NCBI GenBank assembly: GCA_028823035.1
Contig: JAPKCI010000002.1
Span: forward strand, 1-64,000
Direction: 5' to 3'
DNA length: 64,000 nucleotides
Source of the DNA: Rubripirellula sp.
Lineage (GTDB): Bacteria; Planctomycetota; Planctomycetia; Pirellulales; Pirellulaceae
Shown here: positions 1 to 64,000 of the stretch, piece by piece
How the letters are laid out: each line of letters begins with the position of its first letter
Numbering within the stretch: the stretch's first letter is position 1
Made by a program: the position numbers and the translations under genes
Notes under the pieces: model-generated
What the model was told of the DNA's origin: nothing
Databases searched by the model: none
What the model saw: the letters and a program-made list of their open reading frames with translations, nothing else

Positions 1-54
1 TTTCCAGATCTCAGTTTCCAGATCTCAGTTTCCAGATCTCAGTTTCCAGATCTC
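1..54. repeat. 14-bp tandem repeat (tttccagatctcag), about 4 copies, cut by window edge
   Basis: Unit tttccagatctcag read directly, repeated head to tail from base 1. Confidence 0.95.
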
Positions 55-456
55 AACTCGCCGACACCCCGATCTGCCCACCCAAAGCAGTGCATCACAC
101 GGCAGGATCCTCGTACCGATGATTCCAGTAGTAACGCTGCTAGGGGCAATCCTGCGCACATTAGTGACGCTTGCTTCCCCATCTCGACCTCGATGGCGAT
201 TCTCAGACTCTGGTTTCGTTCGATGCCAAGCGACAAACGCCTAACTTCGACGCCGCAGCAGGTGGTTTTTGACTAAGATAGAGGACAGCTCTGCTGGCGA
301 GACTCATCTGCTGAATCTTTTAGCTGCCCAGACATTCGCAACCAATGTTAAACGCCCCCGCGACACACACGTTCTTACGATGACAGACAGCCCCAATATC
401 AACTGACAGCATCCCTCATCGATCCTTGTCTTTCATCGATTCTTGCACCCTCATTC

Positions 457-1476
457 ATGACCAGCGAATCCTCAATCACGTCAGCCATATCCAACGCGAA
501 GGATGGAATATTCCTCGGCATCGACGTCGGCGGAACCAATGTCAAACTTGGACTGGTAGACAGCGCAGGTAAACTGCACGCTAAAGATTCAATAGCGACC
601 CCCGAGTTAGGAACCCCGCAACGGGTTTTCTCTGCCGCTGTCGCTTTTGCATATCGCGAGCTACCGGAAATGGGCCGCAGCAGTTCGGACCTTGCCGGAA
701 TTGGCTTGGCTGTACCTGGTGTACTGGACGCCAAAGAATCAGTCCTTCGAGAAGTTGTGAATCTGCCTGGCTGGCAGGGAATACCTTTGCGGAAAGTTCT
801 TGCTGACGTAAGTCACTTACCAAGCGTGGTAGTCAATGATGCAAATTCAGCAGCCTACGCTGAGCATTCATCGAGATCGCTGGGAAGCCAATCACTTGCT
901 TTGATAACGTTGGGCACTGGCATTGGCTGTGGTCTGGTTATCAACGGTTCGCCGTTCAGCGGTGATCACGGTTGTGCCGGAGAGTTGGGGCATATCGCAA
1001 TCAGGTTTGGCAAGGACGCCTTATCTTGCTCCTGCGGAAAACGCGGCCATCTTGAGGCATACGCTGGCTCCAACGGAGTACTGGCTCAATTGCGTTCCTT
1101 GGCAAAAACAAACCCGGAAGCGGATGTTAACGGTTGGATCTCTGCAGAATCTGTCACACCGCGAGACATTGCCGAACGTGCTCACAGCGGGTGTGATCTT
1201 TGCCGCTCAGTGATTGATCAGACTGCCGAATACATCGGTCAGGCAATCGGCCAACTCGCACAGGTCATCGATCCCGCCGTCGTCCTGCTAGGTGGAGCCA
1301 TGACGTTTGGTGGAGACCAATCTGAAATCGGCAGAGGTTTTTTGGAAAAAGTGCGTAGCACAGTTATCGATACCACTCTTCTCGAGGTTGGTAGCAATCT
1401 TAATATCGAATTTGCTTCACTCGGCAATGATGCCGGAGTCCTTGGAGCAGCAATGGTCGTGGAACAGGCAATTTAA
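457..1476 (+). CDS. ROK family protein / glucokinase-like sugar kinase
   Basis: FLGIDVGGTNVKLGLVD phosphate motif, GTGIGCGLVINGSPFSGDHGCAGELGHI, CSCGKRGHLEAYAG zinc-motif-like region. Confidence 0.9.
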   Translation: MTSESSITSAISNAKDGIFLGIDVGGTNVKLGLVDSAGKLHAKDSIATPELGTPQRVFSAAVAFAYRELPEMGRSSSDLAGIGLAVPGVLDAKESVLREVVNLPGWQGIPLRKVLADVSHLPSVVVNDANSAAYAEHSSRSLGSQSLALITLGTGIGCGLVINGSPFSGDHGCAGELGHIAIRFGKDALSCSCGKRGHLEAYAGSNGVLAQLRSLAKTNPEADVNGWISAESVTPRDIAERAHSGCDLCRSVIDQTAEYIGQAIGQLAQVIDPAVVLLGGAMTFGGDQSEIGRGFLEKVRSTVIDTTLLEVGSNLNIEFASLGNDAGVLGAAMVVEQAI

Positions 1477-1478
1477 TT

Positions 1479-3404
1479 GTGATTGAAAACCCAAATGAAC
1501 GAATCCCCTGTCGTGTTTTCACTCGTGCTTCCGATGCGAGTGTCGCGGCAGCCAACGAAATCGCTGAACTGATACGTGAAAAAGCAGATCAGGGGAAAAT
1601 GTGTGTCCTGGGGCTCGTTGCCGGATCCTCTCCTGTCAATGTTTACAACGAACTCGTACGAATGCACCAGAAAGGTGAGGTCTCGTTCGCCAACGTGATC
1701 ACCTTCAATCTGGACGAGTACTTTCCGATGCAACCATTCGAGTTGCAGAGCGTTTCTCGATTCATGCACGAACACTTGTTCGATATGGTCGATATCCAGC
1801 CCAGCAATGTACACATCCCCGACGGTGCTGTTCCGAAAGCGGAAGTTGCTGAGTATTGCCATCAGTACGAACAACAGATCTGTGACTGCGGTGGCATCGA
1901 TATTCAGCTACTGGGGATCAATCGGACTGGTCACATCGGATTGAATGAACCAGGTTCCGATCGTTCCACACGAACCCGCATGATTACGCTGGACCGCGTG
2001 ACCCGAACCGATGCTGCCAGCGATTTCTATGGAGCTGAAAATGTTCCCCGCTATGCCATTACGATGGGTGTTGGAACGATTCTGGAAGCCAAAAGAATCC
2101 TGTTGCTCGCTTTCGGCGAAGGCAAGGCCGACATTGTTGCAAAGACCGTAGAAGGTTATGCAAACTCGACAGTCCCTGCCACCTTCCTTCAGAACCATCC
2201 CCTCACGCAGTTTCTGCTCGATGAATCCGCAGCCTCGAGCTTGACGAGATTACAGGCTCCGTGGTTACAGGGTGATGTCAATTGGAATGCAGAAACCATA
2301 CGACGTGCCGTGATCGATCTGTCGCAAGAGTTAGGCAAGGCTATTCTGAAGTTGACCGACGCTGATTACAACGAACAGGGTTTGCAGGACTTGCTAGCGG
2401 CACATGGAAACGCCTACGCCATTAACCTGCGTGTCTTCCGGCACATGCAATCCACGATCACCGGTTGGCCAGGCGGAAAACCCGAACACGAAAAGCAGGT
2501 CGGCGACCGCCCCGGACATCGCGACGATATCTTTCCGAAACGGATCATTGTCTTTTCGCCACACCCGGACGATGACGTAATTTCCATGGGCGGTACGCTG
2601 ATTCGTCTCGTGGAGCAGGGCCACGAAGTACACATCGCCTACCAGACGTCCGGTAACATTGCAGTCTTCGATGAGGACGCAATCCGATTTGCCGAGTTTG
2701 CTGAGGATTTCTGCAGTGAGTTCCAGATTCATGCTCCGGGACTCGAAGAACTGGAATCTCATGTCGATGAAGTGCTCCGCAACAAGCAGCCAGGTCAAGT
2801 CGACAGCGATCAGGTTCAACGCATCAAAGGTTTAATCCGACGCGGTGAGGCTCGTGAAGGAGCCCGCTGCTGCGGTGTCGAAGATCAGCACCTTCATTTC
2901 CTGAACCTGCCTTTCTATCAGACCGGGCGTATCAAGAAGAGTCCGATTACAGCCAAAGACATCAGTATCACCATGGACCTGCTTCGTGAGGTCCAACCGC
3001 ACCAAATCTATGCTGCGGGCGATCTTTCCGATCCACATGGCACCCATCGCACCTGTTTGTCAGTGATTCTGCAGTCCTGCCGGCAGTTCAAAGATGAATT
3101 ATGGTACGACAGTTGCGCCGTCTGGTTGTACCGCGGTGCATGGCAGGAGTGGTCGCCTCATCAAATCGAGATGGCGGTTCCATTGAGTCCCACAGAAGTC
3201 GCAAAGAAACGGGCAGCCATCTTTAAACATGAGTCCCAAAAAGACCGGGCGTTATTCCCAGGATCTGATGTGCGTGAGTTCTGGCAACGTGCCGAACAAC
3301 GTAATGCCGATACCGCCAAGCGGTACGACGACATGGGCCTCGCCGAATACGCCGCAATCGAAGGCTTCGTCCGCTGGGACGGCCAAACTGGAATCGAACT
3401 CTAA
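1479..3404 (+). CDS. Glucosamine-6-phosphate deaminase-like (NagB) fused to PIG-L/LmbE deacetylase-like domain
   Basis: N-term [29 protein letters not shown] (NagB); C-term [30 protein letters not shown] and DPHGTHRTC (PIG-L). GTG start directly after the ROK stop. Confidence 0.88.
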
Positions 3405-3451
3405 GTTTGCTCCAACGACAATCAAAACATCAACTAGAGGAGACGAAAGCA

Positions 3452-5797
3452 ATGACGTCTTTAACTCGACGTATCGCAATCAAACTGATGGCTCTAGGTG
3501 GAGCATGGTTCGGCGTTCCACGTACTGCCAAGGCCGATGAAAAATCCAGCCCCAGCAGTACCGACACGCCGTATGGGTCATCCGATGGTGCGACACGTAT
3601 TTCGTGGTCCGAAACCCATAATCGTGTCTGGCTCGACCCGCGAATCTGGGCAAACCCCATGGAGGACTGGCGGGTTGTTGATGGCGCAGCGGAGTGCCAA
3701 ACGACTGGCGGGAATCGCAATCTGCATCTGATCACCCACCAATGGACTGATCCAACCGGCTCGACAAACATGTCGGTCCTGCTTCGGAAAATTGGCGGTC
3801 GAAGCGAAGACACCGGTGCTGGATTCCGAATCGGTACCAAGAGTGAATTGAATGAATATCGCAGCAACTGTTTTGCAAGTAATGGAATTGATGCAGGTGT
3901 CGTCGAAGGCAAACTGGTGCTGGGGCGCGTGCAAGGAAACAAGGTTATTGATGTAAGCGAAGAAACAGTATTGAAGTTAACTGGGCGGAGTAAAAATGGC
4001 AAAGTGCAACTCACACTGACTGCGGAAGCAGTCTCTGGTCGACAACTTGACCAGTTGATTGCGACGGTCCCGGCGAACGCCGTTCTCGGTAATGTATCGC
4101 TCGTAAGTAATTTCGATTCACGAACGAAACCTCGGCAAGGCGGACAATACCGCTTCAACGACTGGAGAGTCTCGGGGAACGCATTCACAGTTCATGAAGA
4201 TCGGATATTCGGCCCCATTCTCTGGTCAATGTACTCATTGAGTGATTCTCGAAGCGACGAAGGCTTTGTGCTCAAAATCAGTGCTCTCACTGGGCCGCTG
4301 GGGCAGCAGGACAACACGGCGGTGGAATTGCAGGTGGCCGAAAACGGGAACTGGAAATCTCTCGGTGAAGCGCCGCTTGACCCGGATGCCTGGACCGCAA
4401 CCTTTCGAATTCCAAACTGGAACGAAAACATTGCTACCCCTTACAGACTGCTGTATCGGGAACACAAACGAGATGGAACCGAGGAGGAGTCAGTCTGGAG
4501 TGGAACGATCAAGCCGAATCCAACAGGAAGACCGCTCAGAATCGGTGCTTTGACTTGTCAAAACCACTACGGATTCCCCTATCAACCGGTAGCCGACAAT
4601 ATTGTCCAGCTTGACCCGGATCTGATTTATTTTTCGGGTGATCAACTGTACGAAAGCCATGGTGGCTATGGCCTGATTCGCAATCCAGCTGAACCGGCGA
4701 TCCTGAACTACCTGCGAAAATTCTACATGTTCGGATGGTCATTTCGTGATGCCATGCGAGACCGGCCGACCATCTGCATTGCTGACGACCATGACGTATT
4801 CCAAGGAAACATCTGGGGAGAAGGAGGAGCCCCGATGGATCTGGAAACTGGTGGTGCGTCATCCAACGGTGGTTACAGGGAACCAGCCCGAATGATCAAC
4901 GTTGTCCACCGAACGAACACATCGCATCACCCTGACTACGACGACCCGACACCGGTCCAGCAGGGAATCAGTGTCTACTACGGTGACATGGTGTATGGCA
5001 ACGTAGGTTTCGCAATTCTTGGTGATCGTCAATTCAAGAGTGGACCTCAACGCGTCGACACCGGAAGCGGCCGCGCTGATCATGTCAAAGACAAGAACTT
5101 TCAAACGTCAGCACTGGACAAACCGGGCTTGCATTTGCTCGGTTCAAGACAGGAATCATTTCTGCAGAAATGGGGCCAGGATTGGCGTGGACACGAGATG
5201 AAAATTCTTTTGAGTCAGACTGTCTTCGCGGGTGTTGCAACACACCATGGAAAATACGACAGCTACTTGAAGGCTGATCTTGATTCGGGTGGTTGGCCAC
5301 AAACGCCACGTGATCACGCAATCGAGATTCTGCGGGCAGCGAAACCATTGCACATCAATGGAGATCAACACCTGACATCACTGGCTCAATATGGAGTTGC
5401 CGAGCAACGGGATAGCATGTGGTCGTTCTGCACCCCGGCGATTGCGGCAGGCTATCCGCGTTGGTGGCGTCCCGACGAAGTCGGAATGCCGCATCAATCG
5501 CGACCAAAACACGGGCTGGCAAACACCGGAGAGTATCTGGATGGTTTTGGAAACAAGATTTACGTATATGCCGTCGGAAATCCTGAAGTTGGAACCAAGA
5601 AAAATCGATACGAAAAAGCACACCAGAAGGGCAGTGGCTTTGGTTTGGTCACGGTGGATACCGAAGAAAAGACTTACCAAATCGATTGTTTTCGCTTTCT
5701 GATAGACGCCACTGACGGAAACCCGGGCAATCAATTTCCTGGTTGGCCCGTCACTATCCACCAACAAGAAAATGCGGGGAAAAACATCATTGGATGA
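3452..5797 (+). CDS. Exported PhoD-like alkaline phosphatase / metallophosphatase
   Basis: Signal [59 protein letters not shown] metal-binding motifs; RBS-like aggaga upstream of ATG 3452. Confidence 0.8.
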
Positions 5798-5876
5798 ACG
5801 GGACCTTCAAAACACACTCGGGCGAAATCCATCGTGACCGCATCGCAATATCTGACCATCACATTAGAATGACTCC

Positions 5877-6485
5877 ATGACATTTACGAGTCATGTAATC
5901 GTTCTCTTGGCAAAACTGTTTAGTGGGTTCACGGTGCGCTGGGTTGATTGCCAACCTGACACCTGTCAACGCATTTATTTTGCCAACCACACCAGCCACC
6001 TCGACGCCGTCGTGCTGTGGTCGGCTTTGCCGCGCGAATTGCGCCGAGTTACGCGTCCTGTAGCTGCCAAGGATTACTGGTCCAAAGGATGGCTCAAGCC
6101 ACATATGGCCAAAAGCTTCAACGCCTTGCTCGTCGACCGCAAGGAAATCAAGGTCCACAAAAGCCCAATCGACATCATGCTGCAGCAAATGGGGGACGTT
6201 TACTCTCTGATCATGTTTCCCGAGGGTGGCAGGTCATCCAGCGATGATCAGATGGGAAATTTCAAGAGCGGCCTGTTCTACATGGCAAAGAAACGCCCAG
6301 ACCTGGAATTGGTTCCGGTTTACATCGACAATGTCAATCGGATTCTGCCGCGTGGCGAAGTTTTGCCAGTGCCATTGCTAAGTTGCATCACAATCGGATC
6401 ACCGATCTTTTTAGAAACCGGTGAACCAAAAAATCGCTTTCTTGCACGAGCACGCCAGGCAGTGCAGCAACTCAAAGAACGGTAG
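5877..6485 (+). CDS. 1-acyl-sn-glycerol-3-phosphate acyltransferase-like (PlsC family)
   Basis: NHTSHLDAVVLWSALP (NHxxxxD) and MFPEGGRSS (FPEGxRS). Confidence 0.88.
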   Translation: MTFTSHVIVLLAKLFSGFTVRWVDCQPDTCQRIYFANHTSHLDAVVLWSALPRELRRVTRPVAAKDYWSKGWLKPHMAKSFNALLVDRKEIKVHKSPIDIMLQQMGDVYSLIMFPEGGRSSSDDQMGNFKSGLFYMAKKRPDLELVPVYIDNVNRILPRGEVLPVPLLSCITIGSPIFLETGEPKNRFLARARQAVQQLKER

Positions 6486-6818
6486 TTAAACCAACGAGGG
6501 CTGTTCCGTATAGATTTCCAACACCTGGCTTTGAACCTTCACCGCACGCAAAAGCACCCACAACTGTTCCTCAGTGCAGTCCACTGGGCCATCAGCACTC
6601 AGACGCTCCAGTTCAGTTGCAACAGCGGCGTGCTGGTCTGAGGCGGCCTCAAGACGAAATGAAGCGTTGTGCAACGCAGCGGACAAACCTTTGTCATCGC
6701 TGAAAACGCGTTCATCGTCGCATTGGGCCAAGATCATCAACGTCAGTCGGGCAACGTCGATTGGGGAAAGCTCCGGTCGCAAACCGGTAATTCGCTCAGC
6801 AAGATAGTGACAATTCAT
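6486..6818 (-). CDS. Hypothetical protein (about 110 aa)
   Basis: Intact ORF, convergent with plsC-like gene, no recognised domain. Confidence 0.5.
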   Translation of the reverse strand: MNCHYLAERITGLRPELSPIDVARLTLMILAQCDDERVFSDDKGLSAALHNASFRLEAASDQHAAVATELERLSADGPVDCTEEQLWVLLRAVKVQSQVLEIYTEQPSLV

Positions 6819-7064
6819 AGTTATTAAAGCTGTGGGCTACCTGCAACTACGTGCATCGGATGAAATTGAATTCGCTCCCGATACGACTTTGTGGAAATAC
6901 TGCCTGTCAGATCTGTCATGCCCACAAGTGCGACAAACATCGCACACAGAAACTCAACAAGCTAAAGAACTCTAGGTTAAGAAAACCCCCAAGGCAAAAA
7001 TAACCAGTCCCAATCCAAAGCACCGTGACGGAGAAGCATGAAGGCTGTTGTGACGACGGTCCCG

Positions 7065-7102
7065 GAACGCGGTCAACGTGACAGAACGCGGTCAACGTGA
7101 CA
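7065..7102. repeat. Two direct tandem copies of a 19-bp unit (gaacgcggtcaacgtgaca)
   Basis: Perfect copies at 7065-7083 and 7084-7102. Confidence 0.95.
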
Positions 7103-7231
7103 CGCGAATCCCTGGCCTGCTGGTCGATCAAAATGGCACGCAAACTGCAGTTTCTACCGCAAAAAGGCATACCAGCGTTGCCACGACATCGCTGCTAGCG
7201 ACGTGAATCGTCACAACGGGAACAACCTGAC

Positions 7232-10200
7232 CTACTCGACCTCGTTGTCAGCTCTCTGGCCCGATTTCAAACTCGCAAGGTAAGCCACAATGTCCCGCAG
7301 TTCCCTTTTGGTCATGAATTTAGTGAGATCAGCAGGCATCGAAGAGTTACCCTTCCGCCGGGCAACGATCTCATCGGTCAAAATACGTACCTGCCCACCA
7401 TCATTCTGGATCAGTTCAATGAACTCATCATTCTCCGCTTTGACGATGCCGGTGAAAACCTGACCGAGATCGTTGGCAATCACCGCTGTCTCGAAGTCCT
7501 TTGCGATCTGCACATTGGGCAAACAAACCGCTTCCAGCAAGTATCGCCGATCTTTCTCACTACCGATGCTCGTGAGTTTCGGTCCAACTTCCCCGCCCGC
7601 CCTGTCAATTTTATGACAGCGGAGGCAAGACAGCTTTGCATTCTCGAAAAAGATCTGCTTGCCCTTGGTCGCATCACCACCGTCCAAAGCGTCCAGCCAA
7701 GGTGCTAAAGGGTCCGTATCAGTCGCCGCCTTGACATGTTCCTCGAGCGACTCCTGTATATCCTCACTTAGCTTCCCTTCCGCTGCTTCCAGTACATTCA
7801 AGTGCACATCTGTGGAAAGGCTCGCATCAAGATAGGACTGTATGCCTTTCTCAATCACTGCCAACGCATCCGGGTCCGTGCTGTAGGCCAGAATGTCCCA
7901 GGCGAGCTGTCGCACCTTCAAACTACGACTGTCGGTCCCTTCAATAAACAGAGGCAAGGACTCACCCGCATCGTGTTGTGCAAGCACTCTCAATGCCTCG
8001 GGAAGTAATTGCGTGACTGGCTTCATTTTAACTTGCTTTGCCAACGCGACCGCGTTGCTCGGGTCGAGACGATTCAAAGCCGCCAACGAAACCGCACGCG
8101 TCGCAGGTGATAAATCCGCGTCCCTGACTCGCTTGATCAGGGACGGAGCAATGCTTGCAATTCTGAGCCTTGAAGCCACATCGATCGCTTTCTCACGAAC
8201 CAACTCAGGTGCGGTGATCAAAGAATCAACATGTGGAACCAGTGCCTCTTTCGCAGCCAACTCATCTCGTACAGATAGCGGGCGGTGCGCATTTAGCACG
8301 CGATCACGCGGGTCCTGATTCGCCCACTGCCCCAGCATTTCCAATGCCTCGACACGAAGGTCTGGCAAAGCAGATCCACTCGTGGCATAAGCCGCCAGCT
8401 TCGTTGCAGAATCGACAGTACCCAACCGATAATTGGCATTCAATATACGACGATGCAGTTCCTTGGGACCCTCTGGGTTGCTAATCAAGGCAGCCAAGGC
8501 ATTCATAGCAGCAGGAATGGGCAGATCGTGAATTGCTCTGGCCGCTTCCATCACCACCAAACTGCTGCTGTCATTGAGAAAGACCGAGATATCTTTCGTC
8601 TTCATACGACGGAGTGCCACTACAGCAGTACGCCGAACCGCCTCACTCTGATGCGTGCTCAACAAAGAAATCTTCGCAGCGTCACCCAAGCTTGCCATAT
8701 ACATGACAGCGGCATGGCGAATCGCTGGATCCTGGTTATCCACCGCGTCGACGAGTTCCACAACTTGATCGAATACGCCAGCAACCTTCAACTTTGCCAA
8801 CGACAACAATGCAAAATATCGCACACGAGAGGATGGATCATCCAGCAGTTCCTGCAAGTTCACCACCGCCGCTGAGTCTGACTGCTCGCCAGCCACTTTC
8901 GCTGCCGCCGCACGCAAACTGTCATCCGGGTCCAGTAACAGTTTCCGAAGTGATTTCAGTGAAGAGTCGCGTTCGCTGGGATCCAGTCTCGTGATCTGAT
9001 CAGCACCCCAAACTGCATGCAAACGGCCTTGGGGATCAAATCCGCGGTCCGTTGCAACCGCAAGCAACGTGTCTAGTTCGCGACGTCGGGCAAGTTCCCA
9101 TTGTGCTTCGAAGCGAACACGACGATCGGGGTGTGCTAGGTAATCAGTCAAAGCTTCAATCGTTTGCCGAGACCAATCGGCACCCAACAAACGCCGCACC
9201 TCAGCCACGACGGGACTGTCACGATGCTTGGGATCCGTCAGGCGGTAGATCCGCCCTTTCCCGAGCCCATCCCAGCCGTCGACCCAGTCGCTGATATACA
9301 AGGCGCCGTCCGGTCCAAATGCAACATCCGTTGCCAGCACCGTCCAGATAGGATCGCTATGGTCCGCAAGACGATAGAACGCGCCTTCGGGTTGCAGTTC
9401 AAATGCCCGAATCCCGCTGTTAGCCGCTCCGCCACCGAAGTCACAGATCAAAAACTTATCTTTCAGTGCGTCGCCAAACCCTGTCCCCGGGTAGAAAGCC
9501 AAACCACTGGGGCCATCTGTCAAATTTGCGATAGGGGGGACAATGTAGGCAGGTTGTTCGTGATGAAGCGGTTCCCAAATCCGGTCGCGATTGAAAGGGC
9601 CGCGATCGGGCAGATACTGATAGTGCATGCGCCATCCTGAATCGCCACCCTCTAAAAGATGGACCACGCGAGCTTTGTCTCCGCTGTCACTGTTGTTGTC
9701 GACTGAAAACAGATCGCCAACATCGTTGAATGCGAGTTCCTGTGGGTTTCTCAATCCACTGGCAAAGACTTCGAGTCCGGAACCGTCCAACTCACAGCGA
9801 AACACAGCGCCCGATTCAGGGTTGGCAAGAACACGTCCATCATCCGTTGTGACATGGTACCCGCGATCACCAATACTGAAGTACAAACGCCCATCCGGTC
9901 CCAGCACCAATCCATGCATATCGTGTCCACGGAATGCGACCCGAACACCGTAACCGTCGGAAAGCACAACTCGTTCATCTGCGATACCGTTGTCATCCTT
10001 GTCGATCAATTTCCAGAGTTTCGGAATGCACGAGTAATAAATATCCGAACCCCGGACGAGAATACCCGCCCCAGTTCCTTCCTCCAGCCGATTGAAACCA
10101 TTGGCAAGGACGTAACTTCGATCTGCTTTACCGTCCCCATCAGAATCCTCAAGCCGACGTATTCTGTCGTCATGCTGCGCGTAGGTGACAGCCGCATCAC

Positions 10201-10579
10201 CAAGCAGTCTTTTGTGATAGTCAATTCGATCCTGAACCGTCTGAGCGGCAAGATCCGCCATCAACCACTCATCATCATGGGCTCGATTGTCTGTCACTCC
10301 ACGGTTCTGGCGAAAGGACTCGCAGACATAGACCCGCCCTCGATTGTCAATATCAAAGGTCACCACGTTAGCGATGTCAGGTTCGGCTGCGTACAGTTGG
10401 ATTTCCCACCCAGCCGGAATTCGAATCCCCGCCATCGCTTCCGACCCTTCCTGGGAAGCCTCAGCGATCTCTGGCTCTAAAGGCTTGGGCTGTTTAAATT
10501 CATCAGCCGTTAGCATTGCCCGACCACACAAAACCAAGACCACATTCAAAATCAGAAAAAGACGTCCTGTTGTTTTCAT
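7232..10579 (-). CDS. Planctomycete-type large secreted protein: sugar dehydrogenase-like propeller, HEAT repeats, C-terminal cytochrome c (CxxCH)
   Basis: Signal peptide; GIRIPAGWEIQLYAAEPDIANVVTFDIDNRGRVYV; HEAT-like region; SCLRCHKIDRAGGEVGPKL heme site. Confidence 0.88.
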   Translation of the reverse strand: MKTTGRLFLILNVVLVLCGRAMLTADEFKQPKPLEPEIAEASQEGSEAMAGIRIPAGWEIQLYAAEPDIANVVTFDIDNRGRVYVCESFRQNRGVTDNRAHDDEWLMADLAAQTVQDRIDYHKRLLGDAAVTYAQHDDRIRRLEDSDGDGKADRSYVLANGFNRLEEGTGAGILVRGSDIYYSCIPKLWKLIDKDDNGIADERVVLSDGYGVRVAFRGHDMHGLVLGPDGRLYFSIGDRGYHVTTDDGRVLANPESGAVFRCELDGSGLEVFASGLRNPQELAFNDVGDLFSVDNNSDSGDKARVVHLLEGGDSGWRMHYQYLPDRGPFNRDRIWEPLHHEQPAYIVPPIANLTDGPSGLAFYPGTGFGDALKDKFLICDFGGGAANSGIRAFELQPEGAFYRLADHSDPIWTVLATDVAFGPDGALYISDWVDGWDGLGKGRIYRLTDPKHRDSPVVAEVRRLLGADWSRQTIEALTDYLAHPDRRVRFEAQWELARRRELDTLLAVATDRGFDPQGRLHAVWGADQITRLDPSERDSSLKSLRKLLLDPDDSLRAAAAKVAGEQSDSAAVVNLQELLDDPSSRVRYFALLSLAKLKVAGVFDQVVELVDAVDNQDPAIRHAAVMYMASLGDAAKISLLSTHQSEAVRRTAVVALRRMKTKDISVFLNDSSSLVVMEAARAIHDLPIPAAMNALAALISNPEGPKELHRRILNANYRLGTVDSATKLAAYATSGSALPDLRVEALEMLGQWANQDPRDRVLNAHRPLSVRDELAAKEALVPHVDSLITAPELVREKAIDVASRLRIASIAPSLIKRVRDADLSPATRAVSLAALNRLDPSNAVALAKQVKMKPVTQLLPEALRVLAQHDAGESLPLFIEGTDSRSLKVRQLAWDILAYSTDPDALAVIEKGIQSYLDASLSTDVHLNVLEAAEGKLSEDIQESLEEHVKAATDTDPLAPWLDALDGGDATKGKQIFFENAKLSCLRCHKIDRAGGEVGPKLTSIGSEKDRRYLLEAVCLPNVQIAKDFETAVIANDLGQVFTGIVKAENDEFIELIQNDGGQVRILTDEIVARRKGNSSMPADLTKFMTKRELRDIVAYLASLKSGQRADNEVE

Positions 10580-10743
10580 GGGCGTTGGAGCACTAATTTA
10601 GGTTACAGAATTACGTTTTTGATCAGTCAATCGGCATATCTTGTTCCGAGGGACTCGGATCCGTCACCCGGAAACCGGACGACAAAAGGAACAAATCACC
10701 GCTGCAATGGCAGATTCAGCGACGCGATCGATTAAAGGTGACA

Positions 10744-10767
10744 GTGGTTCATGCGGTGGTTCATGCG
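10744..10767. repeat. Two tandem copies of a 12-bp unit (gtggttcatgcg)
   Basis: Perfect adjacent copies. Confidence 0.9.
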
Positions 10768-10946
10768 CGGGCATATCCAAAATCGTCTAAGATTAAACGA
10801 TATGACCTCTTCAGAATAATCTGTGAGGCCGTAACATGGCAATGATGAATCTGGTAAGGATGCGTTACTGCAGCGTTTGACCTGACCTTAGCATACACCT
10901 CTCTGCCCGATAATTTCTATTGGACTCGTAGGCTTCGAATTCACCG

Positions 10947-11408
10947 ATGGAACACACTCCGTACCGGAACCTTGGCGAAAGTGATCAACAACCATCTACG
11001 GCCGAGACAGAGGACAATCCCTTGGTATCCGGTGCAGACGAGCCAGCCCCCACACCACCTACCAACGGGGCAATCATGGCGACAGTGGTGGATGAACCAC
11101 CCGTCCGCTTAGATTCACCCTTCGCCGCAAATACGGCCACTGTGATTAAACAGCGGCACCCCGCCGTCGATTTACAGGACGTTGGTTCTTTTCACTACGC
11201 AGCCATGGGCGGGGTTGTGGCAGGCATCATGCTATTAGGATTTGCCATCGGTGGACTCGTTTGGTTTCCCGCCGGAGGTTGTGTGATTGCGGCGTTGGGG
11301 TGTGCAGTCGCTATGCTTGGATTGCATTCTGGATATAAACGCAGTGCTACTGGAATTTTAGTACTTCATGTCAGCTTATTTGTTGCTTGCTTCGGTAATG
11401 TATTCTGA
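10947..11408 (+). CDS. Hypothetical membrane protein
   Basis: ORF with two hydrophobic segments near the C-terminus (GGVVAGIMLLGFAIGGLVWF; VIAALGCAVAMLGL); abuts next CDS. Confidence 0.6.
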   Translation: MEHTPYRNLGESDQQPSTAETEDNPLVSGADEPAPTPPTNGAIMATVVDEPPVRLDSPFAANTATVIKQRHPAVDLQDVGSFHYAAMGGVVAGIMLLGFAIGGLVWFPAGGCVIAALGCAVAMLGLHSGYKRSATGILVLHVSLFVACFGNVF

Positions 11409-13294
11409 TGAAATTAAACTGCAGTAGAACCAAATTTTCGCCCATTTACGTGTATGCCATTCTGCTTGGCTCATTGGCAACACACTGTTTCGGTGAAACC
11501 GGCAACAGCACGATTCGGGTACTCAGCTACAACATTCACCATGGCGCCGGAACCGACGGTAAGCTGGATCTACAACGGATAGCCCGTGTCATTCGTTCCG
11601 CGAATCCAGACATTGTGGCGTTACAGGAGGTCGACCAGCGTGTGACGCGCAGCGGAACCATCGACCAACCTGCTGAGTTGGCCAAATTAACGGGCATGCA
11701 GGTTCTTTTTGCTGGAAACATCGCACTTCAAGGTGGCTTGTACGGAAACGCAGTCCTGACGAGGTTCGCAGTGAACGAGCAGGAGCATATTCTGCTTCCG
11801 AATCACGACAAAGGTGAACAGCGCGGTTTGATTCGTGCGAAATTACAATTGGGTGAGCTTGGCCATTTAGCAGCAAAAATCAACTTCACAGCCACTCATT
11901 TCGATCACCGGTCAAACGAGACGGAACGCATCGCATCAGCCCACAAAATCAACAAGATCGCCGCAGACACACCTAACTCACTGAGTCTGCTGGCGGGGGA
12001 CATCAACGACGTCCGAGGAAGCGAGACGCTGAAGGTCCTGCAAAGTCACTGGAAGATCGCTGGTCCAGCATTGGCAACCATTCCCTCTGCCAAACCCACG
12101 CGGCAAATTGATTTCATTTTCTTCCGCCCAGAAGATCGTTGGACGGTGACAAAGACCCAAGTGCTCGGTGAAGCAGTGGCTTCGGACCATCGTGCCATCC
12201 TGTCCGTCCTGGAATTCAGCGGTCAGGTGGTAGAGCATCAGGAGGTTGAAAGTCCGTCGATCGAGCGTTCAAGACCTGATCGCAAGAGCCTGCTACTTGC
12301 TCCCACACCGGACGGACAGCAGCGAGTCGCCAGAAATGTCCAACAATGGCAGCCCCGAAAAAAAGCGATCCTCGCCGCCATGCAATCGGTGATGGGACAA
12401 CTTCCCGAAGCACCACCAAACAGCATTCCTGAAATTGAACTGATCGAAGAGATCGACTGCGGCGAATACGTACGACGAAAGATCCTCTATCAGTCTCAAC
12501 CGGGAAACAAGACTCCCGCCTATTTGTGCATTCCCAAACAAGCCCTCCGACCAAATGCCAAACCACTGCCAGCAGTTCTTTGTCTTCACCCAACCGACAA
12601 CACCGTTGGGAATGGCGTGGTCGTGGGTTTGGGTGGTAAACCGAATCGGCAGTATGCCAGCGAACTGACTGTCCGAGGCTACGTCACGCTTGCTCCCGCG
12701 TATCCGCTGCTTGCCGATTACCAACCCAATTTGAAAGACTTGGGCTGGGAGAGCGGTACCTTACTGGCCGTCTGGGACAACATGCGTGCCATCGACCTGC
12801 TTGGTTCCCTGCCCTTTGTTGACTCACGTGCAATCGGGGCGATCGGTCACTCACTGGGTGGACACAACGCAATATATACGGCAGCCTTTGACGAACGCAT
12901 CGTTGCCATCGTTTCTAGTTGCGGCTTCGACTCATACCAGGATTACTATGGCGGTGACCCGAGAAATTGGATTGCTGGCAAGGGTTGGACGCAACTGCGA
13001 TACATGCCGAAATTATCTGACTATGCAGGGCGGCTCAACGAAATTCCCTTTGACTTCGATCAGATTCTGGGAACCCTTGCACCTCGCCCAGTCATGGTCG
13101 TTGCGCCTTTGCATGATTCCAATTTTCAAGCAGATAGCGTCGACTGGGTAACCCAAAATGCGGCGGCTGTCTATGAACTGCACGGTCAGGCCAAGCACCT
13201 GACAGTGCTTCACCCCGACTGCAAACACGACTTCCCCGAGCCGATGCGTATGAGAGCCTATCAGATGTTTGACGAATTTCTAAAAAACCAATGA
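11408..13294 (+). CDS. Endonuclease/exonuclease/phosphatase domain fused to alpha/beta hydrolase
   Basis: N-term RVLSYNIHHGAGTDGKLDL, IVALQEVDQRV, LLAGDIND, SDHRAIL (EEP); C-term AIGHSLGGHNAIYTA, DSRAIG, CKHDFPEPMR (hydrolase). Confidence 0.85.
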   Translation: MKLNCSRTKFSPIYVYAILLGSLATHCFGETGNSTIRVLSYNIHHGAGTDGKLDLQRIARVIRSANPDIVALQEVDQRVTRSGTIDQPAELAKLTGMQVLFAGNIALQGGLYGNAVLTRFAVNEQEHILLPNHDKGEQRGLIRAKLQLGELGHLAAKINFTATHFDHRSNETERIASAHKINKIAADTPNSLSLLAGDINDVRGSETLKVLQSHWKIAGPALATIPSAKPTRQIDFIFFRPEDRWTVTKTQVLGEAVASDHRAILSVLEFSGQVVEHQEVESPSIERSRPDRKSLLLAPTPDGQQRVARNVQQWQPRKKAILAAMQSVMGQLPEAPPNSIPEIELIEEIDCGEYVRRKILYQSQPGNKTPAYLCIPKQALRPNAKPLPAVLCLHPTDNTVGNGVVVGLGGKPNRQYASELTVRGYVTLAPAYPLLADYQPNLKDLGWESGTLLAVWDNMRAIDLLGSLPFVDSRAIGAIGHSLGGHNAIYTAAFDERIVAIVSSCGFDSYQDYYGGDPRNWIAGKGWTQLRYMPKLSDYAGRLNEIPFDFDQILGTLAPRPVMVVAPLHDSNFQADSVDWVTQNAAAVYELHGQAKHLTVLHPDCKHDFPEPMRMRAYQMFDEFLKNQ

Positions 13295-13501
13295 CTGCAT
13301 CGAATCCTCTACTTTCAAGTAGGATGGCGTCCCAGAATTTTTCCATTTCAATCCAGACAACATCCCCTTATCGACCAAACGGTAATCGAGAGATTTGCTC
13401 ACTTCTGCGACACAGAATTCATATTACACACCCTCAACAGCGATACTGAACTCGCTTGATTGAATCATTTCCGAACGTACATCTATAAGTTTATCAATCC
13501 C

Positions 13502-14941
<1,440 letters not shown>

Positions 14942-14947
14942 GCAGCC

Positions 14948-15027
14948 AAGGGCCTCAACACAAAAGGGCCTCAACACAAAAGGGCCTCAACACAAAAGGG
15001 CCTCAACACGAAAGGCCTCAACACGAG
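14948..15027. repeat. 16-bp tandem repeat (aagggcctcaacacaa), about 5 copies, last copies degenerate
   Basis: Array starts 7 bp after the stop codon of the oxidoreductase. Confidence 0.93.
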
Positions 15028-15087
15028 GAGGGGGGAGAAATCCTGAACCTGCCAGGCGAAAGCCCTCTTCGACACAGAGTTGATCAC

Positions 15088-15870
15088 TCACGCAAACTTC
15101 TTACGGGCGCCAGGAACGAACAGTGCTTCCCCCGTAAACCGATTTTGAAAGTCTTCATCACTCCACGTGCTTTTCCCAAATGCCGGGTCACCGATCATTC
15201 AACCAGCCGCATCATTACGTCCAAAGACAACGACGACATGACGCTCGCCTCGGTACGTAAAAAGACGCCGGGAACTATCTGCGGACCGTTCGAAGCAGCC
15301 GATCGACACATTCGAAAATTGTTCTCTCGGCGGCCACGCATCGGCATCTGGTGATGCGACGCAAACCTTGTGAAATACGCTGTTCGAATACTGCTGTACA
15401 CCACCATACAACCCAATGGATTCAGTCCTTGATCGCTGGTCAAACATGCTCGTGCGAGATCCCGTTCTTCGGCAACGATTCCGGACCGCCGTAACAAAGT
15501 TACCGCTGCGCAGGTGGATGAATCACTCTGCAGGCAAACGCCATCACCCCACCGAGTTTCGCCACTCAACGTTACGGTTGCCAGCGCCGGGCGGAACATG
15601 GGTACTAACGTGTAGCCAAGAGCAATTCCCACCAAACCGATCAAAACAGCCGGGCGGAAATAACGTCCCATCCCCGGCGTGCACGATGCCAAATCAGCAG
15701 TAAAACGAAGTGCCGGGGCAACAAAACTGGTCCAGAACAGGACATCGGGAATCGGCAGGATATTAACCCGTTGGAGTTTCCCAGCGAAACTCGAAGTAAC
15801 ATCACAGCAAGACATCGAATGGCAACAAACCAATTTGGACTGGGACGCCTCTGCTGCAAACGCATGCTAT
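15088..15870 (-). pseudogene. Decayed C39-family peptidase-like membrane protein gene
   Basis: Pieces in different minus frames: VLIGLVGIALGYTLVPMF...GDGVCLQSDSSTCAAVTLLRRSGIVAEERDLARACLTS, then GLYGGVQQ...RLFTYRGERHVVVVFGRNDAAG-stop-MIGDPAFGKSTWSDEDFQNRFTGEALFVPGARKKFA. Confidence 0.75.
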
Positions 15871-16233
15871 TGCCTGCCGCCTAGGACGAGCCAGATATCG
15901 CAATCGTGCAGACAATTCCGGAAATCAAGTTGACGGACACACGAACACCTCTTCCCCAACCATATTTATGTTCTGAAAAGATTAGCGACGAGCTTTCTTT
16001 AGATCAATTCTATTTTGATATCGGTCATTCGGTGTACCTCGATTTCTTCATGATTGAACTACGGGCAATTTAGATGCACGTAACATTCAAAGCAGTCACC
16101 CGCACGAACAACCAAATCACCATGCTGTCCCACACCTGAGACCGTTCCGGCATGGGCAGTACCACCTGGAAGTGCGATTTCCTGCTTAGCAAAATGCGAT
16201 GACCCTATCCATCAATCAGGCATCGCAAACACT

Positions 16234-17355
16234 CTATTGGGCCGAAAATCGATGCACGGTCACCTCATGCATCCGTTCACCGGGTGCCAACAAGGTTGAT
16301 GGAAATGATTCGCGATTCGGCGCATTTGGATAGTGCTGAGTTTCGAGACAGAAGGCTTCGTGCCCGCCGTACCCATTGGAACGCTCGTTGCCTGGCAGAT
16401 GATTGGCTGTGTACAACTGCATGCCTGGCTGCGTCGTTTCGATCTCGAGGACTCGCCCCGACTTTGGATCAACAACCCTGGCTGCCGACCGCAATTCACC
16501 GACCGCGCCGCGGACCACGTAACAATGATCATAACCCTTGGTGGACACAAGCTGATCAACTCGTTCCCCGAGTGGCGTGGCATCGCGAAAATCCAGCACT
16601 GTTCCGGCAACCGAGTTCAGTTTACCCGTAGGAATCAAATCATCGTCTACATCGAGAAATTGATCTGCCTCGATGGTAGCAATGTGATCCATGGCAGAAC
16701 CGCTGCCAGCACCCGCAAGATTCCAGTAACTGTGATTAGTCAAATTCACATGTGTCGGTGAATCAGTAGTTGCGGAAAAGGCAATCCGCAACTCGTTCTT
16801 GTCATTCCACGAGTATTCCACAGTCGCTTGGACCGTCCCCGGATATCCCTCTTGGCCATCAGGGCTCGTGAGTTGGAAACGAACCCCAACCGCATCCTCA
16901 GTTTCGAACGACTCAGCTGACCAATTCTGGTAGGTAAAATTGACTTTTCCGCCATGGATGTGATGCTTACCTGCATTGGTGGTCACCTGGTAGGGCCGAC
17001 CATCAATGGTAAATTTTCCCTCGGCAATCCGGTTGCAAAACCGGCCTACGGTGCTGCCGAAATAAGGGTGTCCGTCCAAATAAGGTTCGAGTTGATCAAA
17101 AGTGAGATTGACATTGGCTCGATTTCCATTCCGGTCAGGGACGTTAACATCCAAAAGAGTCGCCCCCCAAGTCATGACCGAGACGCTGTGGCCATGGGAA
17201 TTGGTCAGAGTGAACCGCGTGACATCTTGACCCTCTTGGGTAACACCAAATACGTTGGATAGGATCTTCATGTTAGGATCGGCTGCGAGTGAGTTGGCAA
17301 AACTGATAGCAATCGCGACAATGGTGGTCGCGTTGGCAAACAAGCGTAGCATCAT
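16234..17355 (-). CDS. galM: Aldose 1-epimerase (mutarotase), exported
   Basis: TVGRFCNRIAEGKF, HHIHGGKVNF, HVNLTNHSYWNLAG, GGHEAFCLETQHYPNAPN; signal from ATG 17355 (longer ORF opens at 17427). Confidence 0.92.
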   Translation of the reverse strand: MMLRLFANATTIVAIAISFANSLAADPNMKILSNVFGVTQEGQDVTRFTLTNSHGHSVSVMTWGATLLDVNVPDRNGNRANVNLTFDQLEPYLDGHPYFGSTVGRFCNRIAEGKFTIDGRPYQVTTNAGKHHIHGGKVNFTYQNWSAESFETEDAVGVRFQLTSPDGQEGYPGTVQATVEYSWNDKNELRIAFSATTDSPTHVNLTNHSYWNLAGAGSGSAMDHIATIEADQFLDVDDDLIPTGKLNSVAGTVLDFRDATPLGERVDQLVSTKGYDHCYVVRGAVGELRSAARVVDPKSGRVLEIETTQPGMQLYTANHLPGNERSNGYGGHEAFCLETQHYPNAPNRESFPSTLLAPGERMHEVTVHRFSAQ

Positions 17356-17468
17356 GACGTTTTTCTTAGCGTTCGTGTACCAGACATCTGTCCAGCTTAC
17401 GTTAACCGACATCGCCGGCAATTTCACCGTGTCCTTTCACTGATTTCAAAAAACTGCATTTTGTTCCT

Positions 17469-18536
17469 GTGTCCACTGCATCTTCCCTCGCACCGTTGAC
17501 CATTGGCAATGTTGCGATCGGTTTCCCGATCGTGCAAGCGGCGTTGTCAGGCTATAGCGACCTGCCGATGCGAGTGATCGCTCGGCGGCATGGTGCCAGC
17601 TATACAATCTGCGAGGTGATGCTGGATCAGTTCCTGCTTGCACTTAGCAAGCGACAAAAAACCAAGCACTTTCTCGATATCCACCCCACAGAACATCCCG
17701 TCGGCGGACAATTGATGGGTGCCGAGCCAGAACAATTTGCTCTGGGTGCCATGAAATTAGTAGAAGCGGGCTTTGACATCATCGACGTGAATTTTGGTTG
17801 TCCCGTCAAGAAAGTTCTGGGTCGATGCAGGGGTGGATTCCACCTGTCCCAACCTGAAGTTGCCATCAATATTCTTCGGCGAACTCGCGATACCGTGCCC
17901 GCAGAGATACCCGTGACTGTGAAGATGCGACGCGGCATAGACGATACCGATGAATCCCGCGACAAGTTTTTTCAGATTCTTGATGGTGCCATCGATTCCG
18001 GACTGGCCGGCGTGACCGTGCACGGCCGGACCGTACAGCAAAGGTACATTGGCCCTAGCCGCTGGTCGTTTCTCTCGGAGGTCAAGCAGCACGTTGGAAA
18101 TCACATCAAAGTACTCGGCAGCGGTGATTTGTTCTGTGCTGAGGATTGCCTGCAGATGATCCAGAAAACGGGGATCGATGGCGTCACCGTAGCCCGCGGC
18201 GCAATCGGTAACCCCTGGATCTTTCAGCAAGCCAAGGCCCTTTCCGAGGGTCGTCCCATGCCCTTACCACCGACGCTGGCTGAACAGGCAGACGTGATGA
18301 GAGAACACTTCACGCTGTGTCAACAGACTTACAACGAGCAGCGTGCCCCGCTGTTGATGCGAAAGTTCTGCATCAAGTATTCGCAAAACCATCCGCAACA
18401 CGAAGTGGTCCGGCTCGACGCGACTCAAATTCGCTCGCGAGAAGACTTTGACCAGATGCTGCTCAATCACTATTCAGATGATTCCGCAGGGCGTTATGTA
18501 CCACGAGAGATCTATGGTTCCCAAGAAGAATGCTGA
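17469..18536 (+). CDS. dus: tRNA-dihydrouridine synthase
   Basis: AALSGYSDLPMRVIARRHGASYTICEVM; DIIDVNFGCPVKKV; VHGRTVQQRYIGPSRW; GSGDLF; VARGAIGNPWIF. Confidence 0.92.
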   Translation: MSTASSLAPLTIGNVAIGFPIVQAALSGYSDLPMRVIARRHGASYTICEVMLDQFLLALSKRQKTKHFLDIHPTEHPVGGQLMGAEPEQFALGAMKLVEAGFDIIDVNFGCPVKKVLGRCRGGFHLSQPEVAINILRRTRDTVPAEIPVTVKMRRGIDDTDESRDKFFQILDGAIDSGLAGVTVHGRTVQQRYIGPSRWSFLSEVKQHVGNHIKVLGSGDLFCAEDCLQMIQKTGIDGVTVARGAIGNPWIFQQAKALSEGRPMPLPPTLAEQADVMREHFTLCQQTYNEQRAPLLMRKFCIKYSQNHPQHEVVRLDATQIRSREDFDQMLLNHYSDDSAGRYVPREIYGSQEEC

Positions 18537-18548
18537 AATGGCAATCCT

Positions 18549-20003
18549 CTATTCTTCCTCATCCTTCTTGTAGTAGTCGAGTCGACGATAGAGTGTCCGG
18601 GCGCCGATCTGCAAAATTTTCGCCGCCTCATCTCGGTTGTCATTGGTGAGCTTGAGAGTTTCCTCGATCGCCCATCGCTCAATGACGGAGAGGGACTGAC
18701 CAATCAGATTTGAATCGCCCTGAATGGGCAATTGTGCATCCGCTAAATCCTCAAAGACATCATCTGCCAACTCAGGTGGCAAGTCATCCAGATCGAGCTT
18801 TCCATCCGTATCGAGAACAACCATGGTTTCGACAAAATTGCGCAACTCTCTTACATTGCCAGGCCAATCATAGGAAAAGAACCGTTTGGTCACAGCGGGC
18901 GTGAAATGGGCTGCAGGCTTATCGTGACGGCGCAGAAAAAATTTGCGGAAGTAGTCCATCAATGGAACAACATCCTCCAGTCGATCACGCAAGGGTGGTA
19001 GTTCAACAGTCACCACTTTTAGGCGATGGTAAAGATCCTTGCGGAAAGTACCCGCGTCGATCATGTCCTGCAATGGCCGATTCGTCGCTGAAATCAGTCG
19101 GACATTAACCTTGATCGTCTTGTTATCACCGACACGGGTAATCTGATGTTCTTCCAAAACACGCAATAGTTTAATCTGTGTATTGGCAGGCATGTCGCCC
19201 ACCTCATCAAGAAACAACGTGCCGCCATTGGCGTATTGAAATGCTCCTTCGCGGTCAGAGACGGCGTCGGTGAACGAACCCTTCACATGCCCGAACAGCT
19301 CACTTTCGACAAGATTCTCGGCTATCGCTCCGGTATTGATTGCAACCATACGCTTGCTGCGTCTTGGGCTGTTCTGATGGATAGCCTGCGCAATGATTTC
19401 CTTGCCAGTGCCATTTTCACCGGTAATCAAAACGGTCGCATCAGTCACAGCAATCCGACGCAAACGGTCAATGACCATTTGCATCTTTTTACTTACGTAA
19501 ATGATACCCTCGAACCCGAACCGCTCATCGAGTCGCTGCAGAAGTTCAGTGTTCGTGCGTTTGAGCGATACCGCCTCAGCTGCTTTTTCGACAATTGCGC
19601 GAAGTCGATTGGGTGTGATCGGTTTTTCAAGAAAGTTGAAGGCGCCCTTCTGCATTGCCTCCACAGCCACCGGAACGGTTGCATGTCCAGTTACCATCAC
19701 CACCTCGCAGACTGGCAATCGTTCCCGTGCAAGCTTGAGAAGTTTCATGCCGTCAACGTCGTTCATCACCATATCGGTGATGATGATGTCGTAGGTTTCC
19801 AGTTCCACCAGTTTGGCGGCTTCAGGTCCACTGGTTGCGACTTCGCAGCGGTAACCAACCTTCTCGAGACTTTCTGACATTGCCCGCGCATGAGCTGCCT
19901 CGTTATCGACCACCAGCAATTTCAGGCTGGATGGATCGAATGCCGCCAAATGGGTGGGTTCGCCCCCACCTCTTGAGGAATCGGACCGTTCTTCACTTGC
20001 CAT
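18549..20003 (-). CDS. Sigma-54-type response regulator (receiver, AAA+, Fis-like HTH)
   Basis: Receiver LLVVDNEAAHARAM/IIITDMVMNDVDG; AAA+ ITGENGTGKEIIAQAIH, GGTLFLDEVGDMP; C-term DEAAKILQIGARTLYRRL. Confidence 0.93.
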   Translation of the reverse strand: MASEERSDSSRGGGEPTHLAAFDPSSLKLLVVDNEAAHARAMSESLEKVGYRCEVATSGPEAAKLVELETYDIIITDMVMNDVDGMKLLKLARERLPVCEVVMVTGHATVPVAVEAMQKGAFNFLEKPITPNRLRAIVEKAAEAVSLKRTNTELLQRLDERFGFEGIIYVSKKMQMVIDRLRRIAVTDATVLITGENGTGKEIIAQAIHQNSPRRSKRMVAINTGAIAENLVESELFGHVKGSFTDAVSDREGAFQYANGGTLFLDEVGDMPANTQIKLLRVLEEHQITRVGDNKTIKVNVRLISATNRPLQDMIDAGTFRKDLYHRLKVVTVELPPLRDRLEDVVPLMDYFRKFFLRRHDKPAAHFTPAVTKRFFSYDWPGNVRELRNFVETMVVLDTDGKLDLDDLPPELADDVFEDLADAQLPIQGDSNLIGQSLSVIERWAIEETLKLTNDNRDEAAKILQIGARTLYRRLDYYKKDEEE

Positions 20004-20177
20004 CTTATACGCTCAGACCAAGTACCGAATTGATGGATAAAAACTGATTTGCGAACACTCTCGGGATTTCACTGCCCAATTTTAGAAGATGTTGGCGTTC
20101 TCCGGTCAGGAAAAGTCGAAACAGATTAGGTGAAGCGCGGAGTACTTGCTCCGGCAATGCCCGTCGTTTCATCCGAT

Positions 20178-20247
20178 CGGAAAGATACTGCCCCATCTTT
20201 CCGTCACGTTAAGTTCCTACGGGTTGCTGCCCCACCCGTAGGAGCTT
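20178..20247. ncRNA. Candidate structured RNA: two adjacent perfect hairpins sharing a loop core; strand uncertain (plus favoured)
   Basis: cggaaagat-actgcccc-atctttccg and aagttcctacgggt-tgctgcccc-acccgtaggagctt, followed on plus by ttcttttt-like tract. Confidence 0.45.
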
Positions 20248-20280
20248 TTCTTTTTCACCAGCGATTCTTCTCCAGTTGGC

Positions 20281-23200
20281 TCAAAGTGATTTTGCATAGC
20301 GACTTTGCAGAGACTCGACCTCCAACTCGACCTCTCTCGTTGCTCGCATGGCCCTCACCGCCACCTCGGCTGCAGCAAGCGTGGTGATGCAAGGTACTCC
20401 ATGCTGAACGGCGGCAGCCCGAATCCGTCCCTCATCCGTTCGTGCTCCCTTGCCGCTGGGCGTATTAAGAATCAGCTGAACATCATCATTTTTGAGGTAA
20501 TCGATGAGGTTAGGGTGGCCCTCTGCCAGCTTCTTGACCCGCGTCACCTCGACGCCTCCTTCCTCAAGCTTCGCCGCAGTCCCGGACGTTGCCAGAATCT
20601 CGAAGCCCAAGTCCAGCAGTTCAAGGCCGATGGCCTTCGCTGCATCTTTGTGGCGGGAACTTAAACTGATGAAGATTTTGCCGGTTTCTGGTAACAGGCT
20701 ACCGGCTGCGATTTGGCTTTTCGCAAAGGCGAGGGAAAACTTGTCGCTAACCCCCATGACCTCTCCGGTACTTCGCATTTCCGGTCCCAACACGATGTCG
20801 ACGCCGGCAAACTTGCGGAATGGGAAGACACTTTCCTTGATGGAAACGTGACGCGGAATTGGCTCTTTGGTGACATTCTGCTCAGCAAGCGAGATGCCCG
20901 CCATGACCTTGGTGGCAATGTTAGCGACAGGAACTCCAGTTGCCTTTGCCACAAACGGTGCCGTCCGCGATGCGCGAGGATTGACCTCCAATACATAGAG
21001 AGTAGGACATTGGTCTTCAGACTTGATCGCAAACTGGATATTCATCAGTCCAATCACGTTCAGGCGTTTCGCAAGTTTGTTGGTTGCGGCGCGAATTTCA
21101 TGAAGTATCGGCTGCGTCAAGCTGAACGGCGGAATCGCACAAGCGGAGTCCCCCGAATGGACACCTGCCTCTTCAATGTGTTCCATGATCCCCATGATCA
21201 CACAGTCGGTGCCGTCGGCGATCGCATCAACGTCAACTTCGGTGGCGTCTTCGAGAAAACGATCAATCAGCACGGGCTGACCATCCGCGACAACAAACGC
21301 CTCGGCCACATAGCGGTCAAATTGCGTCTGGTCATAACAGATCTCCATCGCCCTGCCGCCAAGAACAAAGCTGGGCCGCACAAGCATCGGGAAGCCGATG
21401 ATCTTGGCCGCCACACGAGCTTCGGCCATGTTTCTTGCGATTCCGCTGGGCGGCTGTCTTAAACCCAACTCATCGATGAGTTGCTGAAACAGTTCTCGAT
21501 CCTCTGCTGCTTCAATGGTATCGACACTGGTGCCGATGACCGGCACACCCGCCTCCGACAAACCCCGCGCCAGATTCAGTGGTGTTTGGCCACCAAACTG
21601 AACAATCACACCATCCGGTTGGATGGCATCACAGACATTCAGAACATCTTCGATTGTCAGTGGCTCAAAGAAGAGCATGTCCGAAGTGTCATAATCGGTA
21701 CTCACCGTCTCGGGATTACTGTTGATCATCACGCTCTCGTAACCGATTTCCCGGAGCGCGAAACTGGCGTGGCAACAGCAGTAATCGAATTCAATCCCCT
21801 GCCCGATGCGATTGGGTCCACCACCCAGAATAACCACCCGCTTCTTGTCACTCTTAGGAGGCAGCTCATCCTCGATTTCATAAGTGCTGTAATAGTAAGG
21901 CGTGTAAGCCTCGAATTCGGCAGCACAGGTATCCACGCTCTTGAAGACCGGTCGCACACCGAGTTCCAACCGCCTGGCACGGACTTTCGTTTCAGTCGTT
22001 GATGTGATCTTGGCAATCTGGCGATCGGAGAATCCGTCCCTTTTCGCCTCCCACATCTCGTCCCGTGTAAAACTCTCGAGAGTGCCGATCTCTATCAAGC
22101 GGTTTTCATGCTCGATGATTTGGGAGAGATGATCCAGGAACCAGACATCAATGTTCGTCAGACTGAACACTTCGTCGATTGTCATGTCAGCCTTGAGGGC
22201 GTAACGGATGTAGAAAATCCGCTCCGCCCCGGGCGTGCTCAGCTTCGCTCGAATTTCGTCGAGATCAGGCTGTAGTTCCGTTCCCCACGCATCTCGATTG
22301 TCGCTACCCAGACCGAAAGCACCGACTTCCAGTCCACGCATCGCTTTTTGCATCGACTCACGGAACGTCCGTCCGATCGCCATCGTCTCACCAACGCTTT
22401 TCATCTGTGTCGTTAGCGTTGCGTCAGCCTCAGGGAACTTCTCAAAAGCAAATCGGGGCATCTTCGTGACAACGTAATCAATCGTTGGCTCGAAGCACGC
22501 CTTGGTCTGCTTCGTAATATCGTTCGGCAGTTCCCATAGCAGATAACCCACGGCAAGCTTGGCTGCAATCTTTGCGATGGGAAAACCTGTAGCCTTGCTC
22601 GCCAACGCACTGGACCGACTAACGCGAGGATTCATTTCGATCACGATCATTCGCCCAGTATTAGGTTCGATCGCAAACTGAATGTTACTGCCGCCCGTTT
22701 CCACGCCGATTTCCCGGATTACTGCCAGCGAAGCATCACGCATCCGCTGATATTCCTTGTCAGTCAATGTCTGCGCTGGTGCCACGGTGATAGAGTCACC
22801 AGTGTGCACTCCCATGGCATCAAAGTTCTCGATGCTGCAGACAATGACAACATTATCATCCTTGTCACGCACCACCTCCATCTCGTACTCTTTCCAGCCA
22901 ATGATTGATTCTTCAATCAACACCTCTGTGACTGGTGACTGATCAAGACCATTTTGCACCAGCGCGTCAAAGTCATCCTTGTTGTAAGCAATGGCTGAAC
23001 CGCTGCCCCCCATGGTGAAACTGGGTCGCACAACAGCAGGCAATCCCACGTTATGCAAAGCTTCGCGGGCTTTCTCAAGGGTCTTGACCGTGTTTCCATT
23101 ACAGGTTTCCAAACCGATTTTTTGCATGGCAGCCTTGAACTGCTCACGTTCCTCCGCCTTGGCAATGACCGCCGCGTTCGCACCGATCATTTCAACTCCG

Positions 23201-23532
23201 TACTTTTCCAGAACCCCGTTGGCTTCCAAATCCATGGCGCAATTCAGACCAGTCTGACCACCCAAGGTCGGGAGCAGGGCATCTGGACGTTCCTTCGCAA
23301 TGACCTTCTCGATCATCTGCCAGGTCAGAGGCTCGATATAAGTTGCATCTGCGGTTCCGGGATCTGTCATGATGGTCGCAGGGTTGCTGTTAACCAACAC
23401 GACCTCGTAGCCCTCCTCTCGAAGAGCCTTGCAAGCCTGAGTTCCTGAGTAGTCAAATTCGCAAGCTTGTCCAATCACAATTGGACCGCTGCCAATGATC
23501 AGAATTTTTTTGATATCGTCGCGACGGGGCAC
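20281..23532 (-). CDS. carB: Carbamoyl-phosphate synthase large subunit
   Basis: [29 protein letters not shown], duplicated ATP-grasp halves, C-term MGS-like domain; likely GTG start at 23532 (ORF extends to 23577). Confidence 0.97.
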
Positions 23533-23867
23533 GTTTGTAGTTCCAGCGGCGTAGATTGACGAAGGATGAATCACCAAACTTGCAAGAAGCCAACCTCGCG
23601 TTCCGACCCGGAGGGTCCATCACTGGGAAACTCGGCACTCTCAGTGACTAGTAAACGGTGACTGGTAGAAACATCGACAGAGTAAGGTTGACACCTGCAA
23701 ATTGAGGCAGAGGATAGCAGAAAACGCGTGAGTCGTAGAGGACGCATCTAAACGCCAAAGTAAACGGGGCCCGTGGTCTCGTCCAAGGGACTTGGAACAG
23801 AACCATCATTGCCCCTCACCGGCACTTTTTTGGCATCCGATGGAACTATTATCGGCTGAGCAGCAAA

Positions 23868-24854
23868 TCAGTCTTCCTGCGAAACCGGTCCTGCAGACGG
23901 ACTGGGAACCTGCTGATCAAGATCACTGGGAACCGACTGATCAAGATCACTGGGAACCTGCTGGCTCATGTTGGATCGACGGACCATGCCGTAACGCCAA
24001 ATAAATCCCACCGCGATCAAGGCTGCCCCTACCAAAGTCCACCACCGGGGCAACTGGTAGCTCGGGTAGCTTCTCCAAGCGATGAACGTCCAAATCGGTA
24101 CCGCAACCGGCTCCAACAACGTAAGCAAAGAGGCCTCGTTACTTTCAACCTCACGAACCGCCCACGCAAAGATCATGTACGGTATCGCCAACTGTACCGC
24201 CCCTAGGCAGAACAGCGCGATCCACTGTCCCCCGTGCGGCAACGGAACCTTGCCAATGACCAGCGGTGCCAAACACACGACACTGACCAAATGGTTCACC
24301 AGCCCAAGCCAAGCCACATCCACACCGCGAAGCCTGCGCAGCGACAGCATTACTACCGCATACATTAAACCTGAAAACAGCGCCAAACCGACCGGGCCAG
24401 TAACCAGGGACTCATGAGTCACGCGCGCCTCCATCCCAATGATGAAGGCAATGCCGACGAGCGACAGACCTACCATCACCCAGTCGCTTCGATGTGGGCG
24501 ATCACCGATTCCGAACAACCCAGCCACAACCACCCAAGCGGGGCCAACATACTGCAACCAAATCGTGGTCGTCTCCGAACCATTCACCATGGCAACCAGA
24601 AAAGAATATGTCATCGCAAGGAATGCCATCGACATGGGAATCATCGCAACGCGAAACTGCGGTCGACGCACAAATGGCAATACCGTCAATGCAGCAAAGA
24701 CGGCGCGCCAGAACGTCAAAGCCACGCCACGTGTTTCCATTGGCCAATCATCGAACCACGGCGCCTTCGCGTACAGACCGCTCGTGCTCCAAAGTAAAGC
24801 AGCGACCACCACAAGCAGGCGTGAACGATCCCGAACCGAAAGCTTGACCATCAA
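23868..24854 (-). CDS. EamA/DMT family transporter
   Basis: About 10 hydrophobic segments, e.g. LLWSTSGLYAKAPWFDDWPM and VVAGLFGIGDRPHRSDWVMVGLSLVGIAFI. Confidence 0.85.
   Translation of the reverse strand: MMVKLSVRDRSRLLVVVAALLWSTSGLYAKAPWFDDWPMETRGVALTFWRAVFAALTVLPFVRRPQFRVAMIPMSMAFLAMTYSFLVAMVNGSETTTIWLQYVGPAWVVVAGLFGIGDRPHRSDWVMVGLSLVGIAFIIGMEARVTHESLVTGPVGLALFSGLMYAVVMLSLRRLRGVDVAWLGLVNHLVSVVCLAPLVIGKVPLPHGGQWIALFCLGAVQLAIPYMIFAWAVREVESNEASLLTLLEPVAVPIWTFIAWRSYPSYQLPRWWTLVGAALIAVGFIWRYGMVRRSNMSQQVPSDLDQSVPSDLDQQVPSPSAGPVSQED
23910..23957. repeat. 24-bp in-frame tandem repeat at the 3' end of the DMT gene
   Basis: ctgctgatcaagatcactgggaac / cgactgatcaagatcactgggaac. Confidence 0.9.
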
Positions 24855-25762
24855 TTCTGACTTGGACCGGACGACATCAAACGCATCAAGATACGAACAG
24901 GCAAATGGTCGCTGGCAAACCGTCCAGAGGCTGTTTTCGGATCAAGGGTGGAAAGCTGCTCGACCTCGATCGGGCCACCAACGAAAACGTGGTCGATGAT
25001 ACGCTCGGGTATCACACCGCGAAATCCATTCCACGTGCTATCTGGTCCAGCCACCTCTTGCTTACTCGCCTTCCGGGCGTCGACCAGCAAGTTTCCATCA
25101 ATCAACGCCTGGTAGGGTGGCGATTCTGGCAGGCAATTGAAGTCACCCATCACGATGGTAGGCATATCCTTGACCTGATCTCTCACGACCTTGGTTATCA
25201 GCCGACCGCTTTCCAGACGCGACTTGGATCCACGATGATCAAAGTGTGCATTGGCCACCCACAGATTGCTACCCGTTGTCTTGTCCTTTAGAAGCATCCA
25301 GGTGCACGTCCTCGGCAGCGACGCGTCCCAACCCGCAACACCAACTTCCGCTGGTCTCTGGCTCAACCAGAACGTTCCCCGGTCAAGCTGCTCGAAACGT
25401 TCCTTACGAAAGAAAATTGGCGCGTGTTCACCGCCTCTCTTCCCATCATCACGGCCCAATCCATAGAACTGAAAATCAACGAGTCTGGCGACCAACGCAT
25501 CCAATTGCCCTGCCGTCACCTCCTGCAAACCGATCACATCCTGCTTTGATATCAGATCAACTACCGCATCAACACGGTTGCGCCAGACGTCCTTTCCGTC
25601 ACGTGGATTGTCGTATCGGATGTTATAAGTCATCAGTCTGATTGGACTGGGCGACTCATCCGCCTGTATTTCGCTCAATTGGATCGAATTCAGGGACAGC
25701 AACACACAGAATAGCCTCAACCATGCTGGAAAGTTCACCATTGGGACTGACTCGGGCATCAA
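24851..25762 (-). CDS. Endonuclease/exonuclease/phosphatase family protein, exported
   Basis: RLMTYNIRYDNPRDGKDVW, IGLQEV, MGDFNCLP, ASDHLPV. Confidence 0.92.
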   Translation of the reverse strand: MMPESVPMVNFPAWLRLFCVLLSLNSIQLSEIQADESPSPIRLMTYNIRYDNPRDGKDVWRNRVDAVVDLISKQDVIGLQEVTAGQLDALVARLVDFQFYGLGRDDGKRGGEHAPIFFRKERFEQLDRGTFWLSQRPAEVGVAGWDASLPRTCTWMLLKDKTTGSNLWVANAHFDHRGSKSRLESGRLITKVVRDQVKDMPTIVMGDFNCLPESPPYQALIDGNLLVDARKASKQEVAGPDSTWNGFRGVIPERIIDHVFVGGPIEVEQLSTLDPKTASGRFASDHLPVRILMRLMSSGPSQN

Positions 25763-25774
25763 GCATAAGAAAGC

Positions 25775-27106
25775 TTACTCGTGGCGAAGTGCCTCGATAG
25801 GATTCATCTTCGCTGCACGCACGGCAGGATACAACCCGCTGACTAATCCCACTCCCACGGCAATCACGACAGCCAACGGAATCGTCCAATACACAATCGA
25901 CGGCTTCGCTTCACGGATCGGCTGTGGAAGACTCGCAAACTGCTCAGGAAATCCCTGCTCGAAGCCCCAGATCAAACCCCCATAGACTGGTAAGCTGAGG
26001 AAACCGAGCAAGATTCCGAGAAACGCTCCGACAAAGCTGAGAACAATCGTTTCAACAAGGAATTGTTTGACAATATCTGCCCGCTTTGCCCCCAACGCGC
26101 GTCTGATACCAATCTCACGCGTTCGTTCGGTTACGCTCGCCAGCATGATGTTCATGATCCCGATCCCGCCAACCAGCAGGGAAATGCAGGCGATCAGGAT
26201 TGCGATACCGAGGAACAGCATCTTCATGTTTCGAGCCTGCTCCAACAACTCCAAAGGCACAACGACCACCGTATCATTCAAATCGCTGTGGTTGGGTGCC
26301 AACAAACTCTTGATCAGTGCCGCCGATGGTCGAACCAGTTCGGGTCGAGTGGCCTGCAAAGTGATCTGATTCAATTCCATGATTTCCATCTGAAACTGAC
26401 CGCTACGTCGGGTCACGATGGTATCCCCAACCCGCTTCCGAAGGGTTTTTATGGGGATATACACATCAGAAGAGAAATCCTGCGAGTCGAGTGATCCACC
26501 GATAGCCGCGGACGGATTGCGATGCTCAAGGACTCCTACGATCTTGTACTTGTCGGTATGCTCGGGAACGTTAAGTCGTTTCCCCAAAGGCTCTTCATAA
26601 GGGAAAAGCTCTGCTGCGACCCCGGCCGAGATCACGCAAACGGTATCAGCTTTAATATCGTCTGCGTCACCTAGAAACCGGCCACCGTTAGCTCGGATCT
26701 TCAAACTGTTGACGTCTGCATACGCGGGAGTGCATCCCACCAAGCGACCATCAATGGAACGATCGCGATAGGTAAATTGCCGTCTTATTTCCCGGATTGG
26801 GATCGCCGTCACGATCGTCGGAACATTCTCCACGATTCTTTCCAGATCGCTGCGCAGCAATCCGTACTGATTTGCCCCCATTCCAGCCAATTTGTCCTCC
26901 GGCGGCTTTTGGCTTCGAACGATAATGGTCGTTGAACCGAGTGACTCGATCTGCCTCTGAACCTGATCACTTGCCCCTTGGCTAATCGCAGTCAGGACAA
27001 TGACCGCCGTGACACCAATCATGATGCCAATCATTGTCAAAGCCGTTCGCAATGGGTGCAATGCGAGGCTTTTGATACCGAGTTTCCAAATACGTAACCA
27101 AATCAT
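25775..27106 (-). CDS. MacB-like ABC transporter permease
   Basis: HPLRTALTMIGIMIGVTAVIVLTA; MLASVTERTREIGIRRALGAKRADI; ending in RAAKMNPIEALRHE. Confidence 0.93.
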   Translation of the reverse strand: MIWLRIWKLGIKSLALHPLRTALTMIGIMIGVTAVIVLTAISQGASDQVQRQIESLGSTTIIVRSQKPPEDKLAGMGANQYGLLRSDLERIVENVPTIVTAIPIREIRRQFTYRDRSIDGRLVGCTPAYADVNSLKIRANGGRFLGDADDIKADTVCVISAGVAAELFPYEEPLGKRLNVPEHTDKYKIVGVLEHRNPSAAIGGSLDSQDFSSDVYIPIKTLRKRVGDTIVTRRSGQFQMEIMELNQITLQATRPELVRPSAALIKSLLAPNHSDLNDTVVVVPLELLEQARNMKMLFLGIAILIACISLLVGGIGIMNIMLASVTERTREIGIRRALGAKRADIVKQFLVETIVLSFVGAFLGILLGFLSLPVYGGLIWGFEQGFPEQFASLPQPIREAKPSIVYWTIPLAVVIAVGVGLVSGLYPAVRAAKMNPIEALRHE

Positions 27107-27129
27107 GAACTCTGTTCCCGAAGACTGAA

Positions 27130-27945
27130 CTACTGTTTGGCTAAGAGTTCTTTCACAGCCTGTTGCTGAGCCAGCCTGGCAGCATCACGCCGTTCTTCAC
27201 TTACTTTTTCATCCGAATGAAGCATCCCGTCTTTCAAGAGAACGATTCGCTTTGCACGGTCTGCCACATCGTCTTCGTGCGTGACGATAATGATCGTCCG
27301 ACCGTCGCTATTGAGCTCATCAAAAATCGCCAAAATCTCATAGGTCGTGGCCGAATCGAGGTTTCCCGTCGGCTCATCCGCCAGAACAAAGAACGGATCG
27401 TTCACCAAACTGCGGGCGATCGCGACACGTTGCTGCTGACCACCTGACAACTGCGCGGGACGGTGACTAAGGCGATCACCCAAGCCCACTCGTTCGGCCA
27501 ACTCCACAGCTCGCCTCTTTTCGTCCGCCCCAAGTTTTCCCTGATAGTAAAGCGGGACCTGAATGTTCTCAACTACACTCAACTGCTGAATCAAGTTGTA
27601 GGACTGGAACACAAATCCAATCCGCCTGCTTCTGATCTCGGCAAGTTGGTCATCTGTCATCTCGGCAATGTCATCATCACCAAGGTACAGGCTTCCGCTG
27701 GTTGGTTTGTCGAGACAACCGAGCAGGTTTAGCAACGTACTCTTGCCACTTCCCGAGGGTCCCATGATGGCAACATAATCGCCCTCTTGCACATCAAAGG
27801 AGACACCCCGCAGTGCTTTGACTGTCTCGCTTTTGAGCACATATTCCTTGGTAAGATCGCGAATCGAAGTGGCAAAGACCCTTGAATCAGCAGGGGCTGC
27901 GACGCGCGATTGATTTGCCAAGCCGTTAGGATCACCATTGCTCAT
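27130..27945 (-). CDS. ABC transporter ATP-binding protein (MacB/LolD type)
   Basis: MGPSGSGKSTLLNLLGCLDKPTSG; LSGGQQQRVAIARSLVNDPFFVLADEPTGNLDS. Confidence 0.96.
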   Translation of the reverse strand: MSNGDPNGLANQSRVAAPADSRVFATSIRDLTKEYVLKSETVKALRGVSFDVQEGDYVAIMGPSGSGKSTLLNLLGCLDKPTSGSLYLGDDDIAEMTDDQLAEIRSRRIGFVFQSYNLIQQLSVVENIQVPLYYQGKLGADEKRRAVELAERVGLGDRLSHRPAQLSGGQQQRVAIARSLVNDPFFVLADEPTGNLDSATTYEILAIFDELNSDGRTIIIVTHEDDVADRAKRIVLLKDGMLHSDEKVSEERRDAARLAQQQAVKELLAKQ

Positions 27946-29765
27946 CAGGATCCTCCTCCACCCGTGCGTTTTTTGATCGCTTGGGTCAACTCTATTTTCG
28001 TCACATCGCCATCGCCATCAACATCGGCATCAGAGATCATGCTTCGAAAACGACCATCAATCGCCTTGATCTCTTCGGCGGACAGAGTACCGTCACTGTC
28101 CTTGTCATTTTGTTCCATCGCCCTTTTGACCATTTCGCTGGCGGAAGGCATGCCACCGCCGCCAGGTGGTCCTCCTCCAGCACCTCCCGCTCTTTCGCCG
28201 CCAGGTCGGCCAGTACCTCCACCGCCAGGTCGGCCAGTACCTCCACCGCCAGGTCGGCCAGTACCTCCACCGCCAGGTCGGCCACCTTCTCCGCCCGATC
28301 GCACCGATCCCGGAGTTGCCAAGTCACGCATGCCGCTGTTGTCTTCGCGTACAATCTCCGGCAGTTCCATCAAGTCAAGATGATCGCGGAGGTTTAAGAT
28401 AACGACATCGTCATCATTCAGGCCGGCATCAACACTTGCCATCTTGTCATTGGTCGCCTGAATTTTAATCTTTGAGGTGACGAATTCATCCGGTCCCTTC
28501 ATCACCAGGGAATACATATCGGGACCATGCTCATACAAACCCTCGATTGGGATCTGCAGCGCATCATCATGTTGCTCGACAAAAATCTGGACCTCAGCAG
28601 TCATCCCCGTCCGGATATTCTCTGGTGGATCGATGATCTCGACAATGGTTGCATACTCTTTGATGGATGAGCTGAAGAAACTTCCTGGCTCCGCGTATCG
28701 ATTCACCTTGACCACACGTCCAGTGAGTTTCATTCCAGGGATGGCGTCAATCTCTATCCTCGCAGCCATGCCCTCAGTAATGAGCGTGATACGCGATTCA
28801 TTGATTTTGCACTTCACCTGCATCAGTGATGGATCAGGCAAGCGAATGATCTCTTGACGCTCACGCACAGTCGCTCCAGCTTCAACCACGAACTCGGCAC
28901 TGCCACCACGACTGCTGTAGCGGTTGGCATGAACAACGACTCCATCGGCTGGTGCCATCATAACGCAATTGCCAATCTGCTCTATGATGTCATCCAGCTC
29001 GGATGTTTCCTCCATCAGTTCACTTTGAGTCGCCGACAGTGAAGCCTCAGCAGCTTCGATGCCACTATCAAATTGAACCAACATTTTCTGCTTTGTTAGA
29101 TTTTGCAGCACTTTTAACTTGCTCTCCGCAACGTCCAATTGGTTTTGCGCGTCGGCAACCGAAAACTGATTGGCCTCTAAGGTGAGTGCATTCAACAATC
29201 CTTTGGCAACCAGACGCTCACTACTTTGACTATTAAGCCTCGCTATTCGTAACTTCTGCTCAGCAACCGCCTTTAAACTGAAAATCTCTTTCTCCGCTGT
29301 TTTATAGACCCCCTCCAGATATTCCTCACGCGAGATCTTGGCCTGCTCCACATTGGCTAACGAAGTAGCGAGACGAGCTTCCGCAGTAATCACCTGAATT
29401 TTCTGTTCCTTGAGCCTCAACTCCAATTCAGAGGAATCGAGTTCCACCAGTTTCTGGCCTTTTTTAACGCGAGCTCCCTCGTCAATCACCCACAGAATTG
29501 CAGTTCCACTAGTCCCGCGAGACTTGACGTCACAAACGATTTCGGTGTTGCTGCTACTTTCAACCTCGCCTTGCTCCAAAACGATGTGATCAAATGGACC
29601 ACGGCGGGCGACCTGTGTGATCAAGTCATCAGAATTGACTCGTGCCCCGTCGCTATCGAGAAAAACGTAACCAGCACCACCGATTGCAGCAATGAAGATG
29701 ATGCAGATGAGGAGGCCTACCCAGACATTGGCCTGCCTGTGGTTTTTGGGCGATTTACTTTTCAT
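27945..29765 (-). CDS. HlyD/MFP-type periplasmic adaptor with Gly/Pro-rich linker and C-terminal EF-hand pair
   Basis: Single N-term TM, long coiled-coil region, beta-barrel region GMKLTGRVVKVNRYAEPGSF; EF-hands NDKDSDGTLSAEE and DADVDGDGDVTKIE. Confidence 0.88.
   Translation of the reverse strand: MKSKSPKNHRQANVWVGLLICIIFIAAIGGAGYVFLDSDGARVNSDDLITQVARRGPFDHIVLEQGEVESSSNTEIVCDVKSRGTSGTAILWVIDEGARVKKGQKLVELDSSELELRLKEQKIQVITAEARLATSLANVEQAKISREEYLEGVYKTAEKEIFSLKAVAEQKLRIARLNSQSSERLVAKGLLNALTLEANQFSVADAQNQLDVAESKLKVLQNLTKQKMLVQFDSGIEAAEASLSATQSELMEETSELDDIIEQIGNCVMMAPADGVVVHANRYSSRGGSAEFVVEAGATVRERQEIIRLPDPSLMQVKCKINESRITLITEGMAARIEIDAIPGMKLTGRVVKVNRYAEPGSFFSSSIKEYATIVEIIDPPENIRTGMTAEVQIFVEQHDDALQIPIEGLYEHGPDMYSLVMKGPDEFVTSKIKIQATNDKMASVDAGLNDDDVVILNLRDHLDLMELPEIVREDNSGMRDLATPGSVRSGGEGGRPGGGGTGRPGGGGTGRPGGGGTGRPGGERAGGAGGGPPGGGGMPSASEMVKRAMEQNDKDSDGTLSAEEIKAIDGRFRSMISDADVDGDGDVTKIELTQAIKKRTGGGGS
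28203..28284. repeat. 24-bp tandem repeat coding (GRPGGGGT)n, 3 perfect copies plus partial
   Basis: aggtcggccagtacctccaccgcc x3 at 28203-28274. Confidence 0.95.
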
Positions 29766-29936
29766 GATGCCGGCGTGAAAGGAGGGAAGGTCAAGGAAGG
29801 ACCGTATTTGTGGTAACCCCCGGCAGTTGCCAAGGTTTCGAATATCATCATTTCCGATGCGTGATTGTGTTTGCTTGATGATATCGCAAGGGAGGGTTTG
29901 TCGGCTTGTTGAGCCAGTTTAGGGGGGGCTTCATTC

Positions 29937-31373
29937 TCAGGATTCTAGCCGGATGTCAAAGTAGCGATCTGCGTCAATCCGCAGATTTGCTGGGATCTTT
30001 TCTCTCAGAACTTCCGCTGTTAACGCCAGCCTAGGGTTAATCTCGACCTGAACCCCCTGATCCACCCAAGCGCCAGCCTGCTCCAACCAGCCTTGATGCA
30101 AGTCCGAGATCGCTTTTCTGGCCATGCTGGGCGTGTCAGTGACTGATCCATCACCATTCTTGACCGGTGCGAATGCTTCGCAGGGAAGTGACTCAACCAC
30201 AAACGCATTATTTGCGAGGGGCAGCAGGTCAAAAATAAATCTTTCAAATTTGGTCGCGTTCGGCTGATCAGGTGCAACCGCTCGGCCCTGTTCATCAATA
30301 TGAGGGACTTTCTTTGCAGCGCGGTGAAAGGGCAATGATGTCGCGAGGGAACCGATACGCCTCAGGAAATTAACATTAAACAGGTGAACGCCAATGTTCC
30401 CCGCCCACAGTTTCAGTGATCCATCGGCATTTGTCGCCTCCGCAGCCTCTGCTGGCAAATCGCTGTACTCGATGATCTGAACCTGCCCCTCAACCAGAAC
30501 AACGTTGCCGACCTTTTCCATCGGATAGCGTTTCCTAACAACCTGTGTCGTCATCTCACTTTCGGCCATTAAATGGTGTCCGATCAGAGCAGGGTCACAA
30601 AGATTGGCCAGCGGGTTATCAACTTGAATATAAGCCAGGTGTATCACACCCCGCTTTGCTGCGTCGGCCAGACAACCACTCCGGTCCAACGCTGCAACTG
30701 TTCCGCCATGCCCATCGGGACTCAGTGCGAGAGAGCCCGGATTCTGCATCAGCAATTTTCCAGTTGATGAATCAACTGCCGGCATCGTACCCTGCTTGAA
30801 TATTTTCACATCCTCAAATGGCAACCCAAGGTAATCATTTTCGGCGAAATAGTCGACGGTCTGCTGATCTGTTGCCTCGCTTGTCATGATGTATAAAGGA
30901 ATACGACAGCCATATATTTCGTTGACTGCCAACAGACGATCAGCAAAAAATTGAAAGAGAGTTCGCTTGGAAACCGGTCCGATAGGAAACATCCCTTTTG
31001 GCTGATCGAATCCCAGACGCGTGCCTTGACCACCCGCGACGATAACAGCGGCCACCTGACCATTGCGTAAAGCTTCTTCACCCCGCAGTTTAGCCTGAGC
31101 CTGAGACCAGTCAGCCCCGCTGCCATCAGCACGAACTGCCGGTGGCGACTCGGCTCTCGCAGCCAATGCCATGAAGTCGGTGCTGCCGTACTCACCGCGA
31201 ACCAGACTCGCCAATTCGGGAAGGTCGAGTTCTCTCACCTGTGCAGCCAAAATTGTCTGCTGCGATTGACTTAGCGCGTGCCAGTGGTGCAGGACATGCT
31301 GCTGACCAAATCCAGCAAGCAGCTCTTGCAAACTGTCGAAACTCAGAGGTTTATCAGTCAACGGTTCACTCAA
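29937..31373 (-). CDS. UDP-sugar pyrophosphorylase, eukaryotic UDPGP/UAP type
   Basis: VAAVIVAGGQGTRLGFDQPKGMFPIG; LYIMTSEATDQQT; NPLANLCDPALIGHHL; FERFIFDLLPLA. Confidence 0.9.
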   Translation of the reverse strand: MSEPLTDKPLSFDSLQELLAGFGQQHVLHHWHALSQSQQTILAAQVRELDLPELASLVRGEYGSTDFMALAARAESPPAVRADGSGADWSQAQAKLRGEEALRNGQVAAVIVAGGQGTRLGFDQPKGMFPIGPVSKRTLFQFFADRLLAVNEIYGCRIPLYIMTSEATDQQTVDYFAENDYLGLPFEDVKIFKQGTMPAVDSSTGKLLMQNPGSLALSPDGHGGTVAALDRSGCLADAAKRGVIHLAYIQVDNPLANLCDPALIGHHLMAESEMTTQVVRKRYPMEKVGNVVLVEGQVQIIEYSDLPAEAAEATNADGSLKLWAGNIGVHLFNVNFLRRIGSLATSLPFHRAAKKVPHIDEQGRAVAPDQPNATKFERFIFDLLPLANNAFVVESLPCEAFAPVKNGDGSVTDTPSMARKAISDLHQGWLEQAGAWVDQGVQVEINPRLALTAEVLREKIPANLRIDADRYFDIRLES

Positions 31374-31392
31374 TTGATAAGGTTTTCATCAT

Positions 31393-32124
31393 TCAATGCC
31401 GGTAATGCCATTGCCGTGAATCGTATCGCTGTTCACGCAATCTGCTGACTTCTTTTTCTAGCAAACCTGCCCTCAGGCTGGACCGGATGTCGAATACCGT
31501 TTCCAGATCATTCTTCAGACGCTCTGGACTCAGTGGCACATTGGTCACAAAGGCACCGTGATCGCGACCCGCTCGATAATCCGGGTGCCGCGGCGTTTCA
31601 CGCAGGCAGTGATCCAGCATACTCAAATCAAAGTCGTATAAAAAAGTTCCGTGGTACAAAATTCGCTCCCGCGTGACACGCAAACTGTTCCCCGAACACT
31701 TACAGTTCTGCCACGTCAAATCACAGATTCCTTGCAGCTTCGCTGCTGGAATCTGCTGCTGAACAGCCGCTAACACTCGCCCCATGACATACTGATGAGC
31801 CGCATCAATTTTCTTCAATCCCTGGTGACGGTCATGAGCGAGAACGACGCTATACATCAGACATCCTGGCCCGCCCACCACGGACGCACCACCCGTACAC
31901 CGCCGCAGCACAGGTATTTTCCTGGACAAGCAATAATCGACATCGATCTCTTCGTGAACGCGACTGGAACGACCTGCAACAACCACCGGATCTGTAAATT
32001 CCCACAACCGCAGCACTTCCCAGGGATTGTCGTCATTCACGTCAATCTCTGTCCTGGTCAGAATCGCCTCATCCAGTGCCAAATGGTCAGCTGGATCGGT
32101 GAAATCATCCAACATCCGATGCAT
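31393..32124 (-). CDS. Lipoate-protein ligase A-like protein
   Basis: HLALDEAILT, LRLWEF, PVLRRCTGGASVVGGPGCLMYSVVL, KCSGNSLRVTRERILYHGTFLYDFD. Confidence 0.9.
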   Translation of the reverse strand: MHRMLDDFTDPADHLALDEAILTRTEIDVNDDNPWEVLRLWEFTDPVVVAGRSSRVHEEIDVDYCLSRKIPVLRRCTGGASVVGGPGCLMYSVVLAHDRHQGLKKIDAAHQYVMGRVLAAVQQQIPAAKLQGICDLTWQNCKCSGNSLRVTRERILYHGTFLYDFDLSMLDHCLRETPRHPDYRAGRDHGAFVTNVPLSPERLKNDLETVFDIRSSLRAGLLEKEVSRLREQRYDSRQWHYRH

Positions 32125-32138
32125 CTTGATCCTCTCAA

Positions 32139-35100
32139 CTAATTCGAACGCAACGATTCAAGCAGTGGCATCTTGCTGACCCGCCGCACTGCGGCTAATC
32201 CTGCCAGCAGTCCAAACAGCGTAATACCAACCAAGATGACGAGCGGTTCCACCACAGATAGATCCAGACCGTTGATGATTGCATGGGGTAATACGGCCAA
32301 GATGGCACAGGCAGCACCGCAACCGATTCCCAGTATCAGCAAGGCCGCTGTTTCACCCATCACGACCGACATTAGACGACGTCGACTAAAGCCAATCGCC
32401 CGCATGACGGCCAACTCCTGACGTCGCTCCAAAACACTCCGCAACTGCGCGACGGCCAAACCAATGGTACCTAGCAAAAGTCCCAAGGCACCGAGACTCT
32501 GGAATGTACGCAGGTAGGTATTTTGCACGGCCAACATCGCCGACAAGACCCGATTGGCGTCAGTAACATCCATGCCGATGTCCCCCAGTCGATTCTCCAA
32601 CACCACAGCGACCTGATCTGCATGGGAATTATCATCGGCGATTAGGAAGTACTGGTAACCACTTACGTCTGGAAATACCGTTTCAAAGTTTTCTTCTCCG
32701 ATCAACAACTTTCCTTGCAGCATTGAGTTGGCAAGCAGTCCGACGACGCGAAAGTAGACCGGTTGATCCGGCTCGTACTCAAAGGCTCGGATTTCGCCAA
32801 CACCCTTCATCATCTGCAGGCTCCACATGGCGGTATTCTGATCGATAATGACTGGGATCGGATCCTCTTGACTGCCTGAGGCTTGGGTTGCCAATGCATC
32901 CCACGGTGATTGATCTGCTGGCAAGCCACCATCAGCAGCCCACTGGAATCCGGGCAACGTTGTTGATGAATCACTGAACAAGCTACTGAATGACTTCGGT
33001 ACGCCGAGCACCGTGGGCCGTGTTGCCTTGTACAGGTTATTACAACTGGCGTCTTGCCCCAATCGCAACCGAAACGGCGCAATCAATGCATTGGCAAGCA
33101 CGGACGCGTCCGGACCCAGCAACTCGGAACGCACTTGGGTCTGCCTCAGATCCCTCGAAAGGGGCTGCGCCGATTGACCAATCAGAGCGAATCCCCCTGT
33201 CCCTTCCTGTCCTGGTTGTAACCGGAAAGCTGCAATCGCCATGATCAGGAAGGCAGCGGTTGCCATCAGTCCAATCGTCATGGTGCTCCGCAACGGATGC
33301 CGAGAGGCATTGCGAATCGCGAGTTGACGAAGCGTAAACGAACCTTGGACGACGCCGACTGCAATGCGACGTGGCCTTCGCAAACATGAATAGACAAAGA
33401 CAAGTGCTGCGATCAGCAGCAACATCCCGCCGCCCACGAAAGAGCCAGCAGCAATTTGACCAGCAGCGGTAGCACCAAAGGCACCCAAACCGATCGCTAT
33501 GAATCCCAAAGCAGCAGCGAGTACCGGCAATTTACTCTTTCCTGACTGTCGATCCGCCATCGTGTCCGAATCGCGTTGCGACAACAGATCCTGAGCATCA
33601 AGCCGCGTTAACCAGCGTGTCGTCAACCACAACGTGATCGCTGCAACACCCCATCCTGCAATCGCTCCGATCAGGATGCTTTGAACGCTCCAATGAAAAG
33701 CAAGAAACGGAACAGTAACGGCCCCCACCCATAGGGACCGCAGCGCCCACAGCACGACCCACGCATAAAGAAATCCACCGGCGACCCCCAACAACACGCC
33801 TATACCAGCGATCAGCAAACCTTCACCAAGCACCAACGATACGACACGTCGCGGATTCCAGCCGACCGCCAACAGAGTTCCGAACTGGGCCATACGCTGA
33901 GTCATACCCAATCGGAACAGCATCGCAATCAGCATCACAGCAGCGAAAATCACAAAGAAACTCAGTGATAGAAACAGCCCGTCAAAAGGGGTCGTACCAC
34001 TGGATGCCGCCAGCTGTTGCTCGCGAATGGGCCGGATCGACCAACCCAACTCTGCAAAGGAGGGCCTGAGGACTTCCAGCAAACGCTCGCGGAGTGCATC
34101 TTCATCAATCGCAGCATCGGTCGAAATCCGCATGCCCGTTGTTTGTCCAAAGCGACTGCCGAACAATCGTTGCCCGTCAGACAGTGGAAGAAACGCCTTG
34201 GGAGTCAAGCGGTACTCGTTCCAATAGACATCATCTTCCTTGCTGATTTCACGCTCCAGCGGAAACGGTAAATCCCAATCACTGATCGAGTCCTGATCGG
34301 TGACACCAGGAACAGAAGGAGTCAAATCAGGATCGTTATAAACCGTGGGCGGAAGATCAAAGGTAGCCGCTCGACGCCGGCGATAGGGTGTTGCCGGACG
34401 GGTAATCGGCACAACCTCCGTGACCACCGCTTCAAAAAATCGCTCAATCTCTTTACCGTTCTCAACTTCCGGTTCGTAATAGGCGACACGCAAACGCGTC
34501 CCACGATCAGCATTCAGTCGATCGGCGGCCCACTGATTCAAAACCATTGGGACCACCACCCCCGCCTTCACTTGCCGGGACGTCGCCGGTGCTGACTTCT
34601 CACCAGCTGCATCAGCATCCGGGCGCTGATAGTTCAATGGCAAATCCGGACTGGAATCGATCGCAGTGATCGTGCTGTAAGAAACTGACGCAACGACCTC
34701 GCCGTTGTCATTCAAACGCTCGATGGCATTTGCCAAATAGGTCGTTGTCTCGGTCAATTGCTCCGATGGAAAAGCTTCTACAATCCGGTCGACGGCGACC
34801 TCAGGCAGCAGCAGACGCTCACTCGTCAACCAGTAGTAATCGTAAACAACGCTTGGATCGCCCTCGTCAGGCTCGAACCGACGTTGGACCCGTTGCAGAG
34901 TCAACCCAAGGTCGTTCAAGCTGATTTGAAAATCTTGCAATGTTGCCGGTTGGTCAAGCAACAGGGCATTGGCTTGCCCCTCTCTCTCGAGAACCTCGCC
35001 AATGGTGTTCCGATTCACAAAAACATTTTTGGGTGCCGCCTGACTGGGTGAAACAGTAAAGATCCCAAGTCCACGATCAGGGACAATTCCGGCAACCCGC

Positions 35101-35675
35101 ATTCGCGGTAGACCCTCACTTTGTGCATCACGTTTTCCTAATGGGCTATCGGCAGGGACCGCCTGTTCAACCGGCAGCCGCAACGTCAGCAGATCGCCAA
35201 CCTTGACCCCCAATTCCGACGCCATCGACTGGTTTAACACGATGCTGTCGTCGTCAAACAACGGCGGCTTTGGAATACCCGAAACGTCAAGCCGCCAAAA
35301 ATCATCATCGCAACCGATGATCTGTACCGAACCCGCCCTGCGAATCGAATCGTCTTCGCTCCGCGCCTCGACAATTCCATTCTCAAATAGCATCAATGGA
35401 ATCGGATTGAGGTTCGCTGCGGTCAATCCTTCGACCCCAAAAAACCCGCCCGGAAAGACCGCGTTCTCCGTGTTTCCAAGACGTTCGATCGTTAGCCCCC
35501 GCAAGCTACCTCGCATCGAATCACCAACCAGTAAGGCGCCCACAATCACGGCAGTCGCCGTCGCGACCCCCAGTGCAACAGAGACTGAAACTCGCCAAGA
35601 GTGCCTCATGCTGGCACGAATCAACCGTGACATCGTGAAGGGTGTGGTACTGCCTGTATCTTGCAAATTGGTCAT
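32139..35675 (-). CDS. Large FtsX-type ABC transporter permease (two FtsX modules)
   Basis: LGVATATAVIVGALLVGDSMRGSL; MAQFGTLLAVGWNPRRVVSLVLGEGLLIAG; ELAVMRAIGFSRRRLMSVVMGETAALL. Confidence 0.9.
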   Translation of the reverse strand: MTNLQDTGSTTPFTMSRLIRASMRHSWRVSVSVALGVATATAVIVGALLVGDSMRGSLRGLTIERLGNTENAVFPGGFFGVEGLTAANLNPIPLMLFENGIVEARSEDDSIRRAGSVQIIGCDDDFWRLDVSGIPKPPLFDDDSIVLNQSMASELGVKVGDLLTLRLPVEQAVPADSPLGKRDAQSEGLPRMRVAGIVPDRGLGIFTVSPSQAAPKNVFVNRNTIGEVLEREGQANALLLDQPATLQDFQISLNDLGLTLQRVQRRFEPDEGDPSVVYDYYWLTSERLLLPEVAVDRIVEAFPSEQLTETTTYLANAIERLNDNGEVVASVSYSTITAIDSSPDLPLNYQRPDADAAGEKSAPATSRQVKAGVVVPMVLNQWAADRLNADRGTRLRVAYYEPEVENGKEIERFFEAVVTEVVPITRPATPYRRRRAATFDLPPTVYNDPDLTPSVPGVTDQDSISDWDLPFPLEREISKEDDVYWNEYRLTPKAFLPLSDGQRLFGSRFGQTTGMRISTDAAIDEDALRERLLEVLRPSFAELGWSIRPIREQQLAASSGTTPFDGLFLSLSFFVIFAAVMLIAMLFRLGMTQRMAQFGTLLAVGWNPRRVVSLVLGEGLLIAGIGVLLGVAGGFLYAWVVLWALRSLWVGAVTVPFLAFHWSVQSILIGAIAGWGVAAITLWLTTRWLTRLDAQDLLSQRDSDTMADRQSGKSKLPVLAAALGFIAIGLGAFGATAAGQIAAGSFVGGGMLLLIAALVFVYSCLRRPRRIAVGVVQGSFTLRQLAIRNASRHPLRSTMTIGLMATAAFLIMAIAAFRLQPGQEGTGGFALIGQSAQPLSRDLRQTQVRSELLGPDASVLANALIAPFRLRLGQDASCNNLYKATRPTVLGVPKSFSSLFSDSSTTLPGFQWAADGGLPADQSPWDALATQASGSQEDPIPVIIDQNTAMWSLQMMKGVGEIRAFEYEPDQPVYFRVVGLLANSMLQGKLLIGEENFETVFPDVSGYQYFLIADDNSHADQVAVVLENRLGDIGMDVTDANRVLSAMLAVQNTYLRTFQSLGALGLLLGTIGLAVAQLRSVLERRQELAVMRAIGFSRRRLMSVVMGETAALLILGIGCGAACAILAVLPHAIINGLDLSVVEPLVILVGITLFGLLAGLAAVRRVSKMPLLESLRSN

Positions 35676-35931
35676 TTTTTTCTCTTCTCCAACAACTAAC
35701 CCACGTAGTTTCTACGCGGATCGGTCCGGTGATGACAGACGCCAACCAGAATTCATCAAAATTTCCCTGTCCACGATCACCAGACCAATTCCTGCACTGG
35801 CCTGGACCAACAGATCTGCCCGTGAGTACGAGCTGCCTGCTAAGGTACCCATTGAGGGCGATAACAACTGCGTTCGCCCATATCAATCGCCGGCAGCCCA
35901 TCGCCACATCCCTTTACTCCCCTGCCCTGAC

Positions 35932-36258
35932 ATGCACGTATCCAACCACCTCGTCGTGGTGGTCACGACAGTCGAATCGCTCGATGATGCTGAACGACTT
36001 TCCCGTCAGCTGGTTGAGCAAAGTCTGGCTGCCTGTGTTCAGATCGATGGTCCCATCACCAGTCATTACCGTTGGGATGGAGCAATTCAACGCTCAACTG
36101 AATTTCGTTTGACGATCAAGACCAGCAGCGAACGTTGGCCACATCTAAAAGAGCGATTGACCTCACTGCATCCGTACGATGAGCCCGGAATTCTGATGTT
36201 GCCGGTCACCGATACCACACAGGGCTATCTGGATTGGGTAGTCAAACACACCGTGTGA
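35932..36258 (+). CDS. cutA: CutA-like divalent cation tolerance protein
   Basis: VVVTTVESLDDAERLSRQLVEQSLAACVQIDGPITSHYRWDGAIQRSTEFRLTIKT; the listed upstream extension to 35203 is antisense to the permease. Confidence 0.92.
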   Translation: MHVSNHLVVVVTTVESLDDAERLSRQLVEQSLAACVQIDGPITSHYRWDGAIQRSTEFRLTIKTSSERWPHLKERLTSLHPYDEPGILMLPVTDTTQGYLDWVVKHTV

Positions 36259-36312
36259 ATCCAGTCTTAGCTGGCAGCACAATCGAGATAGAGCGATAGC
36301 AAGCTCCCGTGC

Positions 36313-39300
36313 CTATTCAAATCCCTCAACACCGGGCGGAGGAATCAGTTGACCGCCGACGCGTCCCAGCCTTGGCCTTGGCCAGAAACGTGGTTCAAGC
36401 GTGAAGCCAATGCCGACATTGTCCCGACCTTTGTCATAGGTCATCCCCATTCGTACCAACAGTGACTCTCCAATGCGGATTAACCCAAACGACTGCGAAA
36501 CGTTCCCTGTACTACTGAAGTCGTAGCTCGTTCCGCTCGAAACGACCCACTTTTCGTTTAGGCGGTAATCGAGATTACTTCGAAATACCGTGCTACTGAT
36601 AGGACCCTCGATTGACAGCACACCTAGATAGACATCACCCACGCCCGGACGAGTGCTGCGAATACCACCACTGATCGACCGTAGACCTCCCGCAAAGAAG
36701 TCGAAATATCCGTCACTCAACAAAGTCACCCGATCACCAACGTGATACCGCATGTCATAGATCGCGGGACCCAACGTCTCGCCAAAATTATCACGATCCG
36801 CATCTGGAAACACCAGTAAATCGAGATCTAGCTGAAACAAGTCAACGATCCTCTCGAGTCCCGGCAAACCGCGTTTCGTCTGCAGTCGTTGATGCAGTCC
36901 CAGTCGGAACTGCTGAAGATCGGCGGCAATGACATCACTTGGACTGGCAACGAGGCTCTGTATCCCCTGACGGAATGCATAATTCATGGGGTCATAACGC
37001 GCGTCAAGAGTGGCGGGGGCACTCGGGCTGAAACGTGAGCGATACTGTTGCTGAGCATGATCGTCCAACGGGTTGTACAGTGGCAACGCATCCAATGACG
37101 AATTGCTATCAGCGTAGAAATACTCGGCCTGCCATTCCGCTTTATGTGCCAGTCCGCGAATATTGAGTAGGCTACTTTGGATCGTAGGATCAACCCGTGA
37201 GGCTGGCAAAGTAGCGATAACACCGGCTTGCCCAAACATACGTGTCAGCGGTTCTCCATCAGTCGCTTCCCCATAATAGGAAGCATCTCCCAAAACACTC
37301 GGAACGAACCGCACCGGCCCAACTTGAACAGGCAACGCCAGTTTCTGCCGAGTTCCAGTCACAAGGCCTGACGCATTGGTTTCCCCTGGCACAGCCGAAT
37401 ACGTTGCCGCTTCGCTAGGATTCTGAGGCAAATCCCCCACCTGCAGACGTGAATAGCCAACTTTATTGTGGGCTGACCAGGTAAACCGATCACCCAAAAT
37501 CGCACCACCAATCATGTAGTGCTCAAGCATTGGCAGTTGTTCGGTCGTTGTAAAGAAGTCATTGATCCGGACCTGACTCGTCAAATCAAACAGATGGCTG
37601 TTGTGGTACTTGCGCAGCCGCAATGCCGTGCTTTCATTAACGTCACGATCCCACTCGCCCTCGAAATACTGATCCAGAAAATTTCGATCGCTGATCCATC
37701 CCAACTCGGCGATCAACTCGAGATTCGAATTCAGGTAATGCCGATGCCGCAGCAGTGATCGCCCACGGAAAGTCGTTTCTGGAGGCAAGTCCCGCCGGCC
37801 AACACCCAAATCGTCCAGTCCTTCGTCATGTATCAACCAGGTATCAAAGTAGCCATCAACCGGACCATTGAATCCAAACAGGGATGGCAGACTGTAATCC
37901 AATTTCGTTCCGATCGCTGGGCCTCTGGCACTCAGATAATCCAGGGACAGTTCCCAGTCGGCGCCTGGCGGCGCATTCTGAATGCCGAACAACTGGAACA
38001 GGTCAAAGTCAAGCAGAACCTGTGTTCCAAAGATCTGGTCGTTCCTCAGCTTGGCTCCGGAAAGGTAATAACCGGGTCGTTCCAAACTGGTAGAGAAAGT
38101 GGGCCAATAGAGAATTGGAACACCGCCAAAATATACAAAGTTATCCCTACTGTTCACAAAGGCTTCGCTTCGATTGATCGGCAAACCTGTGATCGGATCT
38201 GGCATCAAACGCTGTCGATCAGTCAATTGCAAACGCTCGCTTTGCAGCCAGTAGCGAGGCACCCCCATTCGACTGCTGGTCACAGCTGCATCAAATGCAA
38301 TGAAATTGCCCTTGGAAACCTGCTGCAGCACGTCGGCCTTTAAACGCACCACGCCCATGTAGTCGGGAATGGTTGTGATGACTTCAGAATCCAGCACCAT
38401 GCCCTGCTGAGTAGTGATGTTATAAAACATCGAATTGGCATAAATGATTCGCTCACCCTGACGAAACACAATGTCGCCCTCAAGGTAGATTTCTCCGTCG
38501 GATTCTTCGCGATCAGTGGATCGATTGAACAGAGACCCCATCTCTGGCAACCACCCGACAACACGGTCAGCGGAAAGTGAAATGGTCCCCAGATCCATCG
38601 TGCTACCACCGGGCAGACTGACAGTTACATCTCGAATCAAGACGGTAACACCGCCCCGAGCTACAACCACCGCATCACCCAGTTCTGGACGCTGCTTCAT
38701 TTCAATCTGAAGTGGAGTAGAGCGATCGCGTGAACCAATCTCGACCGATTTGGTACCACCATCAGTCAGAAAACGGACTGCAGAGGAATTAGTTGGATCA
38801 GTCGACGGCGGCGGCAGTTCATTGTCGGGCGACGGTGCAAGAACTGATTCTTCATACTGAACCTGCCAAACATCGGCCTCCGAACCTGCGATTTCGCTCA
38901 ACCCGCGGTTGGCTGGCGACGAGTTCGAAGCTGGCAGTTGCAGCAGCAAGGCAGGTGGATCTGCCGGCTTCTTTAGGATGCGGGGTGCAATGATTTGCGG
39001 ATCTTCTAACGTCAGCAGCGTCAATGACTGTGGAACAGCACCCGTCTCTTTACCGTTGGCCTTGCCTTGGATCACAATCCTCGTGCGGACGCGACCGACC
39101 GGTCCATCCACCACGAGCAAAATCGCATCGGCACGAAACATTCGATCACCATGCTGCAGCTCGCAGTCGCCTTCCAACAGAGACGCCTCTGCCTCGTCGA
39201 TCTGCCAGCGAGAAACCACGTTCCCCCGGACACGAATCGTGGCTGGACTTATCTCCTGCGAAATCGCGGGCAAAACACCGACGAGCGTGCAAATGCACAA

Positions 39301-39432
39301 CAACAGATTCCGCGCAGCAGCCAACCCAGAATGCGACATCAGAAGTCGAATTCCGGGTCCCGGCGAGACAGTGGTGGCTTCCTTGCCGCCCAAAAGTTCA
39401 GTTTCCCTTGCTAAAAATGGCATCGCGTCCAA
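36313..39432 (-). CDS. LptD/OstA-like outer membrane LPS-assembly protein
   Basis: EGDIVFRQGERIIYANSMFYNITTQQGMVLDSEV (OstA-like), long beta-rich C-terminus with RGRSLLRHRHYLNSNLELIAELGW. True start probably downstream of 39432. Confidence 0.7.
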   Translation of the reverse strand: MDAMPFLARETELLGGKEATTVSPGPGIRLLMSHSGLAAARNLLLCICTLVGVLPAISQEISPATIRVRGNVVSRWQIDEAEASLLEGDCELQHGDRMFRADAILLVVDGPVGRVRTRIVIQGKANGKETGAVPQSLTLLTLEDPQIIAPRILKKPADPPALLLQLPASNSSPANRGLSEIAGSEADVWQVQYEESVLAPSPDNELPPPSTDPTNSSAVRFLTDGGTKSVEIGSRDRSTPLQIEMKQRPELGDAVVVARGGVTVLIRDVTVSLPGGSTMDLGTISLSADRVVGWLPEMGSLFNRSTDREESDGEIYLEGDIVFRQGERIIYANSMFYNITTQQGMVLDSEVITTIPDYMGVVRLKADVLQQVSKGNFIAFDAAVTSSRMGVPRYWLQSERLQLTDRQRLMPDPITGLPINRSEAFVNSRDNFVYFGGVPILYWPTFSTSLERPGYYLSGAKLRNDQIFGTQVLLDFDLFQLFGIQNAPPGADWELSLDYLSARGPAIGTKLDYSLPSLFGFNGPVDGYFDTWLIHDEGLDDLGVGRRDLPPETTFRGRSLLRHRHYLNSNLELIAELGWISDRNFLDQYFEGEWDRDVNESTALRLRKYHNSHLFDLTSQVRINDFFTTTEQLPMLEHYMIGGAILGDRFTWSAHNKVGYSRLQVGDLPQNPSEAATYSAVPGETNASGLVTGTRQKLALPVQVGPVRFVPSVLGDASYYGEATDGEPLTRMFGQAGVIATLPASRVDPTIQSSLLNIRGLAHKAEWQAEYFYADSNSSLDALPLYNPLDDHAQQQYRSRFSPSAPATLDARYDPMNYAFRQGIQSLVASPSDVIAADLQQFRLGLHQRLQTKRGLPGLERIVDLFQLDLDLLVFPDADRDNFGETLGPAIYDMRYHVGDRVTLLSDGYFDFFAGGLRSISGGIRSTRPGVGDVYLGVLSIEGPISSTVFRSNLDYRLNEKWVVSSGTSYDFSSTGNVSQSFGLIRIGESLLVRMGMTYDKGRDNVGIGFTLEPRFWPRPRLGRVGGQLIPPPGVEGFE

Positions 39433-39558
39433 ACAGAACGCAGCGGGAGTCTACGAACTGGTTTCAGCTACTCACAAGCTTGAAATTACCGATTGAAGCG
39501 CGAAATTGGACGGATTCCTGAATAGATGGCGTGGAACAGGCCCAACGCCGCGTGAAAC

Positions 39559-40371
39559 TCACTCAACTTTCGATTCTGCCGCTTCAGTAGCGGCAGCCCT
39601 CGCATCAAATTCTTCCTTCGCACGCAGTCTTTCGCCAACCCGGTTGCGAATCAAATCGGCCCACTGGTCGTATCCAGCCTCATTCAAGTGCAAGCGATCG
39701 CTCACAAAAAATTCACTGCGTGGATTCCCCGCAGGATCAAGGTAATGATCCGCGGTGGCAATGAAATGCGTGTTCGGTGTCGACAAGGCAATCTCACGCA
39801 GTCGCTCGTTCACTTTGCGAATCAAAGGCCAAGCCACAAATCGCTTCTCAGTTGGCGTAACCTCGATCAAAAAGACCGGGGCATGCGACTGGTGAGCATT
39901 GGACACCGACACCACATAGCGGGCCAGTTCTTCCACTTGTTCCGCGGTATTGTCCTCAGAATTACCCTGTACATCATTCCCAACAAAAATGACCAGTGCC
40001 CGATACTGATGTGGGTGCAGCAAACGCTTTGCAAACACAGCAACGTCGCTGTACCTCGACCCGCCGTAGCCACGCTGAATCGTTCGGAACGGTGCCATAT
40101 CGACTGCTATGTCGTTCCACCGTCGAATACTGCTGCTTCCAATGAACAGGATAGCATCAACAGGATCCTGCTCGGCCTTGTCCCGACTTTCGATCTTCTG
40201 GATTTCATTTTCCCATTTCTCGACTGCTTTGGCGCGGTAGGGCTCAAGAACCGCCTCATCAGGGACAGATGTCGGTGCCCGCAAATCTGCCGGATCAGAT
40301 ATTTCTGGAGCAACCGCCTCCTGTGCATTCGCCACTGAAACAACCAAACACAACAACACGAAACAACGCAT
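39559..40371 (-). CDS. SGNH/GDSL-type esterase, exported
   Basis: ILFIGSSSIRRWNDIAVDMAPF; RGYGGSRYSDV; IFVGNDVQGN; SDRLHLNEAGYDQW; signal MRCFVLLCLVVSVANAQ. Confidence 0.9.
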   Translation of the reverse strand: MRCFVLLCLVVSVANAQEAVAPEISDPADLRAPTSVPDEAVLEPYRAKAVEKWENEIQKIESRDKAEQDPVDAILFIGSSSIRRWNDIAVDMAPFRTIQRGYGGSRYSDVAVFAKRLLHPHQYRALVIFVGNDVQGNSEDNTAEQVEELARYVVSVSNAHQSHAPVFLIEVTPTEKRFVAWPLIRKVNERLREIALSTPNTHFIATADHYLDPAGNPRSEFFVSDRLHLNEAGYDQWADLIRNRVGERLRAKEEFDARAAATEAAESKVE

Positions 40372-40668
40372 ATAAATACACATCAGGGTCTGACCATAAT
40401 CTGACTTAATTAAAATAAAACCTGCAACGCTTCCGCTCCGATCACAGCGTATCGCCGAGCGGGAATGGCATATGCTGCAATCAATTGCGGTCAGCGTCGA
40501 GTCCATAGCCTAACTACAATTGACCGCAGATGGGGACGTTTCTAATTTCCAACCCGCAAGTGCTTTCCATGTGTTCCCACTGGACGCTCTGGGGGCCACC
40601 CTGCGTTCAGCCCATCATGCTAGGCTGAGCAATCCCATGAAGACATCTTTGGCCGCAGTTGAGAGATC

Positions 40669-42480
40669 ATGCTAAACAAGAAAATCGCATCGCCAACCAG
40701 TTACGGTTGTTTTCTGCTCGCACTATTGGTGTTTTCGACGATGGCGTTTGGTAATCAACCAGATTCGGAGCGTACGAAGGCGGGCATCAAACTCACTGAA
40801 TTACTTGATCGAGTCTGGGACTTCGAATTGGAGGCATCTCCGTTACTGGCAACCAATGTGGGCGATCCGCGCGGGCAGGACCGCTTGGCCAACGACAGCC
40901 TCTCTGCCATCAAGCAACGTGCAGAACAGCGAACGCAATTCCTTGACGCGTTGAAACAGATCCCTGTCGCCTCGCTTAACCCGGGAAAGCGAATCGATCA
41001 TGAACTGTTACGACGACGACTTGAAGGTCAACTCGCCGACTTTCGATTCAAAGTTCATTTGATGCCGATCAATAATCGTAGCGGATTCCACATTAGTTTT
41101 CCGGAATTACCCCGCATCATGAATCCCAGATCCGAGCGGGACTTTGCAAACTACGTTGCTCGTCTGAAGGACTTTGATCGATATGTGGATCAGCAAATCA
41201 CCCTGTTACGCGGTGGGATCGAGGCTGGGCTCGTCCAACCCGCGATCATCATGCGTGATTCACTGTCACAGGTTCAGTCGCATCTAGTGGACGATCTGTC
41301 CGAATCGCTATTCATCACAAATGTGTCTGAGGAAGCAAGCAACAGACTCGAGGCGGACAAGTGGAAACAGATTGAGAGCGAAATCCAGAACGCGATCAAG
41401 TCCAACGTGGTCCCGGCGTACCAGCGTTTTGCTGATTTCCTGAGGACCGAATACTTGCCGGCCTGTCGAGGCCCCGTGGGGACAGTGGCCATGCCGATGG
41501 GACGCGAGTTCTATCTGGATCGTGTCCATCGATTCACGACGATTGATATCTCGCCAGAAGAATTGCATCAAACGGGCATCCGTGAAAACGCGAGGATTCG
41601 TGCCGAAATGGAGGTGATCAAGAACACCGTCGGCTTTGAGGGAACGCTTGATGCGTTTATCGAGTACCTGCGGACCGATCCCAAATTTTATGCCACGACA
41701 GCCAAGGAACTGATGCAGACCGCAGCGCTGATTCTGAAACGAGCAGATGGTCGCTTGCCTGAATTGTTCGGTCATCTTCCCCGAATTCCGTACGGGCTGC
41801 GTGAGATCCCTGCCTACGTGGCTCCACAAACCACTGCTGCATATTACTGGCCCCCCGCGACCGATGGCTCAAGAGGCGGCTTTTACTATCTGAATACCTA
41901 CAATCTGTCTTCGCGTCCGTTGTATCAACTCGAAGCCCTCTCTCTGCACGAGGCAGTGCCGGGTCACCACCTGCAACTTGCAATCCAGGCTGAACTTAAA
42001 GACTTGCATCCCATCAGTCGAGAGAGCAATTTCACAGCCTTCATTGAAGGCTGGGCGTTGTATAGCGAACGGCTCGGCAAAGACATCGGATTCTACAAGG
42101 ACCCTTATCAGGACTTTGGGCGTTTGAGCATGGAAGCATGGCGGGCAAGCCGTCTGGTTGTTGATACAGGGCTTCACTGGATGGGTTGGTCCCGGCAGCA
42201 AGCCATCGATTACATGACGGAGAACACTGCGTTGAGCCCACACAACATCGTTGCAGAAGTCGATCGCTACATCGGTTGGCCGGGGCAGGCGCTCGCATAC
42301 AAAACAGGCGAACTCGCTATCAGTCGCATCCGCCGCAAAGCAGAGCAAACACTGGGCGACCGCTTTGACATTCGATCCTTTCACGACCGAGTTCTTGAGG
42401 CCGGATCGATCCCCCTGCCTTTGTTAGAAGAACGTATCGACAGCTGGATAGATGATCAACGTCAGGTACAGGATGACTGA
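40669..42480 (+). CDS. DUF885 family (metallocarboxypeptidase-like) protein, exported
   Basis: SLHEAVPGHHLQLAIQ (HExxxGHH), FIEGWALYSERLGKDIGFYKDPYQDFGRL, GWSRQQAIDYM. Confidence 0.92.
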   Translation: MLNKKIASPTSYGCFLLALLVFSTMAFGNQPDSERTKAGIKLTELLDRVWDFELEASPLLATNVGDPRGQDRLANDSLSAIKQRAEQRTQFLDALKQIPVASLNPGKRIDHELLRRRLEGQLADFRFKVHLMPINNRSGFHISFPELPRIMNPRSERDFANYVARLKDFDRYVDQQITLLRGGIEAGLVQPAIIMRDSLSQVQSHLVDDLSESLFITNVSEEASNRLEADKWKQIESEIQNAIKSNVVPAYQRFADFLRTEYLPACRGPVGTVAMPMGREFYLDRVHRFTTIDISPEELHQTGIRENARIRAEMEVIKNTVGFEGTLDAFIEYLRTDPKFYATTAKELMQTAALILKRADGRLPELFGHLPRIPYGLREIPAYVAPQTTAAYYWPPATDGSRGGFYYLNTYNLSSRPLYQLEALSLHEAVPGHHLQLAIQAELKDLHPISRESNFTAFIEGWALYSERLGKDIGFYKDPYQDFGRLSMEAWRASRLVVDTGLHWMGWSRQQAIDYMTENTALSPHNIVAEVDRYIGWPGQALAYKTGELAISRIRRKAEQTLGDRFDIRSFHDRVLEAGSIPLPLLEERIDSWIDDQRQVQDD

Positions 42481-42569
42481 CCTGGTCACCACCAGTAGCA
42501 ACCCTCGCCGTTGCCCTAACCTGTCTTCCACGTCCGAACTGTCAGAGGACCCAGAGACAAGACACAGAC

Positions 42570-43073
42570 CTAGTGGTTGGCCTGACCTTTGATGGTTCTC
42601 TGAGCGACTTCCCACGCTTCGACCAGATGCTCAGCATAGGCATCCGGACTTAACAGATGATGTGTTTCCCCTGTCTCGATCTCAACCAACCAGCCATCTC
42701 CGTAGGTGTCAGCATTGATCAGGGAAGGGTCCTGCAAAGTCGCCTCGTTGATGGCAACGAGCAAACCACCTACGGGTGAGTAAAGATCGCTCTCAGCCTT
42801 CTTGCTTTCGATCGCTCCGATCTGGGCACGCAATGCGATATCGACAGGTGGATTAACTTCCCAATCAAGAAAGTACACATCCTGCAACAATCTAACCGCG
42901 TAAGCGGTCAGCCCAAATCGCCAACGATGACCGATGACCAGACTTGCCCACATGTGATTGGTTGCATAACACCGGTCACGGGGAAACTCAGCCGTGAACT
43001 CTCCCATGGCAAAAGAGAATGATGTTTCCAATTCGGAATCAGGCGAGGAATCAGCAGCAGCATGATCGCTCAC
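42570..43073 (-). CDS. Glycine cleavage H-protein-like lipoyl carrier
   Basis: HMWASLVIGHRWRFGLTAYAVRLLQDVYFLDW; IGAIESKKAESDLYSPVGGLLVAINEA (lipoyl-lysine motif ESxKAxSDxYxP). Confidence 0.85.
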   Translation of the reverse strand: MSDHAAADSSPDSELETSFSFAMGEFTAEFPRDRCYATNHMWASLVIGHRWRFGLTAYAVRLLQDVYFLDWEVNPPVDIALRAQIGAIESKKAESDLYSPVGGLLVAINEATLQDPSLINADTYGDGWLVEIETGETHHLLSPDAYAEHLVEAWEVAQRTIKGQANH

Positions 43074-44389
43074 GTGTATCGAACCCCTTGAAACTCTGTT
43101 TCAAAGAATGCTGGCAACAGACCATCAATACGCAGCAACCCGGCATTTGTCAGCTCGATGGCATCACCATCAATTTTGACATAACCATCGGTGGCATACC
43201 CACTCCATTGCTCGGCGAACTCTTTGACAATTTCAACACCAAACTTCTGGCGAAAATAACCGGCATCAACGTACCCGCGTTTGAGCAGCAAAATCAACTC
43301 TCTTACCAATTGCTGGTGATTGCTGGGAACGAAGCCTCGCCCCAGAGGAAGATTTCCGGACTCAATCGAGGAAAGGTATTGCTCAAGTTCAGCAAGATTT
43401 TGATAGTGGACACCACTGGCATGACCAAAACTGGCAATGCCAGTTGCCAACAGGTCGGCTCCTTGCCAAAGATTGTCGCGATAGCTGAAGTTCACCTTCG
43501 TTGGATCTTTGACCACAGTGTAGGCACTGCTGACGCAGTAGCCAGCCTTTTGAAATTCACCAAACGCGTATTCAACCCAAGCCCGTTTGGTTTCCCAATC
43601 AGCGACTGGACTTTCAACCTGATTACCAAGGATGTCCTTGCTGTACACCGTATTGAACGGCAATTCCATCTGATAGATCGTGACACTCTCGGGCGACAGT
43701 TCCAGCGTCTTGTCGACGTTCTCTTTCCAGTTATCCCAGGTTTCACCCACCATTCCTGAAATCAGGTCGATATTCACATTGGGAAAATCGACTGCCGTGA
43801 TCCATTCCCACGAATTGAATACCTGCTTTGACAGGTGTGCCCGACCATTCTCTTCAAGCAGTTTATCCGAGAAATTTTCGATACCCAAACTCAGACGGGT
43901 GACACCAAGGACATCTCGCAACGTCTTGACTTTGGTTTCACTGAGGGTGCCAGGCTCACATTCGAATGTCACTTCCTCCGCTCCATCCCAAGTGATGTGC
44001 TCTCGAAGACGATCAGCGAGTTTCGTTAATTGTTTGGGTGACAGAAAACTTGGGGTACCACCGCCGAAATAAACAAAGCGGAATGGTCGATCCGCCATCA
44101 CCGGCAATCGACTGACAAGCGAAATCTCATTGCACAGAGCATCAACATATCTCTGCACCTCTGCCGCTTTGACATCTGTAAAAACTTTGAAATAGCAAAA
44201 CTTGCATCGCTTCCGACAAAACGGAATGTGCAGATAAAGCCCCAAAGGAGTCTCATCCCTCGGCGGACCCTCTAAGGCTTCGAGAACGGCAGGTAACTGA
44301 TCCGGACTCCACTGACTGTAGGGTGGATAATTCGAGATAAAATAGCTACCGACTTCGGTTTTTTTCTTGTCGCTTGGAGCGGAAGCCAT
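43070..44389 (-). CDS. HemN/HemW-like radical SAM protein
   Basis: GLYLHIPFCRKRCKFCYFKVF (CxxxCxxC), FVYFGGGTPSFLSPKQL, VTRLSLGIENFSDKLLEENGR. Confidence 0.92.
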   Translation of the reverse strand: MASAPSDKKKTEVGSYFISNYPPYSQWSPDQLPAVLEALEGPPRDETPLGLYLHIPFCRKRCKFCYFKVFTDVKAAEVQRYVDALCNEISLVSRLPVMADRPFRFVYFGGGTPSFLSPKQLTKLADRLREHITWDGAEEVTFECEPGTLSETKVKTLRDVLGVTRLSLGIENFSDKLLEENGRAHLSKQVFNSWEWITAVDFPNVNIDLISGMVGETWDNWKENVDKTLELSPESVTIYQMELPFNTVYSKDILGNQVESPVADWETKRAWVEYAFGEFQKAGYCVSSAYTVVKDPTKVNFSYRDNLWQGADLLATGIASFGHASGVHYQNLAELEQYLSSIESGNLPLGRGFVPSNHQQLVRELILLLKRGYVDAGYFRQKFGVEIVKEFAEQWSGYATDGYVKIDGDAIELTNAGLLRIDGLLPAFFETEFQGVRYT

Positions 44390-44405
44390 GAAGGGAAACC
44401 TATGG

Positions 44406-44435
44406 GAAAAAAGGGGATCAGGTCACTGCCTGATC
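44406..44435 (-). terminator. Intrinsic terminator/attenuator-like hairpin between BamB-like gene and radical SAM gene
   Basis: Minus strand GATCAGG-cagtga-CCTGATC-ccc-TTTTTT. Confidence 0.7.
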
Positions 44436-44517
44436 AAATCGGTCGGATGCCCGCAGTCCTGCTAAAGTCTGAGACAGGATACTGGGGGTACTAACGGCAC
44501 AAGTCAAAACGAAGGAA

Positions 44518-45759
44518 TCAATTCTTGTTATTGGCTCCCGCCCCGAAACAGCGTACAACGCCGTCATCATCAGCGATGAACAACTCTTGGCCGGCAATGG
44601 CGGGACCCGCCAGAAACGAACCACGTATTTCGTAACTCCATTTCTCGTCGGTCCCATCCTCGAGCCCAAGCCGTATCAATCGTCCATCCGTGGCGGCGAT
44701 CCAAACATCTTTTCCAGCAATCACTGGTGAGGCATCGGCGCGGCGACGAAGGGTATGTCGCCATTTCAGCTTTCCGGTTGCAATGGTAATTGCATCCACC
44801 TGCTTGTACTGGCTGCTGACAACGACCAATTCATCAGTAACCGCAGCACTGTTGCGGTACTCCTGAGGACGTTCCTCATCCGTGTATTGCCATAATTCTT
44901 TCTGAGCCTTCCAATCGAATGCCAGGACTGCACCGTCCATGATCGGCAGAAATGCTTTGGTGCCAACAACAGAGGGGGTCGAACCCGTTGGCCCTCCCAG
45001 TTCAAAGGATTCGCCGACCAATTTACCGGTTTTCAAATCCACGACATGCAGTTGGCCGTCACAGCCGCCCAGAAATGTCCGATCGCCAGCAACGGTGGGA
45101 CTGCAACGGATCTGATCGTTGGTTTGGTACGTCCAGACGGCAACCCCGTCTTTCAGTTGGAAGCAATACAGCTTCCCATCTTGGCTTGTCGCCAACACTT
45201 TGTCTCCGTAAAAGGCAACAGAACCACTCATTTCCCCATCTGTCGACTTTCGCCAAAATTCTTTTCCGGTAGCCACATCTAGGGCGTAAAGTTTGCCATC
45301 GATATCGCCGATCACAAGACGACCAGAATTCACCGCAGGCGCCGCCAAAAAACCGGTCTTGAAGTCGATTTCCCAGATTTTAGTCCCTTTGTCCCGGTCG
45401 ATGGCGTAAACCTTTCCCATCACGTCAGCAACAAAAACGCGGTTGCCAACTACCACCGGTGTCGTCTCGATCGCTTCATCAGCTTTGTATTCCCAACGCA
45501 CCTTTAAATTAGCAGGTAACGTCTGATCAGCATGTCCTGTCGACTGAGCATCTCCTCTGGGGGTTGGCCAATCCGCTTTAATCATTTGATCGGCAACTGA
45601 CCGATTCTTTGGCTTTGTCTCGTTCGCCATAGTACGCACTGAGCAAAAACATGATGGCGAAACTAAAGCGATACAGCCGATCAAGAGCTTGAAGGAGTAA
45701 CGATTTTTACGGGTTATAGCGATCATACGGAGATCCGGAATAAGGATTCTAACTATCAT
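44518..45759 (-). CDS. PQQ-binding-like beta-propeller (BamB-like) repeat protein
   Basis: Repeated GxVYAIDRDKGTKIWEIDFKTG / GKLYALDVATGKEFWRKST / GKLYCFQLKDGVAVWTYQT blades. Confidence 0.92.
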   Translation of the reverse strand: MIVRILIPDLRMIAITRKNRYSFKLLIGCIALVSPSCFCSVRTMANETKPKNRSVADQMIKADWPTPRGDAQSTGHADQTLPANLKVRWEYKADEAIETTPVVVGNRVFVADVMGKVYAIDRDKGTKIWEIDFKTGFLAAPAVNSGRLVIGDIDGKLYALDVATGKEFWRKSTDGEMSGSVAFYGDKVLATSQDGKLYCFQLKDGVAVWTYQTNDQIRCSPTVAGDRTFLGGCDGQLHVVDLKTGKLVGESFELGGPTGSTPSVVGTKAFLPIMDGAVLAFDWKAQKELWQYTDEERPQEYRNSAAVTDELVVVSSQYKQVDAITIATGKLKWRHTLRRRADASPVIAGKDVWIAATDGRLIRLGLEDGTDEKWSYEIRGSFLAGPAIAGQELFIADDDGVVRCFGAGANNKN

Positions 45760-45971
45760 TGTGATAAAAAAGCCCGACTGCAGGGTGCCGAGGGGATCAG
45801 GGACCCCAAAAGCGATTCTTCAGAAAAAGACCCCCGCTCGATCCCTACTATCGGTCTATTATAGGCTCTTGCGTGTGGAGTACACCGGCAAGTTAGCGAT
45901 GATTCGCCTCAACTTTGCCCCACACAACCATAATTCGATTACTTCACCTTATCCTTATCTTCTAACAGTCC

Positions 45972-47462
45972 ATGATTTGCGTAACCCTCGGTAGAGCCCG
46001 CCACAAACGGATGATTGCCGAACACAAGTTTCTCGCTGAGCAGGGAGCGGAACTCGTCGAGTTGCGGCTGGATTACATTGGCCGGGCAATCAGCCTCTCT
46101 AGGCTGATTGACAATCGCCCCTGTCCGGTCGTGCTGACCGCGCGACGACGAGACGACGGCGGGCGCTGGATGAAGACCGAACAGGAACGCTTGATGCTGC
46201 TTCGCAGCGGCATTGCCGCCGGTGTCGAGTACGTTGACATCGAAGCCGACATCGCGTCCCAGATCCCCCGCTACGGCAACACCAAACGGATCATTAGTTT
46301 CCACGACATGTCGGAAACTCCCGAAAATCTGGAACAACTGCATTCAGCAATGGCCGACGAAGACGCCGACATTGTCAAGATTGCGACGATGGCAAATTCG
46401 TTTTCCGACAACCTGCGAATGATCAACCTTGTCCGAAATGCCAAGGTTCCCACCATCGGCATTTGCATGGGCGAAATTGGCATCATCACACGCTTATTGG
46501 CAAATCGGCTCGGGTCTCCTTTCACCTATGCGACGTTCACCGGTGGCCGAAAAATGGCGCCCGGGCAACTCGACTGGAAAGAAATGCGGGACCTGTACAA
46601 CTACAACACGATCAACGAGGAAACCGAGTTCTTCGGTGTCGTTGCGGATCCGGTTGCTCACAGCTACAGCCCACTGATTCACAATCGCGCATTCGCTGAA
46701 GAGGGATTGAATGCCCGATACTTTCCCTTTCGGGTTCCAAAAAACGATTTGTCCCACCTGATTGAACTTTGCCCTGATCTAAATATCAGTGGACTCAGCA
46801 TCACCATTCCCCATAAACAGGATGCAATCGAATTTTGCTCTCAGGCAGAATCGAGCGCTACCGGAATCGGTGCGGTCAATACGATGGTTTTCCAGAACGA
46901 TGACTGTCTTGGATACAACACCGATTATCGCGCCGCGATGGACTGCATCGAGGAAACCTTCCAAGTGGATAAATCGCAGGAACGCCCAATGCAAGGACTC
47001 ACCGCTCTGGTGCTTGGCGCCGGTGGTGTATCACGGGCGATCGCGTGGGGCCTGAAGCAACGGTATTGCGATGTCGTGATTTCATCACGAACCCATGAAA
47101 GAGCCCAGATTCTGGCTGCCGAACTCGGCTGCCGAACTGTGGAATGGGAGCAACGCCATGAACCCAAGATCAACTTGTTGGTCAATGGAACCCCTGTAGG
47201 CATGCACCCGGATATGGATATATCCCCCTACAACCCCTCCGCCATGAGCCAGTATCTCGCCGTCTTTGACACGGTTTACAATCCAGAGAACACCATGCTT
47301 ATCAAGCATGCGAAGCGGGCAGAATGCCGAATCATCACCGGCATCGACATGTTCGTTCGACAGGCTGCCTATCAGTACAAGCTTTTCACCGGGCTCGATG
47401 CACCTATCAAACTGATGCGGCAAACCATCAAACAGGCCACCAACCCGGTGCAGCTGAATTGA
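45972..47462 (+). CDS. aroDE: Bifunctional type I 3-dehydroquinate dehydratase / shikimate dehydrogenase
   Basis: AroD: ELVELRLDYI, IISFHDM, DIVKIATMA; AroE: FFGVVADPVAHSYSPLIHNRAF, LSITIPHKQDAIEF, GAVNTMVF, LGAGGVSRAIAWGL. Confidence 0.96.
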   Translation: MICVTLGRARHKRMIAEHKFLAEQGAELVELRLDYIGRAISLSRLIDNRPCPVVLTARRRDDGGRWMKTEQERLMLLRSGIAAGVEYVDIEADIASQIPRYGNTKRIISFHDMSETPENLEQLHSAMADEDADIVKIATMANSFSDNLRMINLVRNAKVPTIGICMGEIGIITRLLANRLGSPFTYATFTGGRKMAPGQLDWKEMRDLYNYNTINEETEFFGVVADPVAHSYSPLIHNRAFAEEGLNARYFPFRVPKNDLSHLIELCPDLNISGLSITIPHKQDAIEFCSQAESSATGIGAVNTMVFQNDDCLGYNTDYRAAMDCIEETFQVDKSQERPMQGLTALVLGAGGVSRAIAWGLKQRYCDVVISSRTHERAQILAAELGCRTVEWEQRHEPKINLLVNGTPVGMHPDMDISPYNPSAMSQYLAVFDTVYNPENTMLIKHAKRAECRIITGIDMFVRQAAYQYKLFTGLDAPIKLMRQTIKQATNPVQLN

Positions 47463-47962
47463 GTACTTGGGATGGAAACCCACAGCCTCCTGCGGAGGTT
47501 AAATTGCGGCAAGCCCAACCTGCAGATGCTGAGAAAATTCACGCGCTGATGCGTCCCTATGTGATGGAGCGGCTGTTACTGGCACGAACGGAAACCGAGA
47601 TCATTGAACTCACACGCAATGGATTTGTTGCGTTTCAAAAAGAAGGTGGTGAAGAACAGCGACTGATCGGTTTCTCTGCCATTGAAATCTATGGACCCAA
47701 ACTCGCTGAACTGCAATGCCTCGCAGTGGACACAGCCTTCCAAGGCAGTGGAGTTGGGAGCCAGCTGATTCAGGCTTGCGTGGACAGAGCACGTGAACTC
47801 AACGTCATGGAAATCCTTGCCATCAGTTCCTCGGAACGTTTCCTGCAGAGCTGTGGATTCGATTATTCGCTGCCGGACCAAAAGAAAGCACTCTTTTATC
47901 AGTTACGTCCACGACCAACTGAATTGCCAGAAAACGACATCGCCGAACCGGGCAATGGCTGA
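47459..47962 (+). CDS. GNAT family N-acetyltransferase (ArgA C-terminal-like)
   Basis: LRQAQPADAEKIHALMRPYV, AELQCLAVDTAFQGSGVGSQLIQACVDRA, ERFLQSCGFDY; likely TTG start overlapping the aroDE stop (ORF track begins at 47324 inside aroDE). Confidence 0.88.
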   Translation: MSTWDGNPQPPAEVKLRQAQPADAEKIHALMRPYVMERLLLARTETEIIELTRNGFVAFQKEGGEEQRLIGFSAIEIYGPKLAELQCLAVDTAFQGSGVGSQLIQACVDRARELNVMEILAISSSERFLQSCGFDYSLPDQKKALFYQLRPRPTELPENDIAEPGNG

Positions 47963-47980
47963 AAAAACAGCCTTGCGAAC

Positions 47981-48052
47981 AGCCCTCTGCTCAGAACTCT
48001 GCTCAGAACTCTGCTCAGCCCTCTGCTCAGCCCTCTGCTCAGAACTCTGCTG
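47981..48052. repeat. 12-bp tandem repeat, 6 copies of two variant units (agccctctgctc / agaactctgctc)
   Basis: Order of variants cc,aa,aa,cc,cc,aa; starts about 18 bp after GNAT stop. Confidence 0.95.
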
Positions 48053-48132
48053 ACAGGCTGCCGGACCCGAATCCACCGGTGCTGCATTGTCGCCCCGAAG
48101 TGCGGCCACCAGAATCCAACCAATCAGAGTTG

Positions 48133-49674
48133 CTATATCTCTGGTTTCGAGCCCTGTTCACCATTTTTCTCCGGCGGACCGTCGTCATCGAGCGTGCCAC
48201 CTTCAGACTCATCATTCAGGCGCCATGCTGCCCCGCTCTGCTCCCGGACCGTCGTGAGATCTTCGGTCGTGGTCGCGTCACCACTCGAATCAGGCTGCAC
48301 TAAATCGCCCTCGGACGGTTTGAGATCATCAGGGCCTGCGTCGGTATCCAAGGAAGGTTCCCGCAACCACAGCGGAACTATTCCCAGCATCAACAACCAG
48401 AACAACATTACCCCCGGAGATGTGCCCTCCGATGGCCAAAGCGGAAATCCCTCGCCGGGAACACTTTCCACCGATTCCAAACGCCTCCAAAACACTATTT
48501 GGAAGGTCGCTGCAAAGGGCATCGAGATCGCGAATCGCCCCAAAGCATCACAATTAAGAGGCAGCAAGGGACGCAACCAGAAAGCCAACACAGCCGCTAA
48601 AACAATCACGGCAGGCGATGCCTGCCAACCGACCAGAAGTGTCGGGATCGCGAGAATCGAAATCAAGTCAACCAACCTGACCGTCGATTTGCCAAGGGGA
48701 TCGAGTTTCGGGTCAGCTGTCGGGCAAAAACCCTGAGCCAGGTATCGCCCCAACGCGGTGGCCGCAACCAATGCAGTGATGACTCTGATGATGGAATCGA
48801 TGTACCTGCCATCCGGTTGCCAAGTGTCGGAAACATCCATCTGCCACGGGACGACCATCAACGCAGGATAGATCAACAGCGGCAAAACAGTGACGGTCAA
48901 GGCAAAGACCACCAGACGTCCTGGTAGTCGGTTACCATCCATGCGAATCAACCCGAACGCCCAACACATGGTAAGACCCATGACATGATAAAGCAGAATC
49001 AGCAGGATTTGATGATCGATTTCAGGCAACCATAGCGGACCTCCATACCCTGAATCCTGCCGAGGCAAACTGAACCGATAGACTTCTGAGACAGCAATCC
49101 CCGTCAGCGACAAACCAACCACCCCTTCCACGATGGGATAGCGTGGGGAAATCGGCAAGCGGCATGTGCGGCACCGCCCCCGCAATGCTAACCAACCGAA
49201 TACGGGAAAATTATCTCGGGCCTTCAGTTGGCAAAAACATCGGGGGCAGTGGGAACGGCCGTTGATCGATTCACCACGCGGCATACGCCAAGCGACGACG
49301 TTCAGAAAACTACCGATTGACGAGGCCACCCAAAAAGACCAGACGACAATCACCACATCAACGGTACGTGGCAGGTACAAATCAGCAGGCGCCAACTGCG
49401 AATGACTCTGCGCCTGCAAATACGAAATCCCAAAGATATAAGCTGCCCCCAGCAAAACCACGGCGGCACAGGCTTGCCAGAGTAGATAGCGGATGCGTGG
49501 TCGCCGTTTTGGCAAAACAAAATCTCGGTGGTTTTCTATGGGACGGGTTAAATCTGCCTGATTTTTCGAACGAACAGCTAAGCCAGGCATCTGAAAGGTT
49601 GCATGGCCCCAAGGTGATTGGGAACATCCAGCATGGATCCCCGCAAGGAAAAAATATCTACGCGGGACGCACAA
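48133..49674 (-). CDS. Prepilin peptidase (A24 family)
   Basis: SFWVASSIGSFLNVVAWRMPRGESINGRSHCPRC...CRTCRLPISPRYPIVEGVVG (CxxC...CxxC). Confidence 0.92.
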   Translation of the reverse strand: MCVPRRYFFLAGIHAGCSQSPWGHATFQMPGLAVRSKNQADLTRPIENHRDFVLPKRRPRIRYLLWQACAAVVLLGAAYIFGISYLQAQSHSQLAPADLYLPRTVDVVIVVWSFWVASSIGSFLNVVAWRMPRGESINGRSHCPRCFCQLKARDNFPVFGWLALRGRCRTCRLPISPRYPIVEGVVGLSLTGIAVSEVYRFSLPRQDSGYGGPLWLPEIDHQILLILLYHVMGLTMCWAFGLIRMDGNRLPGRLVVFALTVTVLPLLIYPALMVVPWQMDVSDTWQPDGRYIDSIIRVITALVAATALGRYLAQGFCPTADPKLDPLGKSTVRLVDLISILAIPTLLVGWQASPAVIVLAAVLAFWLRPLLPLNCDALGRFAISMPFAATFQIVFWRRLESVESVPGEGFPLWPSEGTSPGVMLFWLLMLGIVPLWLREPSLDTDAGPDDLKPSEGDLVQPDSSGDATTTEDLTTVREQSGAAWRLNDESEGGTLDDDGPPEKNGEQGSKPEI

Positions 49675-50177
49675 ACCAGCATCCTACAACAGATGCTCTC
49701 AGTTGTGATTGCAGTGAGTGGAAGCTGAATGGAATGTTGCAGCAGCTTCCGCTCGACCATTCCATCCCATGCAACTCCTTGAGTGGGTACAATAGTTTTG
49801 GGAAGTTGCCGAACTGCGACGGCAAACACCATGGCGAGCAGTTAAGATCGGGGTAGCAAACACGACGGAACCGGTACAAACCGTCCTCGCATGGGGATTC
49901 ATGCTAAGTTGGAAATGGCTCCAACCAGCAGTTGCACAAGAGAGATCGATCCGGCATCTCTACTGATTTTCCTGCAGAACAGTCAGTAAAACATCGAAAT
50001 CAACCACTTAATTGTCCAAAATTTCGGCCCACATACGAGGAGGTGAAGGATTGTTGCTGAGATCACCGATATCCAGACGGGGTCGTGAGTGCGTGCAAAA
50101 ACATCTAATATCCCAATCGCCTTTCCCAAACTTACGACAAAAAGTCTGAGGCGATTGACGCCGTCTGATCTAAACTC

Positions 50178-51107
50178 ATGTCTGACCCTTCTCATATCCT
50201 TGTTGTGGACGACAGTCCAACGCAACTTCAGCAAATTCAACTGTTGCTTGAGAAAGAGGGTTTCGTCGTTCGATCCGCAATGGATGGGAAACAGGCGATG
50301 GCCTCAATCGAAGCCGAGATGCCCCTCTTGGTGGTGACCGATTTGCGAATGCCCGTAATGAACGGATTGGAATTGGTTGCATCTGTCAAAGAGTCCACGC
50401 CGTCGCTGCCAGTGATCCTGACAACCAGTCAGGGGAGTGAGGAAATCGCAAGCCAAGCCTTGCATGCGGGCGCTGCGAACTACGTTCCCAAGCGGGAACT
50501 CAATAGCACTCTGATCCCGGTCGTGCGACAGGTGTTGGCGGTCAATCAGGCAGCGAGATCAGTGGAACAAGTCGCAAAGCTTGCCATTGAAAGCAGCATC
50601 ACCCTCGAGGCCAGAAACGATGAGTCGCTGATTCCAAGCATCATTACCCGACTGGAATTACTGATGGTCGAACTCGATCTGTTTGATGACGGTGAACGAA
50701 TGCAGATCGCGATGGCTCTGGATGAAGCTCTGCTGAATGCCATGATTCATGGCAATTTGGAAGTCTCGTCAGAACTACGGCAGATCGATAGTGGCAAGCC
50801 CTATGTCAATATGATCGCGGAACGAAAACAACAAAGTCCGTACAGCGAACGCAACGTCACCATCAAATTGGAAGCTTCCAATGAGTGCGCAACGTTTATC
50901 ATTCGTGATGAGGGGCCAGGATTTGATGCCCAGTCCCTGCGTGACCCCACCGATCCAGAGAACATTGAACGTGCCGGAGGCCGGGGCTTGCTGTTAATCA
51001 ATGCCTTCATGGACGAAGTGAGCCATAACCGAATCGGCAACGAAATTCGAATGGTCAAACAAAAGGTGAGTAGCAACTCCGAAGAATCGGATGCTGACGA
51101 CGAGTAA
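50178..51107 (+). CDS. Response regulator receiver fused to anti-sigma-type HATPase domain
   Basis: ILVVDDSPTQLQQIQ, LLVVTDLRMPVMNGLEL; C-term MALDEALLNAMIHGN, FIIRDEGPGFD, GGRGLLLINAFMDEV. Confidence 0.93.
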   Translation: MSDPSHILVVDDSPTQLQQIQLLLEKEGFVVRSAMDGKQAMASIEAEMPLLVVTDLRMPVMNGLELVASVKESTPSLPVILTTSQGSEEIASQALHAGAANYVPKRELNSTLIPVVRQVLAVNQAARSVEQVAKLAIESSITLEARNDESLIPSIITRLELLMVELDLFDDGERMQIAMALDEALLNAMIHGNLEVSSELRQIDSGKPYVNMIAERKQQSPYSERNVTIKLEASNECATFIIRDEGPGFDAQSLRDPTDPENIERAGGRGLLLINAFMDEVSHNRIGNEIRMVKQKVSSNSEESDADDE

Positions 51108-51423
51108 TACTAAGGCTCGATCTCACGCATAATCAGCCGGACCTGGAACAAAACCGATCCGAATCGTACTTCGTTTCACTCTCCAGGATCAGCTATTCAA
51201 GTCGGCCCTCTGTCCATGACAGTACAATTGCAGGCCGCCCTGCTTTCCAGTGCATCCCTGCTTTCCTTTCCGATGCATCTGCTTGAGCCCGTCTGACCAG
51301 AAACCAGAAATCCATGCGTAGGAATCGTCCGTTCGCCGCGATCCCCGTTTTCAAATTTCTGTTGAACGCCGTGGTGTTGAGCAATGGCGCATTCTCACCA
51401 TCTCTCAACGACCCGCCTGACTG

Positions 51424-52899
51424 ATGCCAATTCCTGCGATACGCCATACACATGCCAATGATCATCCCGTCCGCGAGGATGGGGATTACGTGCTTTACTG
51501 GATGACAGCGTTTCGACGCGCCAACCATAACTTTGCTTTACAGCACGCGGTGGACCGGGCTCGACAATTTGCAAAGCCCCTGATCATTTTCGAGCCGCTG
51601 CGTTTGCGATATCGGTGGGCCAGCGATCGACTGCACCAATTCGTGATCGAGGGCATGCGGGATAACCAACTGGCGTTTGATGGCCAACCAGTAACATATT
51701 TTCCTTACATCGAAACCGAACACGGTTCGGGCTCGCCGCTACTCAATGAATTGGCAGCACGAGCCTGCACGGTTGTCACCGATGAGTACCCCTGCTTTTT
51801 TCATCCCCACATGATTCGCGTGGTAAGAAAACACTTGCCCGCGAGACTGGAACTGGTCGACAGCAACGGGGTGACACCGCTTCGACTACCCGACCGAACC
51901 TTCACTGTTGCTCACAGCTATCGACGCTGGATGCAAAAAAACATTCTCGACAGCCTGATGGAACTGCCGGCAGCAGACCCCCTCAAGGGAGCGAAACTAC
52001 CACGCTTGGAGTCCTTGCCCGAACAGATCACGAAAAGATGGCCATCAGCGGACTTGCACCACTTTCTTGAGCGTGGTGGAATCGGAGAACTTCCCATCGA
52101 TCATGCGGTACCGCCAAGCAGACTGATTGTCGGCGGCTCTGCCGAAGCCAAAAGTCGACTTGATAAATTTTTGAATCGCAATCTGAAAGCGTATGGAGAC
52201 GACCGCAATCACCCGGATGAACATGTCACGACCGGTCTGAGCCCACATCTCCATTTCGGGCACATCTCAGCCCACGAAATCATCCTAAAACTTCTCGATC
52301 ACGAGAACTGGACTCCTGATCAAGCTTCTACAGCGAATGGCAAGAATCATGGGTTCTGGAATACAAGCCCACCTGCGGAAGCATTTCTTGACCAGGTGCT
52401 GACATGGCGTGAAATGGGCTTCAACCTGGCCTTCCGACAACCCGACAATTACAACAAGTTTGAATCGCTGCCCGGCTGGGCCCAGAAGACACTTGACGAG
52501 CACGGAAACGACGAAAGACCATTTATTTACAGCCTCCAGCAGTTTGAATCGGCCAAGACTGCCGACCCCCTTTGGAATGCTGCCCAGCGAGAGATTGTGC
52601 AAACCGGTGTGATGCACAACTACCTGCGGATGCTCTGGGGAAAAAAGATCCTGCATTGGACCGAGTCACCACGGCAGGCACTCTCGATCATGGTCGAGTT
52701 GAACAACAAATATGGACTCGATGGCAGGGATCCGAACTCATACAGTGGCATTTTTTGGGTTCTGGGGCGATATGACCGGGCTTGGGGTCCCAAACGACCG
52801 ATCTTCGGAAGCATCCGCTACATGACCAGCGAATCCGCTAGAAAAAAGCTGCGTTTGAAGAAATACGTCGAACATTTCGGTCCGAACCGTCTAACCTGA
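51424..52899 (+). CDS. phr: Class II deoxyribodipyrimidine (CPD) photolyase
   Basis: DYVLYWMTAFRRANHNFALQHAVD; TTGLSPHLHFGHISAHEI; LDGRDPNSYSGIFWVLGRYDRAWGPKRPIFGSIRYM. Confidence 0.94.
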   Translation: MPIPAIRHTHANDHPVREDGDYVLYWMTAFRRANHNFALQHAVDRARQFAKPLIIFEPLRLRYRWASDRLHQFVIEGMRDNQLAFDGQPVTYFPYIETEHGSGSPLLNELAARACTVVTDEYPCFFHPHMIRVVRKHLPARLELVDSNGVTPLRLPDRTFTVAHSYRRWMQKNILDSLMELPAADPLKGAKLPRLESLPEQITKRWPSADLHHFLERGGIGELPIDHAVPPSRLIVGGSAEAKSRLDKFLNRNLKAYGDDRNHPDEHVTTGLSPHLHFGHISAHEIILKLLDHENWTPDQASTANGKNHGFWNTSPPAEAFLDQVLTWREMGFNLAFRQPDNYNKFESLPGWAQKTLDEHGNDERPFIYSLQQFESAKTADPLWNAAQREIVQTGVMHNYLRMLWGKKILHWTESPRQALSIMVELNNKYGLDGRDPNSYSGIFWVLGRYDRAWGPKRPIFGSIRYMTSESARKKLRLKKYVEHFGPNRLT

Positions 52900-53127
52900 C
52901 AACCCGCTTCCCCCATCCTCCCGAAACCTCTGAGGCGTCCGATGGGGCCATCCAAACGAAAAATATGGCTTGGAAGCCACTTCGCGAACGTTTTCATCAC
53001 CAATCGGGCCGAAAGGCCTTGCCCGAAGACGCGACCCCCGATAAATTTCTCGATTCCCCGCAGTACGGCGCCCGCGCTGTAATCAGCATTTTTCGATTTC
53101 GATCCATTCAATCCATAAGTCAATCCC

Positions 53128-53580
53128 GTGGTGGCTCAACCAACAACCATGGCCAAAACTGGCCAAGTCGAACAACAGTGGTACATCGTCGACGCTTCTG
53201 ACGAGGTCCTCGGTCGACTGGCGAGTGATATCGCTGTGGTCCTGATGGGCAAGCATCGACCCCATTACACCCCACATGTCGACTGCGGCGATTTCGTGAT
53301 CGTCCTCAATGCAGAGCAAGTCGGGATGACCGGAAAGAAAATGGACGATCGCCACTACACTTGGTATACAGGCTATCCCGGGCTTCGCTTAGAGAGTTAC
53401 GGTGACCGCAAAAAGCGGAAACCTGAGGATCTGATTTATCACGCTGTACGCCGAATGCTGCCCAAGAACAAGCTGGCCTATCAGATGATCAAGAAACTAA
53501 AGATCTATGCCGGCTCCGAGCACCCTCATACCGCACAACAACCTGAAACGCTTCAGCGGACCGGAAAGAAAGTCTCGTAA
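53128..53580 (+). CDS. rplM: Ribosomal protein L13
   Basis: WYIVDASDEVLGRLASDIAVVLMGKHRPHYTPHVDCGDFVIVLNAEQV; start GTG 53128 or ATG 53149. Confidence 0.97.
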   Translation: MVAQPTTMAKTGQVEQQWYIVDASDEVLGRLASDIAVVLMGKHRPHYTPHVDCGDFVIVLNAEQVGMTGKKMDDRHYTWYTGYPGLRLESYGDRKKRKPEDLIYHAVRRMLPKNKLAYQMIKKLKIYAGSEHPHTAQQPETLQRTGKKVS

Positions 53581-53640
53581 GCAAGATTCAATCTTGCAAC
53601 GCACCCACATACACACCTCTTTTTAGAAACATCTGAACCT

Positions 53641-54054
53641 ATGGTCGCCGTCAAAAAGGACAAAATTTCCGGAGACTCACTCGGCACCGGCCGGCGAAAA
53701 AGCAGCGTAGCTCGCGTACGCGTTCGCCCCGGAAATGGAACGATTACCGTCAACAGCAAGCCGATGTCGGATTACTTTGTTAACGATCAGCATCAAGCTG
53801 CGATCATCGCCACGCTCTCGTCGGTTGAGCATGGGGAAAAGGTTGATGTACTGGTTCGAGTATCGGGTGGTGGCATGAGCGGCCAAAGCGGTGCAGTCCG
53901 GATGGGATTGGCCCGTGCCTTGGTCAGCTACGACGAATCACTGCATGAATCACTTCGCGAAGGCGGGTACCTGACTCGTGACTCGCGCATGAAAGAACGT
54001 AAGAAGCCAGGTCTTCGAGGTGCTCGCCGCGGCGTCCAGTTCAGCAAGCGTTAA
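53641..54054 (+). CDS. rpsI: Ribosomal protein S9
   Basis: GTGRRKSSVARVRVRPGNGTITVN ... LTRDSRMKERKKPGLRGARRGVQFSKR. Confidence 0.98.
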   Translation: MVAVKKDKISGDSLGTGRRKSSVARVRVRPGNGTITVNSKPMSDYFVNDQHQAAIIATLSSVEHGEKVDVLVRVSGGGMSGQSGAVRMGLARALVSYDESLHESLREGGYLTRDSRMKERKKPGLRGARRGVQFSKR

Positions 54055-54239
54055 TTCGCTCGCGTACTGTTGATCGCCTCGCTGAGATTCTTGAGCCTAA
54101 GGCTGCAGCATGTCGCCTCTCGGGGGGGTGACATGGAAGAAAATGTCCCGTACCAACGTGCGGGCAGCGCATTTTGTGCTCATAGTTGAACTTGTGGCTC
54201 ACGCTTGACCATTCCGATGTGAACCGTGTCAGTGCCACT

Positions 54240-54293
54240 CTCTCGAACATCGATGCAGTCGGTGAGTAGGTGAAAGAGTTTCACCCTCGAGAG
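54240..54293 (+). promoter_or_regulatory. Two-level stem-loop in the infA 5' leader
   Basis: Outer stem ctctcga/tcgagag, inner stem ggtgaaa-gag-tttcacc, about 20 bp upstream of the predicted start. Confidence 0.5.
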
Positions 54294-54317
54294 CGATTCC
54301 TGATTTGAGGTTTGGTT

Positions 54318-54539
54318 TTGGGAAATAAAGAAGAGGCCTTCGAGGTCGAAGGTACTGTCACACAAGCATTGGCCAATACGCGATTTCGTGTTCAGTTGGA
54401 AACCGGCAGTGAAGTGATGGCTCATGTCGCTGGTCGAATGCGAAAACACTTCATTCGAATCGTCCCTGGCGACAAAGTTCGGGTCGAACTTTCGCCCTAT
54501 GACCTGACCAAGGGTCGAATTGTTTACCGCGAGAGATAG
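54318..54539 (+). CDS. infA: Translation initiation factor IF-1
   Basis: [69 protein letters not shown] 54318 with GAGG 7 nt upstream. Confidence 0.96.
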
Positions 54540-54903
54540 CTGATACTGCCGTGCCACCGGAGGGGTATTGCCTACCCGTTCGTCGAAACCAAATTTGGAC
54601 GACAAATACCAATTTTCGCAAACAACCCCGCAAAGTGGCTGTTTTCTCGCGCCCCGTTGCTTCAGGAATTGCAGCCCCGTAAAAGTTGTCGTTTTTTGAA
54701 AGAGCCCCGAAACCACAGTTACGGTTCACGGGTACAGTAAAGTGTTTGGGAACGGGTTGATTTGGATCAGAGCGGCGTGACTGCACAAAGTGGCAAGTCA
54801 TGGTTGCCTCCAGCATCTCAATCCATCCCTAATTCCAATTCCAAGACCTAATGGCGGGCCCTCGCTTCCGCCAATCACTGCTTCCCAGAGGAAGGTTTTT
54901 ACA

Positions 54904-56604
54904 ATGGTGTTCTCGAATCGTTTGATTCGCCGCGGCTTCTTGGCCTCCACGATGGCCATGGGATTCTTGCTGGCGGCTCCCGCCCATTTGCTGACGCAGA
55001 CACAAGCACAACAGGACAGCGACTCCCAGGTCGCGAACGACGAGCCAGTGCTGATTGTGACCCTGGGTTCAGTCAACAAGCTGACGCAAGACATTAATTA
55101 TGTCACAGGCGTGGCCGGCCAAGCTCAAGCAGGTGGCATGTTCGGATTGCTGATGGGCACCTTTACACAAGGACTCGACACGACTCGTCCTATCGGGATT
55201 CTGGTTCCAATGGTGGACGGAATCCCTCAACCCATCGCTTTGTTGCCGACAAATGATGTGAAGACCGTTCTGAAACGGCTCGAGGCCCAAACCGGTCCCT
55301 ATGATGAAGAAGACGATGGCACGCTCAGGATTATTGTTGGTGCCAGCGTTGTCCACATTCAGCAGAAGGGCGAGTGGGCAGTGATGGGAACCGCAAAGGA
55401 AGTGCTGAAGCTTGCGCCTGCGGACCCAAGTGATTTGTTCGAAGGCATGGGCAACAAGTACGACATAGCTGTTCGTATGAAAATGCAGCAAATCCCTGCT
55501 GCGACTCGGGAGATGCTGACCGCCCAACTGAAGATGGGTTTTCAGCAAGCAATGGCGACGCAAAATGGACCTGACGCTGACGCTAGCCGTCAAGTAGCAG
55601 AGAACTCCATTGAGCAGTTGGAGCAACTCGTTCGTGACACCGATGAATTGCAGTTTGGATTCAACATCGATCAAGCCAAGCAAAAGATTGTTATCGACGG
55701 TAGCTACACGGCTGTACCCGGAAGCAAGCTCGCAACCATGTATGACGGAATTCACGCTATCCCGTCCAAGTTTGCATCGGTCATTCGGGATGATGCAGCA
55801 GCTTTTTATCACGCTGCTTCTTCCATCAGCCCCGAGGCCATTGAAGACACGAGGACAAGCCTGAAAGCATCGATGGGTGCCCTCCGCACGGCTCTGGACA
55901 GCCAAGGTGGCCTCACAGAAAGCCAACGCGAAGACATCAACAGCCTCGTTGATCGCATCATCGAACTGGCTGTCAAATCCCTCGCGGAAGGCCGAACTGA
56001 CATAGGTGCACTGTTACTTGCCGATGAAGAAGATTTCAAATTCGTCTTTGGAGCCTTTGTTGCTGACGGCAATGAAGTCGCCAGTATCGCAAAAGACTTG
56101 GCCGCCAAGGTTGAAAATGAGCCAAATGCTCCACAGTTCAAATTCGACGTCAGCACTTACAAAGGTGTCACGATGCACCTGGTTGAAGCCGACCTCCCAG
56201 AGAGTGAAAACGAAGCGCGACGCGTATTCGGAGAAAAACTTCGTGTCCACATCGGCACCGGTGCCAAGTCGGTTTATCTTGCAATCGGAAACGGCAGCGA
56301 CGAACTGATGAAGGAATTGATTGACTCGGGTGATAAGGATACCACCGCTGACCGACCTGTCGGTCAATTGCGACTTACCATGATGCCAATTCTTACCTAC
56401 GCGCTGTCAGTCGAGTCCAACGAATCGATCGCTGCAATGATCGATGCTTTGGCAAGGTCACCTGATGGTGGTGAATTGAACATGGTTGCCGAGTCCATCC
56501 GCAACGGACAGAAGTTCTCTTTCGAAGTGGGTGAAGGATTCCTGCAGGCTATCGGAGCAGCAGTACAACAAACCCAACAGGCACTGCAAGGCGAACAGTT
56601 CTAG
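54904..56604 (+). CDS. Exported hypothetical protein (about 566 aa)
   Basis: Signal MVFSNRLIRRGFLASTMAMGFLLAAPAHLLTQTQAQ from ATG 54904; no recognised domain. Confidence 0.8.
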   Translation: MVFSNRLIRRGFLASTMAMGFLLAAPAHLLTQTQAQQDSDSQVANDEPVLIVTLGSVNKLTQDINYVTGVAGQAQAGGMFGLLMGTFTQGLDTTRPIGILVPMVDGIPQPIALLPTNDVKTVLKRLEAQTGPYDEEDDGTLRIIVGASVVHIQQKGEWAVMGTAKEVLKLAPADPSDLFEGMGNKYDIAVRMKMQQIPAATREMLTAQLKMGFQQAMATQNGPDADASRQVAENSIEQLEQLVRDTDELQFGFNIDQAKQKIVIDGSYTAVPGSKLATMYDGIHAIPSKFASVIRDDAAAFYHAASSISPEAIEDTRTSLKASMGALRTALDSQGGLTESQREDINSLVDRIIELAVKSLAEGRTDIGALLLADEEDFKFVFGAFVADGNEVASIAKDLAAKVENEPNAPQFKFDVSTYKGVTMHLVEADLPESENEARRVFGEKLRVHIGTGAKSVYLAIGNGSDELMKELIDSGDKDTTADRPVGQLRLTMMPILTYALSVESNESIAAMIDALARSPDGGELNMVAESIRNGQKFSFEVGEGFLQAIGAAVQQTQQALQGEQF

Positions 56605-56653
56605 CATTTGACTTTCAGAGAAAAGTTCTCTCTTTCATCACAGATGACTTTAC

Positions 56654-56689
56654 AAAAGACCGTCGGTTTCATAGCCGGCGGTCTTTTTT
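56654..56689 (+). terminator. Intrinsic terminator
   Basis: aaaaGACCGTCGG-tttcatag-CCGGCGGTCtttttt: 9-bp stem with one G-U and a U tract. Confidence 0.9.
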
Positions 56690-56690
56690 C

Positions 56691-57608
56691 ATGACAGCGA
56701 AATTGTTTCCGTTTGAATCGGTAAAAACTGTGAGCCCTGCGCAAAAGAAAAAAATCTTTACAATCTGTATCGCAGTCGGCATGATCGGTGGCTACTACTA
56801 CTATCAGTCGATTGACCGCAACCCAACAGACTTGGCCAATGCTGCGCCAACGATCACGGATCAGGAATCGAATGAAGAATTGACCATGTCTGACGTACTC
56901 GACATGGCTCAAGCAGCACGAGACCAGCTCTCAACAACCCTGAACGATTACACAGCACGGTTTGTGAAGCAGGAATTGGATAATAACGGGGTCTTGGGTC
57001 CAGAGTCCGAAATCCTGATGAAAGTCCAGACAAGGCTTCGCAACGAATCCAATGACGCGCCGATGCGCGTGTACATGGCCTTCAATGCGCCACAAAACGT
57101 CAAGGGCCGTGAGGTCATTTGGGGGGCCGATCTCTATGACGGAAAAATGGCAGTTCATGAAGTGGGACTGCTGCTCGGACTCAAGACACTCTGGCTCGAT
57201 CCAACTGGCTTCCTTGCCATGCAGGGACAGAAGTTCCCAATCAGTGAAATCGGTATCCTGAAATTGATCGACAAACTGATCGAACGTGGAGAACTGGATC
57301 GCGACAATCCTGACATCAGCGTGACAGTCATCCCGGACCAAAAGATTGATGAGACACCCGCACAACTCATCCAGATCCGACGCAGCAAGCCATCCGATAA
57401 CGAAGATGACTTCTCATTAGCCGAGATCGTTCTCGATCCCGAGCGACAACTGATTCTCAGTTACCGAGCTTTTGGATGGCCTGCTCAGAAAGGGGACGAT
57501 CCACCGTTGCTGGAATCTTATACTTATCATGACGTGAAAACCAATGTCGGACTGAAAAAGTCCGACTTCGATCCCAAAAATCCTGAATACAATTTTCCCG
57601 CGATCTGA
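56691..57608 (+). CDS. DUF1571-like protein
   Basis: DQLSTTLNDYTARFVKQELDNNGVLGPESEILMKVQTRLRNESNDAPMRVYMAF. Confidence 0.75.
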   Translation: MTAKLFPFESVKTVSPAQKKKIFTICIAVGMIGGYYYYQSIDRNPTDLANAAPTITDQESNEELTMSDVLDMAQAARDQLSTTLNDYTARFVKQELDNNGVLGPESEILMKVQTRLRNESNDAPMRVYMAFNAPQNVKGREVIWGADLYDGKMAVHEVGLLLGLKTLWLDPTGFLAMQGQKFPISEIGILKLIDKLIERGELDRDNPDISVTVIPDQKIDETPAQLIQIRRSKPSDNEDDFSLAEIVLDPERQLILSYRAFGWPAQKGDDPPLLESYTYHDVKTNVGLKKSDFDPKNPEYNFPAI

Positions 57609-57748
57609 TCCCGGTCCATCCCTTGGGTCAACGACACCGGTTGTTTTCCTAACGTTCAATGTCGGAATATCAGACAGACAGCGTTGAATTTTAACTTTCC
57701 TAAACGATTGCCGCCCGCCTAACCTTCCACCTGAGGCACAAGTTTCTG

Positions 57749-59077
57749 ATGAGCCCTTACCGTCTGCAGCGATGCCTCCCCGTTTTGATCATTTTCATCA
57801 GTCTCATCGAGCACGGTTCGGCGGATGATTTTCCTCAGTGGCGAGGTGTTAATCGCGATGGAGTTCTGAATGAGAGTAATTTGCTGGAGCAGTTGCCGGA
57901 GGGCAATCTGCCAAGAAAATGGTCTGTTCCAATCGGGTCCGGATACAGCGGACCAACGATTGCTGACGGGCGAGTCTACGTCACGGATCGTGGCATTGGT
58001 GACTCAGACAATGAAGTCGAACGCATTCTCTGTTTCGATGCGGAGAACGGCGATTTGATCTGGGAGCACGCTTATCAAGTCAACTACAACGATGGTGATT
58101 ATAACATCGGCTACAAAGCTGGACCGCGGGCCGCAGTCACGATTCATCATGGCAAAGCTCTGTCCGTTGGTGCGATGGGCAACTTCAAATGCCTGGACGC
58201 CTCCACCGGAAAAGTTCTGTGGGAACATGAACTGACAGACGAGTACAAAGTACGCATGCCGATCTGGGGAATCACAGCGGCACCTCTGGTTCACGATGAT
58301 CTCGTCATCCAGATTGTTTCTGGATCTGGCGATGCATGTGTGGTCGCGTTTGATTTACTCAGCGGCAAAGAACGGTGGAGGGCCATTGATGAACTTGCTG
58401 GCTACAGTGCACCCATCATGATTCGGCAGGGCAAACAGGATGTTGCCGTTTGCTGGACAGGCGAGAGCGTGACGGGACTTGATCCGGCTAGCGGCAAGAC
58501 GTTGTGGCGATTGCCCATGAAGCCTCGCAATATGCCCATTGGAGTTGCCACCCCAATCGTCTCTCAACAATACCTGTTTGTGTCATCGTTCTACGATGGT
58601 TCCATGTTGATCGAACTGGACCTTGAAGAGCCTGAAGTCAAACAGGTTTGGCGACGGATCGGAATCGACGAAAAAAACACGGACTCATTGCATTGCATGA
58701 TCAGCACACCCTTGATCAAAGGTGACCATATCTACGGTGTCGACAGTTATGGCGAACTGCGGTGCCTTGACCTGAAAACGGGCGACCGGATCTGGGAAGA
58801 CACCACTGCTGTGCCGCGAGCCAGATGGGCCACCATCCATACCTTCCGCGACGGGGACCGCGAAATCATGTTGAACGATCAAGGCGAGCTGATATTTGCA
58901 ACATTGACCCCGGATGGATTTCGTGAACATTCGAGGACGAAACTGCTTGAACCCACTCTCAGACAGCTTCCACGCCGGGGTGGTGTTACGTGGGCACATC
59001 CCGCTATCGCCAATGGGGTCATCTTTGCTCGTAGTGACAACGAGTTGGTTGCGGCTCCACTGACCAAAACACAATGA
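57749..59077 (+). CDS. PQQ-like beta-propeller repeat protein, exported
   Basis: DDFPQWRGVNRDGVLNESNLL; ADGRVYVTDRG; CFDAENGDLIWEHAYQVNYNDGDYNIGYKAGPRAA. Confidence 0.92.
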   Translation: MSPYRLQRCLPVLIIFISLIEHGSADDFPQWRGVNRDGVLNESNLLEQLPEGNLPRKWSVPIGSGYSGPTIADGRVYVTDRGIGDSDNEVERILCFDAENGDLIWEHAYQVNYNDGDYNIGYKAGPRAAVTIHHGKALSVGAMGNFKCLDASTGKVLWEHELTDEYKVRMPIWGITAAPLVHDDLVIQIVSGSGDACVVAFDLLSGKERWRAIDELAGYSAPIMIRQGKQDVAVCWTGESVTGLDPASGKTLWRLPMKPRNMPIGVATPIVSQQYLFVSSFYDGSMLIELDLEEPEVKQVWRRIGIDEKNTDSLHCMISTPLIKGDHIYGVDSYGELRCLDLKTGDRIWEDTTAVPRARWATIHTFRDGDREIMLNDQGELIFATLTPDGFREHSRTKLLEPTLRQLPRRGGVTWAHPAIANGVIFARSDNELVAAPLTKTQ

Positions 59078-60594
59078 AATCAATCGCCAACTCTTTGGTC
59101 CTTGTCCTCTCTTTCCTGTGCCTAAAGCTGGCCACCGGAGAGAGTCCAGACATTGTCATGATCGCCATCGATGATCTGCGGCCCATGCTGGGTTGTTACG
59201 GAGATAGCAGGATCAAGAGTCCAAACATTGATTCACTTGCAAGCCGAGGAGTCGTTTTTGAGCGTGCCTATTGTCAATATGCCAAATGTGGCACCTCACG
59301 CCTGTCCGTGATGAGCGGTTTGAGGCCTGACTCGATTGGAATATTTAGTAACAATTCAGCTGATGTCAGCCGTTTTCGCGAGCTTCGCCCTGACGTGAAT
59401 TCTCTGGCCAGTTGGCTGAAACGATCGGGCTATCACACCCAAAGCTTCGGGAAAATCTATCACGATGGCTGGGACAATCCTGCCGACTGGTCAGCTGAAT
59501 CATACCCCGGACGCGATCGTGAAATGTTGGAGGTTGTCGATGCCGAAAACCCGTCATCGCCAACGGTCATTGCCGAACGATTGGACTGTCCTGTTATCCA
59601 ATCACCTGACGTTGATGACGAACATCTATTTGCCGGGCGAATGACGACAAGAGTGATTGGAACCCTCGATCATTTCCAAAGCCAAAAACCGCTGTTCCTC
59701 GCGATCGGATTCAGACGTCCACATCTGCCATTTGTAGCACCGAAAAAGTATTTCGATCGCTATAGCGTTGATGATTCATGGCTCGCAGGTAACCAAGTTC
59801 CCGACCCACGCACAACGAATCTGTCCTGGTTCAACTCAGACGGGTACATCGGTACCGCGCGGCGAGTGGGACTTGAAATGCCAGTGCGACCGGACCATGC
59901 CGAGGCGATCGCGTGGAATGGCTATGAAATGCGCAGTTACCGAGGAGTCCCCAATCAGGGCCCGATCCCGGTTGCGACCCAGATCAATTTGATCCATGCC
60001 TACGCTGCCTGCATCAGTTACGTCGATGCCCAAATCGGTCGCATACTCGACCAACTTCAACGGTCCCCGCGATTCAAAAATGCAATTATCATTTTGTGGT
60101 CGGATCACGGTTGGCACTTGGGTGAGCAATCCGCTTGGGGAAAAATGACCAACTTCGAGATTGCCACCCGAGTCCCGCTGATCATTGCAGCCCCGGGTGT
60201 ACGTCATGGACGCACCGATCAACTTGCTGAACTTGTCGATGTCTATCCGACCCTGTGTGATCTCGCCAAGATTGACCAACCTGACCATCTGGAAGGCGAC
60301 AGCTTACTGCCGGTATTACGATCAGGAGGTTCCACCACCGATTCAATCGCATTGAGCCAATACGCGCGTTTTCGTGAACGGTACATGGGCCGTGCGATTC
60401 GCACGCAACGGTATCGATACGTTGCATGGTTCGATCAACGCGAGAACAGTATCGTCGGGCGCGAATTGTACGATCATCAGGTTGACCCTCATGAGAACAA
60501 CAATCTGGCATTACGAAATGATCATACTGAACTGGTCGCCTCTTTTGATAAACAGCTGCAACACGCTTTCAAGCTGACGGCCACGAAACACTGA
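59074..60594 (+). CDS. Iduronate-2-sulfatase-like sulfatase, exported
   Basis: PDIVMIAIDDLRPMLGCYGDSRIKSPNIDSLASRGVVFERAYCQYAKCGTSRLSVMSG; IILWSDHGWHLGEQSAWGKMTNFE. Confidence 0.92.
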   Translation: MKSIANSLVLVLSFLCLKLATGESPDIVMIAIDDLRPMLGCYGDSRIKSPNIDSLASRGVVFERAYCQYAKCGTSRLSVMSGLRPDSIGIFSNNSADVSRFRELRPDVNSLASWLKRSGYHTQSFGKIYHDGWDNPADWSAESYPGRDREMLEVVDAENPSSPTVIAERLDCPVIQSPDVDDEHLFAGRMTTRVIGTLDHFQSQKPLFLAIGFRRPHLPFVAPKKYFDRYSVDDSWLAGNQVPDPRTTNLSWFNSDGYIGTARRVGLEMPVRPDHAEAIAWNGYEMRSYRGVPNQGPIPVATQINLIHAYAACISYVDAQIGRILDQLQRSPRFKNAIIILWSDHGWHLGEQSAWGKMTNFEIATRVPLIIAAPGVRHGRTDQLAELVDVYPTLCDLAKIDQPDHLEGDSLLPVLRSGGSTTDSIALSQYARFRERYMGRAIRTQRYRYVAWFDQRENSIVGRELYDHQVDPHENNNLALRNDHTELVASFDKQLQHAFKLTATKH

Positions 60595-60614
60595 TTCATG
60601 ATTCATGATTCATG
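60593..60614. repeat. 7-bp tandem repeat (gattcat x3) spanning the sulfatase/DinB junction
   Basis: gattcatgattcatgattcatg; contains three ATGs at 60598, 60605 and 60612. Confidence 0.9.
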
Positions 60615-61214
60615 GCTGGATATTTTACTCAATTCGTTAAAATGCTTGCTGAAACCGACTCTATCTACACTTCCTCAATACAAGCTGAATCCATGCCAAA
60701 GATTGGACCCATGATCGCCGCCTCCGCACAACTGGGGCTCGGTTACGCAGAGCGTCTACTCAAAGATGTCCCCGCGGATCGATTTGCACGATTCGCTCAG
60801 GTCGGTGATACGACCATTGAGTCCAATCATCCTGCATTTATCTATGGACATCTTGGTCTCTACGCATCCCGTGTGATCGCTGAACTTGGGTGCGACGCAT
60901 CCGACTACAATCCATCTGCAGAGTACGACAAGCTGTTTTCTAAGGATGCGGTATGTGTTGATGACCCAGACGGCTCCATCTACCCGTCCATGGAAGATGT
61001 TACATCCCATCTGTTCACCAACTATCAAGCTGCTATCGCGGCTCTTGAGCAGGCGGACGACTCGATCTTTGAGCAACAGAATCCCAACGAAGCCATGCGG
61101 GCCAAGTTCGCCACGGTTGGTGCGATGCACGCATTTTATGTTGGCGGACACTTCATGCTGCACATGGGGCAAATGAGCGCTTGGCGGCGGATGGCAGGTT
61201 TTGGACCAGCCTGA
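60612..61214 (+). CDS. DinB-like family protein
   Basis: ASAQLGLGYAERLLKDVPADRFARF; HPAFIYGHLGLYASRVIAELG; GAMHAFYVGGHFMLHMGQMSAWRRMAG; true start may be internal. Confidence 0.7.
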   Translation: MAGYFTQFVKMLAETDSIYTSSIQAESMPKIGPMIAASAQLGLGYAERLLKDVPADRFARFAQVGDTTIESNHPAFIYGHLGLYASRVIAELGCDASDYNPSAEYDKLFSKDAVCVDDPDGSIYPSMEDVTSHLFTNYQAAIAALEQADDSIFEQQNPNEAMRAKFATVGAMHAFYVGGHFMLHMGQMSAWRRMAGFGPA

Positions 61215-61318
61215 TTCTTCTAACTCTGCGGAAGATAGTTGAATTCAGGCAATGGAATGGGGACGGGATTAGAATCGACGGAACGCTAAATCGTGCCGCC
61301 GGAACAATCGTCCACTCA

Positions 61319-61364
61319 CAGGTGACCGAGGAAACCCCGCCTTGGTCCGGCAGTCGGCCACCTG
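61319..61364. promoter_or_regulatory. Inverted repeat (11-bp arms, one mismatch on plus) upstream of DAHP synthase
   Basis: caggtgaccga ... tcggccacctg, 24-nt loop. Confidence 0.4.
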
Positions 61365-61539
61365 AGCGTACTACCTGCCAGACAGACGCAAGGACTCGGG
61401 ATAGCTTCATCTCAATTTTTCCCAGCCAGTTCCCCGACTAGCCAACTTCATTTCAGCGGAAGACTATCAACCGACGTTATTGATCCCGTCCGCCCAGATC
61501 ATTTACATCGATCCCACCAGTCAAATCAAAAGAAGTCGC

Positions 61540-62880
61540 ATGCCCGCCTGGACACCTTCCTCGTGGAAAACCAAAACCGCGCTGCAGCAACCCCAATATG
61601 ACGAACCTGCAGAACTGGAAGCCGTGGTTAGAGAATTATCCGAACGCCCACCTCTGGTCACCAGCTGGGAGGTTGAACGGCTGAAGAGTCAATTATCGCT
61701 TGCGTCCTGTGGCGGTGCTTTTTTGCTACAGGGAGGCGACTGCAACGAAAGCTTTCAAGCCTGCCGTGCCGACCCCATCGAAAAGAAACTGAAAGTCCTG
61801 TTGCAGATGAGCCTGGTACTCGTCTTCGGAATGAACAAACCGGTCATTCGCGTTGGACGCATTGCAGGACAGTATGCAAAGCCGAGATCAAGCAATACCG
61901 AAAAACGCGATGGTGTGACACTACCTTCGTACCGGGGTGACTGCGTTAATCGCATACCGTTCACAGCCAAGGACAGACGCAATCGTCCCGAATTACTTCT
62001 GGAGGCTTATGGTCGGTCAGCTCAAACATTGAACTATTTAAGAGCTTTGGCCGAAGGCGGTTTTGCCGACATTCATCACCCTGAGAATTGGGAACTCGAT
62101 TGCGTTAGCCAAGCTGCAAGATCGCAGGAATATCACCAGATAGTTCGCGGAATCGGTGACTCATTACGATTCATCGATACCATCGGTGGCGTCACTCGCG
62201 CTGATCTTTCACGAGTCGACTTTTACACCTCGCACGAGGCATTGTTGCTGCCCTATGAACAGGCTTTGACCCGCCAGGCAATCAGCGGCAACGGTTGGTA
62301 CAACCTCGGAACACACTACCCATGGATCGGTGACCGCACACGAGATCTCGATGGTGCTCACGTCGAATATTTCCGAGGTATCGAAAACCCCATTGGCGTC
62401 AAAGTGGGTCCTACGGCCTCACCTGCTGAATTGACTGAGTTGATCGAAGTCCTGAATCCCAATCGGCAACTCGGTCGCATGACTCTGATTTGTCGATTCG
62501 GATCTGGCAAGATCCAGACCTGCTTGCCTCCACTAATTGATGCCGTGCAAAAATCGGGGCATCCTGTGCTCTGGTCCGTTGACCCCATGCATGGCAATAC
62601 CATGACGACGGACAATGGAATCAAGACCCGCCACTTTGATCAGATTCTGAGTGAGGTGCGGGACTCATTTGCGATTCACCAACAGCAGGGAACGATCGTT
62701 GGTGGCATTCACTTGGAACTCACTGGCAACAACGTGACCGAGTGCATTGGTGGTGCCGGGGGTCTTCAGTCAGCGGACTTGGCTCGCGCTTACGAAAGCA
62801 ATGTTGACCCGAGACTCAATTACGAACAGGCGATGGAAATCGCGTTTCTGATCGCAGGGCAAGCCAGAGAATCTGCCTGA
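61540..62880 (+). CDS. Class II 3-deoxy-7-phosphoheptulonate (DAHP) synthase
   Basis: WTPSSWKTKTALQQPQYDE; GGAFLLQGGDCNESFQAC; RVGRIAGQYAKPRS; ATG 61540 chosen (ORF opens at 61480). Confidence 0.95.
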   Translation: MPAWTPSSWKTKTALQQPQYDEPAELEAVVRELSERPPLVTSWEVERLKSQLSLASCGGAFLLQGGDCNESFQACRADPIEKKLKVLLQMSLVLVFGMNKPVIRVGRIAGQYAKPRSSNTEKRDGVTLPSYRGDCVNRIPFTAKDRRNRPELLLEAYGRSAQTLNYLRALAEGGFADIHHPENWELDCVSQAARSQEYHQIVRGIGDSLRFIDTIGGVTRADLSRVDFYTSHEALLLPYEQALTRQAISGNGWYNLGTHYPWIGDRTRDLDGAHVEYFRGIENPIGVKVGPTASPAELTELIEVLNPNRQLGRMTLICRFGSGKIQTCLPPLIDAVQKSGHPVLWSVDPMHGNTMTTDNGIKTRHFDQILSEVRDSFAIHQQQGTIVGGIHLELTGNNVTECIGGAGGLQSADLARAYESNVDPRLNYEQAMEIAFLIAGQARESA

Positions 62881-62951
62881 AGCAAAGACAGGAAAGGAAT
62901 CTGAATCCAAAGGTAATCTGGCATCAGCAACAACGACAAACACACCTTCCC

Positions 62952-63302
62952 ATGAATCACCATCGCCACTCGCGGCAAGCATCCGCTGCCAATACCCCAG
63001 CGGGCACCGCAACACCGTTGCAAGAGGCCCTTGCAGTCGTGGTGACCAAATTGTCAGAGGGTGAAGTGGTCAGTTTTGGTGACATTGCCAAACGCGCTGG
63101 TCACCCACGGGCTGCCCGAGCCGCCGGGGCCGTGCTGGCAAACTCAGCCGACACATTACCGTGGTGGCGGGTCGTCTATTCCGACGGTCATCTGCCACCG
63201 TGCAACCCCAGTTTGCAAGCTGAACGGCTTACTGCCGAGGGTGTTCAGCTGACAGGATTTCGCGTCCTGAAGTCTCCTCTGGGACGTTTCACACATCCGT
63301 AA
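62952..63302 (+). CDS. Alkyltransferase-like (ATL) DNA-binding protein, MGMT-related
   Basis: LSEGEVVSFGDIAKRAGHPRAARAAGAVLANSADTLPWWRVVYSDG; PWWRV in place of the MGMT PCHRV active site. Confidence 0.9.
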   Translation: MNHHRHSRQASAANTPAGTATPLQEALAVVVTKLSEGEVVSFGDIAKRAGHPRAARAAGAVLANSADTLPWWRVVYSDGHLPPCNPSLQAERLTAEGVQLTGFRVLKSPLGRFTHP

Positions 63303-63418
63303 ACCAAGATGAACTGTCCCGGTAGCGGCTCACAACATTGCCGAACCAGACTAAAATAGTCTACTGGAGGCAACTGACACCTCTCCCTTACCTGACCAAG
63401 AATAACGAACCGAGTCGA

Positions 63419-64000
63419 ATGATGATGAACCTACGAACATTCCTGTGCATTGCCCTTGCAGCCATCGGGTGCGCCGTCACAGTGGCTAATGATCGTCCTA
63501 ACATTCTGTTCATCATGTCGGACGATCATACAGCGCAAGCGGTTGGTGCCTACGCAACGCTGCTCAAAGATCTCGATCCAACGCCCAATATCGATCAACT
63601 GGCCGCCGGCGGCATCTGCTTTGACAATGCGTTTTGCACCAATGCCATCTGCACACCCTCCAGAGCATGCATCATCACGGGGCAATACAACCACATGAAT
63701 GGTGTCTTTGATTTGGGCGGCAGAATTGAGCGGGACAAACAATCGCTTCCAATGCTGATGCGAGATGCCGGTTACCAAACCGCCATGATTGGAAAATGGC
63801 ATCTCAAGGTCGAACCCAACTTTGATTACTACAAAGTCCTGCCTGGTCAAGGTAAGTATTTCAACACAGAGTTTCGTATCCAGGGCGACAAAAAATGGCC
63901 AAAAAACATCGTCAAGTATCCTGGTTCGCATTCATCGGATGTGATCACCGATGCAACACTTGATTGGTTTAAAAACCACCGTGATGCCGATAGGCCATTC
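63419..64000 (+). CDS. Sulfatase, exported, truncated by window end
   Basis: RPNILFIMSDDHTAQAVGAY ... NAFCTNAICTPSRACIITGQYNHMNGV (CTPSR canonical); MMMNLRTFLCIALAAIGCAVTVA signal. Confidence 0.92.
   Translation, partial: MMMNLRTFLCIALAAIGCAVTVANDRPNILFIMSDDHTAQAVGAYATLLKDLDPTPNIDQLAAGGICFDNAFCTNAICTPSRACIITGQYNHMNGVFDLGGRIERDKQSLPMLMRDAGYQTAMIGKWHLKVEPNFDYYKVLPGQGKYFNTEFRIQGDKKWPKNIVKYPGSHSSDVITDATLDWFKNHRDADRPF

Follow-up and report, generated by a model that had tools for sequence, protein, structure and literature searches.

A candidate family of small RNAs with CUGCCCC loops in the Pirellulales, and its copy beside carB in Rubripirellula

Two hairpins flanked by carB and a sigma-54 response-regulator gene

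The window, by which we mean the whole stretch of DNA analysed, is 64 kb from Rubripirellula sp. (Pirellulales; Pirellulaceae; assembly GCA_028823035.1, contig JAPKCI010000002.1, positions 1-64,000 of the forward strand). The element under study adjoins carB on one side and the gene for a sigma-54-dependent response regulator on the other, and comprises two adjacent hairpins, A and B, and a T-rich tract. Its features are given below, where R1 denotes a covariance model of the hairpin pair and R2 a terminator-only model built on 42 sequences.

18549-20003, minus strand: sigma-54-dependent response regulator (Pfam PF00158, PF00072, PF02954), divergent from the candidate sRNA
20169-20257, plus strand: sRNA core as modelled (match to R1, 93.5 bits)
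20178-20203, plus strand: hairpin A, cggaaagat[actgcccc]atctttccg, a 9-bp perfect stem with the loop ACTGCCCC at 20187-20194; covarying helix 1
20211-20247, plus strand: hairpin B, aagttcctacgggt[tgctgcccc]acccgtaggagctt, 14 pairs with one U-G on the plus strand; covarying helix 2
20225-20233, plus strand: loop of hairpin B, 9 nt, TGCTGCCCC
20211-20258, plus strand: match of hairpin B to R2 (55.4 bits)
20246-20255, plus strand: T-rich tract TTTTCTTTTT (ttttcttttt), an intrinsic-terminator tail and the expected 3' end of the sRNA
20281-23577, minus strand: carB (Pfam), convergent with the candidate sRNA and outside the element

The original prediction described adjacent hairpins with unrelated stems and a common CTGCCCC loop core, and direct reading of the sequence confirms this. 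Hairpins A and B are two of the 11 non-overlapping hairpins with at least eight net pairs in the 64 kb, and they form the only pair with a common loop among these 11; adjacent 9-bp hairpin pairs with a common loop 7-mer were found in none of 30 Markov-shuffled windows. CTGCCCC alone is not enriched in the window (12 occurrences versus 7.7 expected), and the signal is the placement of the motif inside hairpin loops, not its abundance. Relative to shuffles, the 87-nt plus strand, with a fold of -36.1 kcal/mol, has z = -7.7, and the minus strand has z = -4.9. An ordinary strong terminator-like hairpin, aaaagaccgtcgg[tttcatag]ccggcggtctttt, which is without the loop motif, lies elsewhere in the window at 56654-56687 on the plus strand.

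The strand of the putative RNA can be read from its wobble pairs. When stems across the family are defined by Watson-Crick pairs only, 48 positions are G-U on the plus strand versus 7 that are A-C, and in six sequences from the same genus helix 2 is 100% paired on the plus strand via U-G, leaving A-C mismatches on the minus strand. In family members the CTGCCCC hairpin is nearly always the last one, and a T-run follows this terminator hairpin at the equivalent place. Because G-U pairs survive only on the plus strand, and because of the T-run, the RNA is assigned, from its sequence, to the plus strand, with hairpin B as the predicted terminator; the proposal of a short plus-strand RNA with C-rich loops that ends at the T-run is supported. 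A short sequence, TTTCTTG or TTTTGCGC, recurs 3' of the T-run in many members (for example, L141, L160, and L269).

Spread, covariation, and surroundings of the family

Conservation among relatives goes well beyond the two local loop copies of the window, as a covariance-model search found a family across its order. Members were recovered with R1 in 57 of the 241 genomes of the window's taxonomic family, and 69 loci were aligned and read. R2 at E<=1e-5 matched 119 of the 296 genomes of the order; the loop is CTGCCCC in every locus read from this order-wide search and was seen by eye in 11 families altogether. The inspected stems of the 69 aligned loci can have any sequence, and their loop is NNCTGCCCC or close to it. 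Two loop hairpins are present in 29 of these loci, one in 39, and none, by the stem rule used, in L172; L255 and L257 have three. Beyond the window's taxonomic family, members usually combine a single CTGCCCC terminator hairpin with a 5' hairpin whose loop is ordinary. The existence of an order-wide family of sRNA genes is therefore well supported at the level of sequence. Hits of R2 outside the order, among 392 sampled genomes of the phylum, were inspected and rejected as members, being weak matches to plain terminators without the loop.

Copy number varies: many genomes contain just one, single-loop gene, and some have about a dozen copies. Two genomes (G128 and G129) give 14-15 R2 hits each, some of which are hairpin A of the same gene, and tandem arrays occur at L291 (G058:C364:5500-11500; four units in 1.2 kb) and L292 (G068:C188:84500-87500; three units in 0.5 kb), where every unit is complete, upstream region and terminator included. 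In the genome of the window itself, sequence similarity alone found only the window copy. A second candidate there (L267, G000:C287:7927-9971) has, on the minus strand at about 1001-1045, the stem GCCCCGTTGCTC/GAGCGGCGGGG around TGCCCC, followed by a T-run, and a similar hairpin without TG lies 740 nt from it (minus strand, about 259-303).

Selection on loop identity with free stems had also been predicted, and homologues do keep CTGCCCC while their stems covary. Five more genomes of the genus have the same two hairpins at this place 3' of carB, with altered stems and retained loops (one reads TTGCCCC). In the six same-genus sequences both sides of 11 of 26 pairs change, and 93.6% of cells are paired, a result that none of 500 shuffles reaches; in a set of 14 loci that adjoin the regulator, both sides change in 19 of 26 pairs, and 93.5% of cells are paired. 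For 42 terminator hairpins, all 14 pairs covary (score 0.855 versus 0.281 for shuffles; 0/500) and CTGCCCC is kept, but these rows were anchored on TGCCCC and the covariance models likewise favour the loop, so that its invariance in the aligned set arises partly by selection. Less biased evidence on the loop comes from the synteny set, the out-of-order model hits, and a scramble test, which is independent of any model: GGTNNCTGCCCCACC occurs 52 times in 100 genomes of the family versus 21 times for the scrambled loop GGTNNCGTCCCCACC, with a concentration in many-copy genomes. A conserved C-rich apical loop on covarying stems, a mark of the C-rich-loop class of trans-acting sRNAs, is what these comparisons reveal.

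Four loci of the same genus (L012-L015) have, 3' of carB, hairpins that are degenerate or absent and loops that are lost, with weak R1 scores for L013 and L015; the upstream region of the regulator (CTGTTTTCGACTTTTCCTG...) is retained there despite the loss of the hairpins. This pattern is lineage-specific decay of the sRNA, and because these four close relatives carry a degenerate element at the same place, the sRNA is dispensable in some lineages.

Many relatives have both a promoter and an intrinsic terminator. A sigma-70-type promoter is often found 50-100 nt upstream of members, many of them have -10-like boxes, which concentrate 60-100 nt before the terminator loop, and the pattern TTG[AC]-15..19-(-10) occurs within 110 nt upstream of 17 of 33 order-wide members versus 3 of 132 control windows. 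Examples are TTGACA-16-TAGAAT (L136-L138) and TTGCAT or TTGCAC with CATACT (L268-L279). The window copy has its terminator and no recognisable sigma-70 promoter upstream; within the genus, only the copy in G015 has one (TTGACC-16-TACGAT). In 44 of 66 members the gene upstream is read from the other strand, so most members are not terminators of a preceding gene; the 22 that follow a same-strand gene could also serve as the terminator of that gene.

Synteny around the element extends across genera. In four genera (g1, g83, g7, and g89; 14 genomes), orthologues of the window's sigma-54 regulator (73-100% identical) are divergent from the sRNA, and in seven other genera the sRNA is divergent from dus, which is the other neighbour of the regulator in the window, hinting at rearrangement around the sRNA. 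In the window, dus and the regulator are convergent neighbours (17469-20003). Regulation in cis of a single gene was considered and rejected, because the translations of the neighbours across relatives share no common function. A sigma-54 regulator next to a divergent sRNA recalls the LuxO-Qrr arrangement. However, the visible promoters are of the sigma-70 type, and we therefore make no claim of regulation by the sigma-54 neighbour; no sigma-54 promoter was seen by eye upstream of the window copy.

Proposed function and competing readings

On balance, we favour the reading that about 20170-20257 on the plus strand is the structured 3' part of an order-wide planctomycete sRNA gene, the loops of which act in trans as target seeds. 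The RNA would be short, with a core of about 90 nt and with hairpin B as the intrinsic terminator that ends it. One to three unpaired CUGCCCC loops would be presented on rigid stems whose sequence is irrelevant, most likely as seeds for pairing with GGGGCAG-like sites in mRNAs. Such pairing would probably repress translation or stability, and where there are several loops they would be redundant, as they are in 6C/B11 and sX13. C-rich-loop sRNAs share this design, in which a constant, unpaired and often repeated seed sits on exchangeable rigid stems. Expression in this organism, action in trans, and target binding through the loop are inferred. The computed energy of the CUGCCCC/GGGGCAG duplex is -13.4 kcal/mol. 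In the host genome G064, of which 1.6 Mb (a third, with 1133 genes) was covered, GGGGCAG is not enriched near predicted starts (5 hits, rank 27 of 42 permutations), in a test of low power with crude start calls. A broad regulon at ribosome sites is therefore unsupported in G064, and a small regulon would escape notice. Tentatively, the up to about a dozen paralogous sRNAs of a genome, tandem arrays among them, might form a post-transcriptional system found throughout the order, with one CUGCCCC loop code and a common partner, either a dedicated RNA-binding protein or a single shared mRNA site, and with the stems left to drift.

Somewhat unlikely, in our view, is that an RNA-binding protein binds the loops and that the sRNAs serve as its sponges or scaffolds, in the way that CsrB-type RNAs serve CsrA. 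Titration would suit identical loops repeated on interchangeable stems, one to three per RNA, with as many as about a dozen genes in a genome, and the result for GGGGCAG near starts in the G064 sample also speaks for this reading. However, no candidate protein was identified, the many genomes with one single-loop gene would have a weak sponge, and a loop with four C suits pairing with a G-tract, as the duplex energy above indicates.

The near-constant terminal position of the C-loop hairpin before a T-run, together with copies that lie 16-26 nt 3' of a same-strand gene (L164, L168, L173, and L180), would also suit a mere type of intrinsic terminator, one whose loop is kept because it benefits termination or the stability of the 3' end, with no regulation in trans. 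We regard this as improbable, since two thirds of members lack a same-strand upstream gene and a promoter often directly precedes their hairpins, non-terminator hairpins also carry the loop (in L157 and L172, only those do), and the terminators that R2 hits in the rest of the phylum lack it.

A dispersed palindromic repeat of the REP kind, without RNA function, would account for the many copies and tandem arrays of some genomes, but copies of a repeat would not be expected to have unrelated stems around a retained loop, and the promoters and T-runs, together with synteny that is conserved across genera, also speak against it, making this highly improbable. Hardly credible is a minus-strand cis element with GGGGCAG loops, either the leader of the sigma-54 regulator, which the original prediction had offered as an alternative with GGGGCA loops, or the 3' UTR of carB: both flanking genes in the window are indeed read on the minus strand through the element, but there are A-C mismatches on that strand where the plus strand has G-U, the T-run is on the plus strand, and copies in relatives adjoin dus and many unrelated genes.

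Comparison with known RNAs

When the window and 35 relative loci were scanned with Rfam 15, no family matched the element, and the likeness to mini-ykkC noted in the original prediction is architectural only. RsaE uses a C-rich loop as its mRNA-binding seed, and TwoAYGGAY has tandem small hairpins with conserved terminal loops. A C-rich loop is likewise the mRNA-binding seed of HPnc5490/RepG and RNAIII, as discussed in PMC3771888. All three C-rich seed RNAs differ from the planctomycete element in having other loops and other hosts, and none gave an Rfam match here. In its account of mini-ykkC, PMC2864571 describes two small hairpins with conserved terminal loops (ACGR) in a 5' leader, whereas the planctomycete element is mostly free-standing, ends in a terminator, and has CUGCCCC loops.

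Closer likenesses are offered by 6C RNA (RF01066) and the mycobacterial B11, which are also short RNAs with two stem-loops and C-rich loops; in B11 (6C), the two C-rich loops redundantly repress a transcript with a six-G tract in its 5' UTR (PMC10470900). However, 6C loops contain a run of at least six C, whereas CUGCCCC has four in a row, and 6C differs from the planctomycete family in order and synteny as well. None of nine host genomes exceeded the cut-off of the RF01066 model (best 29.9 bits versus 47), and at the family loci it had no match at E<=1. The sX13 RNA of Xanthomonas (RF02232) is similar in its stable stems with C-rich loops, of which three act, independently of Hfq, on G-rich motifs close to starts (PMC3771888), but it belongs to a different phylum and has no common sequence beyond the C run; the best score of its model was 30.1 bits versus a cut-off of 50 (E 0.065), at one locus only (L293).

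The Rhodopirellula-1 motif of 2010 is listed for Planctomycetes and Proteobacteria as probably cis-regulatory (PMC2864571), in a table that gives it no Rfam number. We class the present element with a known functional kind of sRNA, as a new family. A search of the open-access literature found no such RNA in planctomycetes, and no description of a planctomycete sRNA turned up. Because of this, a loop motif that is clear and mutable, in a family that spans an order, would allow a direct test of post-transcriptional control in planctomycetes. Finally, the C-rich-loop design known from Actinobacteria, Xanthomonas, Staphylococcus, and Helicobacter seems to have arisen independently in this family, and this apparent independence would be an argument for the C-rich loop as a repeatedly reinvented solution.
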